A stretch of 64,000 nt of DNA from the NCBI RefSeq assembly GCF_007741495.1, contig NZ_CP036262.1, positions 5,270,001 to 5,334,000 of the forward strand. Direction: 5' to 3'. Below are positions 1 to 64,000 of the stretch, one piece after another (the stretch's first letter is position 1; each line of letters starts with the position of its first letter). This stretch comes from Roseimaritima multifibrata (GTDB lineage Bacteria; Planctomycetota; Planctomycetia; Pirellulales; Pirellulaceae). Position numbers and translations under genes: made by a program. The notes beneath the pieces were generated by a model, which saw only the letters and a list, made by a program, of their open reading frames with translations, was not told where the DNA came from and did no database searches.

Positions 1-2
1 TC

Positions 3-941
3 GATCCAATCGAAGAGTTTTTTGTTCGCAACAAGGCAGGGCACTGCCAGTACTTTGCTTCGACACTGGCTTTGATGTTACGCCATCAAGGAATCCCATC
101 GCGGTTGGTCATCGGATACAAGACCAACGAATTTAATCCGTACGCCAGTCATTACGTTGTGCGTCAGTCGCATGCACATGTCTGGGTAGAAGCCTTGATT
201 GATGACAGCGATATCCCGGAAACAGAACTGACGTTTGGACAACCAGCTTCGGGGCCCGCCTGGATTCGGCTGGACCCCACGCCTGGCAACGAGATGACTC
301 CGCAGGGCCGTCTGACTCACGCAGCCAACTTTTTCAGTGGCGTCTATGAAAACTGGATCATGGACATGGATGGAAACCGCCAGAAAGAACTTGGGCTAGG
401 TGATGGAGGCGAAGAGGAATCGAACCCGATGATGTTGACCTTCCGGGGAATCATCTTTCGCATCCAACGCTTCGCGAGCGGCAACCTTCACGGCGGCGCA
501 TTGGCGGCGGGCAAGTGGTTTTCGATCCCAGCGGCCATTGGCGGGATCGCGATCACCATCGGATTATTGCTGATAATTCGTCTGCGATTTCCAAGCTGGT
601 TCCACTGGCGACGGCGAAGCCTATCCAAGGCAAACGAAACCGCCCGAGCACAGCTTCCCTTTTACGCAGAAACCGTTCAGCAATTGGCTCGACTAGGCCT
701 GCAACGCGAGGGGACGATGACGCCTCAGGAATTGGTCCGGCGAACCGATCAGCAAATCGATAGGGAGAAAGAGAACCTGCTACCACCTTTGCAATTCCTA
801 ACAGACCTTTACTATGCTATCCGGTTTGGGAAGCAAAATCCTAGCGCAGCCCAATCCGATACCGTTCGTGATTCATTACAACAGATCGAACGTTCCATCG
901 ACAATCTAACCAATCAATCGAATTCGGATCTTCAGTCTTGA
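3..941 (+). CDS. Transglutaminase-like membrane protein, TgpA/DUF4129 type (5' truncated)
   Basis: The reading frame is open from base 3, so the true start lies outside the window; 312 residues remain. The first residues hold the transglutaminase core with catalytic Cys (GHCQYFASTLALML), followed by the His motif (SHAHVWVEAL) and Asp motif (WIRLDPTPG), giving a complete Cys-His-Asp triad. A single membrane segment (AAIGGIAITIGLLLIIRLRF) follows, then a cytoplasmic tail resembling DUF4129 (QLARLGLQREGTMTPQELVR). This is the C-terminal half of the TgpA-like family, membrane proteins with an extracytoplasmic transglutaminase domain. In bacteria these often sit beside DUF58 and MoxR genes; a DUF58 gene lies 5 kb away here, not adjacent. 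Its stop codon overlaps the TTG start of cmk, suggesting coupled translation. The substrate is unknown. Confidence 0.88.
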   Translation, partial: DPIEEFFVRNKAGHCQYFASTLALMLRHQGIPSRLVIGYKTNEFNPYASHYVVRQSHAHVWVEALIDDSDIPETELTFGQPASGPAWIRLDPTPGNEMTPQGRLTHAANFFSGVYENWIMDMDGNRQKELGLGDGGEEESNPMMLTFRGIIFRIQRFASGNLHGGALAAGKWFSIPAAIGGIAITIGLLLIIRLRFPSWFHWRRRSLSKANETARAQLPFYAETVQQLARLGLQREGTMTPQELVRRTDQQIDREKENLLPPLQFLTDLYYAIRFGKQNPSAAQSDTVRDSLQQIERSIDNLTNQSNSDLQS

Positions 942-1582
942 TAGTCACCATCGATGGGCCAGCGGGAGCTGGAAAAAGCAGCATTGCTCGGGAAGTGGCC
1001 CGCACTCTGCAGTTCGCATTCCTGGATACGGGGGCCATGTATCGCTGCGTGACCTATGCCGCACTGCAAGCGGAAATTTCGTTTACCAACCAACACGAAC
1101 TGCTTGCCGTTGCTCAAGAATGCCAGATCGATTTCCAAAACGATCAAATTATCCTAAATGAGGTCCCGGTCGACGATCGGATCCGCACCCCTGAAGTCAC
1201 TCGTCATATTCGATACGCTGCAGACCATCCCGAAATCCGTGCTTTTCTGAATGGCCAACAACGCCGGATCGCAGCGAACCAAGACATCGTTACCGAAGGG
1301 CGAGACCAAGGAACCGAGGTTTTCCCTCATGCTGAGTGCAAGGTATTCCTAACAGCTTCGCCAGAAGAACGCGCGAAACGACGCTGGCAGCAACTACAAA
1401 CGGCCGGTGGATCGACCACCGTCGAAGAAATTCTCGCCGCTCAGAACCAGCGTGACCTGGAAGACGAAACACGCAAAGTCGGTCGCTTGCGTCCAGCCGA
1501 TGACGCGACCATTTTGAATACCGATGGATTGTCACCCACCGAGGTGCTTGAGCGAATCCTACAAATCGTCGCCGCTTGCTAA
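938..1582 (+). CDS. cmk: Cytidylate kinase
   Basis: The product is 214 residues, the usual length for Cmk, which phosphorylates CMP/dCMP with ATP in the cytoplasm. The N-terminal P-loop (IDGPAGAGKSSIAR) and the DTGAMYRCVTYAAL segment are characteristic of CMP kinases. TEGRDQGTEVFPHAECKVFL corresponds to the family motif (usually GRDxGTVVFPxAxxKxFL), followed by the Arg-rich lid (SPEERAKRRWQQL). The start is a TTG whose last two bases lie inside the upstream TGA (TTGA overlap). No ATG is available nearby and the P-loop begins at residue 6, so this start is well placed. Translation is probably coupled to the transglutaminase gene. Confidence 0.95.
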   Translation: MIVTIDGPAGAGKSSIAREVARTLQFAFLDTGAMYRCVTYAALQAEISFTNQHELLAVAQECQIDFQNDQIILNEVPVDDRIRTPEVTRHIRYAADHPEIRAFLNGQQRRIAANQDIVTEGRDQGTEVFPHAECKVFLTASPEERAKRRWQQLQTAGGSTTVEEILAAQNQRDLEDETRKVGRLRPADDATILNTDGLSPTEVLERILQIVAAC

Positions 1583-2121
1583 GATTGGCACGCGGTTGCC
1601 GCCACGCATACCGCACAGCCGCCACTGCACCCCGATCCCTCTTTGGATCCACAACCGGGGCCGCAGCCCTCCGCCAATAATTTTGCGAAGTGTTTGCTGT
1701 GCACCTTTTTCTCATACTCCGAAGTCAGGCGATCTGAAAGTTCCTGAACGGTGTCGTCGATTGGTCCCAAGAAAAAGAAGATCAGCGTTTTGCCATCGAA
1801 CAGGGGATCGACTTCCAGCAAAGTGGTTTCTGTATTCGATTCGGCCAACAGTTGTTGACATCGGACCACAGCGCGAATTCGATATTTTTCCAGTCGGTCG
1901 ATCAACAATTCGTCTTCGGGGGTCGTCCGCCGAACCACGGTTCCTTCCGGTTCGTCTGCAACGGACACCGTGGTCGTCACCTCTCCGATTTCCAAACCTC
2001 GAGGCGTTCGGCAAACAACGCGTTGCCCCCGCCGCGGCTCAAAATCGGCTACCGAACGACAGCGGAAAAGAGTCCCGAACGATCCAAATCGGACCAAGAC
2101 ATGAGGTGCAGGCTGATTCAA
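1579..2121 (-). CDS. PSP1 C-terminal domain protein, RicT/YaaT-like, with Cys-rich tail
   Basis: This 180-residue protein reads convergently with cmk and overlaps its 3' end by 4 bases. The core (VVCRTPRGLEIGEVTT; LLEVDPLFDGKTLIFFFLGP) matches the PSP1 domain of RicT/YaaT, which in Bacillus belongs to the RicAFT complex affecting RNA maturation. The last ~29 residues are Gly/Cys-rich with six cysteines (GCGPGCG, GCSGGC, AVCVAATAC), suggesting metal or Fe-S binding (inference). The apparent start is TTG; there is no upstream ATG before the frame closes. Planctomycete function is untested, and no ricA or ricF partner is visible in the window. Confidence 0.78.
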   Translation of the reverse strand: MNQPAPHVLVRFGSFGTLFRCRSVADFEPRRGQRVVCRTPRGLEIGEVTTTVSVADEPEGTVVRRTTPEDELLIDRLEKYRIRAVVRCQQLLAESNTETTLLEVDPLFDGKTLIFFFLGPIDDTVQELSDRLTSEYEKKVHSKHFAKLLAEGCGPGCGSKEGSGCSGGCAVCVAATACQS

Positions 2122-2351
2122 AATCGCGTTAATCCGTGTGAGTCAAGCGAGCCGTGCAGTTGAAATCGACCAATCGCAGCGGCAACAATCGGCATGCTCA
2201 GCATAATCGGTCACGGAGGGACTGGCGACCACTTGCGATTTCACGATTCGCTTGCCTCCCGACTGCTAAACTGTCGAATCTAAACCGACGTACAACGTTC
2301 CGTCCTGTCGAATCAAAGACTTGCTCTAAATTTTACCCAACCGAAATTCTG

Positions 2352-2864
2352 GTGAATGCAACGGACCCTAAAAATCCATTTGCCGAACCGTTGGTATCAG
2401 AACCTGCGGGCACGCCCGGCAGTCACCACCCCCGGCCGATGCGTCCCATCCGCTTGGAACGGGCTCGGCAAGCGATCCAGTGCCCACTGACAATCCTGTT
2501 TCTCAGCTATCTCAGCTGGTTGCTGTTGCTCGGTTTCATTTTCGCGGTGACCCTATTTGAATCTTTCACAGGCGAATCGAGCAGTCGGATCGGTCAATGG
2601 ACCGCTCAGATCGTCGCCTGGACGGACGGTCTCTCCCCCTACAACTACCTTTTGGCGGCGTTCAGCGGGCTCCTTGCCGCGGCAGGGCTGTTCGGAATCG
2701 CCAACGGAATGCGACAACAAAACCTACAGATAACGCGTTGGGCAGCCCACCTCAGCTACCTACCGATCCTTGGGCCTTGGCTAGGCCTTCAAGGGTGGTG
2801 CGGAATATGGTTGCTCCTACGGCTTCGCCGACATGCGATCCGCCGCAGCTTTGATTCCGGCTGA
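2352..2864 (+). CDS. Hypothetical small membrane protein
   Basis: This is a 170-residue product from a GTG start chosen because the protein-like sequence begins there (VNATDPKNPFAEPL); the frame is open upstream to about 2154 but that part is Arg/Ser-rich and unlike a real N-terminus. After a Pro-rich cytoplasmic-looking N-terminus there are at least two clear membrane spans (TILFLSYLSWLLLLGFIFAV; YLLAAFSGLLAAAGLFGIA) and a third hydrophobic stretch near the C-terminus (GPWLGLQGWCGIWLLL). It resembles small planctomycete membrane proteins of unknown function. I recognise no catalytic motif. Confidence 0.6.
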   Translation: MNATDPKNPFAEPLVSEPAGTPGSHHPRPMRPIRLERARQAIQCPLTILFLSYLSWLLLLGFIFAVTLFESFTGESSSRIGQWTAQIVAWTDGLSPYNYLLAAFSGLLAAAGLFGIANGMRQQNLQITRWAAHLSYLPILGPWLGLQGWCGIWLLLRLRRHAIRRSFDSG

Positions 2865-3055
2865 CCGGCGGCAACCTGCCGTCCCTTCACTTATTCACTA
2901 TTCACAGGACCGTTTGCAGCGAGAGGATTCGATTGGTTTGCAACAAAAGCGGAGCAGCGCTCCATGTTTGTTGCAACAAACGGCGCGCCCTGCGTCCCCG
3001 CGATCGATCACGTTTCTGCAAAGCATTCAGATCACCGTAAAGGACTACAAGTTCG

Positions 3056-3268
3056 ATGAGCAGTCCCCGAAAAACCAAACCGTGCGACGCGATCATTGTG
3101 CCGCATACCGCACCATCCGGTCCCTTGTTGTTGCCTCGCAAGAACCAGGAAGATTTCATTCGCCAGTTCAACCGGACGTACGCATCGATCGGGATGCGGG
3201 CCGAAGAAATACCGACGACGGAAACAAACACCGGTCCCGAGCAAATTTTACGGATCCGAGCGGCTTAG
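3056..3268 (+). CDS. Hypothetical protein, 70 residues
   Basis: A short ATG frame encodes a soluble, charged protein (SSPRKTKPCDAIIVPHTAPS; NQEDFIRQFNRTYASIGMRA). Support is modest: an AAAGGA ribosome-binding-like site lies 11 bases upstream, the third codon positions are G/C-biased as in neighbouring genes, and the amino-acid composition is protein-like, unlike the Arg/Ser-rich overlapping frames on either strand. It sits alone between a membrane protein gene and the convergent SYLF gene. No family recognised. Confidence 0.45.
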   Translation: MSSPRKTKPCDAIIVPHTAPSGPLLLPRKNQEDFIRQFNRTYASIGMRAEEIPTTETNTGPEQILRIRAA

Positions 3269-3300
3269 CGCCGCGAGAAAAATCTGACAACGCCAGCCTG

Positions 3301-4335
3301 CTAACTCGCCGGTGGCGGAGGCAGATTCAGCGTCGAAGCCTCGGAGGTGAGGGCAAGTTGGTACTGCTTTAACAAGCTGAATACCGACTGAAAAGCAGGC
3401 TGAGAGGCCAAAGCCTTATAGCGAGGATCGGCTGCGACGGTTTGGAATCGCAAAACCGTTGCCTGTAGTTCCTCGGGCTTCGGATGGCTTGTTCCAACAA
3501 ACAGGCTAGGGGGCAAAGCCAAAAAGGATCGCCACTGTGGATCTAGCAACGCGTCTAACTGGGCTGCCAACGGTTCCAGCTGATTCCGCAGAACGTCCGT
3601 TTCTTGAGCGCCCATCCGTTGGGCGAGGGCCCCTGGTTCCCCAATCGGTGCGGCACCTCCCGCTGGAATCCCTGCCAAGGTAGCGATCGCGTAGGTTAAC
3701 TGCTGAGCCGATTCGGGAACCACGACAGGCAGGCCTGGTCCCGGCGAGCGGTAGTAATCACCGGTTGCCAATGAATCGACGCGGACCACCGACCCGTCAA
3801 TGGAAACGCCAGCGAACAGACCACGGCTGCGGGAATACGAATAGATCTCCGCTTTCAGTTGGCCGTCGGTCGCGACCCCTCCCTGCAATCCAACCGGTCC
3901 GGCGGCTGCGGAAGCGTCCGCCCCCAGCGTCAATTTCCCGGTCAGAATATTTTGGACGCTTCGTTCGGTTTTAAAAACCAGCACGATGTCGGACGACTGA
4001 AGGCCCGCTTGCCAGCCAATGTTTCCCCCGGTCAGAGTGATAAAGACCGGAGCATGCCATGCCCCGCCATTTTCGCGAACGAACAACACCCCTCGTCCGA
4101 ACCTTGCTCCGACAATGAAACCTCCTTTGATCACGTTGGGAATGATCGCGACACCGTAAGCGTCGTGCAACATTGACTGAGGAATCTTGCTCAGCGGCCC
4201 CTTCATCGCTTCATTCAAGACCACCGCGGAAGCTTGAATGGTCTCCTCCTGAAGCTGCTGAGCCCGGGCGTGGCTGGGGAAACCAAGCGACACAATCAAT
4301 AATCCGCACGAAATCCATAAAATCTGACGATGCAT
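3301..4335 (-). CDS. Exported SYLF/YSC84-type lipid-binding domain protein
   Basis: The 344-residue product starts at the ATG giving MHRQILWISCGLLIVSLG, a signal peptide ending near HARAQQ; an upstream in-frame ATG would add 7 residues before the signal. Residues ~20-215 form a SYLF (YSC84, formerly DUF500) domain: IPQSMLHDAYGVAIIPNVIK, GGFIVGARFGRGVLFVRENG, ADASAAAGPVG and YSYSRSRGLFAGVSIDGSVV are typical. In eukaryotes the domain binds phosphoinositides; in bacteria it occurs in secreted proteins of unclear role. The C-terminal ~120 residues are helical, ending in a Pro-rich tail. Monocistronic, leftward, convergent with the small frame at 3056. Confidence 0.86.
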   Translation of the reverse strand: MHRQILWISCGLLIVSLGFPSHARAQQLQEETIQASAVVLNEAMKGPLSKIPQSMLHDAYGVAIIPNVIKGGFIVGARFGRGVLFVRENGGAWHAPVFITLTGGNIGWQAGLQSSDIVLVFKTERSVQNILTGKLTLGADASAAAGPVGLQGGVATDGQLKAEIYSYSRSRGLFAGVSIDGSVVRVDSLATGDYYRSPGPGLPVVVPESAQQLTYAIATLAGIPAGGAAPIGEPGALAQRMGAQETDVLRNQLEPLAAQLDALLDPQWRSFLALPPSLFVGTSHPKPEELQATVLRFQTVAADPRYKALASQPAFQSVFSLLKQYQLALTSEASTLNLPPPPAS

Positions 4336-4500
4336 CGCTCTAAACTCCATTTCCAAGAAATACCTGACTAAACATGACGCGAAGCCCCTCTCGTCATCGT
4401 TTAAAACGTCAACGAATAGGCGATCGATGCAGTTTAGTGGCTTCGGGCAATCTACAGAAGAGAGATTACCTATTACGAGCCGCGACGTCGAAACGGTTGA

Positions 4501-5667
4501 TTATCTCGCCGTGGGCTGGATCGCTTCCAGCATCCAATCGGCGATCCGTCCAGCCGCCTGACCGTCGCCGTAGGGACTTGAGAGGGAAGGGGCCCGAGTT
4601 CCGGACCGCTGCGATCCGGCATCCGCAGAATCCGTCTGCTGCAACCAATGGGTGACTCTGGCGACAATCCGTTCACGGTCGGTTCCCACCAATTCCGCCA
4701 ATCCCGCTTCGACAGCTTCGGGACGTTCCGTTTTTTCACGCGTTACCAGCACCGGTTTGCCCAGCGACGGAGCTTCTTCTTGGACGCCACCGGAATCGGT
4801 CAAAATGACCTGACTGCGGTCCATCAGCCATACAAATCCCGGATAATCTGCAGGTGGCACCAAGTGCATGTTGGGCAAATGTCCCAATCGCTGATGGACA
4901 GGCCCTTTGACCTGTGGATTTAGATGCACAGGGTAAACGAATGCCGTTTCAGGAAACGCAACAGCCAAATCCGCAAGGGCGAGACACATGTTCTCCAGCC
5001 CGGAACCAAAATTTTCGCGACGATGCCCGGTGATCAAAACCATCGATCCTTCCGCCGCAAACGGATAGAGACTCGTCCACTGATTGGTCGCCGCACGCTC
5101 TCGCTCTGCGGTCCACAACAGGGCATCGATCACGGTATTCCCGGTCACCCGAATATTCGGTTCGGGGACTCCCTCACGGCGGAGTGCGTCGGCGGCCCCG
5201 ACGGTCGGAGCACAATGCAGGTTGGCGACAATACCCGCGACACGGCGATTAAATTCTTCGGGCCAGGGAGCCATTAGATCCCCGGTCCGCAGCCCTGCCT
5301 CCAAGTGCACGATCGGCAAGCGATGGTAAAACGCAACGATCGCGGAGGACATCACCGTCGCGGTATCGCCCTGAACCACTAAACAATCAGGACGATGCTC
5401 CAAAATCGTTTTGTCGATCGCCAGCAGGCAATCGGCAGTCAAACCGGTTAGCGTTTGCCCCGGCCGCATCAAATCCAAATCAATGTCAGGAGTGATTTGG
5501 AAATAGCCCAACACCTGGGCGAGCATTTCACGGTGCTGACCGGTACTGCAAATCAGCGGGGCAAATTCGGAAGGACGATCCAGGCATTCTCGAATAAGAG
5601 GCGCCATTTTGATCGCCTCAGGACGCGTCCCCAACACGATCAAAGGACGTAGCGGCGAAGAAGTCAT
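4501..5667 (-). CDS. wecB: UDP-N-acetylglucosamine 2-epimerase (non-hydrolysing)
   Basis: This 388-residue enzyme interconverts UDP-GlcNAc and UDP-ManNAc in the cytoplasm, feeding cell-surface polysaccharide synthesis. Family hallmarks are in order: IVLGTRPEAIKMAPLI at the N-terminus, VVQGDTATVMSS, HLEAGLRTGD followed by PEEFNRRVAG, the substrate-loop TGHRRENFG, and the C-terminal UDP-binding LTDSGGVQEEAPSLGKPVLV with TERPEAVEAG. The length matches the family (about 370-390). It is not next to other polysaccharide genes. The start ATG (MTSSPLRPLIVLGTRPEA) places the Rossmann strand at the expected distance. Confidence 0.95.
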   Translation of the reverse strand: MTSSPLRPLIVLGTRPEAIKMAPLIRECLDRPSEFAPLICSTGQHREMLAQVLGYFQITPDIDLDLMRPGQTLTGLTADCLLAIDKTILEHRPDCLVVQGDTATVMSSAIVAFYHRLPIVHLEAGLRTGDLMAPWPEEFNRRVAGIVANLHCAPTVGAADALRREGVPEPNIRVTGNTVIDALLWTAERERAATNQWTSLYPFAAEGSMVLITGHRRENFGSGLENMCLALADLAVAFPETAFVYPVHLNPQVKGPVHQRLGHLPNMHLVPPADYPGFVWLMDRSQVILTDSGGVQEEAPSLGKPVLVTREKTERPEAVEAGLAELVGTDRERIVARVTHWLQQTDSADAGSQRSGTRAPSLSSPYGDGQAAGRIADWMLEAIQPTAR

Positions 5668-5881
5668 GATCAGGGGATCGCAGAAAGAGTCACGCAGTCA
5701 TCCCCAGCACGAATCCGAGGAGGTTCACTTCGAGACTAACTGGACGCAGCGTCCATACAACTCTGAGTCAGCAAACCGCAGGGTTGGCAAGAAGGGGATC
5801 TATCGCACCCCGCACAACCGTCAGAACCCGCCACCCCAGAGGGCAAGCCCCCCCCAACACGCCGCGGAACTGGCGGTCAAG

Positions 5882-6211
5882 TGTCGCCTTTCGCTCGGAA
5901 CGTGAAATCAATTGGTGACGGTTTCCGAGTGGGAACCACCGTCTCTGGCGACGGTAGCTACGGCAGTCACGTAGCCACGCTCGCCAGAGCGTGGACAGAC
6001 CGGCAATGCATCAAAAATACCCAACCCGCTGCGTAAGCGAGGGATCGAGAACCTGGTCTGGAATCCCTCGCTTACGCAGCGGGTTGGGATTTCGACAGCC
6101 TACGGGGCCGGTGAGTCGGCCTGATGAAATGCTGGACAGACGCAGTGCGAACGGCTTCGGAGATCGTCAATAAGTCACCTATAAATTTCACGTCCCGAGC
6201 GAAAGGCGACA
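5882..6211. repeat. 330-bp inverted-repeat-bounded element
   Basis: The ends are inverted copies of a 27-base sequence beginning TGTCGCCTTTCGCTCGG (left arm 5882-5908, right arm 6185-6211), differing at one position. The interior contains a GTAGCCACGCTCGCCAGAGC repeat (5971-5990) and a perfect 26-bp palindrome (6020-6088). No open frame of note is inside and no target duplication was found. The same terminal sequence bounds or borders the elements at 12096 and 16707. The flank 5668-5881, between wecB and this element, shows nothing I can identify. Confidence 0.7.
6020..6088. repeat. Perfect 26-bp hairpin (REP-like palindrome)
   Basis: Arm 6020-6045 (starting CCCAACCCGCTGCGTAAGCG) is exactly complementary to 6063-6088, with a 17-base loop. 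It would fold as a strong stem-loop on either strand. It lies inside the inverted-repeat element at 5882-6211 and between two converging transcripts' far ends, so it could also act as a bidirectional terminator, though no T-run follows. Confidence 0.8.
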
Positions 6212-6246
6212 ATCACCAACGCGGCGGGCTAGGATTTACAAAGGCC

Positions 6247-7155
6247 CTAAAACCTTGCTTGACGACTGATCAGATATTCGGTGAGTGCCGTATCGAACGG
6301 CATGCTGGTGTCCATCGGAACGTAGTCAATCCTTAGATTTCCACAACGCTCGCGATACTCTTGCTGAAAATCGGCGAGGTTTTGTAGGTAGTCCGCTCGG
6401 AAACCACTCGCATCGACGGTCAGTGTTTCGCCGGTCTCGGGATCTTCGAACTCAACCGGGCCATCGTACGGAAAATGGACTTCGGCTTCATCCAGAACGT
6501 GAAACAGAATGACATCGTGACCGGAATGCCGCAGCCTTGCCAGAGCAGCAAAAACCGGCTCGGGGTCTCCCAGCAGATCGCTGAACAGCATGACCAGGCC
6601 TTTTTGCCGAAGCATCGCGGCAACCTGATTCAAGCAGGCGGGCAGATTGGTTTTGCCAGCCGGTTCCAGATTGGTCAGATGAGCCAACATGTCGGCCAGA
6701 TGTCCGCGGCGGCTGCGTGCGGGCAAACTGGCTTGCACTTTTTCACCAAAGGTGATCAAGCCGACCGGGTCCTGCTGCATCTGCATCAGATAGCAGAGCG
6801 AAGCGGCCAGACAGATACTGTATTCAAACTTTGTCATTTGCTGGCGATGCGTGAACCCCATCGACTGGCTTAGGTCCATCACCAGATACCCGGTCAGATT
6901 CGTTTCCGCCTCAAACCGTTTGATGTAGTATTTGTCGGTTTTCGCATAGACCAGCCAGTCAATCGTTTTGGGATCGTCCCCTCGGCTGTAGCGTCGATGC
7001 TCGCTGAACTGGACCGAAAAACCATGATAGGGGCTTGAGTGCAGGCCCTGCAAAAAACCTCGAACGACGGTACGAGCCCGCAGATCCAAACGCTTGATTT
7101 GGTTGATGGCATCCGGGGATAGCGGGCTGGGAGCGGCCACGACAGAGGACTCCAT
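6247..7155 (-). CDS. DUF58 domain-containing protein
   Basis: The 302-residue product begins at the ATG giving MESSVVAAPSPLSPDAINQI; the longer frame upstream lacks family similarity. The DUF58 signature is clear: RTVVRGFLQGLHSSPYHGFS, then FSEHRRYSRGDDPKTIDWLV, followed by a von Willebrand A-like fold with the metal-site motif VMDLSQSMGF and SGHDVILFHVLD. DUF58 proteins usually accompany MoxR ATPases and VWA membrane proteins in cell-envelope or protein-activation loci; here no MoxR is adjacent, although a TgpA-type transglutaminase lies upstream in the window. The function of the family is not established. Confidence 0.9.
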   Translation of the reverse strand: MESSVVAAPSPLSPDAINQIKRLDLRARTVVRGFLQGLHSSPYHGFSVQFSEHRRYSRGDDPKTIDWLVYAKTDKYYIKRFEAETNLTGYLVMDLSQSMGFTHRQQMTKFEYSICLAASLCYLMQMQQDPVGLITFGEKVQASLPARSRRGHLADMLAHLTNLEPAGKTNLPACLNQVAAMLRQKGLVMLFSDLLGDPEPVFAALARLRHSGHDVILFHVLDEAEVHFPYDGPVEFEDPETGETLTVDASGFRADYLQNLADFQQEYRERCGNLRIDYVPMDTSMPFDTALTEYLISRQARF

Positions 7156-7305
7156 TAAATAACGCGAACGGAAACGACGAGTAACAACAATAAAGGCGAC
7201 AAAACAGGCTGACGAGTCAAAAACGCCTTTACGGCAACAAAACGAATTGCGTAAAAGCAACGTCCATCGATCAAAACACTACTTAACAGGAACGTTGCCG
7301 GTAGG

Positions 7306-8001
7306 ATGAGAACGTTTGTTGCATGGCTGATTGCGTTCACCGTATGGGGAATTCGCTATACGTGTCGCGTGAAAGTATATAACGAGTCACGGCCTGAATT
7401 GCAGGCCGGGGCAACACGATATGTCTACGCAGTCCTTCACGCCCACCAGTTTGCCGCCCTGATGGTCGCCGACAAGGGTCTGGGGGCCATGGTATCGCGT
7501 TCGGCCGACGGCGAAATGATTGTCCCCACGCTAAAGGTGTGTGGCTGCATCCCGGTTCGAGGCTCAAGTGGCCAGGGGACGGCCAACCGCGGCGGGCGAA
7601 ATGCTCTGCAAAACCTAGTGCAACATGTGATCCAGGGGCGAACCGCTTGCCTAACGGTCGATGGCCCACGTGGGCCTCGAGGCCGAGTCCATAAAGGGAT
7701 CGCCGAATTGGCACGGAAATCGGACGCGGTGGTTCTAGCCACCACAATCATCCCCCGCCGCCGCTGGAAAATCGTCAAAGCGTGGGACCGCCTGCAGATT
7801 CCCAAACCATTCACTACGCTGGAATTGCACTTTTCCGCCCCCATCCGCCATCGCGAGAATGAATCTCTTGAGGCCTTCCGGCGGCGAATTCAACGTGCGA
7901 TTTGGGACTTAGAACAAACCACCGACCCTGACGAAGCCGAATACAGCGAACCAAGACTGCCTGAAGACGCCATCGGTTCGGCGACTCAAAGAGCCGCCTA
8001 A
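7306..8001 (+). CDS. DUF374 lysophospholipid acyltransferase-family protein
   Basis: This 231-residue protein has the DUF374 layout: an N-terminal hydrophobic segment (TFVAWLIAFTVWGIRYTC), VLHAHQFAAL (in place of the usual HxxxxD acyltransferase box), SRSADGEMIVPTLKVCGC, PVRGSSGQG, TVDGPRGPRGRVHKGIAELA and the terminal WDRLQIPKPF block. These relate it to lipid A/KDO acyltransferases of the LpxL superfamily. It probably acts at the inner face of the membrane on a lipid precursor; the substrate cannot be read from sequence. It is divergent from the DUF58 gene and starts a rightward run continuing into tyrA and purL. Confidence 0.87.
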   Translation: MRTFVAWLIAFTVWGIRYTCRVKVYNESRPELQAGATRYVYAVLHAHQFAALMVADKGLGAMVSRSADGEMIVPTLKVCGCIPVRGSSGQGTANRGGRNALQNLVQHVIQGRTACLTVDGPRGPRGRVHKGIAELARKSDAVVLATTIIPRRRWKIVKAWDRLQIPKPFTTLELHFSAPIRHRENESLEAFRRRIQRAIWDLEQTTDPDEAEYSEPRLPEDAIGSATQRAA

Positions 8002-8196
8002 TTCTTAGCGGAACCGCGTAAGTGGCCCGGCAAACGCTTGCCGAACCGCTTACCGTGGGGCCTCTTCTCAAAAATCGGCAGCGGACTACCCCGGGCCAGT
8101 CTGCCCGTTTCGGCTTCCACTTTTGCTAGTGGGCTTCCGCCCAAACGATTTGCAGCCCAAAATATTCAGGCACATTCCGCTGATTCTTTGGCTGCC

Positions 8197-9081
8197 ATGT
8201 CCTGTTCAACATCGCCCTTATTTCCTCCACGCAATATCGCCATTGTCGGTGTCGGGTTGCTTGGTGGTTCCCTCGGGATGGCGATTCGACGGCAATGGCC
8301 TGATGCGGTGGTAACGGGCGTCTCCAGATCCGAAAAAAACCAGCGAATTTCCGTTGAATCAGGGTGTGTCACCCGCTCCGTCGCCGATCCATTGGCTGCG
8401 GCCGCCGATGCCGATCTTGTGATCATTTGCACACCCGTCGGCACCGTCGCTCCGTTGGCGATTGAAATCGCGAAAACGGCCGGGCCTGGCGTCACCATCA
8501 CCGATGTTGGTAGCACGAAAGCTCAAATCGTGCAGGATGTTGAACAAGACCAGACAGCTGCCGGTCGATTCGTGGGATCGCATCCGATCGCTGGCGGAGA
8601 GAAATCGGGCCCAGAACACTCCCGCAGCGACCTCTTTAACAACAAGACGGTCATCGTCACTCCGACAGAAAATTCGGATCCAGCAAGGCTTCAATTGATC
8701 GGGCAGTTCTGGCAGGCGGTCGGAGCCAAGGTGGTTTCCATGTCACCAGCCCTTCACGACCAAAGGTTGGCGGGCATCAGCCACGCCACCCATTTCACTG
8801 CCTGTGCGGTCGCTTCGATTCTGCAACAGGAAGAAATCCTACTCGCTGGCAGCGGCTGGCGAGATACGACTCGCGTCGCTTCGGGCGACCCTCAAATGTG
8901 GTCCGATATCGCGTTTCAAAACGCAGGCCCCATCGCCGAGAAACTACGAGCCATCGCGGCTCAGATTACCGAATACGCACAGACCATTGAAAATCGCGAT
9001 CAGACGCAACTTCGCCAACTATTGAACGAAGCCAAGCAACTTCGCGACTCCTATTCCCATCGCCAAACTCCAACGACATAG
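8197..9081 (+). CDS. tyrA: Prephenate (or arogenate) dehydrogenase
   Basis: The 294-residue enzyme carries out the NAD(P)-dependent oxidative decarboxylation in tyrosine synthesis. The start is placed at the ATG giving [20 protein letters not shown], which positions the dinucleotide fold ([15 protein letters not shown]) near the N-terminus; the frame is open 53 codons further upstream but reads as non-protein sequence. [44 protein letters not shown] and [16 protein letters not shown] are the conserved TyrA blocks, including the substrate-binding GSHPxxG. No chorismate mutase or ACT domain is fused. Prephenate versus arogenate specificity is not decidable here. Its stop lies 8 bases before purL. 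Confidence 0.9.
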
Positions 9082-9089
9082 ACAACGCC

Positions 9090-12032
9090 ATGCCCCTCTG
9101 GCAAATCGACATCTATCCAGCTGAACAAGAAATCGACCGTGAAGGTCAACGCATCAGCGAAGAGATCCACGAACTTGGACTGGCCGATGATGTGTCTGTC
9201 ACCTTTGCCCGAGGCTACCTAGTCCAAGGAGACTTTAACCTTGCCGCGGCACAAACGCTGGCCCAAACCCTACTGGCCGATCCGATTGCCGAAACCACCG
9301 TCGTGGCGTTGGCCGGACAGGATGCGTTGAACGAGCCTCCCGGGGATGACGCAACCTTGGTCTATGTGCTTCCCAAACCGGGCGTGATGGACCCGGTTGC
9401 GATGAGCACCCAAGCGGCGGCGTTGGATGCAGGCCTAGCGGTCGATGGAGTTCGCACCTTGCGAAAATACTGGCTACCCGAAATGCCAGCCGATCAACTG
9501 CGAGCGATCTGCCGTCGCGCCCTTTCGAACGATTCGGTCGAACAGGTGATTGTCGGTCCGCTTGAAATGGACCAACTGGATGTCGGTTCGAATTACAGTT
9601 TCGAAAACATCATCGTACCGATCCGTGACCTGGATGACGCAGGCCTGGAAGAGCTTTCGCGAAGCGGACAGCTTTATCTGACCTTGGTCGAAATGCAAAC
9701 GATCGCTGCACACTTCCGCGACCAAGGACGCGACCCGACCGACATCGAACTGGAATCGGTTGCCCAGACCTGGTCCGAACACTGCAGCCACAAAACACTC
9801 GCCGGCCGTATCGCCTATCGCGGCCCCGGCGCCGACGGGACCCCCGAAGCCGATTCCCGGCAGTATGACAACATGCTGAAGGAAACGATCTTCGCGGCGA
9901 CCCAGCAGATCCGCAAAAACTTGGGCGACAAAGATTGGTGCGTTAGTGTCTTTAAGGACAACGCCGGAATCGTCACGTTTGACGATGAATACCACGCTTG
10001 CTTCAAGGTCGAAACCCATAACCACCCCTCCGCTCTGGAACCTTACGGTGGTGCCAACACCGGGATCGGCGGAGTCATTCGCGACCCGCTGGGAACGGGA
10101 ATGGGAGCCAAACCGGTATGCAATACCGACATCTTCTGTTTCGCACCGCCCGATACCGATCCACAATCCCTTCCCCCAGGCGTGCTGCATCCCCGTCGAG
10201 TCATGAAAGGGGTCGTTTCGGGAGTCCGCGATTACGGCAACCGAATGGGAATCCCCACGGTCAACGGCGCGATCTATTTCGATCCCCGCTACCTCGGCAA
10301 CCCGCTGGTCTACTGCGGGAATGCTGGAATCATTCCGGTCGGAATGGAAGACAAAGAAGTCAAAGCGGACGACTACATCGTTGCCCTCGGCGGACGGACC
10401 GGTCGCGATGGAATTCACGGCGCAACGTTCTCATCCGCTGAACTGACCAGCGAATCCGAATCGCTTTCCGGCGGTTCGGTGCAAATCGGCAACGCGATCA
10501 CGGAGAAAATGGTCGCCGACGTTTTGCTACAAGCACGTGACCTCGGGCTCTACAGCGCTGTCACCGACTGCGGGGCAGGGGGATTCTCCAGCGCTGTCGG
10601 CGAAATGGGCGAAGAACTGGGTGCCGAAGTCTGGCTGGACAAAGCACCACTGAAATACGATGGGCTCAGCTACACCGAAATCTGGATCAGCGAAGCTCAA
10701 GAGCGAATGGTCCTGTCGGTCCCTGCCGAGAACTGGGACCGCCTGAAAGAACTGGCCGATAGCGAAGGCGTCGAAGCGACGATTATCGGTAAGTTTGTCC
10801 CAACCGGTCGATTGCACCTGATGTACAAAGACCAAACAGTTGGCGACGTATCGATGGAATTTCTGCATGAAGGCCGACCGCCGATCATTCGCGACGCCGT
10901 CTATCATCCCGCTCCAGAAACCGAATTGGCGGTCACCTCTAGCGACGCTGCAGCCAATCAAACGGTCCTGGAAAAAATCCTTGGATCGTTGAACGTTGCC
11001 AGTAAACATTGGGTGATTCGTCAGTACGATCACGAAGTCCAAGGCGGAAGCGCGATCAAGCCATTGGTTGGTCCACAATGCGACGGGCCCGGCGACGCTG
11101 CCGTCGTACGGCCTCGAGTCGAAAGCCGCCGCGGGCTGGTCCTATCCTGTGGCATGAATCCATACTTCGGCGATTTCGACACCTACCACATGGCCACTTC
11201 GGCAATCGACGAAGCCATGCGAAACGCCGTTGCCGTCGGAGCCGACCCAAGCCACTTGGCGATTCTGGATAACTTCTGCTGGGGTTACACCGACCGCCCA
11301 GAAACCCTCGGATCTTTGGTCCGAGCTGCGATCGCTTGCCAGGACATGGCGTTGGCGATGGGCACTCCGTTTATCAGCGGCAAAGACAGCCTGAACAACG
11401 AATTTAGTTACCAGGATGAAGCGGGCGAAAAGCAGACGATTGCGATCCCACCCAGCCTGTTAATCAGTGCGATGGGGCAAGTCGATGACGTCCGCAAATG
11501 CGTCACGATGGACCTAAAATCGACTGGCAATGCGATCTACCTGATCGGGGAAACCCACAATGAACTGGGTGGATCCCATTATTCGCTGGTCACCAACCAG
11601 AGTGGTGGGCACGTCCCGCAAGTCGATTTCGAAATGGCCTTCAAGACTTTTGCGACCGTACATGCCGCGATCCAAGCCGGAGCCATCCGGTCTTGCCATG
11701 ACTTAAGCGAAGGAGGCCTCGCCGCCGCCGCCGCCGAAATGGCATTCGCAGGCGGACTGGGGATGGAGATCGACATCACGTCGGTCGCCGCAAACCTACC
11801 TTCGCCGGCTCACGCATTGTTCAGCGAATCGAACACCCGGTTCTTGATGGAAGTCAAAGCCGACCAGAAGCAGGCGTTCGCAGCCATGTTCGAAAAAGCA
11901 GGCGTCCCCTGCCGCGAGCTAGGAACGGTCACCGAAAACGAGACCCTAAGCGTGACTGCGGCAGGCGAGAACGTTTTGAATGCCAAAACGCAATCCTTAA
12001 AAGCGATCTGGCAGAAACCACTCGACCTGTAA
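9090..12032 (+). CDS. purL: Phosphoribosylformylglycinamidine synthase, long PurL with N-terminal PurS-like region
   Basis: The 980-residue enzyme catalyses the ATP-dependent FGAR to FGAM step of purine synthesis. Residues 1-165 look like two successive PurS-like units ([40 protein letters not shown]), the arrangement seen as the N-terminal domain of large PurL. The synthetase core follows with [43 protein letters not shown] and [15 protein letters not shown] in the first half and [11 protein letters not shown] and [20 protein letters not shown] in the second. There is no C-terminal glutaminase, so a separate PurQ is required and is not in the window. It is thus intermediate between small PurL (~740) and E. 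coli-type (~1295). A terminator follows at 12056. Confidence 0.95.
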
Positions 12033-12055
12033 CAAGCGTCCACAGCCCATCGGGC

Positions 12056-12093
12056 AAAAGATTCACCGCGTCCGCGGATGCGGTGAATCTTTT
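12056..12093 (+). terminator. Intrinsic-terminator-like hairpin after purL
   Basis: A perfect 14-bp stem (AAAAGATTCACCGC 12056-12069 with its complement 12080-12093) and a 10-base loop lies 23 bases after the purL stop. The distal arm ends in TTTT, so the U-run is partly within the stem. Confidence 0.7.
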
Positions 12094-12095
12094 AG

Positions 12096-12250
12096 TGTCG
12101 CCTTTCGCGCGGGATGTAGCAGAGATAACCTGGCTCCCCTCGCCCTCAAAACAAGCTCGTTTGAATCGGGTTTAAAACGCGATCATCGGTTCGTCATCTG
12201 GTCCAATCGACTGCAATTCAAGAGCTTGTTTTTGGGGAGAGGGGAGCCAG
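12096..12250. repeat. Short member of the inverted-repeat element family
   Basis: It begins with TGTCGCCTTTCGCGCGGG, the same end sequence as the elements at 5882 and 16707. An inner pair of inverted repeats follows: CTGGCTCCCCTCGCCCTCAA at 12130 and its near complement ending GGGGAGAGGGGAGCCAG at 12250. The unit contains the TGGTCCAATC segment shared with the element at 16707. It carries no gene. Confidence 0.65.
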
Positions 12251-12293
12251 ACTTTCTTCTAGTAGCATTATGGGAGCGTTACTTTCGCGGGGG

Positions 12294-12579
12294 ACGTGCG
12301 ATAAATAAGTTGACGGTTTGACAGCAGCTGGCACCTGCCCAGACATCCGAGCGACACGTCCCCTTGTCGGTTTACCCGACAGGAACGCAAGATTTGAAAT
12401 TAGTGGTGGTTGCCCCCGCGTTTTTCGCATCCAGTTCGGATTGCCGCTGAAAGCGGCAATCCGAACTGGATGCGTTTTCCTGGAGCCAAGCAGACTAATT
12501 TCAAATCTTGGCTTCATGCCAGGCAAGCTGGCATGGGGCCTTTTCTCCCTGCCACACTCACTGCTTATTTATCGCACGT
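12294..12579. repeat. Nested triple palindrome element
   Basis: Three inverted repeats are stacked one inside the other. The outer pair is ACGTGCGATAAATAAG (12294-12309) with its exact complement at 12564-12579. The middle pair is CAAGATTTGAAATTAGT (12388-12404) with its exact complement at 12494-12510. The inner hairpin has a perfect 23-bp stem (12426-12448 / 12452-12474) with a 3-base loop. A minor hairpin (CCTTGTCGG/CCGACAGG) lies near 12361-12383. No gene is inside. The outer arm resembles CGTGCGAT-T/A-rich sequences bordering the repeats at 35971 and 36569. Confidence 0.75.
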
Positions 12580-12696
12580 CCTCCGAGCCGCAAGCGGTCG
12601 CCCTCCCCGCGCTTTCGGTTCGGAGAACCGAGCGACATTGAGACGAAGACGTACGGGATCGGTCTGGGGCTCAGAGATCCCCGCACTAAAAAGAAG

Positions 12697-12783
12697 CGGA
12701 TGGGGTGGGATTCGAACCCACGGTAGAGTCACCCCTACGCCAGTTTTCAAGACTGGTGCCTTCGACCACTCGGCCACCCATCC
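12697..12783 (-). tRNA. tRNA-Ser (anticodon UGA)
   Basis: The reverse strand reads GGATGGGTGGCCGAGTGGTC at the 5' end. It has the acceptor stem GGATGGG/CCCATCC, the class II D-arm, anticodon arm CCAGT-CTTGAAA-ACTGG with TGA at 12749-12747, a long variable arm (CGTAGGGGTGACTCTACCG) and the T-arm GTGGG-TTCGAAT-CCCAC. Discriminator base is G, as expected for serine. The long variable arm and the anticodon agree on tRNA-Ser. CCA is not encoded. It lies alone between the repeat region and the zinc-ribbon gene. Confidence 0.96.
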
Positions 12784-12957
12784 GGTCACGTTTTTTCATA
12801 TTCAGCAAGAGCTGAAACCATGGCGCCGCGGCTGCGGATACCCTTTTTCATACCCTCCACTGTCGATCTGATATGACGTGAATTGGAGGGCTCAGTCTAA
12901 GCGAAACCCTATCGACCGAAAAGTCCCTTACACGTCAGCCACTCTGGCGGTTGAAAA

Positions 12958-13665
12958 CTAGGCGACTTGGCGGGCCTGCACCACCACCGGCAGTCCGTGG
13001 TCCTGGCCTAAATCTTCAGCCAATCGATCGAGACACCGCTGACTCTTGCCCCAATCAAACATCTGCCCGGGGATATTGGTGGCCGTTTCGACCACCGTTC
13101 CGGCTCCCTCACGCCGCAGCACAATCCGAATTTCTCCCTTCATTGCGCAAACGGAAGAGGGAAGGTCGGCGATGATTGTGCCCCCTTCAGACTGCTGCAG
13201 GACCTTCTGAAATGTTTGCCCATGCATCGCTAATGAGCAGAGGGCTCGAGCCATCACACGGCCGATGGGCGTTTTCAAACGCAGATTCTGTGATTTGCCT
13301 GTTTTGACGCCAAGCGAAGCATAGAAAGGCTGAACGAATCCGGCCAAACTCTCCATCGGGATCGGCGACCCGACCAATTTATCGCAAACGCCAAGGAACG
13401 CTTCCGCAGAGAACCCCATCGGAGCCGAGGCAGCATGCCGTGCAATTGTCGCCCGAACGGCAGGAACCGCTAAAATTCTTTCGTACTCACACGAATTTTC
13501 CCAATCACCGTCGGCCGGTGGCTCGGCCTTTTGCCGTTGATCGACCACCACCGACAAATGTTCGGCCGCACCGTCGCTCTGGTTCGATTCCGCGACGTAC
13601 AACGGACTTCCACATTGAAAGCAAAACTTGCCATCGGCTCGCACGCCGCATTCTGAACAGTACAT
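12958..13665 (-). CDS. Zinc-ribbon domain hypothetical protein
   Basis: The 235-residue product starts at an ATG giving MYCSECGVRADGKFCFQCGS, an N-terminal zinc ribbon of the CxxC-N9-CxxC type. After a low-complexity linker, residues ~60-235 form an unrecognised domain (FSAEAFLGVCDKLVGSPIPM; FYASLGVKTGKSQNLRLKTP; ALCSLAMHGQTFQKVLQQSE). The latter ends with a region that looks like a two-layer sandwich (IRIVLRREGAGTVVETATNI). A longer start 11 codons upstream would precede the ribbon without purpose. The role is unknown; similar zinc-ribbon proteins occur across planctomycetes. Transcribed away from mutS. Confidence 0.72.
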   Translation of the reverse strand: MYCSECGVRADGKFCFQCGSPLYVAESNQSDGAAEHLSVVVDQRQKAEPPADGDWENSCEYERILAVPAVRATIARHAASAPMGFSAEAFLGVCDKLVGSPIPMESLAGFVQPFYASLGVKTGKSQNLRLKTPIGRVMARALCSLAMHGQTFQKVLQQSEGGTIIADLPSSVCAMKGEIRIVLRREGAGTVVETATNIPGQMFDWGKSQRCLDRLAEDLGQDHGLPVVVQARQVA

Positions 13666-13963
13666 CCGTAGGTCTCCAATGATTAGGTCCCACCCCAAAG
13701 CCAGCCTCTCTTAGCGGCACGGCGCGATCCGTCCGGCCACACTCCACGCACCTCCCGCCGCTCCGCTAGTACTTTTCTCTCTCAAACGCCCTCTCAAACG
13801 TCCGGCTCCACCACTTGCCTTCATTTATCGGCCAATCGGGGGATGGCAAACCAGGCAAAATTTCCGGTTTGAACCAACCTTAAGCTAGCTCAACGCCTTC
13901 GTTTTCACCTTCTTGTAGGCTCAGGACTGGCCTCCCTCATTCTGCTTCGATAGCATTAGCAAC

Positions 13964-16615
13964 ATGACGACTCCAATGATGCGGCAGTACCACGAGGCGA
14001 AAGAGGCATGCGGCGACGCACTGCTGCTATTTCGCATGGGCGACTTCTACGAACTGTTTCACGAGGACGCCCAGCGGGCGGGTCGGATTCTTGGTTTAAA
14101 CGTAACCAGTCGCGATAAAGACAGCGATAATCCGACCGCGATGGCAGGTTTTCCCCACCATCAGCTGGACTCCTATCTGCGGAAACTGATCACCGCTGGC
14201 TACCGGGCTGCCGTCTGCGAACAGATGGAAGACCCCAAACAAGCCAAGGGACTGGTCCGCCGCGAAATCACGCGGATCGTCTCCGCCGGCACGCTGACCG
14301 ATGACGAACTGCTCGATCCTCGTGAAGCCAACTATTTGGCCTGCGTCTTTTCCATGTCGCCGGGAAAAGGAAAGCCTGATGCGGACGCTCCGGTCGGAAT
14401 CGCCTGGGCGGAGTTATCCAGTGGCCGTTTCGAAGCCGGCGTGTTTCCGCTCTACCGCGTCGAAGACGAACTGGAACGTATCGGTCCGGCGGAAGTCCTT
14501 TACCGCGAGGACGATCCACGGATTAGTCCCGACACCACCGCACCCTGGTTAGCGACAATGCGTCCGGCTTGGACTTTTGCCGCAGACAGCAGTGTCGAAT
14601 CGCTCTGCCGCCTATTGAATGTCCACAACCTTGAAGGGTTCGGTTTTCAGTTGGACGGGAATGGCAAAGGAGAAGACCTGCCGGCGATCCGAGCCGCCGG
14701 GGCGGTGATGACCTATCTGGAAGAAACCCAGCCAGGCGGACTGGACCATTTCGATTCATTGATCGCCCATCGTCGCACAACCGTCGTCCAGATCGATGCC
14801 TCCACACGTCGCTCGCTGGAACTGACGCGGACGCTACGAACCTCCTCGCGTGAAGGCTCCCTGCTGGACGTCGTCGACCAAACGCAAACCTCAATGGGAG
14901 CTCGGCTGCTGTCGGACTGGCTGTCGGCTCCGCTAGTCGAAGAAGCCGCCATCCTCCAGCGACACGATGGCGTCGAAGAACTGGTCAAGCAGACAAAGTT
15001 GCGTGAAGAGATTCGTGCGACGTTAAAAAACACTTTTGACCTCAGCCGACTACTGGGACGGATCGCGAACGCTCGCACCGGGCCCCGCGACCTGCAACAG
15101 GTCGCCCGCACCCTTGCCAGTTTACCGGCTCTAAAAGCCAAACTGAGCGGTCGCAAGTCGACTCTGCTGCAGCACATCGAAACCGAATTGCATCTCTGCC
15201 CCGAACTGCGAACCCGCTTGGAAGCCGCCCTCGCCGACGAGTGCCCGATATCGGCCGCCGATGGCAATTTCATTCGTGCCGGGTTTGATTCCGAACTCGA
15301 TTCGCTACGGATCCTCGCCAAAGGGGGCAAAGAATGGATCGCCAACTACCAGGCGACCCAAATGGAAGAAACGGGAATCCCGAATTTGAAAGTCGGCTTC
15401 AACCGCGTCTTTGGTTATTACCTAGAAGTGAGCGCCGCCCACCAAGCGAAGGTGCCCGATCATTTCATCCGGAAGCAAACGCTAAAAAATGCCGAGCGTT
15501 ACATCACTCCGGAACTGAAAGAGTACGAAGAAAAAGTACTCGCCGCCGACGAAAACGCCCAGCAACGCGAACAGGCCCTCTTCCAACAACTGCGCACTCA
15601 AACGCACGATGCCCTCAGACAACTGCAACAGGTCGCCGGTGCGTTGGCTCACCTGGATGTCGTGGCGGCGTTGGCCGAATTAGCCACCAGCCGAAACTGG
15701 ATCCGCCCCACGATAACGCAGGATTCAGTCCTGGACATCGTCGAAGGAAGGCACCCGGTCCTGGACATCACGCTCCCACAAGGAGAATTTGTCCCCAACG
15801 ATTGCATCACGTCGCCAGAACACGGAATGGTCCTGCTGATTACCGGCCCTAACATGGCGGGGAAGAGCACCTACATTCGGCAGATTGCCTTGCTGACATT
15901 GCTTGCTCAGGCGGGCTCCTTTGTCCCAGCAGCAAGAGCAACAATCGGGCTGACGGACCGAATCTTCGCACGTGTAGGAGCGAGCGATGAACTGAGTCGC
16001 GGGCAAAGTACGTTCATGGTCGAGATGGTCGAAACCGCCCGGATCCTCAACACCGCCACGTCACGCAGTTTGGTGATCCTGGATGAAATCGGCAGAGGCA
16101 CCAGCACCTATGACGGACTTTCCTTGGCTTGGGCAATCACCGAATACCTGCACGAGCAGATTGGTGCCAGGACTCTGTTTGCCACGCACTATCACGAACT
16201 AACCGAACTAGCCGACAGCCTGCCACGAGTCGCCAACTACAACGTGGCGGTCCGCGAGTGGGACGATCAAGTCGTTTTCCTCCACCGGATTATCGCCGGG
16301 GGAGCCGACAAAAGTTACGGCATCCACGTCGCACGATTAGCCGGTGTTCCCGCTGCAGTGAACGAGCGAGCCAAAGACATCTTGGCGCAGCTAGAGGACA
16401 ACGACCGCGATCAATTTGACCGCCCCGCGATCGCACCACGAGACGAAACCAAGACAGATTCACCGTTGCAGTTAACGTTATTCGGGATCGCGGATCATCC
16501 ATTGCTAGATGACCTAAGGAAATTAAACGTCGACGAACTAACGCCGATGCAAGCCCTAACTTTCCTCAAAGCGGCGCAAGAGAAACTGTCCGACACAAGC
16601 AATTTCGTTAAGTAG
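13964..16615 (+). CDS. mutS: DNA mismatch repair protein MutS
   Basis: The 883-residue protein is the mismatch-recognition ATPase. The N-terminal mismatch-binding motif FRMGDFYELFHEDA contains the Phe-x-Glu that stacks on the mismatch (residues ~25-40). The connector, lever and clamp regions follow (SRLLGRIANARTGPRDL; ANYQATQMEETGIPNLKVGF). The ATPase domain has Walker A (TGPNMAGKSTYIRQ), the DELSRGQSTFMVEM signature, Walker B (VILDEIGRGTSTYDG) and LFATHYHELTEL. Length is normal for MutS1. It is monocistronic; the ~90 bases after the stop carry no clear terminator and a repeat element begins at 16707. Confidence 0.97.
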   Translation: MTTPMMRQYHEAKEACGDALLLFRMGDFYELFHEDAQRAGRILGLNVTSRDKDSDNPTAMAGFPHHQLDSYLRKLITAGYRAAVCEQMEDPKQAKGLVRREITRIVSAGTLTDDELLDPREANYLACVFSMSPGKGKPDADAPVGIAWAELSSGRFEAGVFPLYRVEDELERIGPAEVLYREDDPRISPDTTAPWLATMRPAWTFAADSSVESLCRLLNVHNLEGFGFQLDGNGKGEDLPAIRAAGAVMTYLEETQPGGLDHFDSLIAHRRTTVVQIDASTRRSLELTRTLRTSSREGSLLDVVDQTQTSMGARLLSDWLSAPLVEEAAILQRHDGVEELVKQTKLREEIRATLKNTFDLSRLLGRIANARTGPRDLQQVARTLASLPALKAKLSGRKSTLLQHIETELHLCPELRTRLEAALADECPISAADGNFIRAGFDSELDSLRILAKGGKEWIANYQATQMEETGIPNLKVGFNRVFGYYLEVSAAHQAKVPDHFIRKQTLKNAERYITPELKEYEEKVLAADENAQQREQALFQQLRTQTHDALRQLQQVAGALAHLDVVAALAELATSRNWIRPTITQDSVLDIVEGRHPVLDITLPQGEFVPNDCITSPEHGMVLLITGPNMAGKSTYIRQIALLTLLAQAGSFVPAARATIGLTDRIFARVGASDELSRGQSTFMVEMVETARILNTATSRSLVILDEIGRGTSTYDGLSLAWAITEYLHEQIGARTLFATHYHELTELADSLPRVANYNVAVREWDDQVVFLHRIIAGGADKSYGIHVARLAGVPAAVNERAKDILAQLEDNDRDQFDRPAIAPRDETKTDSPLQLTLFGIADHPLLDDLRKLNVDELTPMQALTFLKAAQEKLSDTSNFVK

Positions 16616-16706
16616 CAGTGCAAGGATCTCCAAAAGAGAGACTATCCAAAGCGGCAACAGGCAAAGCGTTCTCTCAGACAGATTCTATCGCCCAGGGGGC
16701 TGTGAT

Positions 16707-17133
16707 TGTCGCCTTTCGCTCGGGACGACAAGTAACGAAAACCTGGCTCCCCTCGCCCTCAAAACAAGCTCCCTAAATACAGTTTTGACATTGGATCAAC
16801 GGTTCGTCAGCTGGTCCAATCAGCTGGAATTCAAGGGCTTGTTTTGGGGGAGAGGGGCTGGGGGAGAGGGGGCCGACAGCGGCAGGGCAAGGAGTGACGT
16901 AAACGCTTAAAACACGAGACGTTAACCGGGCGTTCGCGGCAAAATCGCCTCGCGAAAACTCCCCCTCACCCCCAGCCCCTCTCCCCCAAGCAAGCTCCGC
17001 AAAACCAAACAAAAAGGCAGTGATAAGACAATGAGTGATCCAAGGTTTCTTCCGCAACAACGGGCTTGCTTAGGGGAGAGGGGAGCAATATTTTCGTCAG
17101 TTTTAAATTCATATCCCGAGCGAAAAGGCGACA
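16707..17133. repeat. Long member of the inverted-repeat element family
   Basis: It is bounded by TGTCGCCTTTCGCTCGGGA (16707-16725) and its complement (17114-17133) with one extra base. Inside are CTGGCTCCCCTCGCCCTCAA (16751), G-rich blocks (GGGGGAGAGGGGCTGGGGGA near 16848) and C-rich counterparts (CCCCCTCACCCCCAGCCCCT near 16961), and an inner right end AGGGGAGAGGGGAGCAATAT near 17073. Several overlapping frames rich in Pro/Ser occur here but none looks real. It occupies the gap between the convergent mutS and sigma-factor genes. Confidence 0.72.
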
Positions 17134-17152
17134 CTCATTGCCTCAACCGGTC

Positions 17153-17752
17153 TTAAGAATCGCCCAACTCTTCAATTTCTCCTAGAACTTCTCGCAGCCT
17201 TCTTGCGACGCGACTTTTGGCTTTTCTTACCGCAGCTGACTGCATCCCTAGTTCGAGTGCTGCGTCCGTTGCCGATTGGCCGCCGACGGTCGTTAGCCAA
17301 AAGGCTTGCCAGGAACGCTGCGAAAATTCGCTTTGCACAAGTGCTGCCGCTCGCTGCACGACTCCTTTCCATTCCGAATCGGTCGGAGCTGCGATTGTGG
17401 AAGAATGGTCAGACGTCGCTTCCAATCGATCTCGCATGGCCGACCCACCAACCGCCGAGAGAACCTCCGTTCGTCGCCGTTGGTAGTCGGCGATCCGAAA
17501 CTGAGCAATCCGGCAAAGCCATCCGCGAAAGGTATCGTCAGAATTTCGGTACTGAAATTTCGGCAGGGATTGATTGACCGAAAGAAAAGTCTCCTGCATG
17601 ACATCTGCGGCCGCTTCGTGTCCTAGACCGCTACGCCGACTGAGCGAATAGACCAGCGGGCCAAACAAATCGACCAACCGGTTCCAGCTGATTTCATCGC
17701 GGCATCTCAAACCGCGAAGCAATGAGGGAGGCGTTGCACTTTCACGATTCAT
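17153..17752 (-). CDS. ECF-type RNA polymerase sigma factor (planctomycete kinase-associated type)
   Basis: The 199-residue protein has region 2 (WNRLVDLFGPLVYSLSRRSG; EAAADVMQETFLSVNQSLPK; TFRGWLCRIAQFRIADYQRR) and region 4 (QRSWQAFWLTTVGGQSATDA; ALELGMQSAAVRKAKSRVAR), with the helix-turn-helix in the latter. The start is the ATG giving MNRESATPPSLLRG; four further codons upstream begin with TTG. It is divergent from the large Ser/Thr kinase gene, the arrangement known for planctomycete STK-associated ECF groups, where the kinase gene also carries an anti-sigma-like N-terminus. Target promoters are unknown. A direct repeat in the divergent intergenic region may be a binding site. Confidence 0.9.
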   Translation of the reverse strand: MNRESATPPSLLRGLRCRDEISWNRLVDLFGPLVYSLSRRSGLGHEAAADVMQETFLSVNQSLPKFQYRNSDDTFRGWLCRIAQFRIADYQRRRTEVLSAVGGSAMRDRLEATSDHSSTIAAPTDSEWKGVVQRAAALVQSEFSQRSWQAFWLTTVGGQSATDAALELGMQSAAVRKAKSRVARRLREVLGEIEELGDS

Positions 17753-17792
17753 TCGGACCACCAACGCGGAAGAGACAATGGGCTAAAGGCAG

Positions 17793-18009
17793 TGTAACAC
17801 TCACACGATCCATCTGTCCAAAAAACAAATCATCGACATCTTCCCCGACAGGGCAAACGGACACGCCCCCCAACGGCCAACCAACACAACGGCAGATAGG
17901 CTCACCGCCGCAAAATCATTCCACCTGTTTTCCATGCGACACCGCGTAAGCCAACCGGACTTCTCACAGCTCGCACGGCGGGGGCAATTTACTGTCACAC
18001 TCTCACGAT
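17793..18009 (+). promoter_or_regulatory. Candidate operator pair between sigma factor and kinase genes
   Basis: TGTAACACTCACACGAT (17793-17809) and TGTCACACTCTCACGAT (17993-18009) match at 15 of 17 positions and are spaced exactly 200 bases in the same orientation. The second copy ends 60 bases before the kinase ATG, a plausible promoter position; the first lies 41 bases upstream of the sigma-factor start on the other strand. The AAC/CAC...CGA pattern could fit an ECF promoter. Function is inferred only. Confidence 0.35.
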
Positions 18010-18069
18010 AGAATAGATACCAGAGGAAAGTCTTGCCTTTCCTTGCTTTTCGCCGTCGGGACCAGACTC

Positions 18070-21000
18070 ATGATCTCTACTCAATGTCCTCCACCGGAAC
18101 GCCTCCAGGCCTACAACGCTGGCAAACTAACCGAGCCAGAAATGCTCGATATCGACTCCGATCTAAAAACATGCTCGGACTGCGTTCAGCAGTTGGATGG
18201 CGTTGAAATGGAAGATTCCATCCTGACTTGGCTTAGCGTTGACGAAAGTCCTGATGACCATGCTCCGGAACCCGAATACCAAGAAGCTGCTGCGGCGATT
18301 AAACGGCAGTTATGTGGAAAATCCGCGGAACTCCCGTTGAACGGCTTGGTCGGTCCATACACATTGCTGGAACCGATTGGACAGGGTGGGATGGGCCAGG
18401 TCTTTCGTGCGTTGCATCGGCGTTTGAATAAGACCGTCGCCATCAAACTCTTACCGCATCAGCAACGCGTTGACTCGTTGGCAGTCGCCCGCTTTGAGCG
18501 GGAAGTCCAGGCGGTCGGCGCATTAGCACATCCGGCCATCGTTCAAGCGACCGACGCAGGCGAAATCGAGGGAGTCCCATTCTTGGTGATGGAACATATC
18601 GATGGGTTGGACCTGAGTGCTGTACTGCGCATCAGTGGCCCACTTCCCGTTGCCGAATCCTGTGAGGTGGTACGTCAAGCGGCTGAAGCAATCGCGTTCG
18701 CCCATGCGCATCACATCATCCACCGCGATATCAAACCGTCGAACCTGATGCTTGATTCGAAAGGGAACGTCAAAGTACTGGACCTCGGTCTAGCCAGAAT
18801 GTCACACTCCTTTCTGAACACCAGTTTGACTGGAACGGGACAACTGCTAGGGACGTTGGACTACATGTCGCCCGAACAAGCCCATGAGGGCAAAGCCGAC
18901 GAGCGGAGCGATGTCTACGCGTTGGGCGCGACGCTTTTTAAGCTGCTGACGGGATCTCCAGTCGGCGACATTCCGGGGGAACCATCTTCCGCCCTTCGCC
19001 GACTTCAGCGGCGCAGTCAGGATGAGGGGATTCCTTTCCTCGCCTTTGACATCCCCGCCGACTTATTACCAATCCTGCAGGCTTTGCTTTCGCCCGCTCC
19101 CGAACAACGAACCGCATCGGCCACCGAAACGGCCAGTTTGCTAAAACCGTTTACGGACGGTGCCAACCTATCCGATTGGCTTTCAGAAACACGTCAGTTT
19201 GCCCAGTCCCAACAACAAAGACTGCAGGAATCCCCAACGTTAGCTGGCCAGGGCTCCGCGACCACACACCCTACGGCGTCACCGCATTCCGCCCCGACAG
19301 GGGCTTTAAAGTGCCATAAAAAACGTAAAAGAAACCGGTGGTTACTGCTTGGGGGTGGACTTGGGTTTGCAAGTTGGCTGGGATTGTTGACCGTAGTCAT
19401 CCTGCAAACGCAGCAGGGACAGATCATTGTCGAATCAGATATCCCGGGTGTTGAAATTCGTATTCTTCACGATCAAAAACCGGTTCGCGAATTAACCGTC
19501 CAAACCGAAGCCGAATCGATACGCTTGTTCGCGGATCAATACGAAATCAGCCTCCCTGCGGACGCCAACAAGCTTCAAATAAGCCCTCAAGAGATCCAAC
19601 TGCGTCGCGGCGAAACGGTTGTCGTGCGAGTCACGCAACGTTCCGTAAAAACACGACCTTCTGAAACACCGAATTTAGGCGGCGCCCCTTCGACGCGCGG
19701 CAGGGTTGCGACGACCATTCCTCCGCTCACATCTGCATCGACGGCAGAAGCCAACAAATGGGAACCACTCTTTCAAGGGAAAGCACTAAGCGAATGGTTA
19801 AGGTTAGTCCGCTACGAACAGGAGCCAAAACTACTTGCAGAGGCTTTCGAGAAAGCGATCCCAAATCTCTTGCGTGCTGAAACACAAACGCTGATTGATG
19901 CAGCCGTCTTCGACCGTCTCTGCCATACCGACTTGGCCGACACCCGTTTTCTAAAATTGACGGACTTCGATAAGAAACGACGTGAATTAGCCTATTTCCA
20001 TGGACGCCCAAACTTGCTGAACGAGCACGCGGATTTGCTCAGCAAGGAACTTCAGTCCGGCACTCCCAAGCGGCAAGAAGCTGCCCTGATCATCATCGCC
20101 AATCTCTTAGACTTGCATACGATGGCGAAATGGGATGCCAGCCTGCTAAAACAAATCGAACCCCTAGCACAAAACGAGTTGCCTGCGATCGCTTATGCAG
20201 CCAGTCAAATCTTGTTGGTTAAGTGGGACGACGACGACCCTCGGGCCCTTGAACTTGCCGAAAAACTGCTCGCCGATGATTCGCTACCAAATGCATTTTT
20301 AGGGGCAAAGCATCTGGTTGAAACCGACCAGAAGACTGTCGCTTTAGAGAAGATGATGCAAATCATGTCGACGTCGCAGGACCAGACTATCGCGAACCAG
20401 ACGGTCGATTGGTTTTGCGCGGCTCCGCTTTCGGCCCCCGAGACCACACTTGCAGTCGAAACGGTCCTGATCCTTCAAAAGCACCCTCACCTTGAGGCCT
20501 GGAACGACCGAGCCGACAGGCTCCTCAGGCATGTCGCCACCAAGGGTACCGCAAGCGAAGCGACGGTCAAATATTTACAGACCGTTCTTAGACAACGTTA
20601 TGACTACGCTTACAAGTTTGAAACGGAACGGGCACAGCGGAGACGCACGAACATGAGGATGGATGTGGGCATGGGCATGGGGATGGATATGGGCATGGGC
20701 ATGGGCATGGCCGGTGGAATGGAAATGGGAGGGGAAATGGATATGGGAATGGGAGCAGAGTATCAGGGGCATCAATCACCGGGGGCACCACGTGTCGTCA
20801 TCGACACATTATTTGAATTGACGGGTAATATCGATACGTGGGACGAACCGATCGATAGTTGGAACAGCTTCGAAGAAATCACCATCTTTTTAGAAACTTC
20901 GCCATCCACGCAAGCTGCTTCACAATCTCCTCACCAAGGAAAACAAACTCCTTCGCGGGACATGGCTCTCATCCATCGTTTTGCAAGAACCTACTTCCCA

Positions 21001-22035
21001 CGCACCCTCCTTCCACGGTTGATCGACCAAGCCAGCCGTGCTTTTGATCATTCCACTGAAGAGAAAGAGATTCAGCCACTCCAGTTCCTGAAGAGTTCAC
21101 TGGTCCGCACCCGTCGAGAACTTCAATCTAAAAATCAATTAGATGTAATGAGACAAGAAGGAAGCGGAATGGACGGGATGATGGGAATGGACATGGGGAT
21201 GGAAGGAGGCATGGGTGCAATAGAAGGTGAAATGGGAATGGGAGGGGAAATGCAATCGGCAGAGCCAATTCCAGCGAAACAGATTTATGCATATCCTTTC
21301 TTCGAAACTTCGCCGCTCTATAGCCGAATCGCTTTCCAGCAATACATCCGTGCTGCTGAAATTTCGAATGTCGAACGCCTCGCACGACTCCGGCACTGGG
21401 AACAGACATTCACGCTCACAAACCCAGTCCCCATTGCATCGCGGATCGGACTGCAAGCAAGCGATGTTGCCGACACAGTCAAACAATTTGAAGGATCGGA
21501 GGATTCTTTCGACAGGCAAGTGACTTACCGAGTCGCCTCTGCGTTGGTCAACGAAAAGATGGCACTGTCTCTAATCGACGCACTCGAGAAAAATGGAACG
21601 ATCTCTTTTCTTGACGAGAAGCTATTTTTGGCCGATGCAACCACAGCGATGTTACTGCGTCTGAACGCAGACGCGTCCCCAAACTCAACGACGGCGTGGA
21701 CCGATCCAATCGCGTCAACATTGGAATCGTTGACTAGCACACTGCTTGCTCAAAAAGAAAGCCTTCCTCGGCTGTTTGCCGGCATGGTGGTTCAAGAGAC
21801 TCATCACATTCTTTCGGAAGCGGAATATTCTCGTCTCCTTGAAACCCCAATTTCGGACACCGACCACGAAGAACTTGCTCAAGTGCTTCCCCCGAGGGAA
21901 GTTTCAACCGTTGTGACCTCCTTAGCACGATACAGTCGCAAAATGCTAAGAGAAGTCTCACCCGACCAAGGCAGAGCCGCTTTCCAACGCTGGAATTCCG
22001 AACCGCCTAAACCGAAATATTTATATCGGTGGTAG
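18070..22035 (+). CDS. Large membrane-anchored Ser/Thr protein kinase with Met/Gly-rich segments
   Basis: The 1321-residue protein starts at the ATG giving MISTQCPPPERLQAYNAGKL; a TTG 9 codons upstream is less likely. Residues 1-42 resemble an anti-sigma zinc finger (DSDLKTCSDCVQQL), but the usual His before CxxC is Asp. The kinase domain spans ~95-370: GQGGMGQVF loop, AIKLL Lys126, HRDIKPSN with Asp220, DLG at 238-240, and SPEQAHEGKADERSDVYALG. One membrane span lies near 423-446 (LLGGGLGFASWLGLLTVVIL), then a GQIIVESDIPGVEI module typical of planctomycete kinases and a long helical extracytoplasmic part. Two Met/Gly-rich runs occur at ~862-897 and ~1034-1062. It pairs divergently with the ECF sigma factor, so it may be that factor's regulator. 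Confidence 0.92.
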   Translation: MISTQCPPPERLQAYNAGKLTEPEMLDIDSDLKTCSDCVQQLDGVEMEDSILTWLSVDESPDDHAPEPEYQEAAAAIKRQLCGKSAELPLNGLVGPYTLLEPIGQGGMGQVFRALHRRLNKTVAIKLLPHQQRVDSLAVARFEREVQAVGALAHPAIVQATDAGEIEGVPFLVMEHIDGLDLSAVLRISGPLPVAESCEVVRQAAEAIAFAHAHHIIHRDIKPSNLMLDSKGNVKVLDLGLARMSHSFLNTSLTGTGQLLGTLDYMSPEQAHEGKADERSDVYALGATLFKLLTGSPVGDIPGEPSSALRRLQRRSQDEGIPFLAFDIPADLLPILQALLSPAPEQRTASATETASLLKPFTDGANLSDWLSETRQFAQSQQQRLQESPTLAGQGSATTHPTASPHSAPTGALKCHKKRKRNRWLLLGGGLGFASWLGLLTVVILQTQQGQIIVESDIPGVEIRILHDQKPVRELTVQTEAESIRLFADQYEISLPADANKLQISPQEIQLRRGETVVVRVTQRSVKTRPSETPNLGGAPSTRGRVATTIPPLTSASTAEANKWEPLFQGKALSEWLRLVRYEQEPKLLAEAFEKAIPNLLRAETQTLIDAAVFDRLCHTDLADTRFLKLTDFDKKRRELAYFHGRPNLLNEHADLLSKELQSGTPKRQEAALIIIANLLDLHTMAKWDASLLKQIEPLAQNELPAIAYAASQILLVKWDDDDPRALELAEKLLADDSLPNAFLGAKHLVETDQKTVALEKMMQIMSTSQDQTIANQTVDWFCAAPLSAPETTLAVETVLILQKHPHLEAWNDRADRLLRHVATKGTASEATVKYLQTVLRQRYDYAYKFETERAQRRRTNMRMDVGMGMGMDMGMGMGMAGGMEMGGEMDMGMGAEYQGHQSPGAPRVVIDTLFELTGNIDTWDEPIDSWNSFEEITIFLETSPSTQAASQSPHQGKQTPSRDMALIHRFARTYFPRTLLPRLIDQASRAFDHSTEEKEIQPLQFLKSSLVRTRRELQSKNQLDVMRQEGSGMDGMMGMDMGMEGGMGAIEGEMGMGGEMQSAEPIPAKQIYAYPFFETSPLYSRIAFQQYIRAAEISNVERLARLRHWEQTFTLTNPVPIASRIGLQASDVADTVKQFEGSEDSFDRQVTYRVASALVNEKMALSLIDALEKNGTISFLDEKLFLADATTAMLLRLNADASPNSTTAWTDPIASTLESLTSTLLAQKESLPRLFAGMVVQETHHILSEAEYSRLLETPISDTDHEELAQVLPPREVSTVVTSLARYSRKMLREVSPDQGRAAFQRWNSEPPKPKYLYRW

Positions 22036-22073
22036 GCGAACCGGGTGTCTTAAGCCAAGACGACATCGGCTCT

Positions 22074-22532
22074 TTACGCCAACCGTTGTTGATAGAACCG
22101 CTTGATCCAGTGCCGGCCTTTCCACTGCAGGCAATGCTGTTCCCAGCCCCAGCGTTTTAACAAGCGATCACTGATTGCGTTGGTACTGACGTGGGCGACG
22201 ATGGCTAGCGCGCCTTGGCTATCGGCGATTTCATCGAGCGTCTGCAATGCTCGTCGGAAACTGGCAAACCGTGTTTGCGGTCCACTTCGGACATAGTCCA
22301 AAGTCAAGAAACCAGGCGATCCTAGTGGACGATGAAAATCCAAGACGCAGCGATCGGCTTTTCCGTTGGCGAAATGGGTGTCCCACCAAACTCGAGCGAT
22401 CGACGTTGGAAGGGCAAACCAACGTGACCGAATGGCGATAACCTGACCGTTCTCAATCACGATCCGGCCGCGACGAATGCGTCGCAGTGCGGAGGGGTTT
22501 TCGAAGGGCTTGATTGGACTGGGATTTGACAT
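22074..22532 (-). CDS. Hypothetical protein, possibly GNAT-like
   Basis: This is a 152-residue soluble protein. The C-terminal part (ALAIVAHVSTNAISDRLLKR followed by WGWEQHCLQWKGRHWIKRF) looks like the last strands and helix of a GNAT acyltransferase, with the Asn and the 'WGW' turn typical of that fold, but the acetyl-CoA pyrophosphate loop (Q/RxxGxG/A) is not evident. It is the last gene of the leftward run that includes the two protease-fold proteins, 41 bases after the inactive one, so it may be co-transcribed. Function not recognised. Confidence 0.6.
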   Translation of the reverse strand: MSNPSPIKPFENPSALRRIRRGRIVIENGQVIAIRSRWFALPTSIARVWWDTHFANGKADRCVLDFHRPLGSPGFLTLDYVRSGPQTRFASFRRALQTLDEIADSQGALAIVAHVSTNAISDRLLKRWGWEQHCLQWKGRHWIKRFYQQRLA

Positions 22533-22573
22533 TTCAATCGGTTGAACAATGGGGACAATTGTTCAACCGTAGC

Positions 22574-23623
22574 TTACGGTTTTAATGTCAGCGGAATAAT
22601 TTCCGTCCCGCGCTGCAAAACCAACTGGACTGGGTCGCGACGATCGATTCGCCTTAATCTTGCCACCAGATCGCGTTGACTTTCAATGCGTTGGTTATTG
22701 ATTAGCAAAATCAAGTCATCCGCTTGCACTTTCATCGCCGCTGCGGGACTGTCGGCCCGTACATCGTCTACGTACGCAGGCGTTTTTTCCAGCACATCCG
22801 GAATCAAAATAATCCCTAGTCCACGGACCGAGTGCGCTTCATTGCGTGGTAAAACCGGTGCTGCATTGGCAGCCATGGATTGCTGTTTCCCACTCAGAAT
22901 CGCTGCAATCGCGCCACGTAATGCACTTGAGGGCAGGGCATAATTCAACCAAACACCGGTCGATTCGTCTCGCAATTCCTTCCCCAACATTCCGATCAAA
23001 TTACCTTTGGTATCGATCAATGCTCCGCCAGCGGCTCCTGGATTGTTGGCAATCAAATCAAGCAGAAGTACTTCCCCGGAGTAGGACGACTTAAACGTTC
23101 CGCGACGGGCCGCAAGCGGCGCCACCGTCGACACGACTCCGCGCATCACGCTGGCAGGCTCGTCGCCGGTGGCGATTCCAAAGAGGTTACTGATTGCCAA
23201 GACGGGAGTCCCTGCAGTTGGCATATCGCCTGCTCGAACTTCAAAAAAGGGAAGGTCCCCGGCGTCGATTTTTAGAACCGCCAATTCCAATGTCGGCTCA
23301 AACCCGACAATCTTCGATTCGAAGCGGCGTCCATCATCCAGAATGACAATAGGATCGACATCGAGCACCGAACTCCAAGCGGTAGCGATATGCCCTTCAG
23401 GCGAAACCAGAAATCCGCTCTGATAGCCTTCCATGGATGCCACACCTCCGGCACCATAGATTTTGACCACGCGTTTTTGGCCTTCATGGGCACGCGTCTG
23501 CAGCGACGATTCCGCTGAAGCGACCGTCCCCAGCAAACAAGCGAACGCACAGCAGAAAACCGTGAGATACGATTTTCTCAGACGAAGTATAAAAGCGGTC
23601 GCAGGAATTCGCGAATTCATCAA
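22574..23623 (-). CDS. Catalytically dead HtrA-like protein (protease fold plus PDZ)
   Basis: The 349-residue product has a signal peptide (SYLTVFCCAFACLLGTVASA), a trypsin/HtrA-like barrel (~45-240) and a C-terminal PDZ domain (GLGIILIPDVLEKTPAYVDD; ADDLILLINNQRIESQRDLV). None of the three catalytic residues is in place: the His motif (normally TNxHV) reads ATAWSSVLDV, the Asp motif (DLAVLK) reads LELAVLKID, and the Ser motif (GNSGGP) reads NPGAAGGALID. The surrounding strands are well kept, so this is a pseudo-enzyme rather than decay. It begins 8 bases after the stop of an HtrA homologue with an intact triad, suggesting a regulatory or scaffold subunit for it. Confidence 0.85.
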   Translation of the reverse strand: MMNSRIPATAFILRLRKSYLTVFCCAFACLLGTVASAESSLQTRAHEGQKRVVKIYGAGGVASMEGYQSGFLVSPEGHIATAWSSVLDVDPIVILDDGRRFESKIVGFEPTLELAVLKIDAGDLPFFEVRAGDMPTAGTPVLAISNLFGIATGDEPASVMRGVVSTVAPLAARRGTFKSSYSGEVLLLDLIANNPGAAGGALIDTKGNLIGMLGKELRDESTGVWLNYALPSSALRGAIAAILSGKQQSMAANAAPVLPRNEAHSVRGLGIILIPDVLEKTPAYVDDVRADSPAAAMKVQADDLILLINNQRIESQRDLVARLRRIDRRDPVQLVLQRGTEIIPLTLKP

Positions 23624-23631
23624 TCTATTTC

Positions 23632-25464
23632 TCAGTTCGATTCAATCGAAGCTTGGGTAGTCCATGATTGGATTTTGATTCGAATATCGGTTTCCGTGCC
23701 AAACTTCAGCTCCAATTCCTCTGGCAGTTTTGCGGCGTTGTCCCCCGCGGGCCAGAGGAACAGCAATTCGGCGGGGTCGCGGTCACGCCCTGCGATGCCT
23801 TCGATTCCCAACAACCGATTCTTATCCATCAAGAAACGCGACTCCACTTCGCCTCGAGTTCCCACGAGGGCATCGACCAGGGGCAATCGACCGAGGAATG
23901 GAAGCGTTCCCATGTAATAGGTATCGCCATATTCAGCAGGTCCTACCTGCACCATTCGTTTCAAGGATTGCAAAACCGTCAAAATGGCTGTCGGCGATCG
24001 GTTCTCGATCGATTCATACCACTGACTCGGTTTATCGAGCTGCAATATTTGTGGTTCATCGGTTTCGGTTTTACCCAGCGTCAGACGTTGCAGATCGTCC
24101 TCAATCACCAGTTCGATAGCGCGTCCCGACGGAGTCTGCCCAGTTATCAACCAACCTTGCTTATTAGAAACGGTAGGGAACGCTTTACGAAGGGCCGCGT
24201 GCAAGTCTTTCTGGTACTGCAAATTGGGGTGATAATTCGCATACCCCTTTCTAGCGTTGTAGTTTTCTTGGATCGATTCGGGCAGTTTCTTTTCACCCCC
24301 GTGAGGATCCTTTTCGGCATCGGGACTAGGTGGAGGTGGTGGTAGAGCCCCCGCCATTTTCTCCAGCAGCTCGTCTTCCAAGTGGACTCCGGGAAGCCGC
24401 ACGATGGTGTCGATCGTCTCCCCTTCATGTCGGTAGACGAGGGGGACTCGCCAATCTTTTGGCAACGTGCCAAGCACATTTTTAAAATCGTTGGCGGTCA
24501 AAATCGGCTGCCCGGCCAACTCCAAAATTTCGTCGCCATATCGCAAACCGCGTCGGAAGGCGTCGGAGGATTCAAGAATGTTACTGACAGCGGCGCCTCC
24601 ATCGGGTCCTGTCACAACAGTCGCCCCTAAAGTTGCATGGTCCAGAATGCGGCCGCTGCGCAGGTAGCCCAAGAAATTCTTCGCTTGATTGATGGAGATC
24701 GCAAATCCCACCCCGACGTTCACACGGCCTCGTTTTTCAAAACCAGCCCGTCCCACGATCCCAATCAAATTTCCTTCCGCGTTATAGATCGGGCCCCCGG
24801 AATTGCCTGGGTTGATCGAAGCATCGGTCTGGATGCAGTTGGCATATTCCAGCAAAGTCCCTGCAGGATACTGATACCTGCGAACACCACTGATGATTCC
24901 CCAGGTCACGGTCGGCTGCAGATTCGAAGCGAGCAGAAACGGGTTACCGACGACAAAACACTCTTCGCCTGGCTGCAGAAGATCACTGTCGGCCAATTCC
25001 GCGACAGGAAAATCGTCGCGTCCCAGCAAGCGGATCATCGCCAAATCGCCCACCGGATCGATGCCCACAATCACGGCATCGTAAACATTCCCATCCGACA
25101 GCCCACAACGCATGTACGCTCCCGCAGGGCTACTCACATGAAAATTGGTCAGCGCGTAACCATCCTTCGATATCAAGACTCCGCTCCCACCACCTCCGCC
25201 ACCGGGAACAAAGACCGCGACGGCGGTCGGTACGGCTCGCTGAATTGCCGCGATCCGTTGCTGTTGTGCCTGCATCACCGCTGGGGGAACCTGTACTTCT
25301 TCCGCCGCCAATCTAGCGTCGGACGCACCGCCACCCAGCCACTCGCTTCCTCCAATGAAAGCGAGAAAGAGTGCTAGTTGCAGAGGCAAAAGCCATCGCT
25401 GGGATGCTCGGTGATTGGGTTGCATATTGCCGTGATGTGAGAAAAGAGTATTCATCAGATCCAT
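23632..25464 (-). CDS. HtrA-type serine protease with PDZ domain (S1C), exported
   Basis: The 610-residue protein has a signal/anchor (LPLQLALFLAFIGGSEWLGG), then a trypsin-like domain with all catalytic residues: His in YALTNFHVSS, Asp in PVGDLAMIRL, Ser in INPGNSGGPIYNAEGNLIGI. A PDZ domain follows (LRYGDEILELAGQPILTAND) and a ~230-residue C-terminal extension of unknown fold. A Gly run (FVPGGGGGGSG) sits before the first strand. It should act in the periplasm on misfolded or specific proteins. The ATG overlaps the stop of the upstream NPCBM-like gene (TAATG on the coding strand), so the genes are translationally coupled. Confidence 0.9.
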   Translation of the reverse strand: MDLMNTLFSHHGNMQPNHRASQRWLLPLQLALFLAFIGGSEWLGGGASDARLAAEEVQVPPAVMQAQQQRIAAIQRAVPTAVAVFVPGGGGGGSGVLISKDGYALTNFHVSSPAGAYMRCGLSDGNVYDAVIVGIDPVGDLAMIRLLGRDDFPVAELADSDLLQPGEECFVVGNPFLLASNLQPTVTWGIISGVRRYQYPAGTLLEYANCIQTDASINPGNSGGPIYNAEGNLIGIVGRAGFEKRGRVNVGVGFAISINQAKNFLGYLRSGRILDHATLGATVVTGPDGGAAVSNILESSDAFRRGLRYGDEILELAGQPILTANDFKNVLGTLPKDWRVPLVYRHEGETIDTIVRLPGVHLEDELLEKMAGALPPPPPSPDAEKDPHGGEKKLPESIQENYNARKGYANYHPNLQYQKDLHAALRKAFPTVSNKQGWLITGQTPSGRAIELVIEDDLQRLTLGKTETDEPQILQLDKPSQWYESIENRSPTAILTVLQSLKRMVQVGPAEYGDTYYMGTLPFLGRLPLVDALVGTRGEVESRFLMDKNRLLGIEGIAGRDRDPAELLFLWPAGDNAAKLPEELELKFGTETDIRIKIQSWTTQASIESN

Positions 25465-26621
25465 TATTTCAACAATCTTGGTTCACGAAGATGAACGATA
25501 TCCCCAATGTCTCCATCCCCACCATAATCGACCTCAAAGGTCACACGGCTGGCATCGCCGATCGGCAGCATCAGCATTTGGGGGGCTTCGCCAATCTTCA
25601 GCGATTCCTCCCACACCTGTTTATCATTCAGGAGGACTCGAACGTCACATTTTCCGCCCAAAGTCACCGAAGGATCGATTTGAATTTCGGCTGCTAATTT
25701 ACTGAACCCAGGATCAATTCGATAAGAGACCGACGACTTGCTTGGCATCACGAGGTAGCTGTCTTCCATACTTCGAACCCCCAACCACTTTTCCGTCAGA
25801 GCCGCATCCACCGAATCGGGAATTGCAATCAACGGTTGATAGGTTCTGCTAAGAGGTGTTTTGGTCGCAAGGAACTGTACGCTCCCGGCGAACTCAAGCG
25901 AACGAATCAAATCCAATCGGATCGAGTGTTTAGCACCTCCGACAGAAGTCAGCGTTACGGTCCCCTCATCGTCGCCTGCCGCTAAGGATGCGACATTCCA
26001 AACCGACCCAGAAACATCCTTCAAACGAAGCAGGCCGGGGGGCAACGAATCAGGATCGTTGCCTCCAAACAGGACGCCTTCCAATCGGTTGAATGGAGCG
26101 TTAACTGGCGAACCCTCCAGATCGAATTCAATTTTTTCATCCGCGATCGATTTAACCACTCCGGAAACCGAATCAAGCGTATCGCCTCCGCGGCGGATCA
26201 CCAGGCGGTCTGCGGCCTCCGCCTGTTCCACCAAAGCCGCCCACTGAGCATCCACAGCGGCTGCTGGCGGGCGAACGCGAAGTCGTTTCAGCTGAGACAA
26301 CGGCAGTTCCAAAATTCCTTGCCGGCGTAATTCAAGCTGAGCCGTTTCGTCTTGCAAAGAAATAGCATCGACCGATAACTGGCTGCCGTCTCGGAGCGTC
26401 ACCTGCAGATTTTTGCGGCTTGCCTCCTTTTGCGAAGGCTGTTCAACGCGTTGAATCGCATCGAGCGTTAACTGCCGGGGTTCGCCGTCGACCGTCAGCA
26501 TCAATTCTCCCTCCTGCATACCGGTCCACTCCGCCGCGTAGGGATCCCCTTCCAACGGGGTGATCTGGACGGTGACGCTGCCAGCAAGCATCCAAGCGAA
26601 AATCAAAAGCGGAAACGGCAT
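25464..26621 (-). CDS. Exported protein with C-terminal NPCBM/NEW2-like carbohydrate-binding domain
   Basis: The 385-residue product starts with a signal peptide (MPFPLLIFAWMLAGSVTVQI). Residues ~25-250 are repeated beta-rich units (VTLRDGSQLSVDAISLQDET; VTLTSVGGAKHSIRLDLIRS) resembling Sm-like strand pairs used in planctomycete exported proteins. Residues ~275-385 match the NPCBM/NEW2 fold (KWLGVRSMEDSYLVMPSKSS; CDVRVLLNDKQVWEESLKIG; FEVDYGGDGDIGDIVHLREP), usually attached to glycosidases for sugar binding. It is the first gene of the leftward operon with the two HtrA-type proteins. A role presenting a surface ligand or substrate to the protease is inference. Confidence 0.8.
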   Translation of the reverse strand: MPFPLLIFAWMLAGSVTVQITPLEGDPYAAEWTGMQEGELMLTVDGEPRQLTLDAIQRVEQPSQKEASRKNLQVTLRDGSQLSVDAISLQDETAQLELRRQGILELPLSQLKRLRVRPPAAAVDAQWAALVEQAEAADRLVIRRGGDTLDSVSGVVKSIADEKIEFDLEGSPVNAPFNRLEGVLFGGNDPDSLPPGLLRLKDVSGSVWNVASLAAGDDEGTVTLTSVGGAKHSIRLDLIRSLEFAGSVQFLATKTPLSRTYQPLIAIPDSVDAALTEKWLGVRSMEDSYLVMPSKSSVSYRIDPGFSKLAAEIQIDPSVTLGGKCDVRVLLNDKQVWEESLKIGEAPQMLMLPIGDASRVTFEVDYGGDGDIGDIVHLREPRLLK

Positions 26622-26763
26622 CGTGGGATCTTATCCAAAGCACAGTACAGCGAAAGAAGAACGTGGTGGTTGTATTGTAGGCCGTGGCGCCCCTAGTCGC
26701 CAACGGTAACGGTTAAAGACCACCGCCTAGCGACGACAGCTTCATTTACCACCGTCCGGCAAC

Positions 26764-26791
26764 GTAGCGACACTCGCCAGAGCGTGGACAG
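26764..26791. repeat. Dispersed CGCCAGAGCGTGGACA repeat
   Basis: The segment contains CACTCGCCAGAGCGTGGACA, nearly the same as 5971-5997 inside the element at 5882. It lies in the 240-base gap before the panE-like gene and is self-complementary around CGCT/CCAGAGCG. It is a short dispersed repeat of this genome. Confidence 0.55.
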
Positions 26792-26864
26792 GACAGGGAG
26801 ATTTTTGTTACAAGTTCCACAGAGTTGGTCATCCGTTCCCTAAAACCTTGAAAGAATCGTTGAA

Positions 26865-27818
26865 ATGGGGAAGCGTAGTTTTGCAATCATCGGAAGCGGG
26901 GCCCTTGGAGGCCTTTACGGGGCAATGTTGGCCCGAGCCGGCTTTGACGTCCATTTTCTCTTCCACAGCGACGCCGAACATGTCCGCCAGAACGGGCTTC
27001 AGATCGATTCGAAGAATGGCGACTTCCACCTTGATTCGGTGAACGTCTATGACGATCCGGAGGCGATGCCCGCCTGTGACGTGACCATCCTAGCTCTAAA
27101 AACGACCAACAATCATCTCCTTCGCGACTTGCTTCCCGGCCCTACGGGAACCGGAGGGACCGTGCTGGTCCTTCAAAACGGTCTAAATGTCGAAGTCGAA
27201 ACCGCCGCGATCGTTGGCCCCGGCCGCGTTCTAGGCGGTTGCTGTTTCCTGTGCAGCAACAAAGTGGGTAAAGGTCATATCCGACACCTCGATTACGGGC
27301 GAATCGTTTTCGGACGTTACACTCCAATCGACGCCCCACCTCCGGGGATCGACGCGTACACCCAATCGCTGGCGGACGAATTGCAATCGGCAGGGATCGA
27401 TGCACAGCCCACCCCAGACCTATGGCAAGCGCGCTGGCGAAAATTGATGTGGAACATTCCCTTCAACGGATTGTCGGTCGTCTTAGATGCGTCGACAAAA
27501 CAATTGATCGAAGACGAACACGCCTGTCATTTGGCCACCGATTTAATGCAAGAGGTAGCCAACGCATCCGAAGCGACCGGCCGCCCCCAACCAGACGACG
27601 CGATCGAAAAGACCATCGACCATACCCGTCACATGGTCCCCTACGACAGCAGCATGCGGCTGGATTATCTATCCGGTCGCCCGATGGAAATCGAAGCGAT
27701 CCTTGGCAATCCAATCCGTATGGCAGCCGGTGCAGGGTTAAAACTTCCCAAAGTCGAAATGCTCTATCACCAACTGCATTACCTGCAATCAAAGAAGAAC
27801 TCGGATACGCCTCAATGA
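26865..27818 (+). CDS. panE: 2-dehydropantoate 2-reductase family protein (PanE/ApbA)
   Basis: The 317-residue NADPH-dependent reductase family member would convert ketopantoate to pantoate for coenzyme A synthesis. The N-terminal Rossmann motif is IGSGALGGLYGAMLARAGFD. It is followed by VTILALKTTNNH (the conserved Lys-x-x family position), VLVLQNGLNVE, WRKLMWNIPFNGLSVVLDAS (catalytic Lys and the Asn-containing segment) and the C-terminal SSMRLDYLSGRPMEIEAILG block. PanE paralogues with other 2-oxo acid substrates are common, so the pathway assignment is likely but not certain. Monocistronic; no panB or panC nearby. Confidence 0.85.
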   Translation: MGKRSFAIIGSGALGGLYGAMLARAGFDVHFLFHSDAEHVRQNGLQIDSKNGDFHLDSVNVYDDPEAMPACDVTILALKTTNNHLLRDLLPGPTGTGGTVLVLQNGLNVEVETAAIVGPGRVLGGCCFLCSNKVGKGHIRHLDYGRIVFGRYTPIDAPPPGIDAYTQSLADELQSAGIDAQPTPDLWQARWRKLMWNIPFNGLSVVLDASTKQLIEDEHACHLATDLMQEVANASEATGRPQPDDAIEKTIDHTRHMVPYDSSMRLDYLSGRPMEIEAILGNPIRMAAGAGLKLPKVEMLYHQLHYLQSKKNSDTPQ

Positions 27819-28003
27819 TCCGAGCACGCTGGCGGTGAGGCGAAGTGGCTAGAGCTCCGCTCCGGCCTTGGGGGCATGAAATTGATAACTGGCGTAGTGG
27901 ACTAGGCAACGAGTCCTGCCCTTAGCGCAACGGCGCGAGCCGTCCGGCCACTGAACGTTTTTTTTGGGGCATCTTCTTAGCCCGGAGGGTGGCAGATCCC
28001 GAT

Positions 28004-28744
28004 CTACTGGACGCTCAGTTCGTAAACTTCGACTTCCCCGTAGGCGGTTGGCTTGTCTCCTTTTTTGACGTTCGACTGTGTATAGCAGCCGACTTTGAAG
28101 TAACACCCGCTGCGGTCGATTTTCCAGTCCATCTTTTGAACTTCGTTGTACCACAACTGAACGCGTCCCCCGCCGGCGACGATTCGAAGCTGAAAGGGTT
28201 CGCCCAGTCGATATTCTTTGTCCAACATGACATCGTCGGCTCCATTCCTTTCGACGATCAACTTCGAATTTTCTAGACGGACCATGATCAAGTCGTTGTC
28301 GGCGTCGTGAATCTGAGCACAGACAACATGCCGTTTCACATCCGGCGTATGGGTAATCGCCTGCTTGACGACTAGCACTCGTTCTTCGGTCCCTTTGGTC
28401 GACCATTTCATTTCGTCTTTACCATCGGCTTTCATCTCACGCAATTCCGAGCGTGGGTACTTCGAATTCTCGGTTCCCAGACCACCGCATACCGCCCGAA
28501 AGACCACGGCTTGCTTAGCTTCGGAAACGAAGAAACAGGAAGCGTCGGCGAAGGATTCTAATTCGGGCTGAGTCACTTCATCTGGATTTCCTTTTCGCGA
28601 CGTGTCGTATGGCAGCGTCAGTTTCCACACCCGCAAATCCAAGACCTCTGCAGGAACCTGAGCCAATACACGCCCAGAGGGACCAACGGTCAACAAGGTC
28701 CCGACAACCACCGCAACGAACCGAATGTTCACGAACAAGTCCAA
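28004..28744 (-). CDS. Exported polysaccharide lyase family 7-like protein (alginate lyase type)
   Basis: The 246-residue product has a signal peptide (VVVGTLLTVGPSGRVLAQ) and the three PL7 signature segments in order: YPRSELREM (family R-T/S-E-L-R), VVCAQIHDADND (the Q-I/V-H block with the catalytic His) and CYFKVGCYTQSN (family YFKxGxYxQ). The usual fold is a beta-jelly roll that cleaves alginate or related uronic-acid polymers by beta-elimination in the periplasm or outside the cell. The N-terminal LRVWKLTLPYDT start is also typical. It stands alone; other polysaccharide-related genes follow between 33 and 40 kb. Exact substrate is unknown. Confidence 0.87.
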   Translation of the reverse strand: MDLFVNIRFVAVVVGTLLTVGPSGRVLAQVPAEVLDLRVWKLTLPYDTSRKGNPDEVTQPELESFADASCFFVSEAKQAVVFRAVCGGLGTENSKYPRSELREMKADGKDEMKWSTKGTEERVLVVKQAITHTPDVKRHVVCAQIHDADNDLIMVRLENSKLIVERNGADDVMLDKEYRLGEPFQLRIVAGGGRVQLWYNEVQKMDWKIDRSGCYFKVGCYTQSNVKKGDKPTAYGEVEVYELSVQ

Positions 28745-29003
28745 TTCAGGAATAGGGCACAGCGGATTTAAATGCTCGAGCGAGCTTTGATCATTCGAGT
28801 ACCTGCAGTATATCCAATCCGATTTTCATAAAATTGAAAACATGGAATAAACAGGCCCTCTCGGAATGAAACAATCTAACGGATAGGTGCGGACACTTTC
28901 GGCAACTTCTCTGACCGATCAGCCCAACAGATTTTCAACCGGGATCGAGCGACCGCGATGAGATATACTGGAGCCCCCACCTCTCGCCTTCGGAGCCTAG
29001 CAC

Positions 29004-32000
29004 GTGTCTTCCTATCGCCGCCCACAGACAACCCTATTGCGAATCGCGTTCATGGCGACGGTGTGCTGCTTTGCAGGATCGTTTGGTCAGGCAAACGACA
29101 AGGTCGACTTCGCGACACAGATCGCGCCGCTGCTGGAACAGAACTGCCTTGTTTGTCATTCTGCAGGCATCGACAAAGGAGATCTGTCGCTTGCGACCGC
29201 ACAATCGATCCTCGACCAGGGACTGATCATCCCAGGCGATTCCGATTCAAGCCAATTGGTCGACATGATCACCTCGATCGACGGCGAACCGGCTCAGATG
29301 CCCAAAGAAAAACCTTCGTTGACTGCCGACGAAGTCAAATTGATTCGTCGCTGGATCGATGAGGGGGCGACATGGCCGACAGAGACCATCCTGCGTGAAC
29401 CCTCGAAGAGTGACGCAAGTTGGTGGTCCTTTCAACCGCTCGCCTCGGCCCCAGCACTCCGCTCAATTGATGATTTCATCGATCAAAGCTTGGCCGAAAA
29501 ACAGCTTCACCGCAGTCCACCAGCCGATCGTCGCACCTTGATCCGGCGTCTGACATTTGACCTTCACGGGTTGCCTCCTTCGCCGGAAGCGGTTGCCAAA
29601 TTTGAAAACGACGAACGACCGGATGCGTACGCTCGTTTGGTCGATCAATTACTTGCGTCGCCGCGTTACGGCGAACGGTACGCCCGACATTGGCTGGACC
29701 TTGCCCACTACGCGGACACCCACGGTTTTGAAAGAGACCGCCGCCGCGACAACGCTTGGCGGTACCGCGACTATGTGATCGACGCATTTAACAATGACAA
29801 ACCGTTCCCTCGGTTTCTACAAGAACAAATTGCAGGCGACGTTCTCTGGCCAGAAGAGCCCGAAGCGATTGTCGCTACCGGGTTCCTTGCTGCTGGGCCT
29901 TGGGATTATGTCGGCCATGTGGAAACGAAAAGCCCGATCCTCCGTCGCGCCGCTCGCACGTTAGATCTGGATGACATGGCGACTCAGGTAATGACTGCAA
30001 CCATGGCGATGACCGTCAACTGTGCTCGTTGCCACGACCATAAACTGGACCCGATATTGCAAGAGGAATACTATCGACTACAAGCGGTTTTCGCAGGTGT
30101 CCAACGCAAAGAACGCTTGATCAGCCAAGCGAGTGCCGACGAACATCAAACCCAACGCGACCTCTTGCTATCGCAGATAAACAAACTGGACTTTGAAATC
30201 GGACTACTCGAAGACCAAGGCATCGATCTAGCCGATATCGTCGGCGGGGGCAACGGTTTTGGAGCAGGAACAAAACGTGCTGGCTTAGATCCGCGAAACG
30301 CAAACGCGACGTCAAAGGACGCGGGTGGGCTTTCCGAAATCACTCCCAATCAATTTGCCAAATCCAGTTTACCTTTCGTCGATGGACTGTTCATTCCCGA
30401 TGGAAACGATGGCGCAACCCCCATTCCGATTACCTCGACAGGGCTGACGATTTCGGGACTTCCCGGCACATCGGGACAGGCCTGGGATGCGGTGCGGAAC
30501 GGACCGGTCGCCAGCCAGCACTCTACGGTTCTCTCCGACACCGACTTTGCAGTCAGCCCCCACACCTTGCTTGGACTGCACGCCAACGCGGGAATCACAT
30601 TCGACTTACAAGCGATCCGACATGCGACGAAACGCGTCCAGCAATCCGAGCAGGAATCGCTTCGTCTCACCGCCAAAGTTGGGTACTTTGGCGCTCAAGG
30701 CGATTACCGAGCGGATGCGTATTTATACGTCGACGGCAAACAAGTCGCTCATTTTTCTCAGCTTCGTCGCGAAGATGGACTGCAGGCAATTGATTTGATC
30801 CTTCCAGCATCGGCAGGGTTCCTAACGCTGATCTCTACCGATGGACAAAACGGCTACAGCCACGACCAAATCGGTTTCGGAGACGCCAGACTTCGCTCAA
30901 CGGTTTCCGTCGAGCGATCCGAACAAGAACAACAAAAACTGTCCAACTTAAAAACGGAACGTCAAGAATTGGCCTCCGAGCTAAAGAATTTAGGATCACC
31001 GCCAAAATTCTACGGCGTCGAATCGGCAGCGCAAGTTCCCGCGGTCCATCTCTTACAACGCGGCGACCCTGAAACTCCGGTTGGCGAACCGTTGGCTCCC
31101 GGTGGCTTTGCAGCCCTGGCGATGCTTTCGCCTGAACTGGGTACAGCCGAATCAACGGCAGACGAACGTCGCGTAGCGTTGGCCGACTGGATCACCGATC
31201 CAACCAACCCATTGCCACCTCGCGTTATTGTGAATCGCCTGTGGCATTGGCACTTTGGCCAAGGAATCGTCAACACGCCAAGTGATTTCGGATTCGGGGG
31301 TGGTTCCCCTTCGCACCCTGAATTACTTGACTGGCTGGCGGTGCAACTGCAGCGAGAGAACGGATCCCTCAAAGCGATCCATCGCTTGATCCTGAACAGT
31401 GATACGTACAAGCAACAATCGCGTTTTACCAGTGACGATCCCGCAATCGCTGTCGATGCCGACAACCGCTTCCTTTGGCGTCAAAACGCGAAGCGTATGG
31501 AAGCGGAAGTGATACGCGATTCGATCTTAACCATCACAGGCAAACTGAACACCGAACGGGGCGGACCAGGATTTGAAGATTTCCAGTACCAGGACGCCTA
31601 CGCACCGATCTACACCTACGTCACGGCCGACACGTCTCCGCTGTGGAAACGGAGCATCTATCGGTTTGTTGTTCGCACCACGCCGAATCCGTTTCTCTCG
31701 ACTCTGGATTGCCCCGATCCGGCCAACCTGACTCCGACGCGACTGACAACCACAACTCCGCTGCAGTCCCTTTCGCTTTACAACAATGACTTTGTCCTTC
31801 GCCAAGCAACCTACTTGGCCAAGCGGATTCAGCATCAATCCGCAGACTCCCGATCCCAACAAATCACAACCGCCTTTCAGATCACTCTGCAAAGAAATCC
31901 GACGGCGGATGAATTGGCGACTGCCACCGAGTTTTTAGAAACCAAGTCATTGTTTGCCTTCTGTCGTGTTCTCCTAAACTCGAATGAATTCCTCTATGTC

Positions 32001-32006
32001 GACTGA
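29004..32006 (+). CDS. PSD1 and planctomycete cytochrome c domain protein (DUF1549/DUF1553)
   Basis: The 1000-residue exported protein starts at a GTG (signal: LLRIAFMATVCCFAGSFGQA). Residues ~35-120 are a planctomycete cytochrome c-like domain with one haem motif (QNCLVCHSAGIDKGDLSL). DUF1549 follows (RRLTFDLHGLPPSPEAVAKF; ARHWLDLAHYADTHGFERDR; AMTVNCARCHDHKLDPI, with a second CxxCH), then a low-similarity middle with a sugar-binding-like sandwich. The C-terminal DUF1553 block has VNRLWHWHFGQGIVNTPSDF and LNSDTYKQQSRF. Such proteins are abundant in planctomycetes and pair with DUF1501 genes; roles in polysaccharide handling are suspected but not shown. It overlaps the next gene by 23 bases. 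Confidence 0.93.
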   Translation: MSSYRRPQTTLLRIAFMATVCCFAGSFGQANDKVDFATQIAPLLEQNCLVCHSAGIDKGDLSLATAQSILDQGLIIPGDSDSSQLVDMITSIDGEPAQMPKEKPSLTADEVKLIRRWIDEGATWPTETILREPSKSDASWWSFQPLASAPALRSIDDFIDQSLAEKQLHRSPPADRRTLIRRLTFDLHGLPPSPEAVAKFENDERPDAYARLVDQLLASPRYGERYARHWLDLAHYADTHGFERDRRRDNAWRYRDYVIDAFNNDKPFPRFLQEQIAGDVLWPEEPEAIVATGFLAAGPWDYVGHVETKSPILRRAARTLDLDDMATQVMTATMAMTVNCARCHDHKLDPILQEEYYRLQAVFAGVQRKERLISQASADEHQTQRDLLLSQINKLDFEIGLLEDQGIDLADIVGGGNGFGAGTKRAGLDPRNANATSKDAGGLSEITPNQFAKSSLPFVDGLFIPDGNDGATPIPITSTGLTISGLPGTSGQAWDAVRNGPVASQHSTVLSDTDFAVSPHTLLGLHANAGITFDLQAIRHATKRVQQSEQESLRLTAKVGYFGAQGDYRADAYLYVDGKQVAHFSQLRREDGLQAIDLILPASAGFLTLISTDGQNGYSHDQIGFGDARLRSTVSVERSEQEQQKLSNLKTERQELASELKNLGSPPKFYGVESAAQVPAVHLLQRGDPETPVGEPLAPGGFAALAMLSPELGTAESTADERRVALADWITDPTNPLPPRVIVNRLWHWHFGQGIVNTPSDFGFGGGSPSHPELLDWLAVQLQRENGSLKAIHRLILNSDTYKQQSRFTSDDPAIAVDADNRFLWRQNAKRMEAEVIRDSILTITGKLNTERGGPGFEDFQYQDAYAPIYTYVTADTSPLWKRSIYRFVVRTTPNPFLSTLDCPDPANLTPTRLTTTTPLQSLSLYNNDFVLRQATYLAKRIQHQSADSRSQQITTAFQITLQRNPTADELATATEFLETKSLFAFCRVLLNSNEFLYVD

Positions 32007-33432
32007 CAGAAAACAATTATTGCCCAGCAGCCGTCGACAATTTCTGCTTCATGCAGGAGGCGGATTGGGGGGTGTTGCTTTAGCGACGCTGCTTGCTGGG
32101 GATCAGCAAAGCCACGCATCCGCGCAACCCAAGCAAACGGCAAAGCGAATCATCCAGATTTTTTGCCCTGGAGGGATGAGCCAGATCGATACGTTCGATT
32201 ACAAGCCGGAACTTGAGAAACGGGCTGGAAAACCATTTGACCCTGACGGCAACCTGCAATTCTTCGCATCCAAACCGGGAAATTGCCAGCCCAGCCACTG
32301 GAAGTTTCGGCAACATGGTGAATCGGGACGTTGGGTCAGTGACCTGTTTCCCAAACTAGCCACCTGTGTCGATGACATGGCGTTCATCCATTCGATGCAC
32401 AGCAAGACCGCGTTGCATGGTCCCGCCTGCTTTATGATGAACACCGGTTTTACGCTCCCCGGTTTTCCCAGCATGGGATCGTGGGTGACCTACGGCCTGG
32501 GGAGTGAAGCCGAAGACTTGCCGGCGTTTGTCGTCCTTCCAGACCCGCGAGGACTACCTCCTGGAGGCGTGATCAACTGGGGTTCGGGATTCCTCCCCGC
32601 AGAATACCAAGCGACAACACTGAACACCAAGGATCCTGCCCGCCCGATCGCGGATCTATTCCCGCCCGATAACTTCAAACCCAAATCGACTGCCGCCAAA
32701 CGTGACAGTCTGGACCTGCTGCAAAAATGGAATCGGCAACACCTGCAACAACGTTCCGGAAATACGGAACTGGAAGCTAGAATCAAAGCTTATGAGCTAG
32801 CCGCCCGCCTGCAATTAAGTGCTCCGGAGGTCACCGACATTTCGGGTGAATCGAAAGCGACGCAGGCGCTCTATGACATCGATCACCCTGAAATCGGACC
32901 GTTTGGTCGTCAGTGCCTCCAAGCCAGACGACTGGTCCAGCGTGGCGTCCGCTTTGTGCAAATTTACTGCGGTGCGGAAAACACCACCGCGAAAAAGATC
33001 CGCCCCAATTGGGATAGCCACGAAGATCTACCGCGAGACCATGGGTACTGGGGGGCCGTCCTGGATACGGGAGCCGCCGCACTGCTAAAGGATTTGAAAT
33101 CACAAGGGATGCTGGAAGATACGCTGGTGATCTGCACCACCGAATTCGGCCGGCAACCAGGTGCCCAAGGGAGTGGAGGGCAGGGGAGAGATCACAACGC
33201 AGGGGCATTTACCAGTTGGTTGGCGGGAGGTGGGATCCGCGGCGGCGTCGCTTATGGAGCCACCGACGAACTTGGCTTCAAGGCGATCGAATCCCCGACC
33301 TACAGTTACGACCTGCATGCCACGGCACTGCACCTACTGGGCATCGATCATACCCAACTGACTTACTACCACAACGGTATCGAACGCCGGCTAACCGATG
33401 TCCACGGACATGTCATCAAAGAAATCATTTAG
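31984..33432 (+). CDS. DUF1501 domain-containing exported protein (sulfatase-like fold)
   Basis: The 482-residue protein carries a twin-arginine-like signal (SSRRQFLLHAGGGLGGVALA), followed by the DUF1501 core: RIIQIFCPGGMSQIDTFDYK, AFIHSMHSKTALHGPACFMM, GSWVTYGLGSEAEDLPAFVV, RDHGYWGAVL, and VICTTEFGRQPGAQGSGGQG with RDHNAGAFTSWLAGGGIRGG. The family is related to the alkaline phosphatase/sulfatase superfamily. It usually lies directly downstream of a DUF1549/DUF1553 gene, as here, and the 23-base overlap indicates co-translation. An alternative start 4 codons downstream (MSTDRK) would still leave the signal intact. Its reaction is unknown. Confidence 0.93.
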   Translation: MNSSMSTDRKQLLPSSRRQFLLHAGGGLGGVALATLLAGDQQSHASAQPKQTAKRIIQIFCPGGMSQIDTFDYKPELEKRAGKPFDPDGNLQFFASKPGNCQPSHWKFRQHGESGRWVSDLFPKLATCVDDMAFIHSMHSKTALHGPACFMMNTGFTLPGFPSMGSWVTYGLGSEAEDLPAFVVLPDPRGLPPGGVINWGSGFLPAEYQATTLNTKDPARPIADLFPPDNFKPKSTAAKRDSLDLLQKWNRQHLQQRSGNTELEARIKAYELAARLQLSAPEVTDISGESKATQALYDIDHPEIGPFGRQCLQARRLVQRGVRFVQIYCGAENTTAKKIRPNWDSHEDLPRDHGYWGAVLDTGAAALLKDLKSQGMLEDTLVICTTEFGRQPGAQGSGGQGRDHNAGAFTSWLAGGGIRGGVAYGATDELGFKAIESPTYSYDLHATALHLLGIDHTQLTYYHNGIERRLTDVHGHVIKEII

Positions 33433-33578
33433 CAATTTTTAAGTGAAAGCAATCCGTCGCTACCGACGCCAGTCGCTGGACGATCACGCTCTGGCGAACA
33501 CAGCAACGACGATGACGTCGAACGCTCACGTCTCTCGCGAAATCCGTTTTTCCCTGACCTTCCACAAAGTCGCAAATC

Positions 33579-35879
33579 ATGCAACGACGTTCCTTACGGT
33601 TTTGGACACGTGTTTCTTTCAGCATCCTGGCATGTTGCTTCTCCATCGGTGCTCGCGCCGAAGACGGGCCTGGATTTAAAGTCCATTTACTGAACGCGGA
33701 ATCCGAATTTAGTGCTGCGACAGCGATCGACATCAACCAAGACGGTAAAGTCGACATCGTTTGTGGGGCTTGGTGGTACGAAGCGCCACACTGGACGAAA
33801 CATCGTTTTCGCGAAGTCCCACAAATCCGCGGTCGGTTTGATGACTATTCCAACCTCGCGATGGATGTCGACCGGGATGGTTTGAAGGATATCGTCAGTG
33901 CGAACTATCGGAGCAACAGTTTGTACTGGTGCCGCAATCCTGGAATTGACAAGAACGGAAAACCATTGCCCGAACCTTGGTCCATGCAGATCATCGATCG
34001 GCCGGGAGCCAGTGAAACGGGCCGCTTGGTCGATATCGATGGTGACGGTCACATCGACGTGCTGCCCAATGGGCTTAAATTCGCCGCCTGGTACGAAGCC
34101 AAAATCCCAGATTCGGCTGCAGCGAATGCCACATCTTCCGTTACCGTCGATTGGCAACGGCACGACCTACCGAGTGAACTGAACGGGCATGGGATTGGTG
34201 CCGGCGATCTAAATAACGACGGCAGGACCGATGTCATTGGTCCCAATGGCTGGGCCGAAGGGCCGAGTGATCCTCGCAATGGGCGTTGGACTTGGCACCC
34301 CGAATTCCAGCTAGCCAAAGATTGTGGCCTGCCGATCTTGGTCGCCGATGTCGATCAAGATGGCGACAACGACCTGATCTGGGGACGTGGACACAACGTA
34401 GGGCTGTACTGGACCGAACAGCGCTCGCCCGAATCCGAGGCTTGGTCCTTTGACGAGAGCATCGACGCAGACAACAGCGACTTGCAGGCAGTTCATCCCA
34501 GCCTTCTGCCTGGGCGTTGGGTGACCCACGCAATCGATACCAGTTTTAGTTGTGCCCACACCCTAATGCTTGCCGACATCGACCAAGACGGACGCGACGA
34601 CCTTGTCGTTGGCAAGCGATTCCAAGGTCACGATGGCCGCGATCCAGGAGAAAACGATCCGCTGACGGTACGTTGGTACAAGATGCCAACGCCCGAAACC
34701 CCAACTTGGACCTCTCATATCATTTCTTCAGGCGGCAAATGTGCCATCGACCTGGATTCGGTTTGTACCGACTTGGACGGCGATGGAGACGTCGACATTC
34801 TCGCTCCTTCAAGAGGCGGCCTGCACTGGATTGAAAACCTAGGGTCAATCTCGCCGCTGCCCGAAACCACCTCCGTCTCCAACAACTCTAATCAGGCTGA
34901 ATTACAGCAAGTCATCGGTGACAACCAGCTTCAAACGACGGCCGCCTTACTAGAACTTGGACAACGTCGCGAGGACATTCGCCGATCGATGGAATTGGTC
35001 ATGGGACCGCTTCCAACGGCTCAATCTCGAATCCCTCTGGACGTGCAAGTTGAACAGGTTACGCGTTTAGAGAAGTACACGCGGATCAAGCTGACGTATA
35101 CGTCCGATCGAACCAGCCGCGTTCCCGCATACCTATTGGTTCCCCATGCCATCGCCGAACCGGCCCCGGCAATGCTCTGCCTGCACCCAACTCAGTTCGA
35201 ACTAGGAAAAGCCCAGATATGTGGCATGGGGGGTAAACCAAGTCGCTTCTACGCCCACGAATTAGCTTCACGCGGATTCGTTTGCTTGGCCCCTGATTAC
35301 CCTAGTTTCGCCGAGTACTCATTTGACTTTGACACAGCAAATCCACCGTACGTCAGCGGGTCCATGAAAGCGATTTGGGATAACATCCGAGGAGTCGATT
35401 TACTGGAAAACCTTCCTTGCGTATCGCGAGATCAGATCGGTGTCATTGGACATTCATTAGGCGGCCACAACGCGTTATTCACTGCGGTCTTTGACCAACG
35501 TCTGCGAGCCACCGTAACCAGTTGCGGGTTCACCGCCTTTGCCGACTACTACGGAGGCAACCTGAAAGGTTGGACCACCCCACGGTACATGCCACGAATC
35601 CAAACGGTCTACGAGGGGCAACCCGATAAGCTCCCCTTTGACTTCACCGAAGTCTTAGAAGCAATCGCGCCAAGACCGCTATTTGTCAGTGCCCCCAAAG
35701 CGGACAGCAATTTTGAAGTCAAAGGAGTTCACACATGTGAAGATGCGGTCACGCCGGTCTATCAATTTTTGCAAGCCGAAGACAATCTGCACTTCCAGTA
35801 TCCAGACTGCGAACACGACTTTCCCGAAGACGTCCGTGAGCAGGTTTATCAATGGTTGGAAAAGGCACTGAAGAAGTAG
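33579..35879 (+). CDS. Exported FG-GAP/VCBS repeat protein fused to an alpha/beta hydrolase
   Basis: The 766-residue product has a signal peptide (FWTRVSFSILACCFSIGARA). Residues ~25-430 form a propeller with seven Ca-binding-type loops, for example IDINQDGKVDIV, MDVDRDGLKDIV, VDIDGDGHIDVL and TDLDGDGDVDIL. Residues ~500-766 are a dienelactone-hydrolase/acetyl-xylan-esterase-like alpha/beta hydrolase: PAYLLVPHAIAEPAPAMLCL, nucleophile elbow IGVIGHSLGGHNALF, acid region FVSAPKADSNFEV and catalytic His in DCEHDFPEDV. The triad appears complete. It follows the PSD1/DUF1501 pair by 146 bases on the same strand, so it may belong to the same exported polysaccharide-degrading set. Substrate unknown. 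Confidence 0.88.
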   Translation: MQRRSLRFWTRVSFSILACCFSIGARAEDGPGFKVHLLNAESEFSAATAIDINQDGKVDIVCGAWWYEAPHWTKHRFREVPQIRGRFDDYSNLAMDVDRDGLKDIVSANYRSNSLYWCRNPGIDKNGKPLPEPWSMQIIDRPGASETGRLVDIDGDGHIDVLPNGLKFAAWYEAKIPDSAAANATSSVTVDWQRHDLPSELNGHGIGAGDLNNDGRTDVIGPNGWAEGPSDPRNGRWTWHPEFQLAKDCGLPILVADVDQDGDNDLIWGRGHNVGLYWTEQRSPESEAWSFDESIDADNSDLQAVHPSLLPGRWVTHAIDTSFSCAHTLMLADIDQDGRDDLVVGKRFQGHDGRDPGENDPLTVRWYKMPTPETPTWTSHIISSGGKCAIDLDSVCTDLDGDGDVDILAPSRGGLHWIENLGSISPLPETTSVSNNSNQAELQQVIGDNQLQTTAALLELGQRREDIRRSMELVMGPLPTAQSRIPLDVQVEQVTRLEKYTRIKLTYTSDRTSRVPAYLLVPHAIAEPAPAMLCLHPTQFELGKAQICGMGGKPSRFYAHELASRGFVCLAPDYPSFAEYSFDFDTANPPYVSGSMKAIWDNIRGVDLLENLPCVSRDQIGVIGHSLGGHNALFTAVFDQRLRATVTSCGFTAFADYYGGNLKGWTTPRYMPRIQTVYEGQPDKLPFDFTEVLEAIAPRPLFVSAPKADSNFEVKGVHTCEDAVTPVYQFLQAEDNLHFQYPDCEHDFPEDVREQVYQWLEKALKK

Positions 35880-35979
35880 AAAGATTGTAGCCTTTCACGC
35901 CGCGACACCGTTGCGCAAGAATCGCCATCCACGGCGGTGCAATCGCACGTAGCAGAGTCTCTCCGAGACTCGTGCGATA

Positions 35980-36533
35980 TATAAATGAAGAAAGTCTGGC
36001 TCCCCTCGCCCCTAAGCGAGCTCTTTGGTGCGGAAGAAATCTCTGCTAGCTCATTGTGTGATCTCTGCCTCTTTGTTTGATTTAGTGGAGCTCGCTTGGG
36101 GGAGAGGGGCTGGGGGTGGACTGTCAGAAATCATAGCGGCGTGGCAATCTACGTAAACTGCAGCATGTCAGACAACCCGGACTTGGAACGCTGTGAAACC
36201 ATATTTTTACCAGCACTTTGCGGTAAAAACGACCGTGAAACACATCGGTTTTGTCGGGTTGCGTCCAGGTCGACACCGACAAGTTTTTGACAGTCCAGGC
36301 TGGGGGAGAGGGGGAGATTTCCAGGCGGCGATTTTGCAGCGAAGACGCGGTGAAAGCCTCGGATTTCAAGCGATTATGCCACGCCTTGCCCAACGCTGTC
36401 GGCCCCTCTCCCCCAGCCCCTCTCCCCCAAAACAAGCCTTTGAATCGTACTTAATTGCATTAGCTGGCGAACCGTTGATCCAGTATCAAACCTGTTTTAA
36501 GCGAGCTTGTTTTGAGGGCGAGGGGAGCCAGAC
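35980..36533. repeat. Repeat copy A (interrupted by a MITE-like insertion)
   Basis: This copy of a ~364-base element is bounded by inverted repeats (AAAGTCTGGCTCCCCTCGCC at 35990 and the complement ending GAGGGGAGCCAGAC at 36533). It matches copy B at 36577-36940 almost base for base, apart from a 190-base insertion (181-base MITE plus a 9-base duplication). It contains blocks of GGGGGAGAGGGGCTGGGGG and their C-rich counterparts. The preceding GAGTCTCTCCGAGACTC palindrome (35956-35972) recurs at 36996. Confidence 0.85.
36117..36297. mobile_element. 181-bp MITE-like insertion with 9-bp target duplication
   Basis: The insert starts TGGACTGTCAGAAATC and ends GTTTTTGACAGTCCA, so its tips are 10-bp perfect inverted repeats (13 of 14 with the next bases). 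It is flanked by the direct repeat GGCTGGGGG at 36108-36116 and 36298-36306. The corresponding site in copy B (36705-36713) has a single GGCTGGGGG and no insert. An internal hairpin (TTTTTACC...GGTAAAAA, 36203-36227) is present. It encodes nothing, so it is non-autonomous; the transposase family is not identified. Confidence 0.85.
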
Positions 36534-36576
36534 TTTCTTTACTTGTAAATCTCATCGCCTCTCGGGACGTGCGATT

Positions 36577-36940
36577 TATTAATGAAGAAAGTCTGGCTCC
36601 CCTCGCCCCTAAGCGAGCTCTTTGGTGCGGAAGAAATCTCTGCTAGCTCATTGTGTGATCTCTGCCTCTTTGTTTGATTTAGTGGAGCTCGCTTGGGGGA
36701 GAGGGGCTGGGGGAGAGGGGGAGATTTCCAGGCGGCGATTTTGCAGCGAAGACGCGGTGAAAGCCTCGGATTTCAAGCGATTATGCCACGCCTTGCCCAA
36801 CGCTGTCGGCCCCTCTCCCCCAGCCCCTCTCCCCCAAAACAAGCCTTTGAATCGTACTTAATTGCATTAGCTGGCGAACCGTTGATCCAGTATCAAACCT
36901 GTTTTAAGCGAGCTTGTTTTGAGGGCGAGGGGAGCCAGAC
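36577..36940. repeat. Repeat copy B (uninterrupted, empty site)
   Basis: This is a near-identical direct duplicate of copy A, displaced by 597 bases on the left of the MITE and by 407 bases on the right. It is itself flanked by inverted CGCCTCTCGGGACGTG (36556-36571) and CACGTCCCGAGAGGCG (36960-36975). The stretch 36941-37095 further holds the GAGTCTCTCCGAGACTC palindrome and a CTCCGCCTC/GAGGCGGAG hairpin. Frames rich in SPSPPK across both copies are not genes. Confidence 0.85.
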
Positions 36941-37095
36941 TGTCTTCATTTATTCTTTTCACGTCCCGAGAGGCGGAGCCACACGTAGTAGAGTCTCTCC
37001 GAGACTCGTGCTGGCTGCTCTCCGCCTCGGAGAGGCGGAGCTACGAGAATGGAGCTACGAGAGGCGACAATTTGGTGCCGCGCGCTTATGGCGGG

Positions 37096-39912
37096 TTACT
37101 CTTTTACTTCTGCGATGTAGACGGCGGTTTTGAATTTCTTGTTGCCGACCTCGTGCGCTGAATAATAACTAACCCACAACGAATCATTGTGCCAGACGAG
37201 CCCTGGATAGCTGGTGTCGCCTCCGGAGGGGAGCGTTTGGAATTCGGTCAACGCACCGGTTTCTGGATTCAACCAACAAAGTGATGTGCGAACTCGTCCG
37301 TCATACAGTCGTACGGCGGCGACGATTCGGCCATCGGGTAACTGCAAGATATGAGGCCCACCGACTCGGGTGCCCATGTCGATCCATTCCCACTGATCGT
37401 AGGGAGGCATCGATTTCCCTAGCATCCCCGACTTCGAATCGCCGTCGCGACGCAGCAGACAAATCGCCTGCCCGTCGGCCTGAAATAGGATCGACGTCTC
37501 GTTGGGATAACCGGCTTCGAACATCCGATCGACATGGGTCTGAAAGGTTCGTCCGCCATCCTGACTGCGGAACAGGCTTATATGCTTGTCCACCGGAACA
37601 CCGGTATGGTAGCCAATCGCATAGGCATTGTCCCCGGCAAACGTCGTTCGCCATAACCAATAGTTTGCCGGTCCGATGTCTTGTCCCTCGGACCATGTCT
37701 TTCCGTCTTTGGAAAACCAGGCGATCGACTGATGACGCACGCCCGTTTCCGGCGGAAAGGCTCCAGCCCCCGACAGCATCAGCTCTCCTTCAGGCGTGAC
37801 GGTCATTTTTGCATCCCGCAAATCGGCCGTGGGATGCGTGATCACCGCGGCAGAGGTCCACGTCTTGGCATCGTCGGACGTCAAAATCTGCAACGCTCCA
37901 TCGGGCGAAACATGAGCCGTTCCTTCGCGATAGACGCAGTACCACTTATCTTTAAACAAGACCAAATCGGTAAACGCATTGTGGAATTTTTTATCTCCGA
38001 TCCGTTGCAATTTCTTAATCTTGAACGCATGCAACTGCTTATAAATTTCGGATAGCGGCAACCGACGGACGACCGATGTCGAAAGGTGTTCCCCTTTGGC
38101 TCGCCGGCCTGCAACATGCGACAACAATACCGAACCATCGACAAAATCGATCGAGGTGTAGCAGTACCATCCCATCGGATCCGAATCTAACGGGATCGAA
38201 TCCGACCAGGTTTTTCCGTCGTCCGACGAAATAGCCAGGGCGAGAGGCGTGCGGTTTGGCGACGGGGAATCCATGAATCCATGATCGTTCCAAATCGCGA
38301 TCAAATCGCCCGTTGCGGGGATTCGTTCAATCGAAGCGGGCGAGCGAGGCGAAACCAAAGCGGATGGTTTCAAAGTCGTCCAGGTCGCACCCCGGTCGGT
38401 TGATGTCGCTTGGTATTGGACTCCGGCGTCCGTGCGAACCCACATCAATAAACTCCCGTCCCGACGTTCGACGACGCCAGGCTCTTGGGCGGCCACGCGA
38501 TTCCCTTCGGCATCGCTTGCTTTCTGAAACGTATCCGATCGTTGCCAAGTTGCTCCCGCATCGTCCGATGTGTAACACGTCACTTGCCCTAACCAATCCG
38601 GCTTCTCCTGTCCGGGACGATGATGCAGGGCCACCGGGGCAACCAATCGCCCAGCCGACAGTTGGATGACACGATCATTGTTCAATACGTAATAGCCAAC
38701 TTCCGCATCCGGGATCATCTGAACCGGTTCGGTCCATGTCTTGGCTTCATCGGACGAAAAACGAACGACCGGTCGGCAATCGGTAAGCGAATTCTTAACC
38801 AGGTAGAAGAGGGCGATGCGATCGTCTGCCAAACGCAATAGCGATACCGACATCACATTCATGCCACCTTCGTTCGCAACGACCAATTCATCTTCGGTGC
38901 TCCACGTTGCACCACCGTCGTCGCTATATCGACTGACCAACGTCGCCGATCCATGGTCACTGGCGTCCGATTCAAAACGCGAATAAACATGCAGAACCCG
39001 GCCGTCGGCCAGCTGAATCAAATCACCTTCGCTGTTCCGCGGATTCCCTTCGCTAGGGGCGAGTGTCAAAACGGGTTCCAGCGATTCGATCCACTTCATC
39101 GCGGCCGCATATCGATAACCAAATTCACGCAGCGACGGGCTATCGAAATGAACCTGATCTCCTTTGTGGTTCAATCCATCGGCGGGAACAAACGCGGTCC
39201 GCGGAACAAGCCGAGTGACATTTTGTTGAGCGGTATCGACCTGAATGCGTCCTTCGGTCCAAGGGCGTTCCTCAAATTTGCCCAACTGACCGATCAAGAA
39301 CGGCAGACGAGGGTTCTGAAAAGTTTCACGGAATCGACCGATCAATTCGATCAGGCGACCTTCATACTTTGCGGCCGCAGTCGGCTTCGAATCCGATTCG
39401 CCTTGATGCCACAAAATCCCCTTCAAATCACCTTGCTCCACGGCCGCAGTTGCACGAACCAACATGTCATCCCAGGGATGGGAATTGGTCTGTTTATGAA
39501 AACCTTCGGGCTGCCAAGTCTCGATCCCCGATCCACCCACAGCACAAGGGATCAAACCGACGGTGACTCCGGGATGTGCTTTGGCGTATTCCGCGGCAAA
39601 GGACCTTCCCACACCAACTCCGGCGATCGTTGGTTTATCGAAATGGAGCGGATCGACAGCCGGCACCCATTGGCGGTCTTTGTTTAGCATCAGAATCCGA
39701 GGATTCGGTTTCTTGTCGGCTTCGCTGACCACGCCTCGACCAGCCATATTGGACTGACCGGCCAACAAGAACAGATGAAATTTCTGCGGGTCTGCGGGGA
39801 CCGGTGACGCGTCAGGGTCTGCCGACCAAGCGAGCGATACCGAAGAGCAAACCACGGCGAGGGAATAAAGAAAGAAACGCTTGAGGCGTTGCGCAGAAAA
39901 ATGTCGAAGCAT
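37096..39912 (-). CDS. Exported SGNH acetylesterase (SASA/DUF303) fused to Asp-box sialidase-like domains
   Basis: The 938-residue product has a signal peptide (FFLYSLAVVCSSVSLAWSAD). Residues ~40-275 are a sialate O-acetylesterase-type SGNH hydrolase: FLLAGQSNMAGRG (Ser nucleophile), IPCAVGGSGIETW (Gly block), GILWHQGESDS and the C-terminal HFDSPSLREFGYRYA. The remainder (~280-938) is one or two sialidase-like beta-propellers with at least eight Asp-boxes, such as YSDDGGATWST, SSDEAKTWTEP, TSDDAGATWQ and SSDDGKTWSDS. It probably de-acetylates and cleaves, or binds, an acylated surface or extracellular glycan. I cannot verify the sialidase arginine triad, so the propellers may be binding modules. 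Monocistronic. Confidence 0.88.
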   Translation of the reverse strand: MLRHFSAQRLKRFFLYSLAVVCSSVSLAWSADPDASPVPADPQKFHLFLLAGQSNMAGRGVVSEADKKPNPRILMLNKDRQWVPAVDPLHFDKPTIAGVGVGRSFAAEYAKAHPGVTVGLIPCAVGGSGIETWQPEGFHKQTNSHPWDDMLVRATAAVEQGDLKGILWHQGESDSKPTAAAKYEGRLIELIGRFRETFQNPRLPFLIGQLGKFEERPWTEGRIQVDTAQQNVTRLVPRTAFVPADGLNHKGDQVHFDSPSLREFGYRYAAAMKWIESLEPVLTLAPSEGNPRNSEGDLIQLADGRVLHVYSRFESDASDHGSATLVSRYSDDGGATWSTEDELVVANEGGMNVMSVSLLRLADDRIALFYLVKNSLTDCRPVVRFSSDEAKTWTEPVQMIPDAEVGYYVLNNDRVIQLSAGRLVAPVALHHRPGQEKPDWLGQVTCYTSDDAGATWQRSDTFQKASDAEGNRVAAQEPGVVERRDGSLLMWVRTDAGVQYQATSTDRGATWTTLKPSALVSPRSPASIERIPATGDLIAIWNDHGFMDSPSPNRTPLALAISSDDGKTWSDSIPLDSDPMGWYCYTSIDFVDGSVLLSHVAGRRAKGEHLSTSVVRRLPLSEIYKQLHAFKIKKLQRIGDKKFHNAFTDLVLFKDKWYCVYREGTAHVSPDGALQILTSDDAKTWTSAAVITHPTADLRDAKMTVTPEGELMLSGAGAFPPETGVRHQSIAWFSKDGKTWSEGQDIGPANYWLWRTTFAGDNAYAIGYHTGVPVDKHISLFRSQDGGRTFQTHVDRMFEAGYPNETSILFQADGQAICLLRRDGDSKSGMLGKSMPPYDQWEWIDMGTRVGGPHILQLPDGRIVAAVRLYDGRVRTSLCWLNPETGALTEFQTLPSGGDTSYPGLVWHNDSLWVSYYSAHEVGNKKFKTAVYIAEVKE

Positions 39913-40043
39913 CTTGGAGGCTCAATTCATCGAGGCGGGAAATGCACATGAGGGCATCTAATATAGCCCAAAAGAATTGGCAACCTCGGCTTGGATGCAG
40001 ATCGCGAAAAATTTGGAAACGTTTTTTGCGAGAGATTTTGGAG

Positions 40044-40319
40044 GAACGCTCCTTGCGGAGCGGCGCGAGCCGTCCGGACTTTCGGTGGGAGTGCGGCGGG
40101 CCGGAGGACTTGCGCCCTACCGCTAAGAATTTGCGTGACAGTCCTGGTGGAACGGCGTGAGGCGTCTGGACGTTCGATGGATGCGCGGCGGGCCGGAGAG
40201 CTCGCGCCCTACCGCTAAGAATTTGCGCGTCGCTCCTTGCGGAACGGCGCGAGCCGTACGGACTTACGTTGGGAGCGCGGCGGGCCGGAGAGCTCGCGCC
40301 GTGCTGCTAAGCCGATTCG
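40044..40319. repeat. Three tandem 92-bp repeats
   Basis: Units at 40044-40135, 40136-40227 and 40228-40319 share CGGCGCGAGCCGT-type and GCGGCGGGCCGGAG blocks and the first two end with the same CTACCGCTAAGAATTTGCG. The third has diverged at its end. Single units of the TTAGCGG-AACGGCGCGAGCCGT type also occur near 8010, 13711, 27917 and 55755. No gene lies here; this is the gap between the sialidase and fmdB genes. Confidence 0.75.
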
Positions 40320-40326
40320 TATTCGC

Positions 40327-40593
40327 TTAATCTTTTTTCTTGGCGGCCGGTTTGCTTTCAGACTTCTTTTCTGCGGGCTTGTCGTTCTTGGCAGCTTTCT
40401 TGTAGGAATCGCTGCGGTAGTCGGTTTGGTAGAACCCACTCCCTTTGAACATCAACGCCCCACCGGTACCGAACAGACGACGCAATTTCAGCTTTTTGCA
40501 CTCAGGGCATTTCTTCTTGATGGGATCATTGATCCCTTGAAAAAGCTCAAACGTGTGATGGCAAGCGTCGCATTCGTAATCGTAGGTAGGCAT
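40327..40593 (-). CDS. FmdB-family zinc ribbon protein
   Basis: The 88-residue protein begins MPTYDYECDACHHTFELFQG and has a second CPEC pair (KKKCPECKKLKLRRLFGTGG), the single zinc ribbon of the FmdB family, then a Lys/Ala-rich tail (KPAEKKSESKPAAKKKD) likely unstructured. The family was named from a putative regulator of formamidase, but its general function is unknown. It is 17 bases downstream of grpE and is probably the last gene of the chaperone operon. Confidence 0.92.
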   Translation of the reverse strand: MPTYDYECDACHHTFELFQGINDPIKKKCPECKKLKLRRLFGTGGALMFKGSGFYQTDYRSDSYKKAAKNDKPAEKKSESKPAAKKKD

Positions 40594-40610
40594 TCTAAAA
40601 ACCTTATCGC

Positions 40611-41171
40611 TTAACTGGTGGGTTGTTGAGGACCGGTGCTAACAATGACTTGGCTGGGGCGAACCACGCGGTCGTACAACTGAAAACCGGACTGGACTTC
40701 CATCGCAACGACGCCCGCAGGGTACTTGTCGCTTGGAGTCTGTTGGATCGCATCATGATAGTTCGGATCAAAAACTTCGCCCAACGCAGGAATCTGCTTG
40801 CAGTGATGTTTCGCCAAGCTGTCATCCAGTTGTTTGATCACAATGTTCAAACCATCGCGAACCGACCCTTCGACGTCACTGAAATCGGCATCGAGTGCAC
40901 GAAGCAAGTTGTCCCGAACCTGGAGCACGTCCTGCAACAGTGGGATTGCCGCAAATCGCAATTGCGATTCGTAGTCAGCTTTGATGCGTTTGCGAAAATT
41001 TTCTTTCTCCGCTTCCGCCATCAAAACGCGTTTATCCGCCTCGACCAATTGCTGCTGCAAGGATTCAACCGTTGGTCCCTCCGCGTTGGAGTTTTCAAAA
41101 GTATCTTGCGGCCCGCCTTGTGCGGAATCTTCGCTCGAGTCTTGTTCTTGGTTTGAATTTTCTTCAGCCAT
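40611..41171 (-). CDS. grpE: GrpE nucleotide exchange factor
   Basis: The 186-residue co-chaperone promotes ADP release from DnaK. It has the usual acidic/Gln-rich N-terminus (EENSNQEQDSSEDSAQ), a long coiled coil (~35-75, including NFRKRIKADYESQLRFAAIP) and the beta-domain signature (HHCKQIPALGEVFDPNYHDA, then YPAGVVAMEVQSGFQLYDRV and VRPSQVIVS). It follows dnaJ by 11 bases on the same strand. No dnaK is in the window. Confidence 0.95.
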   Translation of the reverse strand: MAEENSNQEQDSSEDSAQGGPQDTFENSNAEGPTVESLQQQLVEADKRVLMAEAEKENFRKRIKADYESQLRFAAIPLLQDVLQVRDNLLRALDADFSDVEGSVRDGLNIVIKQLDDSLAKHHCKQIPALGEVFDPNYHDAIQQTPSDKYPAGVVAMEVQSGFQLYDRVVRPSQVIVSTGPQQPTS

Positions 41172-41182
41172 CGTGATTCAGA

Positions 41183-42343
41183 TCAGGATTCAGAGGGTGG
41201 GGTTGTTTCAGGGTCAAAAAATTCTCGCAGCTTCGACAGGAAAGACTTCCGTTGTGGCAGCACGGATTCATGCTCCAATTCCGCCAACTCTCGAAGCAGT
41301 TGTTCCTGCTTTTCACTCAATTTCTTTGGGACTTCAATAATGGTCTGGACCTGCAGGTTACCGCGTCGGCCTCCGCGTGGATCGGGCATCCCTTGGCCGC
41401 GAACCACAAACACCTCTCCACTATGCGTGCCGCTCGGAATCCGTAACTGATGCGGTCCATCCAGGGTCGGAACCTCAATCTCGGCTCCCAACGCGGCTTG
41501 GCTGTAGGAGATCGGCAATTGCAACACCAAGTTGCGTCCATCGCGTTGGAACAGCGAATGGGGCTGCACGGAAATAAACAGGTAGCAATCGCCAGCGGGC
41601 CCACCATCGGGACTCGCTTCCCCTTCACCGGGAACCCGCACGCGCATCCCATCATCGACTCCGGCGGGAATATCGACGCTTCGTTCGACTCGCTCGGACT
41701 GCAGTCCTTGGCCACCGCAATCGGGACAGGGAGTCCCGATCATTTTACCTGCCCCATGACACTGTGGGCAGGCGGTTTGGACGCGTAAAATACCGGCCGA
41801 CTGAATCACTTGTCCCTGCCCACCACAGGTGGTGCAGGTTTGTGGTTTGCTACCGGCCGCGGCGCCGTTCCCTTCACAGGTGCTGCAGATCACGCGGCGG
41901 CGAAAGGAAACCTCTTTCGAAACTCCTCGGGCAGCCTCTTCCAACGTGAGCGATACATCGCAGCGGACATCCGCCCCGGGGCGTTGTCGTCTTTGTCGGC
42001 CGCGACCGCGTCCACCAAACAGATCGCCGAAGGAGCCTCCACCTCCGAACAGATCCCCGAAGGCATCGAAGATATCTTCGACGTCATGGAACTGCGAACC
42101 GCCCCCACCGCCGTTGTTCACTCCAGCGTGCCCGTAGCGGTCGTAACGTGCTCGTTTATCGGCATCGCTGAGGACTTCGTAGGCCTGACTAGCTTCTTTG
42201 AATTTATCTACCGCATTTTCATCATCTCGATTGCTATCGGGATGGTAACGAATCGCGAGCTTGCGGTAAGCGCGATCGATGGTTCCCTTGTCGCTATTCC
42301 GTTCGACTTGGAGAACTTCGTAGTAGCAGCGTTGCTCGGCCAT
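41183..42343 (-). CDS. dnaJ: Chaperone protein DnaJ
   Basis: The 386-residue protein starts at the ATG giving MAEQRCYYEVLQVERNSDKG; the upstream extension of the frame does not look like protein. The J-domain (1-70) includes the HPD motif (IRYHPDSNRDD). It is followed by a Gly-rich linker (NNGGGGGSQF; FGGGGSFGDLFGGRGRG), then four zinc-binding repeats (CSTCEGNG, CTTCGGQG, CPQCHGAG, CPDCGGQG) and the two C-terminal beta domains (GDCYLFISVQPHSLFQRDGR). It is thus a type I DnaJ of standard length. It lies in the operon between groEL2 and grpE and acts with DnaK. Confidence 0.95.
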   Translation of the reverse strand: MAEQRCYYEVLQVERNSDKGTIDRAYRKLAIRYHPDSNRDDENAVDKFKEASQAYEVLSDADKRARYDRYGHAGVNNGGGGGSQFHDVEDIFDAFGDLFGGGGSFGDLFGGRGRGRQRRQRPGADVRCDVSLTLEEAARGVSKEVSFRRRVICSTCEGNGAAAGSKPQTCTTCGGQGQVIQSAGILRVQTACPQCHGAGKMIGTPCPDCGGQGLQSERVERSVDIPAGVDDGMRVRVPGEGEASPDGGPAGDCYLFISVQPHSLFQRDGRNLVLQLPISYSQAALGAEIEVPTLDGPHQLRIPSGTHSGEVFVVRGQGMPDPRGGRRGNLQVQTIIEVPKKLSEKQEQLLRELAELEHESVLPQRKSFLSKLREFFDPETTPPSES

Positions 42344-42440
42344 CACTAATGAGCTGCGTTTTAGAGTAAATACGAAAAATCGGGCCATTCCTGCCAAATG
42401 CAGAGCATGGCCCGATTTAGTGAACGTCAAGCAATCCGAA

Positions 42441-44060
42441 TTAGGCGATAACGCCTTCAACGGGACGCTTGTTTTTATCTTCGTCCTCGAAGTTGGTGAC
42501 CAACGCTTCGGTGGTCAGCAACAAACCGGCGATCGATGCAGCATTTGCAAGTGCAGTGCGAACGACCTTAACCGGATCGATAACTCCAGCTTTGAACATA
42601 TCGACGTATTCGCCGGTGTTCGCATTGAAGCCGATGTTGTCCGCTTTCTGGCGGACTTCATCCACAACCACGCTACCGTCGATGCCACCGTTATCGGCGA
42701 TCTGACGCATTGGAGCATCCAGGGCTCGCAAGACGATATCAACACCAACGCGTTCGTCACCCTTGGCAGCTTTACGAGCGGCCAAAACGGCATCGTGACA
42801 GCGAACCAAAGCGACACCACCACCAGCACAAACGCCTTCTTCGACGGCTGCACGCGTCGCGTGCAGAGCATCTTCCAAGCGGGCTTTGGTCTGCTTCATT
42901 TCAGCTTCGGTTTCGGCACCGACGCTGATCACAGCAACACCACCGGCCAGTTTGGCCAGACGCTCTTGGTATTTTTCCTTGTCGTACTCGGAATCGGTTT
43001 GATCGATTTGAGCACGGATCTGGGAAACACGTTTGTCAATCGACTCACGAGGACCAGCACCTTCGACGATGGTGGTACTGTTCTTGTCGACGGTGACCTT
43101 TTTGGCGCGACCAAGCTGTTCCAGGGTCACGTTTTCCAACTGGATCCCTAGTTCTTCGCTGATCAACGTACCACCGGTCAGGGTCGCGATATCGCCCATC
43201 ATGGCTTTACGACGATCGCCAAATCCTGGAGCCTTAACCGCACAGACATTCAAAGTCCCACGCAGTTTATTGACAACCAACAACGTCAACGCTTCGGCGT
43301 CAACGTCTTCAGCGATAATCAGCAAAGGCTGCCCGGTCTGAGCGGTCTTTTCCAACAACGGAACCAGGTCCCGAATGTTGCTGATTTTCTTGTCATAGAA
43401 GAGGATCAACGCGTTTTCAAGCGAAGCTTCCATGGTGGTCGAATCGGTGATGAAGTACGGGGAAACAAATCCCTTATCGAACTGCATTCCGTCGACGTAT
43501 GAAACTTCGGTGTCACGGGTTTTGCCTTCTTCAACGGTAGTCACACCGTCTTGGCCAACCCGTTCAAGTGCATCGGCCAACAATTCACCAATGGCGTTAT
43601 CGTTGTTTGCACTGATCGCACCGACGTGAGCAATTTCTTGCTTGCTGGTGACAGGACGAGCGGTTGCCAAGAGGTGATCGGTTGCAGCCTGAACGGCTTT
43701 ATCGATCCCACGACGGACAGCCGTTGGGTTACTACCGGCAACGATATTTCGCAGCCCTTCTTTGAAGATAGCACGGGCCAGCACGGTAGCCGTGGTCGTT
43801 CCGTCCCCAGCCAAATCGCTCGTCTTCTGAGCGACTTCGATGACCAGTTTGGCACCCATGTTTTCGAACCGGTCTTCCAGTTCGATTTCTTTGGCGACAG
43901 TAACACCGTCTTTAGTGACCGTTGGTCCACCAAACGATTTATTAATAATCACGTTGCGGCCGGTGGGCCCCATTGTCGTGGCGACCGCTTTGGCCAGTTT
44001 CTCGACTCCGGCCAGCATCCGCGCCCGGGCGTGATCTTCAAATAGCAGTTGTTTTGCCAT
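42441..44060 (-). CDS. groEL2: GroEL chaperonin, second copy (no GGM tail)
   Basis: The 539-residue protein has the standard GroEL layout: [37 protein letters not shown], the ATP-binding [36 protein letters not shown] and [18 protein letters not shown]. It ends in [16 protein letters not shown] without the Gly-Gly-Met tail that fills the ring cavity in typical GroEL. It sits 64 bases downstream of groES and upstream of dnaJ. The lack of the tail and the divergence from the first copy suggest a different clientele or assembly; this is inference. Confidence 0.96.
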
Positions 44061-44123
44061 TTGTTATGTCCCTTGTAATGAAAGTTGGATTAAATGAAAT
44101 GAAGTGTGTGCGTTCGGAGGGTC

Positions 44124-44420
44124 CTAAAGGACTTTTGCCAAAACGTCGCTTTCGCGAAGGATCTTCATTTCCTGGCCATCGATTTCGATTTCGCTTCCGC
44201 CGTACTTACCGTAGATCACGGTATCGCCAACCGCGACGCTCAGTTCGCCTCGGTTGCCACTGTCAAGCAGACGGCCTGGGCCAACGGCAACAACGGTTCC
44301 GCGTTGTGGTTTTTCTTGAGCCGAATCTGGAAGCACGATCCCACCAGCGGTGGTCGATTCAGCGGTAGCAGGTTGAACAACAAGGCGGTCATCCAGAGGA
44401 CGAATGTTGATTTTTGCCAT
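44124..44420 (-). CDS. groES: GroES co-chaperonin
   Basis: The 98-residue protein has the GroES beta-barrel and mobile loop: [40 protein letters not shown] (loop and roof), [12 protein letters not shown] and [20 protein letters not shown]. The mobile-loop hydrophobic triplet (GIVLP) that contacts GroEL is intact. It is the only groES in the window and lies between two groEL genes, so it could serve either or both. A CAGGA site 6-8 bases before ATG fits a ribosome-binding site. I found no CIRCE (HrcA) element upstream. Confidence 0.97.
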
Positions 44421-44495
44421 TAGTAGATTCCTGAAATTAAATTGAAAATTTGAATTGATTTAGAAAGGTAAAAGAGAGTGGCAGCCGGCGAGGGC

Positions 44496-46214
44496 CTACA
44501 TCATGCCGCCCATGTCCATGCCGCCCATGCCACCCATTCCGCCCATGCCTGGCATTCCGCCACCCATGCCGCCCATTCCACCCATGCCGTGGTCATGATG
44601 ATGATCGCCACCATCTTCTTCGGCTTCTTCGGGAATGTCGCAGATCAGGGATTCGGTCGTCAGCAACAGGATGGCAACACTTGCAGCGTTGGTCAGCGAA
44701 GTTCGCACAACCTTGGCGGGATCGACGATCCCTGCAGCCAGCATGTCGCCATAGCTATCGACGTTGGCGTCATAGCCATCGTTCTTACCCTTCATTTGGG
44801 CAACCCGGTTCACGACAACCGCACCTTCTAAACCAGCATTCGTGGCGATCGCTCGCAACGGTTGATCAAGAATTTTGCGGATGATTCGGACGCCCATCAT
44901 TTCGTCCCCAGAGAGGGACTTTTCCAGTTTCAGGACTGCTGGAGTGCAGCGGATCAAAGTAACCCCGCCTCCAGGAACAATCCCTTCTTCCAGAGCTGCC
45001 TGAGTCGCAGCGCGAGCGTCGTCGATCAACGCTTTGCGTTCTTTCATCTCGGTTTCGGTTGCGGCTCCGACACTGATCTGAGCCACACCACCGGCCAACT
45101 TAGCAAGACGTTCTTGCAGTTTTTCGCGATCGTAATCGCTGTCGGTGTTTGCAATCTCGCGACGAATCTGCTCAACGCGTCCTTCGATCGCATCCTTTTT
45201 ACCAGCACCACCAACGATGGTCGTTTCTTCGCCGGTAATGCGAATCTTTTTGGCCCGGCCCAGATCGCTCAATTTGACGCTTTCTAGATCGATTCCCAAA
45301 TCTTTGAAGATGGCTTGGCCACCACAGAGAGTTGCGATGTCGCCCATGATCGCTTTACGGCGGTCCCCGTATCCAGGAGCCTTTACCGCACAGACCGAAA
45401 GGATGCCACGCATCTTGTTAACGACCAAAGTCGCCAACGATTCGCCTTCGACGTCTTCGGCGATGACCAACAGAGGCTTCTTCGATTTGCTAACCGCTTC
45501 CAACAGCGGAATCATCTTTTTGTTGCTGCTGATCTTTTCTTCGAACAGCAAAACGTAGCAATCTTCCAGTTCGACCGAAACGTCGTCCTGGTTGGTGACG
45601 AAGTGAGGCGAAAGGAAACCGCGATCAAACTGCATCCCTTCCACAACGTCGACCGTCGTTTCGCTGCCGCGGCCTTCTTCGACCGTGATCACGCCATTCT
45701 TGCCGACTTTGGTGAACGCATCCGCCAAAACCGTTCCGATGGTCGGATCATTGTTTCCAGCGATCGTCGCAACTTGCTTGATGGACGATTTCGATTTTTC
45801 GTCGATAGGAGTCGCCAATTTGGCGATTTCTTTGCTGACGGTTTCAACCGCACGATTGATTCCGCGGCCAAGAGCCATCGGATCGCAACCGCTAGCAACC
45901 GATTTCAGGCCTTCGCGGAAAATCGCTTCTGCCAAAACGGTTGCCGTTGTGGTGCCGTCACCAGCGACGTCGTTCGTCTTACTGGCAGCTTCCTTGACCA
46001 GTTGAGCTCCCAAATTTTCAAAAGGATCGTCTAGCTCAATATCTTCAGCAACCGTGACCCCGTCCTTGGTCACTTTCGGGGAGCCCCACCCTTTATCCAA
46101 CACTGCATTGCGGCCACGTGGGCCCAAGGTGCTGCGGACGGCTCGGGCCAATTTGCTCACGCCAGCCAGCAAAGGGCCGCGGGTGTCGTCATCGAACACG
46201 ATCTGTTTAGCCAC
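44496..46214 (-). CDS. groEL1: GroEL chaperonin, first copy, with His-rich and long GGM tail
   Basis: The 572-residue protein has the full GroEL core ([77 protein letters not shown]). From about residue 529 it has an unusual C-terminus: an acidic stretch, then DHHHDHG, then about 30 residues of GGM repeats ([20 protein letters not shown]). GGM tails normally have about four repeats, and His-rich tails are known in some mycobacterial GroEL1 proteins. It is the first gene of the leftward cluster, 75 bases before groES. The tail suggests metal contact or altered cavity crowding (inference). Confidence 0.96.
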
Positions 46215-46695
46215 GTCGTGTTTCTCCTGTGTCGTGTACAGAGGGAAGGTTTAGAAAAAATGTTCAGCCACCGAACCTGTTTGAATCAGAAACCGTTTTG
46301 GTTTGACTCGCAAAGACTCAGTAGATTGTTTCCTACGCCAGAGGGCCGGTCCGCCGATCTCATGGGATGGCAGTGCCCGTCTTGGGTCACCACCAATAGC
46401 AAGGAGCGTGCCACAACCTAAAAATCAGATCACAAACAGTTACCAGCAAACCACTTAAAGAAATTTCGAACCAGGCAATCCAGATTCCCACGATGGGCGC
46501 CATGTCACTCTGACAGCCCACAACGAACCGGCCTGAGGACCTGAGTCGGGATTGTTCGCGCGGTTTACGTGTTCGCGTGCAACTTGACATCGTCCCCACG
46601 ACCGGGGGGCACCGCACGATTTCCCCCAAGTGGCCACGTCCGCTCGGGAGGCGAGAAAGATGGCTGGCTTTCGCTCGGGTCGCTGAACGGACAAG

Positions 46696-46870
46696 TGAAG
46701 AAAAGCCGGCTCCACTCGCCTCGAAGCATGCTCGTTGCAGCGAAAGAACTTATCGGCGGCCTCACTACGCCATCGCTTTGCGACACCTCTTTGCGACATC
46801 GCTCCTTTCTTGGTGGATCTGGTCTTGGTGGATCTGGCAGAGCTTGCTGCAGGGGGAGGGACTGGCGGGC
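46696..46870. repeat. Decayed member of the G-rich inverted-repeat element family
   Basis: GTGAAGAAAAGCCGGCTCCA followed by CTCGCCTCGAAGCATGCTCG aligns with the AATGAAGAAAGTCTGGCTCC / CCTCGCCCCTAAGCGAGCTC end of copies A and B. The later GAGCTTGCTGCAGGGGGAGG (from 46841) resembles the inner G-rich block. TTTCGCTCGGGTCGC precedes it at about 46669. The gap 46215-47008 holds no other gene I can support; overlapping frames on both strands look spurious. Confidence 0.4.
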
Positions 46871-47008
46871 CAGGAGGGACGACATGAAACAAATGCCAGC
46901 ATTTCCGATCGTCGTGCCGTGACACTAAAAACAGCCTAACGCAAAACACAACAACCTTGACTCACCAACAAAGGAGGATAAAATAACAATAGCCACTAAC
47001 CGACAACG

Positions 47009-47095
47009 ATGGGCTACCCATTCTTCTTAGACATGAGTCGTTCGACCGAACGTCCGGTCGAGCGAGTTGCAGGGACGCAGGACCTTTCCTTTTGA
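47009..47095 (+). CDS. Possible 28-residue leader ORF before the fad operon
   Basis: ATG at 47009 opens a 28-codon frame (MGYPFFLDMSRSTERPVERV then AGTQDLSF) ending at TGA 47093-47095, 12 bases before the fadD ATG. The Shine-Dalgarno for fadD (GAGGGAGG) overlaps its stop. A strong AAAGGAGG at 46970 lies too far upstream (about 31 bases) to serve this ATG well. It is either a translated leader or chance. Confidence 0.25.
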   Translation: MGYPFFLDMSRSTERPVERVAGTQDLSF

Positions 47096-47107
47096 GGGAG
47101 GTTTGCG

Positions 47108-49012
47108 ATGTTGGACTGGTACGCATTCGCGTCTGGGCCTCTTCTTGGCCCCAACGTGCAGGATTGCTGGAAGTCTGCCGACCGGGTTTCTCCTAGCCGC
47201 CAGGGTTCCAATGACAGGCCGCGTGGCAGCGGTTCGCCGCTGAATCCCGATACGCTGGCGTGCAGGACACACCACGCTCCCAATCGGGTCTATTCGCGCC
47301 CGGTCTGGGAATTGCTTGACCGCGCCGCGTCGCAGGTCCCCGCTCAAATCGCCTGCCGCTACAACGACCAGACCTGGACCTACGAATCGTTGCGAACGGA
47401 CGTCCTTCGGATGACGGGGATGCTGGAGCGAGCAGGCATCGGCCGCGGGGACCGTGTCGCTCTGCTCCTGCCCAACATTCCTGAAATGCTGGTCGCGTTT
47501 CACGCCATTTGGCGACGTGGCGCCATCGTCGTTTCGGTCAGCCCGCTGATGGTGCAGGAGGAAGTCCGCAAGTTCCTCAACGAAGTCGAATGCCGGCACG
47601 TGGTCGCTTTGGACTTGTTGGCCCATCTGCTTCCGACCCCACAACAAGGTTTGCAACAGGCATGGCTGGTGTCGCTTCGAGAACGCCTGCCAGGGTACCA
47701 ACAGGTGGGCTACTTTCTCTCGCGGCTAAAACGGACTCGACAGTGGAGCCCCACCGGTCCGGCTCACGCGGACTGGCTGGCTGATTCACTTTGCGATTGT
47801 GAACCGTTGGCAGAAACGCCGACGTTCAATCCCAACCAAACCGCTGCGTTTATTTTGCCGACAGGCGGAACGACGGGATCGCCCAAGTCGGTTGTCCTCA
47901 GCCATCGCAATCTGGTCGCGAACGCCATGCAACAGGCCGCCCATGCCGGAGCGACCATGGGGGAAGAAAAACTGATGGGCGTCCTCCCGTTTTTCCACAG
48001 CTACGGACTGTCGGCGGTCGTCCTTGGCGGAGCGGCTTTGGGAGCCGAACTGATCCTGCACCATCGCTTTAACACCAGCCATGTCCTTGACCTGATCGAG
48101 CGGCAGCACCCCTCGGTCCTGCACGCTGTTCCCGCAATGCTGGTCGCAATGAATGCGCAGCTGCGGCGACATCCTCGCGATATCCAATCCCTGAAATGGG
48201 TCATCAGTGGCGGGGCCTCGCTGGAGCCCGAGGTCGCTGAAGAATTTGCAAAGCACAGCGGCGCAGTCGTCGTCGAAGGGTATGGCCTATCGGAAGCTTC
48301 CCCGGTAACCCATAGCGGTCCACTGGACGGAAGCGGTATCGCCGGCACGATCGGCCATCCTTTACAAGACACCGAATGCCAAATCGTCGATCGAATCGAC
48401 GGGCATACCAATGTCCTTCCCGGCGACGTGGGCGAACTGATCGTACGTGGGCCGCAGGTGATGCTTGGATACTGGAAAGACCCCGCGGCGACGACCGAAG
48501 CGATCCGCGGTGACTGGCTGTATACCGGCGACCTGGCCTGCCAAGATGCTGCGGGAAATTACCGTATTGTGGAACGCAAAAAAGACCTGGTGATCACTTC
48601 GGGATACAACGTCTTTCCACGCGAAGTCGAAGCGGTGCTCCGCCGCGACCCGCAGATTGCGGACGTGGCCATTATCGGAATCCCCGATCCCGAGCGAGGC
48701 GAAATCGTCAAAGCGATCGTCCGCACGGTGGGCGATCGACGCCTGAACGAAACCTCTCTGCAAGCGTTTTGCAAAAAGCATCTTGCGGCCCACAAACGCC
48801 CACGGGTGTTCGAGCAAATCCAAGGCGAGCTACCGAAAAACTTCCTCGGCAAAATCCAACGTCGCAAACTCCGCAACCAGGCCCCTCACGATGCTCCAGC
48901 GGATGCTGCCGAAAGCGAGAAAACCGCTTTAGAAACGGTCGATTCTCCGCTCACAGACCAGCCCTCGATGACCACCTCCATCAGGGTGCCCGCTCCACAG
49001 GAGACCTTCTGA
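47108..49012 (+). CDS. fadD: Long-chain acyl-CoA ligase (AMP-binding)
   Basis: The 634-residue enzyme activates fatty acids to acyl-CoA. AMP-binding motifs are FILPTGGTTGSPKSVVLSHR (P-loop, ~residue 252), PFFHSYGL, EGYGLSEASPV, GELIVRGPQVMLGYW, WLYTGDL and IVERKKDLVITSGYNVFPRE. The final Lys-containing segment (LPKNFLGKIQRRKLRNQ) is present. The first ~60 residues precede the normal start of the family, yet a good GGGAGG site 6 bases before this ATG supports it. The C-terminal ~50 residues are Ala/Thr-rich and probably disordered. Its TGA overlaps the thiolase ATG (TGATG), so it leads a translationally coupled beta-oxidation operon. Confidence 0.93.
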   Translation: MLDWYAFASGPLLGPNVQDCWKSADRVSPSRQGSNDRPRGSGSPLNPDTLACRTHHAPNRVYSRPVWELLDRAASQVPAQIACRYNDQTWTYESLRTDVLRMTGMLERAGIGRGDRVALLLPNIPEMLVAFHAIWRRGAIVVSVSPLMVQEEVRKFLNEVECRHVVALDLLAHLLPTPQQGLQQAWLVSLRERLPGYQQVGYFLSRLKRTRQWSPTGPAHADWLADSLCDCEPLAETPTFNPNQTAAFILPTGGTTGSPKSVVLSHRNLVANAMQQAAHAGATMGEEKLMGVLPFFHSYGLSAVVLGGAALGAELILHHRFNTSHVLDLIERQHPSVLHAVPAMLVAMNAQLRRHPRDIQSLKWVISGGASLEPEVAEEFAKHSGAVVVEGYGLSEASPVTHSGPLDGSGIAGTIGHPLQDTECQIVDRIDGHTNVLPGDVGELIVRGPQVMLGYWKDPAATTEAIRGDWLYTGDLACQDAAGNYRIVERKKDLVITSGYNVFPREVEAVLRRDPQIADVAIIGIPDPERGEIVKAIVRTVGDRRLNETSLQAFCKKHLAAHKRPRVFEQIQGELPKNFLGKIQRRKLRNQAPHDAPADAAESEKTALETVDSPLTDQPSMTTSIRVPAPQETF

Positions 49013-50325
49013 TGGATCACGATTCACGAATCGCTATTGTCGCGGGCATGCGAACACCGTTCACCAAAGCCTTTACCACGATGGCCACGGTGTCGGCGGC
49101 CGAACTGGGGACCCATGCCGCCGTCGCCGCGTTGAACCGCCTATCCGAATCGCCTTGCCTTGACCTCCCGGCTCAAACGTTGGTCGACGAACTGATCATG
49201 GGCAACGTTGCTGGCCCCGCCGACGCGGCCAACATCGCTCGCGTGATCGCTCTGAAAAGCGGACTGCCCGAACACACAATTGCCCATACGGTGAATCGCA
49301 ACTGCGGATCCGGCATGGAATCAATCCTGCAAGCCGCCACGATCTTGCGCGGCGGACGTGCGGAAATCGTGATCGCTGGCGGCACCGAATCGATGTCAAA
49401 TGTACCGCTTCTTTTTAACGCCCCCGCCCGCCAATGGATGATGCAAATGGGGCGTGCACGCACGTTCGCTGCAAAGCTGAAAACGCTTAGCCGATGGCGA
49501 CCGCAGATGTTGCGTCCGGTCGCGGCTCTTGAACTGGGGCTAACTGACGCGGTTTGTGGTCTGAACATGGGTCAAACCGCCGAAGCCTTAGCCGAAGAGT
49601 TTTCGATTTCGCGTGAGGACCAAGATGCGTTTGCGCTCCAAAGCCACCAGCGGGCGTACGAAACGCAACAGTCAGGTTTTTTCTCGGGCGAAATCGCTCC
49701 CTGGAATGCCAACCACCAAACCGTCGCCCAGGACAATGGGCCTCGGCCCAACCAATCGCTCGAGCAACTCGCAAAGCTCCGGCCAATCTTTGCGCCAAAA
49801 GGGAGTGTGACCGCCGGCAACAGCTGCCAGCTTACGGACGGGGCGGCCGCCGTTTTGCTAATGACGGAAGCCTCCGCCAAACGACGCGGATTTGTTCCGG
49901 TCGGATACATCACCGCGACCGCGATCGCAGGCTGCAGCCCCGCGCGAATGGGGCTTGGTCCCGTGTTCGCGATCGCCAAATTGCTGGACCAGCAACAGTG
50001 GAAACTCGATCGATTCGAACTGTTCGAAATCAACGAAGCTTTTGCCGCTCAGGTCCTCGCCTGCCTGCAAGCCTTGGGCTCCGCAGCCTTCGCTGAAAAG
50101 GAACTCAACCGCAGTACCCCGGTCGGCGAGATCCCACAAACCAAATTGAACATCCACGGTGGAGCGATTGCACTTGGGCATCCCGTCGGCAGCACGGGGA
50201 CCCGATTGGTGCTGACTCTGCTGCGCACGCTAAACAAGTTTGGACTGCATCGCGGCTTGGCGTCGCTTTGCATCGGAGGAGGCCAAGGAATGGCGATGGC
50301 CGTTGAAACCGCAGGAGACAACTAA
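49012..50325 (+). CDS. fadI: Thiolase (acetyl-CoA acyltransferase, beta-oxidation)
   Basis: The 437-residue enzyme performs the last thiolytic step of beta-oxidation. The start ATG overlaps the fadD stop. Conserved positions are all present: nucleophilic Cys in TVNRNCGSGMESILQAA, NEAFAAQVLACLQALG, the His in GGAIALGHPVGSTGTRLVLT and the second Cys in SLCIGGGQGMAMAVET. Length is closer to FadI/trifunctional-beta type (~436) than to FadA (~387), hence the symbol, but degradative versus biosynthetic thiolase is judged from context. Its TAA overlaps the next ATG by one base. Confidence 0.9.
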   Translation: MDHDSRIAIVAGMRTPFTKAFTTMATVSAAELGTHAAVAALNRLSESPCLDLPAQTLVDELIMGNVAGPADAANIARVIALKSGLPEHTIAHTVNRNCGSGMESILQAATILRGGRAEIVIAGGTESMSNVPLLFNAPARQWMMQMGRARTFAAKLKTLSRWRPQMLRPVAALELGLTDAVCGLNMGQTAEALAEEFSISREDQDAFALQSHQRAYETQQSGFFSGEIAPWNANHQTVAQDNGPRPNQSLEQLAKLRPIFAPKGSVTAGNSCQLTDGAAAVLLMTEASAKRRGFVPVGYITATAIAGCSPARMGLGPVFAIAKLLDQQQWKLDRFELFEINEAFAAQVLACLQALGSAAFAEKELNRSTPVGEIPQTKLNIHGGAIALGHPVGSTGTRLVLTLLRTLNKFGLHRGLASLCIGGGQGMAMAVETAGDN

Positions 50326-52589
50326 TGTCCACTTACAACTGTTTTAGGCTAGCCCGCGATGACCGTAATGTCCTGTCGGTCTGCCTGGATGTCCCCGATC
50401 GTTCCTTCAACGTAATCACGCTTCGGGTCCTTGCTGAATTGGAATCGATCGTCGCCATGATCGAGGCGGACCCTTCCATCGAACTGGTCCTCTTCCGAAG
50501 CGGGAAACCGACAGGATTCTTAGCGGGTGCAGACATTCACGCATTCCTCAGCCATCGTCCAACGTCCCATTCCCCCGCAGCCGAAGAGGATGAAAGGGCC
50601 ATCGACCAAATCCTCTGCGATGGTCAAAAACTTTTTAACCGAATCGAAAACCTGACGCCTTTGACCGTGATCGCAATCGACGGAGTTTGTTTAGGTGGTG
50701 GGCTTGAGTGGGCGCTGGCTTGCAACCATCGAATCATCTCCGATTCAAAATCAACGAAACTAGGACTGCCCGAAATTCGTCTCGGCTTACTACCTGCCTG
50801 GGGAGGCACGCAACGTCTGCCCGCTCAGATCGGTTTGAGCCATGCGTTGAAAATGATCCTTACAGGCAAACCGCTCGACGCACGCCAAGCCTTCGCTCAG
50901 GCGCTTTGCGATACGGTCCTCCCCGCGAAAGACTTTCAGCTCCACCTAGCAAAAGAAGTCTCATCGCTGCTGGAGCGGCACCACAAGTCCGATTCGCTGG
51001 AGCGGGGCACGAGCAAACGACGGCGTACTCAGGCCCCTGCCGCCGACAACTGGACAAACAAGTTGATGGACCACTTTACCCTGGGCCGCAAGTTCATTTT
51101 CCGCAAAGCGAAACAGCAAATTGCCACCCGAGACCCTAACGGGTTTTACCCCGCGGCCCCACTGGCCATCGATGCAGTGGAACAAGGGCTTCAGGATCGC
51201 CAAGCGGGACTGCACGCCGAGCGCACGGCTTTCACCCACCTGTTAAGAACCTCCACCGCGCAGCATTTAATCGGATTATTTTTCCAACGTGAGCGAGCCC
51301 GCAAGCAACAGACATGGCTGCCGCTGGCTTCACAGTCCTCTCGAACCGTTCGCCTGTCATCGATGGAATCGCCTGAGACCACGTCTTCCTCCAAGCAACC
51401 GATCGAGCGAGTCGTTGTGATCGGAGGCGGAGCGATGGGGGCGGGGATCGCCCACTGGATCGCCAGCCACGACATGGACGTCACGATCCAAGAACTCGAT
51501 TCAAAAACAGCGACCGCGGCAACAGAGCGACTGGACCAGTTAACAACATCCTGGCGGAAACACCACAGCGCCACGAACGACGACGAACAACGTCTCCGTT
51601 CGCACCTAAGCGTCACCACTCACACCGACGCGATTCCCAGCGCCGACCTGGTCATTGAAGCGGTCGTTGAACGCTTGGACGTAAAACGACAAGTCTTTCA
51701 ACAGACCGAACCGCTGCTTGCCGACGACGCGATCATGGTCACCAACACCTCATCGCTCCTGGTCCATCAAATCGCCGAGGTCATGCCTCGACCGGAACAG
51801 GTTGCCGGGCTGCACTTTTTCAATCCCGTTGCCCGCATGGAATTGGTAGAGGTGGTCCAAACCACAGAAACCAGCATGGCCACAACCGAACGGTTACTGC
51901 GGTTCCTAAAAGCGATCGGCAAAACCCCAATCGTGACCGCGGATGCTCCGGGTTTTGTGGTCAACCGAGTCCTCTTTCCATACCTGGGCGAAGCGATCCA
52001 AATGGCCGCCGAAGGGTTTGACGTGTCACAGATCGACCAAGAAATGGAGAAATTTGGAATGCCGATGGGACCGCTGGAACTGCTGGATCACGTCGGTATC
52101 GATATCGCGTCCCATGTCGCAACATCCTTGGCGACAATCCTTCCGCACAGCGAGTGCTCGGCGCAGGACCTGCAAAGAATGATCGACAAGCAGCGTCTAG
52201 GAAAAAAGAACGGAAACGGTTTTTATCGCTACCGGAACGGCACCAAGCGGGGACCGTTTACCGAAGGCAAGGAACTGCCAACGGCTTCGGTGACCGGAAT
52301 CCAAAAAGATGGCCTGTCCGTCACCCAACGACGACTGCTTTACCCGATGGTCAACGAAGCGATCCGCTGCCTTGACCATCACGTTGTACGCGAATCCTGG
52401 ATGGTCGATCTAGCCATGGTTTTAGGGACAGGGTTTGCCCCTGCCAAAGGCGGCCCGCTGCAGTGGCTGGAAGAGGCCGGCCCCGAAATCGTCCAACCCA
52501 ACATGCAGCGATTGTTCCAGATTTACGGACCACGCTACCAGCCCGCTTCCGGTTTGGTCGCTCGATGGCTTGAGAAAGGAGTCGCTTAA
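50325..52589 (+). CDS. fadJ: Enoyl-CoA hydratase/3-hydroxyacyl-CoA dehydrogenase (multifunctional alpha subunit)
   Basis: The 754-residue protein joins a crotonase domain (~1-230) and a 3-hydroxyacyl-CoA dehydrogenase (~360-754). Hydratase motifs are LAGADIHAF and IDGVCLGGGLEWALAC (first catalytic Glu), then KLGLPEIRLGLLPAWGGTQR (second catalytic Glu). Dehydrogenase motifs are VVIGGGAMGAGIAHWIAS (NAD fold), AGLHFFNPVARMELVEVV (catalytic His) and DAPGFVVNRVLFPYLGEAIQ. This is the FadB/FadJ order. It overlaps the thiolase gene by one base (TAATG), so alpha and beta subunits are co-translated, consistent with a complex. Confidence 0.93.
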   Translation: MSTYNCFRLARDDRNVLSVCLDVPDRSFNVITLRVLAELESIVAMIEADPSIELVLFRSGKPTGFLAGADIHAFLSHRPTSHSPAAEEDERAIDQILCDGQKLFNRIENLTPLTVIAIDGVCLGGGLEWALACNHRIISDSKSTKLGLPEIRLGLLPAWGGTQRLPAQIGLSHALKMILTGKPLDARQAFAQALCDTVLPAKDFQLHLAKEVSSLLERHHKSDSLERGTSKRRRTQAPAADNWTNKLMDHFTLGRKFIFRKAKQQIATRDPNGFYPAAPLAIDAVEQGLQDRQAGLHAERTAFTHLLRTSTAQHLIGLFFQRERARKQQTWLPLASQSSRTVRLSSMESPETTSSSKQPIERVVVIGGGAMGAGIAHWIASHDMDVTIQELDSKTATAATERLDQLTTSWRKHHSATNDDEQRLRSHLSVTTHTDAIPSADLVIEAVVERLDVKRQVFQQTEPLLADDAIMVTNTSSLLVHQIAEVMPRPEQVAGLHFFNPVARMELVEVVQTTETSMATTERLLRFLKAIGKTPIVTADAPGFVVNRVLFPYLGEAIQMAAEGFDVSQIDQEMEKFGMPMGPLELLDHVGIDIASHVATSLATILPHSECSAQDLQRMIDKQRLGKKNGNGFYRYRNGTKRGPFTEGKELPTASVTGIQKDGLSVTQRRLLYPMVNEAIRCLDHHVVRESWMVDLAMVLGTGFAPAKGGPLQWLEEAGPEIVQPNMQRLFQIYGPRYQPASGLVARWLEKGVA

Positions 52590-52637
52590 GAAACAGAAAA
52601 ACGTTTGAATTCAATTCCCTTTTGCGGAGGCCTACAG

Positions 52638-54611
52638 ATGAGTACTCACATGCCCAAACGCCACGAAGCACCGGAGCCCCCGACCGTCTCCTTCGCGGAA
52701 ACCGCACTCCGACTAGGAGGTGCTGGCGAAGACGAATCGCGCCGGACAGGCCAATTGGATACGGCCGATGATCAAATCGAAATGCTGTTTGCCCCGCAGT
52801 ACCAAACCGTCAACAGTCCCATCCACCGAGCTGTCTGGAGCAACGAAGTCGATACGGCGTCGTTTCAGGCTCATCCGGCAGAACGTCTTTCCGCCGGCCC
52901 GGCTTCGTTTCCCGATTCAATCGCCCACAACAAAACGCCTCTCAACGTCCAGGAAACCATCGATCGCTGCACGGCAATTGTCCGCAGGCATCAAGAACAG
53001 GAAACGCTGCTTGACCAGGACAACAAGATTTCCGCCAACGTCCTCAACGAACTAGGAAGAGAAGGCTACTGGGGACTTCTGATCCATCCGAGATTCGGAG
53101 GGGGAGGGTGGTCCTTCCGGCATTTCGCCCAAATGATCACTCAGATGGCGACCGTCGATCCGACGGTCGCGGGCCTTGCCTCCGTCCATGGCTGTATCGG
53201 TGCAGTCGACCCCGTGCGCACCTTTGGAACGCCGGAACAGCAAGCTCGCTTTTTGCCGGACCTAGCCAACGGCAACCGATTGTCGGCATTTGCGTTGACG
53301 GAACCTTGTGCGGGAAGCGACTTAACCGCTCTAAAAACGACGGCAGTGCTGGACCGAGACGAGTACATCATCAATGGAGAAAAACTGTTTATCACCAACG
53401 TCCTTCCCGGACGAACCATTGGATTGGTTTGCCGGATCGAAGGGCGGCCGGCGGTCCTGATCGTGGAACTGCCGGAAACCGAAAGCGAACATTTCTACCT
53501 AAGACGATATGGACTGCATGCGTTGAAACATGCCCACAACTGTGGGATCGTCTTTAGAAACTTCCGAGTTCCGGCGGCGAACCGATTGAAACCACTAACC
53601 GGAGATGGCTTAACCGTTGCCTATCATGGCCTGAATCTGGGACGCATTGCTTTGTGCGCCAACGCTGCGGGAACCATGCGATCGATGCTGGCCGGTCTGC
53701 TTCCCTGGACGGCGTACCGCGAAACCTACGGACAAGCGATCGAGAAACGGGAACTGGTTCGCTACCGGATCGGCAGACTCGCTGGAGCGATCGTCGGGGC
53801 CGATGCATTGGTTGCTTGGTGTAGCGATCTGATTGACCGGGGATACCGAGGCGAAATGGAGTGTGTCGTCGCGAAGATTTTTGGCAGCGAAATGCAAAAA
53901 GAAGCGGCCATCGAACTGGTCATGAAAACGCACGGCGGGCGATCGTTCCTGCATGGGCATTGGTTCGGCGAAAACGTTCACGAATTCCTCGCCCCCTGCA
54001 TCTACGAAGGGGAAGGGGAAATGCTAAGCATGGCGTTATTCAAATCGTTAGTAAAACAGCATGGAAGAGAGTACTTCGAATCGATCGGAAGAACGTTTGC
54101 GACCGCGGGGATTAGCAAACCCAACCTATTGAATCCTCGGCACGCATGGGCTGTCCGCAGCTCGCTGTTCCGCTATGCACGCTGGATGACAGGGCGGACC
54201 TTGCGTGGCAGTCCCTGGGATGTGTTGCCCAACATGCCTGGCGACCTGCAAAGCCATGCGACCGTCGCCCAGCGGATCCTGGCGAAAAGCGGTGACCAGA
54301 TTTCAGCGATGATGCGGCGACTTCAACTACAACTGGCCAACCGCCAATGCCGCATCAACGCCGCTTCGACTCGGGTACAAGATGCTGTCGTCATGCTGGT
54401 CACCTCCCTTTACGCCGCTTCCAGCGACGACCCGATCACCCGGCAGGCCGCCGACACGCTTTGCCGAAGACTTGGCAACCGCCTGACGCACCGTGGCGAG
54501 AGCGACAGCGATTATGCGGCGACCGCAAAACTAGGACAAATGATCAGTGAAAACGGCTGGTCAGAACTCCTAAATGTCTCGTCCCCGCCCCTCTTAATGC
54601 CATACAAATAG
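52638..54611 (+). CDS. fadE: Acyl-CoA dehydrogenase
   Basis: The 657-residue flavoenzyme catalyses the first oxidation of acyl-CoA. The start is the ATG (MSTHMPKRHEAPEPPTVSFA) with GCGGAGG 8 bases upstream; a TTG 11 codons earlier is disfavoured. Family motifs are FALTEPCAGSDLTALKTTAV (FAD contact), LFITNVLPGRTIGLVCRI, NLGRIALCANAAGTM, TYGQAIEKRELVRYRIG and IYEGEGEMLSMALFKS, where the catalytic Glu would lie. The first ~90 residues and the last ~150 are additional to the core dehydrogenase, as in long FadE-like enzymes. It lies 48 bases after fadJ and completes the operon. Confidence 0.9.
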   Translation: MSTHMPKRHEAPEPPTVSFAETALRLGGAGEDESRRTGQLDTADDQIEMLFAPQYQTVNSPIHRAVWSNEVDTASFQAHPAERLSAGPASFPDSIAHNKTPLNVQETIDRCTAIVRRHQEQETLLDQDNKISANVLNELGREGYWGLLIHPRFGGGGWSFRHFAQMITQMATVDPTVAGLASVHGCIGAVDPVRTFGTPEQQARFLPDLANGNRLSAFALTEPCAGSDLTALKTTAVLDRDEYIINGEKLFITNVLPGRTIGLVCRIEGRPAVLIVELPETESEHFYLRRYGLHALKHAHNCGIVFRNFRVPAANRLKPLTGDGLTVAYHGLNLGRIALCANAAGTMRSMLAGLLPWTAYRETYGQAIEKRELVRYRIGRLAGAIVGADALVAWCSDLIDRGYRGEMECVVAKIFGSEMQKEAAIELVMKTHGGRSFLHGHWFGENVHEFLAPCIYEGEGEMLSMALFKSLVKQHGREYFESIGRTFATAGISKPNLLNPRHAWAVRSSLFRYARWMTGRTLRGSPWDVLPNMPGDLQSHATVAQRILAKSGDQISAMMRRLQLQLANRQCRINAASTRVQDAVVMLVTSLYAASSDDPITRQAADTLCRRLGNRLTHRGESDSDYAATAKLGQMISENGWSELLNVSSPPLLMPYK

Positions 54612-54830
54612 CCTCAAAACAGGCCTAATTGCCTAGCAAAAAGGTCTATTTCAAGAAATGTTTCAAAATATCAGTAAATAACCCTCGCCCCAGCCTCAAG
54701 AAACGCTATGGTGGAGGTCGCTATGTAGCGGGCCGGGTGGTAACACACGGTCCAAGATGTTGTTGAAAATCCAAGAGCGTTTCTCGGATGGCCAGCGACA
54801 CATTGTTTTTGAGAGTACTGGGTAACAGAG

Positions 54831-55034
54831 ATGGCAGAAGGCACGATTAAACGCCTGACCGACAAAGGTTTTGGTTTTATTTCAACCGACACCTCGAACG
54901 ACATGTTCTTTCACTGCTCGAACGTCGAAGGCACGACGTACGAAGAGCTTCGTGAAGGACAGCGCGTCGAGTACAGCGTAGGACAAGGCCCTAAAGGCCC
55001 TCGCGCAGAAAACGTCCGCTTGCTAGACGAGTAA
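54831..55034 (+). CDS. Cold-shock domain protein
   Basis: The 67-residue protein is a single cold-shock domain: TIKRLTDKGFGFISTDTSND (RNP1 region KGFGFI), MFFHCSNVEGTTYEELREGQ (RNP2-type FFHCS) and QRVEYSVGQGPKGPRAENVR. It should bind single-stranded RNA and DNA as an RNA chaperone. A 220-base 5' region (54612-54830) separates it from fadE and could be a long regulated leader, but I see no defined element in it. A terminator follows. Confidence 0.95.
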   Translation: MAEGTIKRLTDKGFGFISTDTSNDMFFHCSNVEGTTYEELREGQRVEYSVGQGPKGPRAENVRLLDE

Positions 55035-55070
55035 AATCGTATGAGGTGACTTCACCGAATCACGAACAAG

Positions 55071-55107
55071 CATCGAGTTTTCCCTTTGGGAACTCGATGT
55101 TTTTTTA
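55071..55107 (+). terminator. Intrinsic terminator after the cold-shock gene
   Basis: CATCGAGTT (55071-55079) pairs with AACTCGATG (55091-55099), with extra TCCC/GGGA pairing inside, and is followed directly by a run of T residues (55100-55106). Stem, short loop and T-run are all present. Confidence 0.85.
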
Positions 55108-55146
55108 TGCGCCGACCCAACGTTCGCCTGTCTAAATTTCGCCTGC

Positions 55147-55575
55147 CTAAAACGAAACCGTCCGCCCAAACGTGGCGACAAACAGACCGACGTGACCAAG
55201 CAAAAATCCAAGCGACCAGCGCGGATAGACCGACGTCAGGCCCAACAATCCCATCAGGCCCCCCAGACCAGCGATCAACAAGGCTCCGGGGGGGAACACC
55301 CACATCGCCACCACCACAAAGAACAACAATAAACCGGAAGCCAAAGTCGCACCACTTGCCGTGTTGCGCCACATCCCGGCTTCGAATTCTCGCCGCATCT
55401 GAATGGCCAACCGAGCCCGTGCATAGACCTCGGGCGGATCGCTGACAAATGGCGAACCGGTTCGAATCGGTTTGGCGTAACCGTCTCCTTCCGCCAAGGT
55501 CGCAACAAAGACATCCACGGAATCGGGCGATGAAGGCGTAGGCTCTTGCGAATCGGACATAATCATTTCTGACAT
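55147..55575 (-). CDS. Hypothetical small membrane protein
   Basis: The 142-residue protein has a soluble acidic N-terminal part (PEVYARARLAIQMRREFEAG) and two or three membrane spans (ATLASGLLLFFVVVAMWVFP; ALLIAGLGGLMGLLGLTSVY; GFLLGHVGLFVATFGRTV). The start could also be the second or third Met (MIMSDSQ, MSDSQ). It reads convergently with the cold-shock gene. No family recognised. The gap 55576-55871 contains a GCGGAACGCCGCAAGCCGTC repeat unit and no gene. Confidence 0.6.
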   Translation of the reverse strand: MSEMIMSDSQEPTPSSPDSVDVFVATLAEGDGYAKPIRTGSPFVSDPPEVYARARLAIQMRREFEAGMWRNTASGATLASGLLLFFVVVAMWVFPPGALLIAGLGGLMGLLGLTSVYPRWSLGFLLGHVGLFVATFGRTVSF

Positions 55576-55871
55576 TCAAGACAACAAATTTGCAGCTTGA
55601 TCGAAATGAGACAAGCCAGCCAACAAGGGCAGTCTAACAAAAAACCACACGGTTGATCCGAACCGACGGCGCCCCGCAGGTGGACGTCTTCGTTCCACGG
55701 GAAAAAAGGTTCCGCGGGAAAAAGATCAATGGCGGCGACGGCGATCTACTTTCTTAGCGGAACGCCGCAAGCCGTCCGGCAATCGCAGAGAAAACAGAAT
55801 GAGGCCGGTCGGCTTGTGCCGATCCACCAAGAAAGAGTTCGGGCGGCTTGATGCATCGCGGCCACTTCGAG

Positions 55872-56441
55872 CTAGGCAAATTCGGATCGGTGAGCCTGAA
55901 CGACCCCTACGATCGCTTGGGCGATGACGATTGCGATCCCGGCGGTGATTGCGACATCGGCAAAGTTAAAGATGCCTGTTTGGAACGCCCCTAATCGCAT
56001 GCTTAAAAAATCGATGACCTCACCGCGGTGGACCAGGCGATCAAGCAGGTTTCCAATTCCCCCAATCAGCAGAAGCCCTAAACCGATTCGAAGCATTCGC
56101 GGCACCATTGCCGGGACACACAGGAACCAGGCGATCGACCCCAGCAGGCCGATATTAAAAACAACGAAGAGGCCGTAACGGGCCGAAACCGAAAGATTTT
56201 CCCCAGCTCCCCAAAAGCCACCTGGATTCCTTGCTAGCTGCAAACGAACCGTATCCTCCCCGAATCGCAGCACTCCATGAGGCTGCAGTTGATCCAAAGC
56301 CCACAACTTTGTCCCTTGATCGACCACCAATCCCAACAAGAGGATCACCCCCACCACCCCGACTCGGCGGAAGGTGCGTAGCGTGGGCGTGGTCGGCTGA
56401 ACCGAAGGACTGGCCGCCGCAGTGGAATTTAGGGGAAACAA
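55872..56441 (-). CDS. lspA: Lipoprotein signal peptidase (signal peptidase II)
   Basis: The 189-residue membrane protease cleaves lipid-modified prolipoproteins. Four hydrophobic spans are visible (VGVVGVILLLGLVVDQGTKL; YGLFVVFNIGLLGSIAWFLC; MLRIGLGLLLIGGIGNLLDR; FADVAITAGIAIVIAQAIVG). The catalytic aspartates lie in GGIGNLLDRLVHRGEVIDFL and IFNFADVAI, matching the NxxDR and FNxAD motifs. It is slightly long because of a ~25-residue Ser/Thr/Pro-rich N-terminus. It is relevant to the two lipoproteins encoded near the right end of the window. Divergent from pgi. Confidence 0.95.
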   Translation of the reverse strand: MFPLNSTAAASPSVQPTTPTLRTFRRVGVVGVILLLGLVVDQGTKLWALDQLQPHGVLRFGEDTVRLQLARNPGGFWGAGENLSVSARYGLFVVFNIGLLGSIAWFLCVPAMVPRMLRIGLGLLLIGGIGNLLDRLVHRGEVIDFLSMRLGAFQTGIFNFADVAITAGIAIVIAQAIVGVVQAHRSEFA

Positions 56442-56594
56442 ACCGAAGGCATCCTGCCAGAGGAGGGGGCAAAAAAGAGGGATCGGTAAATCACGCTGCC
56501 AACCCGTCTACAGACAACCGCGCTGAGGTTGTACGATGGGCCTTTCTCAGATCGACCAAAACACCTCTCAGACCGCAGAAAAAAAGGATTCTCA

Positions 56595-58013
56595 ATGGCT
56601 TTGCTGCAATTTGATCCCTCGGGGGCCTTAAACCCTGAATATGGCATCACCGAATCTCAATTGTCGCAATGCCTCGAATCGCTGCTGCCTCTTCGCCAAG
56701 AAATGGTCGATGTCGATCCTCAGCAATATGCTAGCGGCAACATTCCAAGTGAAAAACAACCGCTAGACGCTCGATTTTTCTGGCTTCCAGAAGAACAGTT
56801 GGCCGCGTACGAAAAACATCGTGACGCGAGCGAACTAGGGCGGATTTTCAATGTCGCCAATGGCATGCACGACCGCCTAGATGCCGTCGTGACCCTGGGT
56901 ATCGGCGGATCGTACATGGGTGCCCGAGCGATGATGGAAGCTTGCTGTGATCCCTATCACAACGAGCTATCCCGAGGCCGCCGCGGCAGCAAACCGCGAA
57001 TGTATTTCGAAGGAAACAACGTTGATAATGACGCCTCCTCGGCGTTGCTACAGCGTTTGGCAGCGGGCAGCTGCGAAGATACAGCCGTCTCCGATCGCTG
57101 GGGCATCTGTGTCATCAGCAAAAGTGGTGGCACGATGGAAACTGCCGTTGCCTTTCGGCAGTTCCTTGCTGCCCTTGAGAAATCGCTCGACAAGGACGCC
57201 GCCAGCCAGCTTTCCGATTTTGTCTTTCCTGTGACGGGTGAAAGCGGAAAACTTCACGACTTGGCAACTCAGATCGGCTGCCCTGAAATCTTTGCAGTCC
57301 CCGATGGAGTCGGAGGCCGATTTAGCGTGCTCTCTGCCGTCGGCCTTCTGCCAGCGGCAATCCTTGGCCTGGACTGCATGCAGTTGCTTGCCGGAGCCGT
57401 TGAGATGAACGAACATTTCAAAAACGCGGCCCCCGAAGACAACGTGGTCCTCAAGTATGTAGCGACCAACCACTTGCTGGAAAAACACCGCGGCTGCAAC
57501 ATCCGCGTCATGAGCGTCTGGAGCAAAGCTCTGGAATCGGTCGGAATGTGGTACGACCAATTGCTCGCTGAATCAAATGGCAAAGAGGGCAAAGGTGCCA
57601 CCCCGCTGACAACCGTCAACACACGCGATCTGCACAGCCGGCATCAGCAGCACCAACAAGGACACGCGGACAAAGTCTTCAACAATGTGATCGTCAAAAA
57701 CTACCGCACCGATCCACTGACCGTCGGACACAGCGACCGCAACCAGGATGGGCTGAACGATCTTGCCGATAAGACTCTGCCACAACTAATGGACGCGGCC
57801 ATCAAAGGGACGAACGAAGCCCTGCACGCCGACGGCCGGCCAACGACAGACATCGTGCTCCCCACGATCGATACCCATGTCCTGGGACAATTATTTCAGA
57901 TGCTGATGATCGCAACGGTCATCGAAGGGCGACTGTTGGGAATCAATCCTTACGGGCAACCCGGCGTGGAACAGTACAAGAAAAACATGAATAAGAACCT
58001 AGGAAGAGCGTAA
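56595..58013 (+). CDS. pgi: Glucose-6-phosphate isomerase
   Basis: The 472-residue enzyme interconverts glucose-6-phosphate and fructose-6-phosphate. The start is the ATG giving MALLQFDPSGALNPEYGITE, with AAAAAGGATT just upstream; the frame is open 22 codons further. Motifs are AVVTLGIGGSYMGARAMMEA (phosphate-binding), CVISKSGGTMETAVAFRQFL, GGRFSVLSAVGLLPAAILGL and STHQ-like HSRHQQHQQGHADKVFNNVI. It is of the shorter bacterial Pgi type. Its TAA overlaps the trpA ATG by one base, an uncommon pairing of glycolysis with tryptophan synthesis. Confidence 0.93.
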   Translation: MALLQFDPSGALNPEYGITESQLSQCLESLLPLRQEMVDVDPQQYASGNIPSEKQPLDARFFWLPEEQLAAYEKHRDASELGRIFNVANGMHDRLDAVVTLGIGGSYMGARAMMEACCDPYHNELSRGRRGSKPRMYFEGNNVDNDASSALLQRLAAGSCEDTAVSDRWGICVISKSGGTMETAVAFRQFLAALEKSLDKDAASQLSDFVFPVTGESGKLHDLATQIGCPEIFAVPDGVGGRFSVLSAVGLLPAAILGLDCMQLLAGAVEMNEHFKNAAPEDNVVLKYVATNHLLEKHRGCNIRVMSVWSKALESVGMWYDQLLAESNGKEGKGATPLTTVNTRDLHSRHQQHQQGHADKVFNNVIVKNYRTDPLTVGHSDRNQDGLNDLADKTLPQLMDAAIKGTNEALHADGRPTTDIVLPTIDTHVLGQLFQMLMIATVIEGRLLGINPYGQPGVEQYKKNMNKNLGRA

Positions 58014-58828
58014 TGTCAGCCATCGACGATCTATTTCAGCAGCTCCGGGCCAAAGGCGAAAAAGCGCTCATGCCGTTTATCACGGCAGGGGATCCCGATA
58101 TCGCTTTCACCGGCGAGCTAATCGAAACCCTGGCCGATGCCGGGGCTGCGATGTGTGAAGTCGGAGTCCCCTATAGTGATCCGGTCGCCGATGGTCCGGT
58201 GATCCAAGAGTCCTATCAACGAGCTCTGGATAGCAAATTTCGCTTGGAGCAGTTGTTTGAAATGGCAGCGAACCTGCCCAAGCAGCAAGCCCCCGATCGA
58301 CCGGCCATGCCATTGGTAACGATGGTCAGTTATTCGATCATCAACCGAATCGGTTTGGAAACCTACGTGCAACGGGCACTCGCCGCCGGCTACAGCGGAG
58401 CGATTGTTCCAGATCTGCTGGTCGAAGAATCGGCGAAACTAACGGCAATCTGCAAAGCCCATGATTTCAGCTTAATCCAGCTGGTAACCCCCACGACTCC
58501 ACGCGACCGGCAAATTCGGATTGCAGAATCCTCTACCGGGTTTCTTTACTTCGTCTCCGTCACCGGGATCACCGGCGAACGAACGGAACTGCCAACCGAC
58601 CTAGTTGAAAATGTATCCTGGCTGAAAGAGCAAACCGATCTACCAATCTGCATCGGCTTTGGAATCAGCGGCCCGGAAACCGCCAAGCGATTGGCACCGG
58701 TCGCTGACGGCCTGATCGTCGGTTCCGCATTTGTCCGCCGAATCGCTTCTGTCACGCCGGAGAATCGCCAGCAAGTGTTAACCGAAGTCGGCAGTTTTGC
58801 GCGGAGCATCATCAAAGCGATGCACTAG
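58013..58828 (+). CDS. trpA: Tryptophan synthase alpha subunit
   Basis: The 271-residue TIM-barrel enzyme cleaves indole-3-glycerol phosphate. Conserved blocks are ALMPFITAGDPD (strand 1), MCEVGVPYSDPVADGPVIQE (catalytic Glu and Asp), AIVPDLLVEE, LVTPTTPRDRQIRIAESSTG (loop), FLYFVSVTGITGERTELP and PICIGFGISGPETAKRLAPV with the final phosphate site ADGLIVGSAFVRRI. It is translationally coupled to pgi. No trpB or other trp gene is in the window. Confidence 0.95.
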   Translation: MSAIDDLFQQLRAKGEKALMPFITAGDPDIAFTGELIETLADAGAAMCEVGVPYSDPVADGPVIQESYQRALDSKFRLEQLFEMAANLPKQQAPDRPAMPLVTMVSYSIINRIGLETYVQRALAAGYSGAIVPDLLVEESAKLTAICKAHDFSLIQLVTPTTPRDRQIRIAESSTGFLYFVSVTGITGERTELPTDLVENVSWLKEQTDLPICIGFGISGPETAKRLAPVADGLIVGSAFVRRIASVTPENRQQVLTEVGSFARSIIKAMH

Positions 58829-59007
58829 TGCCCTCGCGATCCTGAAACGGCAGCGCATGCTTTTCCTACGATCCAAACCGCAGACAAAGCCGCCAGCGAC
58901 AGCCCCCAACAGGGCTGACGCAAGCGGCTTGAGCCCTCTCAACGAAGTAGAGGCGTCGCGAAGGGACGTGAAGATCAACCTTCGCGACAACCAGACAACA
59001 AACCAAG

Positions 59008-59462
59008 CATTGGATTTTTACAAGCGTCATTAGCGGGCAAAAAGAACCGCGCAAAGCAACCTGCTCGCGAATCGACGCGAATCCGATCCTCGCAATTCTT
59101 GGCCGCTAGTTGGTTGCTGGCGAAGCCTCTCTCCAGGTGAATTCACCAAGGACTAAACTTTCTAGGCGAGCAGACCAAAAACCGAGCATTGGATTTTTAT
59201 TAGCGTCATTAGCGTGATTAGCGGGCAAAAAGAACCGCGCATAACATCCTGCCCGCGAATCTACGCGAATCCGATCCTTGCAATTCTTGGCCGCTGGTTG
59301 ATTGCTGGCGAAGCCTCTCTCCAGGTGAATTCACCAAGGGCTAAACTTTCTGGGCAAGCAGACCCAAAACCGAGCATTGGATTTTTATTAGCGTCATTAG
59401 CGTGATTAGCGGGCAAAAAGAACCGCGCATAACAACCTGCCCGCTAACCTACGCGAATCCCA
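59008..59462. repeat. Three tandem direct repeats (about 178-188 bp)
   Basis: Copies begin GCATTGGATTTTTA at 59008, 59186 and 59374. The first two are nearly identical through AAAGAACCGCGCA-, CGCGAATC-ACGCGAATCCGA and GCGAAGCCTCTCTCCAGGTG; the third stops about 90 bases in. Copies 2 and 3 carry an extra TTAGCGTGA unit in the TAGCGTCATTAGCGTGATTA motif. No gene is visible between 58829 and 60117 apart from a doubtful short frame at 59444. Confidence 0.8.
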
Positions 59463-59569
59463 TATCCGTGAGGTTTAGCCGTTACTGGCGACCGGTGTAG
59501 TCCTCCTTCCGCGCCTGCCACTTTTTCAACTTTGATGCCTTGGCTGACGATTTTTTTGAGTACATCCAT
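59444..59569 (-). other. Doubtful 41-codon frame, possible gene remnant
   Basis: On the minus strand an ATG frame reads MDVLKKIVSQGIKVEKVAGA then EGGLHRSPVTAKPHGYGIRV and a final Gly before TAG. The composition is more protein-like than the surroundings, but there is no clear ribosome site and its 3' end runs into the tandem repeat. It is either a small gene, a fragment, or chance. Confidence 0.2.
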
Positions 59570-60002
59570 TAACCCCATAAATTCAGCTGCTTGCGACTAA
59601 AGAATTACTAACCGATGAACCGGGGTTTTCATTTGGTGCAAATCCGTGTCTCCATAGGATGACTCCTTCGAACGCAAACCTTGCGAATCGCAGACGAAAC
59701 GGACGTATCGTGCTCTGAAAAATTCAATGAACACCGACGCATCGTCTAGCCTCCACTCACAGCATGCAGTGACTTCCCGAACCGAAACATTTTGCTTCAC
59801 TTAGCGTCTTGCGATGCTGCAGCGCAAGGCACTCGCCCGGACTTTGGCGAGGCCTTTACTCCGGTGCGACCGCAGGTCTTTTCCGCATAGCGATCGCCCC
59901 CTGCCAATGCTCAAGATTGCTACCGTTTGATGGCATGAAAACGCAATCAGGGGGCACCAAACCACCACTAGGAATGCTTTTCACCGTTCCCCCATACTTA
60001 GC

Positions 60003-60031
60003 TTGCATATGGAACCAGATCACCCTATAAA
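60003..60031 (+). promoter_or_regulatory. Sigma-70-type promoter of lipoprotein/DUF1559 cassette 1
   Basis: TTGCAT (60003-60008), a 17-base spacer and TATAAA (60026-60031) form a near-consensus promoter 87 bases before the lipoprotein ATG. The same hexamers with the same spacing occur before the second cassette (62033-62061), within otherwise diverged sequence, which supports it. Confidence 0.75.
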
Positions 60032-60117
60032 CAGCACTGTACGGTAGAATCAGCACCCGAAAGAGGGTCGTTTCTATTTGCGACCTCGGGCTACTTTTTT
60101 GAATTCACAGGATTTCC

Positions 60118-60582
60118 ATGACAAACGCAGGCAGCAGGATGATCGCTCGAATTCCACATTACCTCTTAAGTGCGGTTTTTGCCGCAGGCTTAATGGGCAC
60201 GTTCAGTGGCTGCAGCCCCGACACTGGTGGACGCGTGCCGGTCGCCGGAACGGTTACGCTTGGAGGAACGATGCTGGACCGGGGGACCATTGAATTTCAT
60301 CCCGTCTCTACCGGTTCGATCACCGGTGGCACGATTCGCGACGGACGTTTCGAAATTCCCGCAACAACGGGAGCTTTCCCAGGCAGTTACGAAGTTCGCA
60401 TCTTTTCGACCGACGTCGATGCGGCTGCTGAAGCGCCTACTGACGCTCCTCCGGGCCCAGAGTCCGAACGCCGTCCTTTGCAGCCAGAGCGGATCAACAA
60501 ACGCTACAACATCGAAACCGAACTGACCGCAGAGATTCCAGAAGGCGGCACCTCCGAACTGGTCTTTGACCTAGAGTCGTAG
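60118..60582 (+). CDS. Planctomycete lipoprotein with carboxypeptidase-regulatory-like domain, copy 1
   Basis: The 154-residue protein has a lipoprotein signal (YLLSAVFAAGLMGTFSGC) with the lipobox Cys at about residue 31. The mature part (RVPVAGTVTLGGTMLDRGTI; FEIPATTGAFPGSYEVRIFS) has the beta-sandwich look of small planctomycete lipoproteins that accompany DUF1559 genes; the end is ELTAEIPEGGTSELVFDLES. It should be lipid-anchored in the outer membrane or periplasm. Function unknown. It is nearly the same as the gene at 62150 and is followed 357 bases later by a DUF1559 gene, driven by the promoter at 60003. Confidence 0.88.
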   Translation: MTNAGSRMIARIPHYLLSAVFAAGLMGTFSGCSPDTGGRVPVAGTVTLGGTMLDRGTIEFHPVSTGSITGGTIRDGRFEIPATTGAFPGSYEVRIFSTDVDAAAEAPTDAPPGPESERRPLQPERINKRYNIETELTAEIPEGGTSELVFDLES

Positions 60583-60939
60583 TCGCCCCCGGCCGACTTG
60601 CCGCTTCGCTTGGAAGCCCCCCCCTTACAAGTCCCACCTTGCATCCCCTGCCTTGCAAAATTTTCGCCACCCACAACTCTAGCTGGGTGCGCGAACGGTA
60701 ATCGGTAGCTACGTATGGCCGAACCGAACCTGTCCACGGACTCTTGCGCTAGAAGAGGTACATCCAGAAACCACCCCTATAGAGTTTATCAGAGAGACCG
60801 CAGAGCCCTTATTGGAAGGGAACCGAGAGCGCCTTCATTAAGCAGGTGTCTTACTAAATTCATTGCCTCGTTGTCCCTTATTCACAGAAGACGCCCCGGA
60901 CAAGGCAACCATACTTTTCTCATTTTGGAGCGATAATAG

Positions 60940-61836
60940 ATGCAGACGAAACGCAGGCGAGGTTTTACGCTAGTTGAACTACTAGTGGTCATCGCAATTA
61001 TTGGTGTTCTTGTTGGTTTGCTACTCCCAGCCGTCCAAGCAGCTCGCGAGGCTGCCCGACGAATGTCCTGCAGCAACAATCTAAAGCAAATTGGATTGGC
61101 GATGCACAACTACCACGACTCGTTGGGCCAGTTCCCAACCGGGTCGTCTTCGTGCTGTTGGGGCACATGGCTACCGCTGATTCTTCCTTACATGGAACAG
61201 GGAAATATCGCTGACCTGTACGTCGACTGGGGGAACACCTCAGCCACTGCAGTCCGTTATTCGGGCGCTCCCAATACGACGAACGTTACAACCGTCCGCC
61301 AGGCCGCCTTCAGCTGCCCAAGCGATTTGGACAATGCTCCACTCGCTTCGATTACCAGCCACAGTTACGCCGTAAACTATGGCAATACCGGATACACCCA
61401 GCAAGCAACGCTGAATGGTGTCACATTTGGAGGAGCTCCTTTCGCGCCGCGTCTAGGCACAAAATACGGGTTCCGCGACGTGATCGACGGCACCAGTTCA
61501 ACCTTGATGGTTGCCGAAGTGAGACAAGGTCAAGGAAGCGATCTTCGCGGCTTCCTATGGTGGGGCGATGCTTCTGGATTCACCACTTACCTGGGCCCTA
61601 ACAGCCCGCTTCCAGACCGCATCTATTCATCCAGCTACTGCAAGGAAGTCCCCGGAATGCCGTGTGACATTTCGTCGGGCACCAACCCCACGATGTTTGC
61701 CTCACGCTCATTGCACCCGAGTGTTGTGCAAGCGGTCAACTGCGATGGTTCGGTCCAAATCCATTCAGAAACGATTGATCTGAATATCTGGCGAGCTCGA
61801 AGTACCAGCCAAGGTGGCGAAGTCATTAGCGATTAA
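60940..61836 (+). CDS. DUF1559 prepilin-like protein, copy 1
   Basis: The 298-residue protein begins with a type IV prepilin/pseudopilin leader and helix ([40 protein letters not shown]), with the peptidase site G-F. DUF1559 blocks follow: [52 protein letters not shown] and the terminal [20 protein letters not shown] that corresponds to the family H...DGS motif. DUF1559 proteins are highly expanded in planctomycetes and are presumed surface or pseudopilin-related. A GGAG site precedes the ATG, and an intrinsic terminator follows. Confidence 0.95.
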
Positions 61837-61866
61837 TCAGTCGCCGCGTCTCCGTGAAAATCGTTG

Positions 61867-61898
61867 AGCTAGAAGAGTTTTCTCTTCTAGCTTTTTTC
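61867..61898 (+). terminator. Intrinsic terminator, cassette 1
   Basis: AGCTAGAAGAG (61867-61877) pairs perfectly with CTCTTCTAGCT (61882-61892) around a TTTT loop, followed by a T-run. The same hairpin ends the second cassette at 63881. Confidence 0.92.
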
Positions 61899-62032
61899 AT
61901 GCGCGGCCCGCACCTGAGGTTCGGCAAGCCGTCACTTTTAACAACCGCGTGGCGTGACGCGGTGAGCATGTTGAAAAACGACACAATCACGAACACCTAA
62001 ACTTCTCACCAGGACTGAAAATTTAATTTAGC

Positions 62033-62061
62033 TTGCATCGGGAATTCATCACCTCTATAAA
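62033..62061 (+). promoter_or_regulatory. Sigma-70-type promoter of lipoprotein/DUF1559 cassette 2
   Basis: TTGCAT (62033-62038), 17-base spacer, TATAAA (62056-62061). Position relative to the lipoprotein ATG (88 bases) matches the first cassette to within one base. The preceding TTAGC is also shared. Confidence 0.75.
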
Positions 62062-62149
62062 AACACCTGCACGGAAAAAGAACACCCCCTAAAAAACAAC
62101 CGGATCTCCATTCTGCCTCGACCTATTTCTTAAATCTCACGGGATTTTC

Positions 62150-62614
62150 ATGTCATACGCAGACGCTCGGCTGATCGATCAAATTCCACGCTACCTCTTA
62201 GGTGCAGTGCTGGCCGCAGGCCTGACAGGCACACTCAGCGGCTGCAGCCCCGATACGGGAGGCCGAGTACCGGTCGCCGGAACGGTTACGCTGGGTGGCA
62301 CGATGCTGGATCGGGGGACCATTGAATTTCACCCTCTATCTACTGGCACGATTACGGGCGGCACGATTCGCGACGGGCGTTTCGAAATCCCCGCAACGAA
62401 GGGTGCTTTGCCCGGAAAGTACGAGGCACGCGTCTATTCGACCGATGTCGACTCAGCTCCCATCGTCCCAGATGATCTTCCTCCCGGCCCGGAATCCGAA
62501 CGCCGCCCGTTGCAGCCAGAGCTAATCCACAAACGCTACAACCTTGAATCGGAACTCACCGCAGAGATTCCGGAAGGTGGCACCTCCGAGTTGGTTTTTG
62601 AACTGGATTCTTAG
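62150..62614 (+). CDS. Planctomycete lipoprotein, copy 2
   Basis: The 154-residue paralogue of the gene at 60118 has the same length and the same blocks (SGCSPDTGGRVPVAGTVTLG; GTMLDRGTIEFHP; PPGPESERRPLQPE). Differences cluster at the signal peptide (SYADARLIDQIPRYLLGAVL) and at the middle (STDVDSAPIVPDDL). The lipobox is GTLSGC. It is the first gene of the second copy of the duplicated cassette and presumably has the same location and role as copy 1, which are unknown. Confidence 0.88.
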   Translation: MSYADARLIDQIPRYLLGAVLAAGLTGTLSGCSPDTGGRVPVAGTVTLGGTMLDRGTIEFHPLSTGTITGGTIRDGRFEIPATKGALPGKYEARVYSTDVDSAPIVPDDLPPGPESERRPLQPELIHKRYNLESELTAEIPEGGTSELVFELDS

Positions 62615-62959
62615 ACGACCGCAGCCCCCAATACTCTCATACTCCGACGCAAATCATTCCTTTTTATAAAAAGATTAGTCCACCCGTCAGCTGTCGACGA
62701 AAGTCGCGCGAGAACGGAACGAGACGTTGATGTTGACGTTTCGCCGGACAGTGCAAGCCCGCTGACTTTTAATCCCCGGAGGTAAATTCAAGAAACGCCC
62801 AAGTAGATCGTATCGAGAGAGAGCCGAGCCCTTCATCGGAGGGAATGCAAACACCTGCAACGAGCAGATGTCTTGTTTATTTCATTGCCCTATTCGCCCT
62901 CACTCAAATATTTTTCGAGGGCCAGGCAAACATCCTTTTCTAAATGCGGAGTGATAATG

Positions 62960-63850
62960 ATGCCCACGAAACGCAGACGAGGTTTCACGCTAGTCGAGTT
63001 ACTAGTGGTTATCGCAATTATTGGTGTTCTTGTTGGTTTACTCCTGCCGGCCGTTCAGGCCGCACGCGAGGCTGCACGGCGAATGTCCTGCGGCAACAAT
63101 CTAAAGCAGATTGGCTTGGCGATGCACAACTACCACGACTCGTTGGGACAATTCCCAACCGGATCGTCATCCTGCTGCTGGGGCACTTGGTTGCCTCTTA
63201 TCTTCCCTTATATGGAACAGGGAAATATCGCCGAGTTGTACGTCGATTGGGGTAACACCGCAGGAGCCCGCTACAGTCACGCTCCTAACACGACAAACGT
63301 GACAACCGTGCGCCAGGCCGCATTCAGCTGCCCAAGCGATCTGGACAACGCTCCATTTTCAGGAATCGTCAACCATAGTTACGCAGTGAACTATGGGAAT
63401 ACGGGATACTCCCAGCAAGCAACGCTGAATGGTGTCACGTTCGGATCCGCTCCTTTTGCACCACGGCTAGGCCAAAAATACGGTTTCCGCGATGTGATCG
63501 ACGGTACCAGTTCAACTCTCATGGTTGCCGAGGTAAGGCAAGGCCAAAAGACGGACCTTCGCGGTTTTCTGTGGTGGGGTGACGCGTCTGGATTCACCAC
63601 TTACCTGGGCCCCAACAGCCCCCTTCCTGACCGTATTTATACCGCGTATTACTGCAACGAAGTCCCCGGAATGCCGTGCGATGTTTCGTCGGGTACCAAC
63701 CCCACGATGTTTGCATCGCGCTCGCTTCACCCAAGCGTCGTGCAAGCGGTCAACTGTGACGGTTCCGTCCAAATCCACTCCGAAACCATCGATCTAAATC
63801 TCTGGCGTGCTCGAAGCACGACGCAAGGTCGAGAAGTTATTGGCGATTAA
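62960..63850 (+). CDS. DUF1559 prepilin-like protein, copy 2
   Basis: The 296-residue paralogue of the gene at 60940 starts at the ATG that aligns with it ([20 protein letters not shown]); an ATG one codon upstream is equally possible, and a much longer frame (from 62873) is not supported. Sequence is close to copy 1 throughout, with substitutions such as CGNNLKQIG for CSNNLKQIG, and one short deletion after WGNT ([10 protein letters not shown] versus [12 protein letters not shown]). The last residues ([16 protein letters not shown]) and the terminator are also shared. It ends the duplicated cassette. Confidence 0.95.
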
Positions 63851-63880
63851 TCAGTCGCCGCGTCTCTTTGAAATTCGTTG

Positions 63881-63912
63881 AGCTAGAAGAGTTTTCTCTT
63901 CTAGCTTTTTTT
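63881..63912 (+). terminator. Intrinsic terminator, cassette 2
   Basis: AGCTAGAAGAG-TTTT-CTCTTCTAGCT (63881-63906) followed by a T-run. Identical hairpin to the one at 61867. The last ~90 bases of the window after it contain no recognisable feature. Confidence 0.92.
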
Positions 63913-64000
63913 GTGCGCTAACGGCAACTTATCGATCGCACTTCATGTTTTGCTAAGCCCACCGACCTCCTGCCTCTTCAGCCATTCACGACCCGCCAAC

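Follow-up and report, generated by a model that had tools for sequence, protein, structure and literature searches.

A 181-bp MITE and a resident insertion sequence share ends and a 9-bp target in a palindromic repeat of Roseimaritima multifibrata

Within a 64,000-nucleotide stretch of the Roseimaritima multifibrata chromosome (the window), two neighboring and nearly identical repeats differ by a 181-bp non-coding insert found in the upstream one, which raises the question of whether this insert is a mobile element that entered a previously empty site and, if so, which transposase may have moved it.

The insert, its ends and its empty site

The features of this locus, at their positions in the window, are the following:

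36117..36297, no strand: MITE, non-coding, 181 bp; 3 full-length copies in the genome, with ends common to a 1702-bp insertion sequence (IS)
36117..36126, + strand: left terminal inverted repeat TGGACTGTCA; extends to 14 bp if one mismatch is allowed, 14/14 in the copy at C1:135674
36288..36297, - strand: right terminal inverted repeat; the last 14 bp are those of the right end of the IS
36108..36116, + strand: 9-bp target duplication GGCTGGGGG, left
36298..36306, + strand: 9-bp target duplication GGCTGGGGG, right
35971..36539, + strand: copy A of the host repeat, with the MITE inside
36561..36953, + strand: copy B of the host repeat, 393 bp, without insert
36705..36713, + strand: intact target site within copy B
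36204..36229, + strand: internal hairpin, the stem of which (TTTTTACC/GGTAAAAA) has one pair fewer in the 94% identical copy

A sequence-only reading of this locus had proposed a MITE-like insert with perfect 10-bp ends, flanked by a 9-bp duplication and accompanied by an empty site at 36705-36713, and all three elements were recovered in our analysis. TGGACTGTCA matches the window at two places only, 36117-36126 on the + strand and 36288-36297 on the - strand, compared with a mean of 0.11 matches in shuffled windows and two matches in 2 of 100 shuffles. GGCTGGGGG is present on both sides of the insert, at 36108-36116 and 36298-36306. When the two repeats were aligned, positions 35971-36116 matched 36568-36713 at a spacing of 597 and positions 36298-36544 matched 36705-36951 at a spacing of 407, the two half-alignments overlapping by exactly 9 bp at the empty site. 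Since the difference between these spacings is 190, or 181 + 9, the MITE and one duplication explain it entirely. Over 379 positions, the host sequences of copies A and B show 3 differences, all more than 120 bp from the site, and no open reading frame (ORF) of at least 60 aa lies wholly within the MITE, as the listed ORFs extend past its edges.

The internal hairpin that had been placed at 36203-36227 does exist, but its arms are at 36204-36211 and 36222-36229, where the fold prediction also pairs them. The suggestion that it may matter for mobility was not borne out, since one stem pair is missing from the 94% copy and the folding excess of the MITE interior is small. The whole MITE folds better than shuffled sequences (z of -4.9 for the + RNA, -2.8 for the - RNA and -3.3 for DNA), but with the ends held fixed the interior displays only a small excess (z of -1.9 for + and -0.7 for -). 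A structured RNA within the MITE was also considered and rejected, given this small interior excess, the predicted fold of the 94% copy, which differs from that of the window MITE, and the Rfam results: among the 57 matches listed (E <= 10), none fell on the MITE and none reached the gathering score, most of them falling on the inverted arms of the host repeat.

Further copies and a resident insertion sequence with the same ends

The genome consists of one contig (C1) of 7,216,590 bases. A search for further copies, in which the 9-bp duplications were compared, returned three full-length MITEs (100, 99 and 94% identity), each flanked by GGCTGGGGG. Those outside the window, at C1:3168401-3168581 (locus L004) and C1:135674-135854 (locus L005), differ from the window MITE at 1/181 and 10/181 positions, respectively. 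No copy was found in plasmid or phage collections, and none in 59 other genomes chosen as relatives, bar two 28-bp matches in genome G040 (L042:2967-2994 and L043:3245-3272, which lie within inverted copies of one contig stretch). These match the right end of the MITE at 26/28 positions and lie within a response-regulator-like gene, and we treated them as chance rather than as MITE relatives.

A search for a transposase gene bounded by the same ends returned two IS copies:

C1:2138424-2140125: IS copy (L038), 1702 bp, one 538-aa ORF
C1:3186878-3188579: IS copy (L039), 1702 bp, one 538-aa ORF; same repeat position as the MITEs

The two copies do not differ anywhere along their 1702 bp, and their 9-bp duplications are GCGTGGGAC and GGCTGGGGG. 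An exact search of the genome for the 15-base end motif TGGACTGTCARAANY yielded 8 hits, which correspond to the 6 MITE ends and the 2 IS right ends; as for near-miss ends, the one at C1:4576433 has no correctly oriented partner at <=2 mismatches and the one at C1:4664771 has weak partners at distances of 1.1 and 2.5 kb. With its further copies and a transposase-bearing element that has the same ends, the insert can be called a MITE, and, as a MITE, it is of an ordinary kind.

The similarity between MITE and IS is confined to about 14 bp per end, which are identical, with nothing clear inside, and it is the right end of the IS that each of the two MITE ends resembles. Since only these ~14 bp per end are common, the MITE is not a simple internal deletion of the resident IS. 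From these sequence comparisons, we infer that the MITE transposed and that the resident IS is the likely source of the transposase that moved it. An alternative that keeps a minor share of plausibility is that the MITE was moved by a related IS absent from this genome, the ends of the resident IS being alike by descent only. The short extent of the similarity and the match of both MITE ends to a single IS end would fit such a history, as would a decayed 167-bp left end of a 92%-identical IS relative at C1:68705-68871; however, the common 14 bp are identical between the MITE and the resident IS, and the two resident copies do not differ from each other, one of them occupying the very same target, which suggests recent activity. 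The region around the decayed end (L085, C1:66000-71500) also includes, by eye, a nearby REP-associated tyrosine transposase-like gene, as well as GGGGACAGTGCACGCA-like repeats around the decayed end.

The reading that we favor, with a probability of roughly 0.87, is that the insert is a MITE with the ends of the resident IS and that the DDE transposase of this IS moves it into a preferred 9-mer, in the window after the A/B duplication. According to this model, the transposase encoded by the 538-aa ORF would recognize the ~14-bp ends common to the MITE and mobilize it in trans, either by cutting it out or by copying it out (cut-and-paste or copy-out/paste-in). Integration would then take place via a 9-bp staggered cut at the preferred 9-mer, here GGCTGGGGG, of which the repeat arms contain many sites. 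In the window, a 407-bp unit would first have been duplicated in tandem and the MITE would then have entered copy A, while copy B stayed empty. Hermes transposes by cut-and-paste. Copy-out/paste-in is ascribed to ISCth4 in PMC7780238.

Host repeats and the number of insertions

The downstream repeat had been described as the product of a local duplication. It is near-identical to copy A, as claimed, but it is not a mere local duplicate: copies A and B are members of an abundant palindromic 393-bp repeat family, of which the genome contains 65 or more full-length members free of the MITE (341 bp or more of the 393 covered), 43 of these 65 being at least 90% identical to copy B. Two further diverged copies (~81%), one of them partial, are found on the - strand of the window, at 12130-12244 and 16743-17120. 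Head-to-tail arrays of the repeat exist at C1:2790804-2792417, 2625408-2626718, 6285708-6287104 and other places, with spacings of 406-408, 444-474 or 501-503 bp, and the A/B pair of the window is a two-unit case. Among three same-genus genomes, G002 has diverged copies (~70%), G001 has short partial matches and G003 has none. In the titles and abstract openings covered by our literature search, we found no account of the 393-bp repeat, of the IS/MITE ends or of the transposase family, and PMC6749651 offers a table of the satellites of a planctomycete.

The genome contains 216 sites with GGCTGGGGG, and with 129 repeat arms counted at <=3 mismatches, up to ~60% of these sites are within repeat arms. 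Four of the five elements (all MITEs and one IS) are located at GGCTGGGGG, all in the 5' arm of the 393-bp repeat; the exact site is kept in the 5' arm of 46/65 copies and in the 3' arm of 53/65. Considering this abundance of sites in the arms, a sequence preference may suffice to account for the choice of target, leaving the 5'-arm bias unexplained. Hairpin recognition was rejected as the basis of target choice in R. multifibrata, as GGCTGGGGG is not palindromic (1/4 pairs).

A different explanation, which we consider improbable, is that a single MITE insertion took place and that the filled host repeat then multiplied or spread by gene conversion. Position, arm and orientation are alike in all three MITE copies, as would be expected from such a spread, and the probability that all four insertions would fall in the 5' arm of a full-length copy is ~0.003 if all 216 sites are assumed equal. 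Divergence is also equal in MITE and host between the window and L005 (10/181 v 23/362), whereas between the window and L004 the MITEs differ at 1/181 positions and their hosts at 22/379 (Fisher p 0.0022). Since these hosts differ at positions 130 and 168, with the site in between (145-153), a conversion tract joining these two copies would have to be very short.

When the hosts were compared with all other copies, three of the four filled ones had a MITE-free copy as their nearest relative: empty copy B for the window host (3/379), a MITE-free neighbor for the L004 host (12/370) and an empty copy elsewhere for the IS host L039 (5/385). The L005 host has no close MITE-free relative, its nearest being at 22/368. 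The neighbor of the L004 host is not a clean empty site, since it has a 14-bp gap at positions 135-148 that includes part of the target, and slippage between two GGGGGAGAGGGG runs would explain this gap. In a maximum-likelihood tree of 69 host copies, 65 of which are without MITE or IS, three changes are required to explain the distribution of the MITE and four to explain that of the filled state. Approximately unbiased (AU) tests did not reject, at 5%, the three MITE hosts as one clade (p 0.0616) or the window and L004 hosts as one clade (p 0.0812), but they did reject a clade of all four filled hosts (p 0.0015), the fourth of which has the IS at the same site. The host-copy relationships favor separate insertions over co-amplification, though not decisively for one copy, co-amplification staying a rival chiefly for L005. 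The proposal that the MITE entered copy A after the A/B duplication is the simplest reading of the host sequences, with 3/379 differences between the A and B hosts and 22/379 between copy A and the host of the 99% MITE.

That copy B and the other empty copies instead lost the MITE by precise deletion, together with one 9-bp repeat, is highly improbable: the 9-bp direct repeats would permit it, sequence alone gives no direction and the 14-bp gap next to the L004 host could be an excision scar, but with 65/69 tree copies free of MITE and IS and three tree changes for the MITE, an ancestral insert would require many losses.

The transposase family and its place among known elements

The transposase family, which had been left unassigned, turned out to be of the DDE type and without a library model above cut-off. 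The resident transposase reached no curated cut-off of Pfam or NCBIfam, and its best matches (Pfam, NCBIfam, PHROGs, PDB sequence) were at E 0.0016 or worse and mostly coiled coil. Profiles and relatives likewise gave weak matches, with one sub-threshold match to DDE_Tnp_1_5 (E 0.065), and library scans of 14 aligned relatives gave transposase matches below threshold only. The best of the family was that of a Persicobacter relative to the NCBIfam model IS5_2 (32.5 bits, cut-off 140); the same protein matched IS6 with 26.5 bits (cut-off 125), two others being weaker, and both of its matches cover the N-terminal part only. Membership of IS5 or IS6 was rejected, as no NCBIfam model was above its curated cut-off. 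Relative to the protein-family libraries searched, the family is uncatalogued. In all 14 aligned proteins, D188, K197, D257, D281, H284, E459, S460, G463 and K466 (L038 numbering) are invariant, and with them the pattern D-D-DxxH-E (D188, D257, D281xxH284, E459).

Relatives were found at 5 loci of the genome collection, all in planctomycete MAGs by title (Kuenenia is a planctomycete), and in 15 plasmid records (Persicobacter, Nostoc, Thiodictyon, Gloeothece, Calothrix), and they span planctomycetes, cyanobacteria, a gammaproteobacterium and a bacteroidete. In a sample of the phylum (392 genomes), they are present in 2 or more, a count that may be too low since no more than three candidates were scored per genome. 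They are also present in 5 of 40 near-relative genomes, R. multifibrata being included in both counts; none were found in phage records and none were confirmed in viral contigs. At the 12 loci inspected in 11 of the plasmid records, every matched gene is annotated as 'hypothetical protein', and 2 of the 15 records have no annotated feature at the matched position. In the cyanobacterial ISs L089, L094, L095, L096 and L097, the N-terminal part corresponds to a separate small overlapping ORF in another frame, so that frameshifting is possible in these five elements; this part is fused to the main ORF in planctomycete ISs.

Duplications of 9 bp were detected in 19/30 related copies (13/20 loci, 2/2 and 4/8 across three sets). 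They include GGCTCCGCC, CCCGGAGGG, CCCTCCGGG and GCCTGGGGG, and their first and last bases are G or C in 13/13 tabulated sites. Where 11 bp also matched, as in the L075, G429 and L089 copies, we counted 9 bp; for L154, we took 9 of 10 matching bases; L087 was read on either strand; and the L098 end pair was the third-ranked automatic candidate, picked by its likeness to L091. At a half-width of 8, the sites of 10 members inferred to be planctomycete had a mean of 5.0 pairs, compared with 2.09 for random sites from the same loci (0/4000 random draws), and the other 9 sites displayed no significant excess (390/4000 random draws). Planctomycete members thus seem to tend toward G+C-rich palindromes, a preference that owes part of its support to G429 and G014, with three copies each, and to which both resident IS sites are exceptions (1/4 pairs each). 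In G014, the three resolved copies (L153, L154, L156) of four found are at the center of symmetry of C-rich palindromes (for example, CCCTCCCGGAGGGAGGG), and in G429 the 9-mer GGCTCYGCC is only 1.5x as frequent as the backward control, with 649 v 440 occurrences. Two MAG ISs (L077:2929-4620 and L076:1731-3423) have no direct duplication and are flanked by convergent G/C-rich repeat units, the L077 flanks forming a long perfect inverted stretch, as after inversion, recombination or misassembly.

An AlphaFold2 model of the relative L075 (mean pLDDT 68.5, pTM 0.61, 5-row alignment) contains strands at 162-172, 175-184 and 201-208, a helix at 213-227 and strands at 232-235 and 256-259, after which all long elements are helices, with E434 in the helix that starts at 431. 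Its weak regions are the block 431-440 (mean 58), residues 439-468 (under 50) and the poorly supported residues 82-101 and 110-154. In this model, D167, D236 and E434 would be at the positions expected for an RNase H-like triad, and D260-x-x-H263 fits the C/DxxH motif that is tied to helical insertion domains in PMC7780238. Foldseek comparison of the model with the PDB gave 821 matches at E <= 10; the 6 at E <= 0.001 were all Hermes or P-element, the top ones being Hermes (1e-5) and the P element (4.8e-5) with TM-scores of 0.26-0.33, and UvrC and retroviral integrase cores came next among the matches listed (best 50 of 821). With modest confidence, the model supports an RNase H-like fold with an all-helical insertion, as a fold class and not as family membership.

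Three known families were compared with these proteins. The hAT (Hermes) and P elements are animal elements with 8-bp target duplications. Their helical insertion and DxxH have counterparts in the L075 model, without a sequence match to the family, and the duplications here depart from theirs, being 9 bp in 19 of the 30 copies examined, with no clear length read for the other 11. The IS256 family, as portrayed for ISCth4 in PMC7780238, combines a DDE triad, C/DxxH and a helical insertion in an RNase H fold, and these are also found here, the triad as presumed from the invariant residues and the helices partly at low confidence in the model; its duplications, however, are 8-bp and A/T-rich, against 9-bp and mostly G+C-rich ones here, and its D2-E spacing is 107, against 185-261 here. 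No IS256/mutator-type model was among the matches listed for 14 members (Pfam: 25 of 26 families). The IS4 family, which includes Tn5 and IS10, has the YREK signature Y(2)R(3)E(6)K. It was rejected because, even if E(6)K is found in 14/14 members, E-4 is T or S in 14/14 and E-7 is never Y; hhalign against one IS4-annotated transposase (partial) gave a probability of 0.1.

The MITE, its likely full-length source and their preferred target are thus linked within one chromosome, and the interesting part of this finding is a transposase family that was missed by the libraries searched. We suggest, tentatively and with the odds somewhat against it, that these elements may form a widespread uncatalogued bacterial IS family that is a counterpart of Hermes and the P element, makes 9-bp duplications, prefers G+C-rich palindromic repeats and has spawned target-sharing MITEs. 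If the likeness to Hermes and the P element is true, the family would provide a bacterial relative in which to study the enlarged helical insertion domain, and also a selective integrator for palindromic repeats.

A precedent for IS elements in palindromic repeats is found in the REP-targeting ISs (ISPsy8, ISPa11, ISPpu9/10, ISRm22 and ISRm19), which occupy a fixed position in an abundant palindromic repeat, as here, with ISPsy8 and ISRm22 inserting at the palindrome axis (PMC1525189). The duplications given there are of 0-6 bp, with none stated for ISRm19, whereas they are of 9 bp here. An association of type 1, defined in that paper by every copy being at the same point of the repeat, was rejected, as this is the case of 4/5 elements and 1/2 ISs here, L038 being elsewhere. 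As for the MITE, it resembles known bacterial MITEs (Nezha and others, PMC3733652; MITEAba12, PMC6382973; review PMC10969869) in being short and geneless, in having terminal inverted repeats, a target duplication and several copies, and in having the ends of a full IS; it differs from them in that its partner IS belongs to a family without a library model and in that one 9-mer in a repeat arm was reused.
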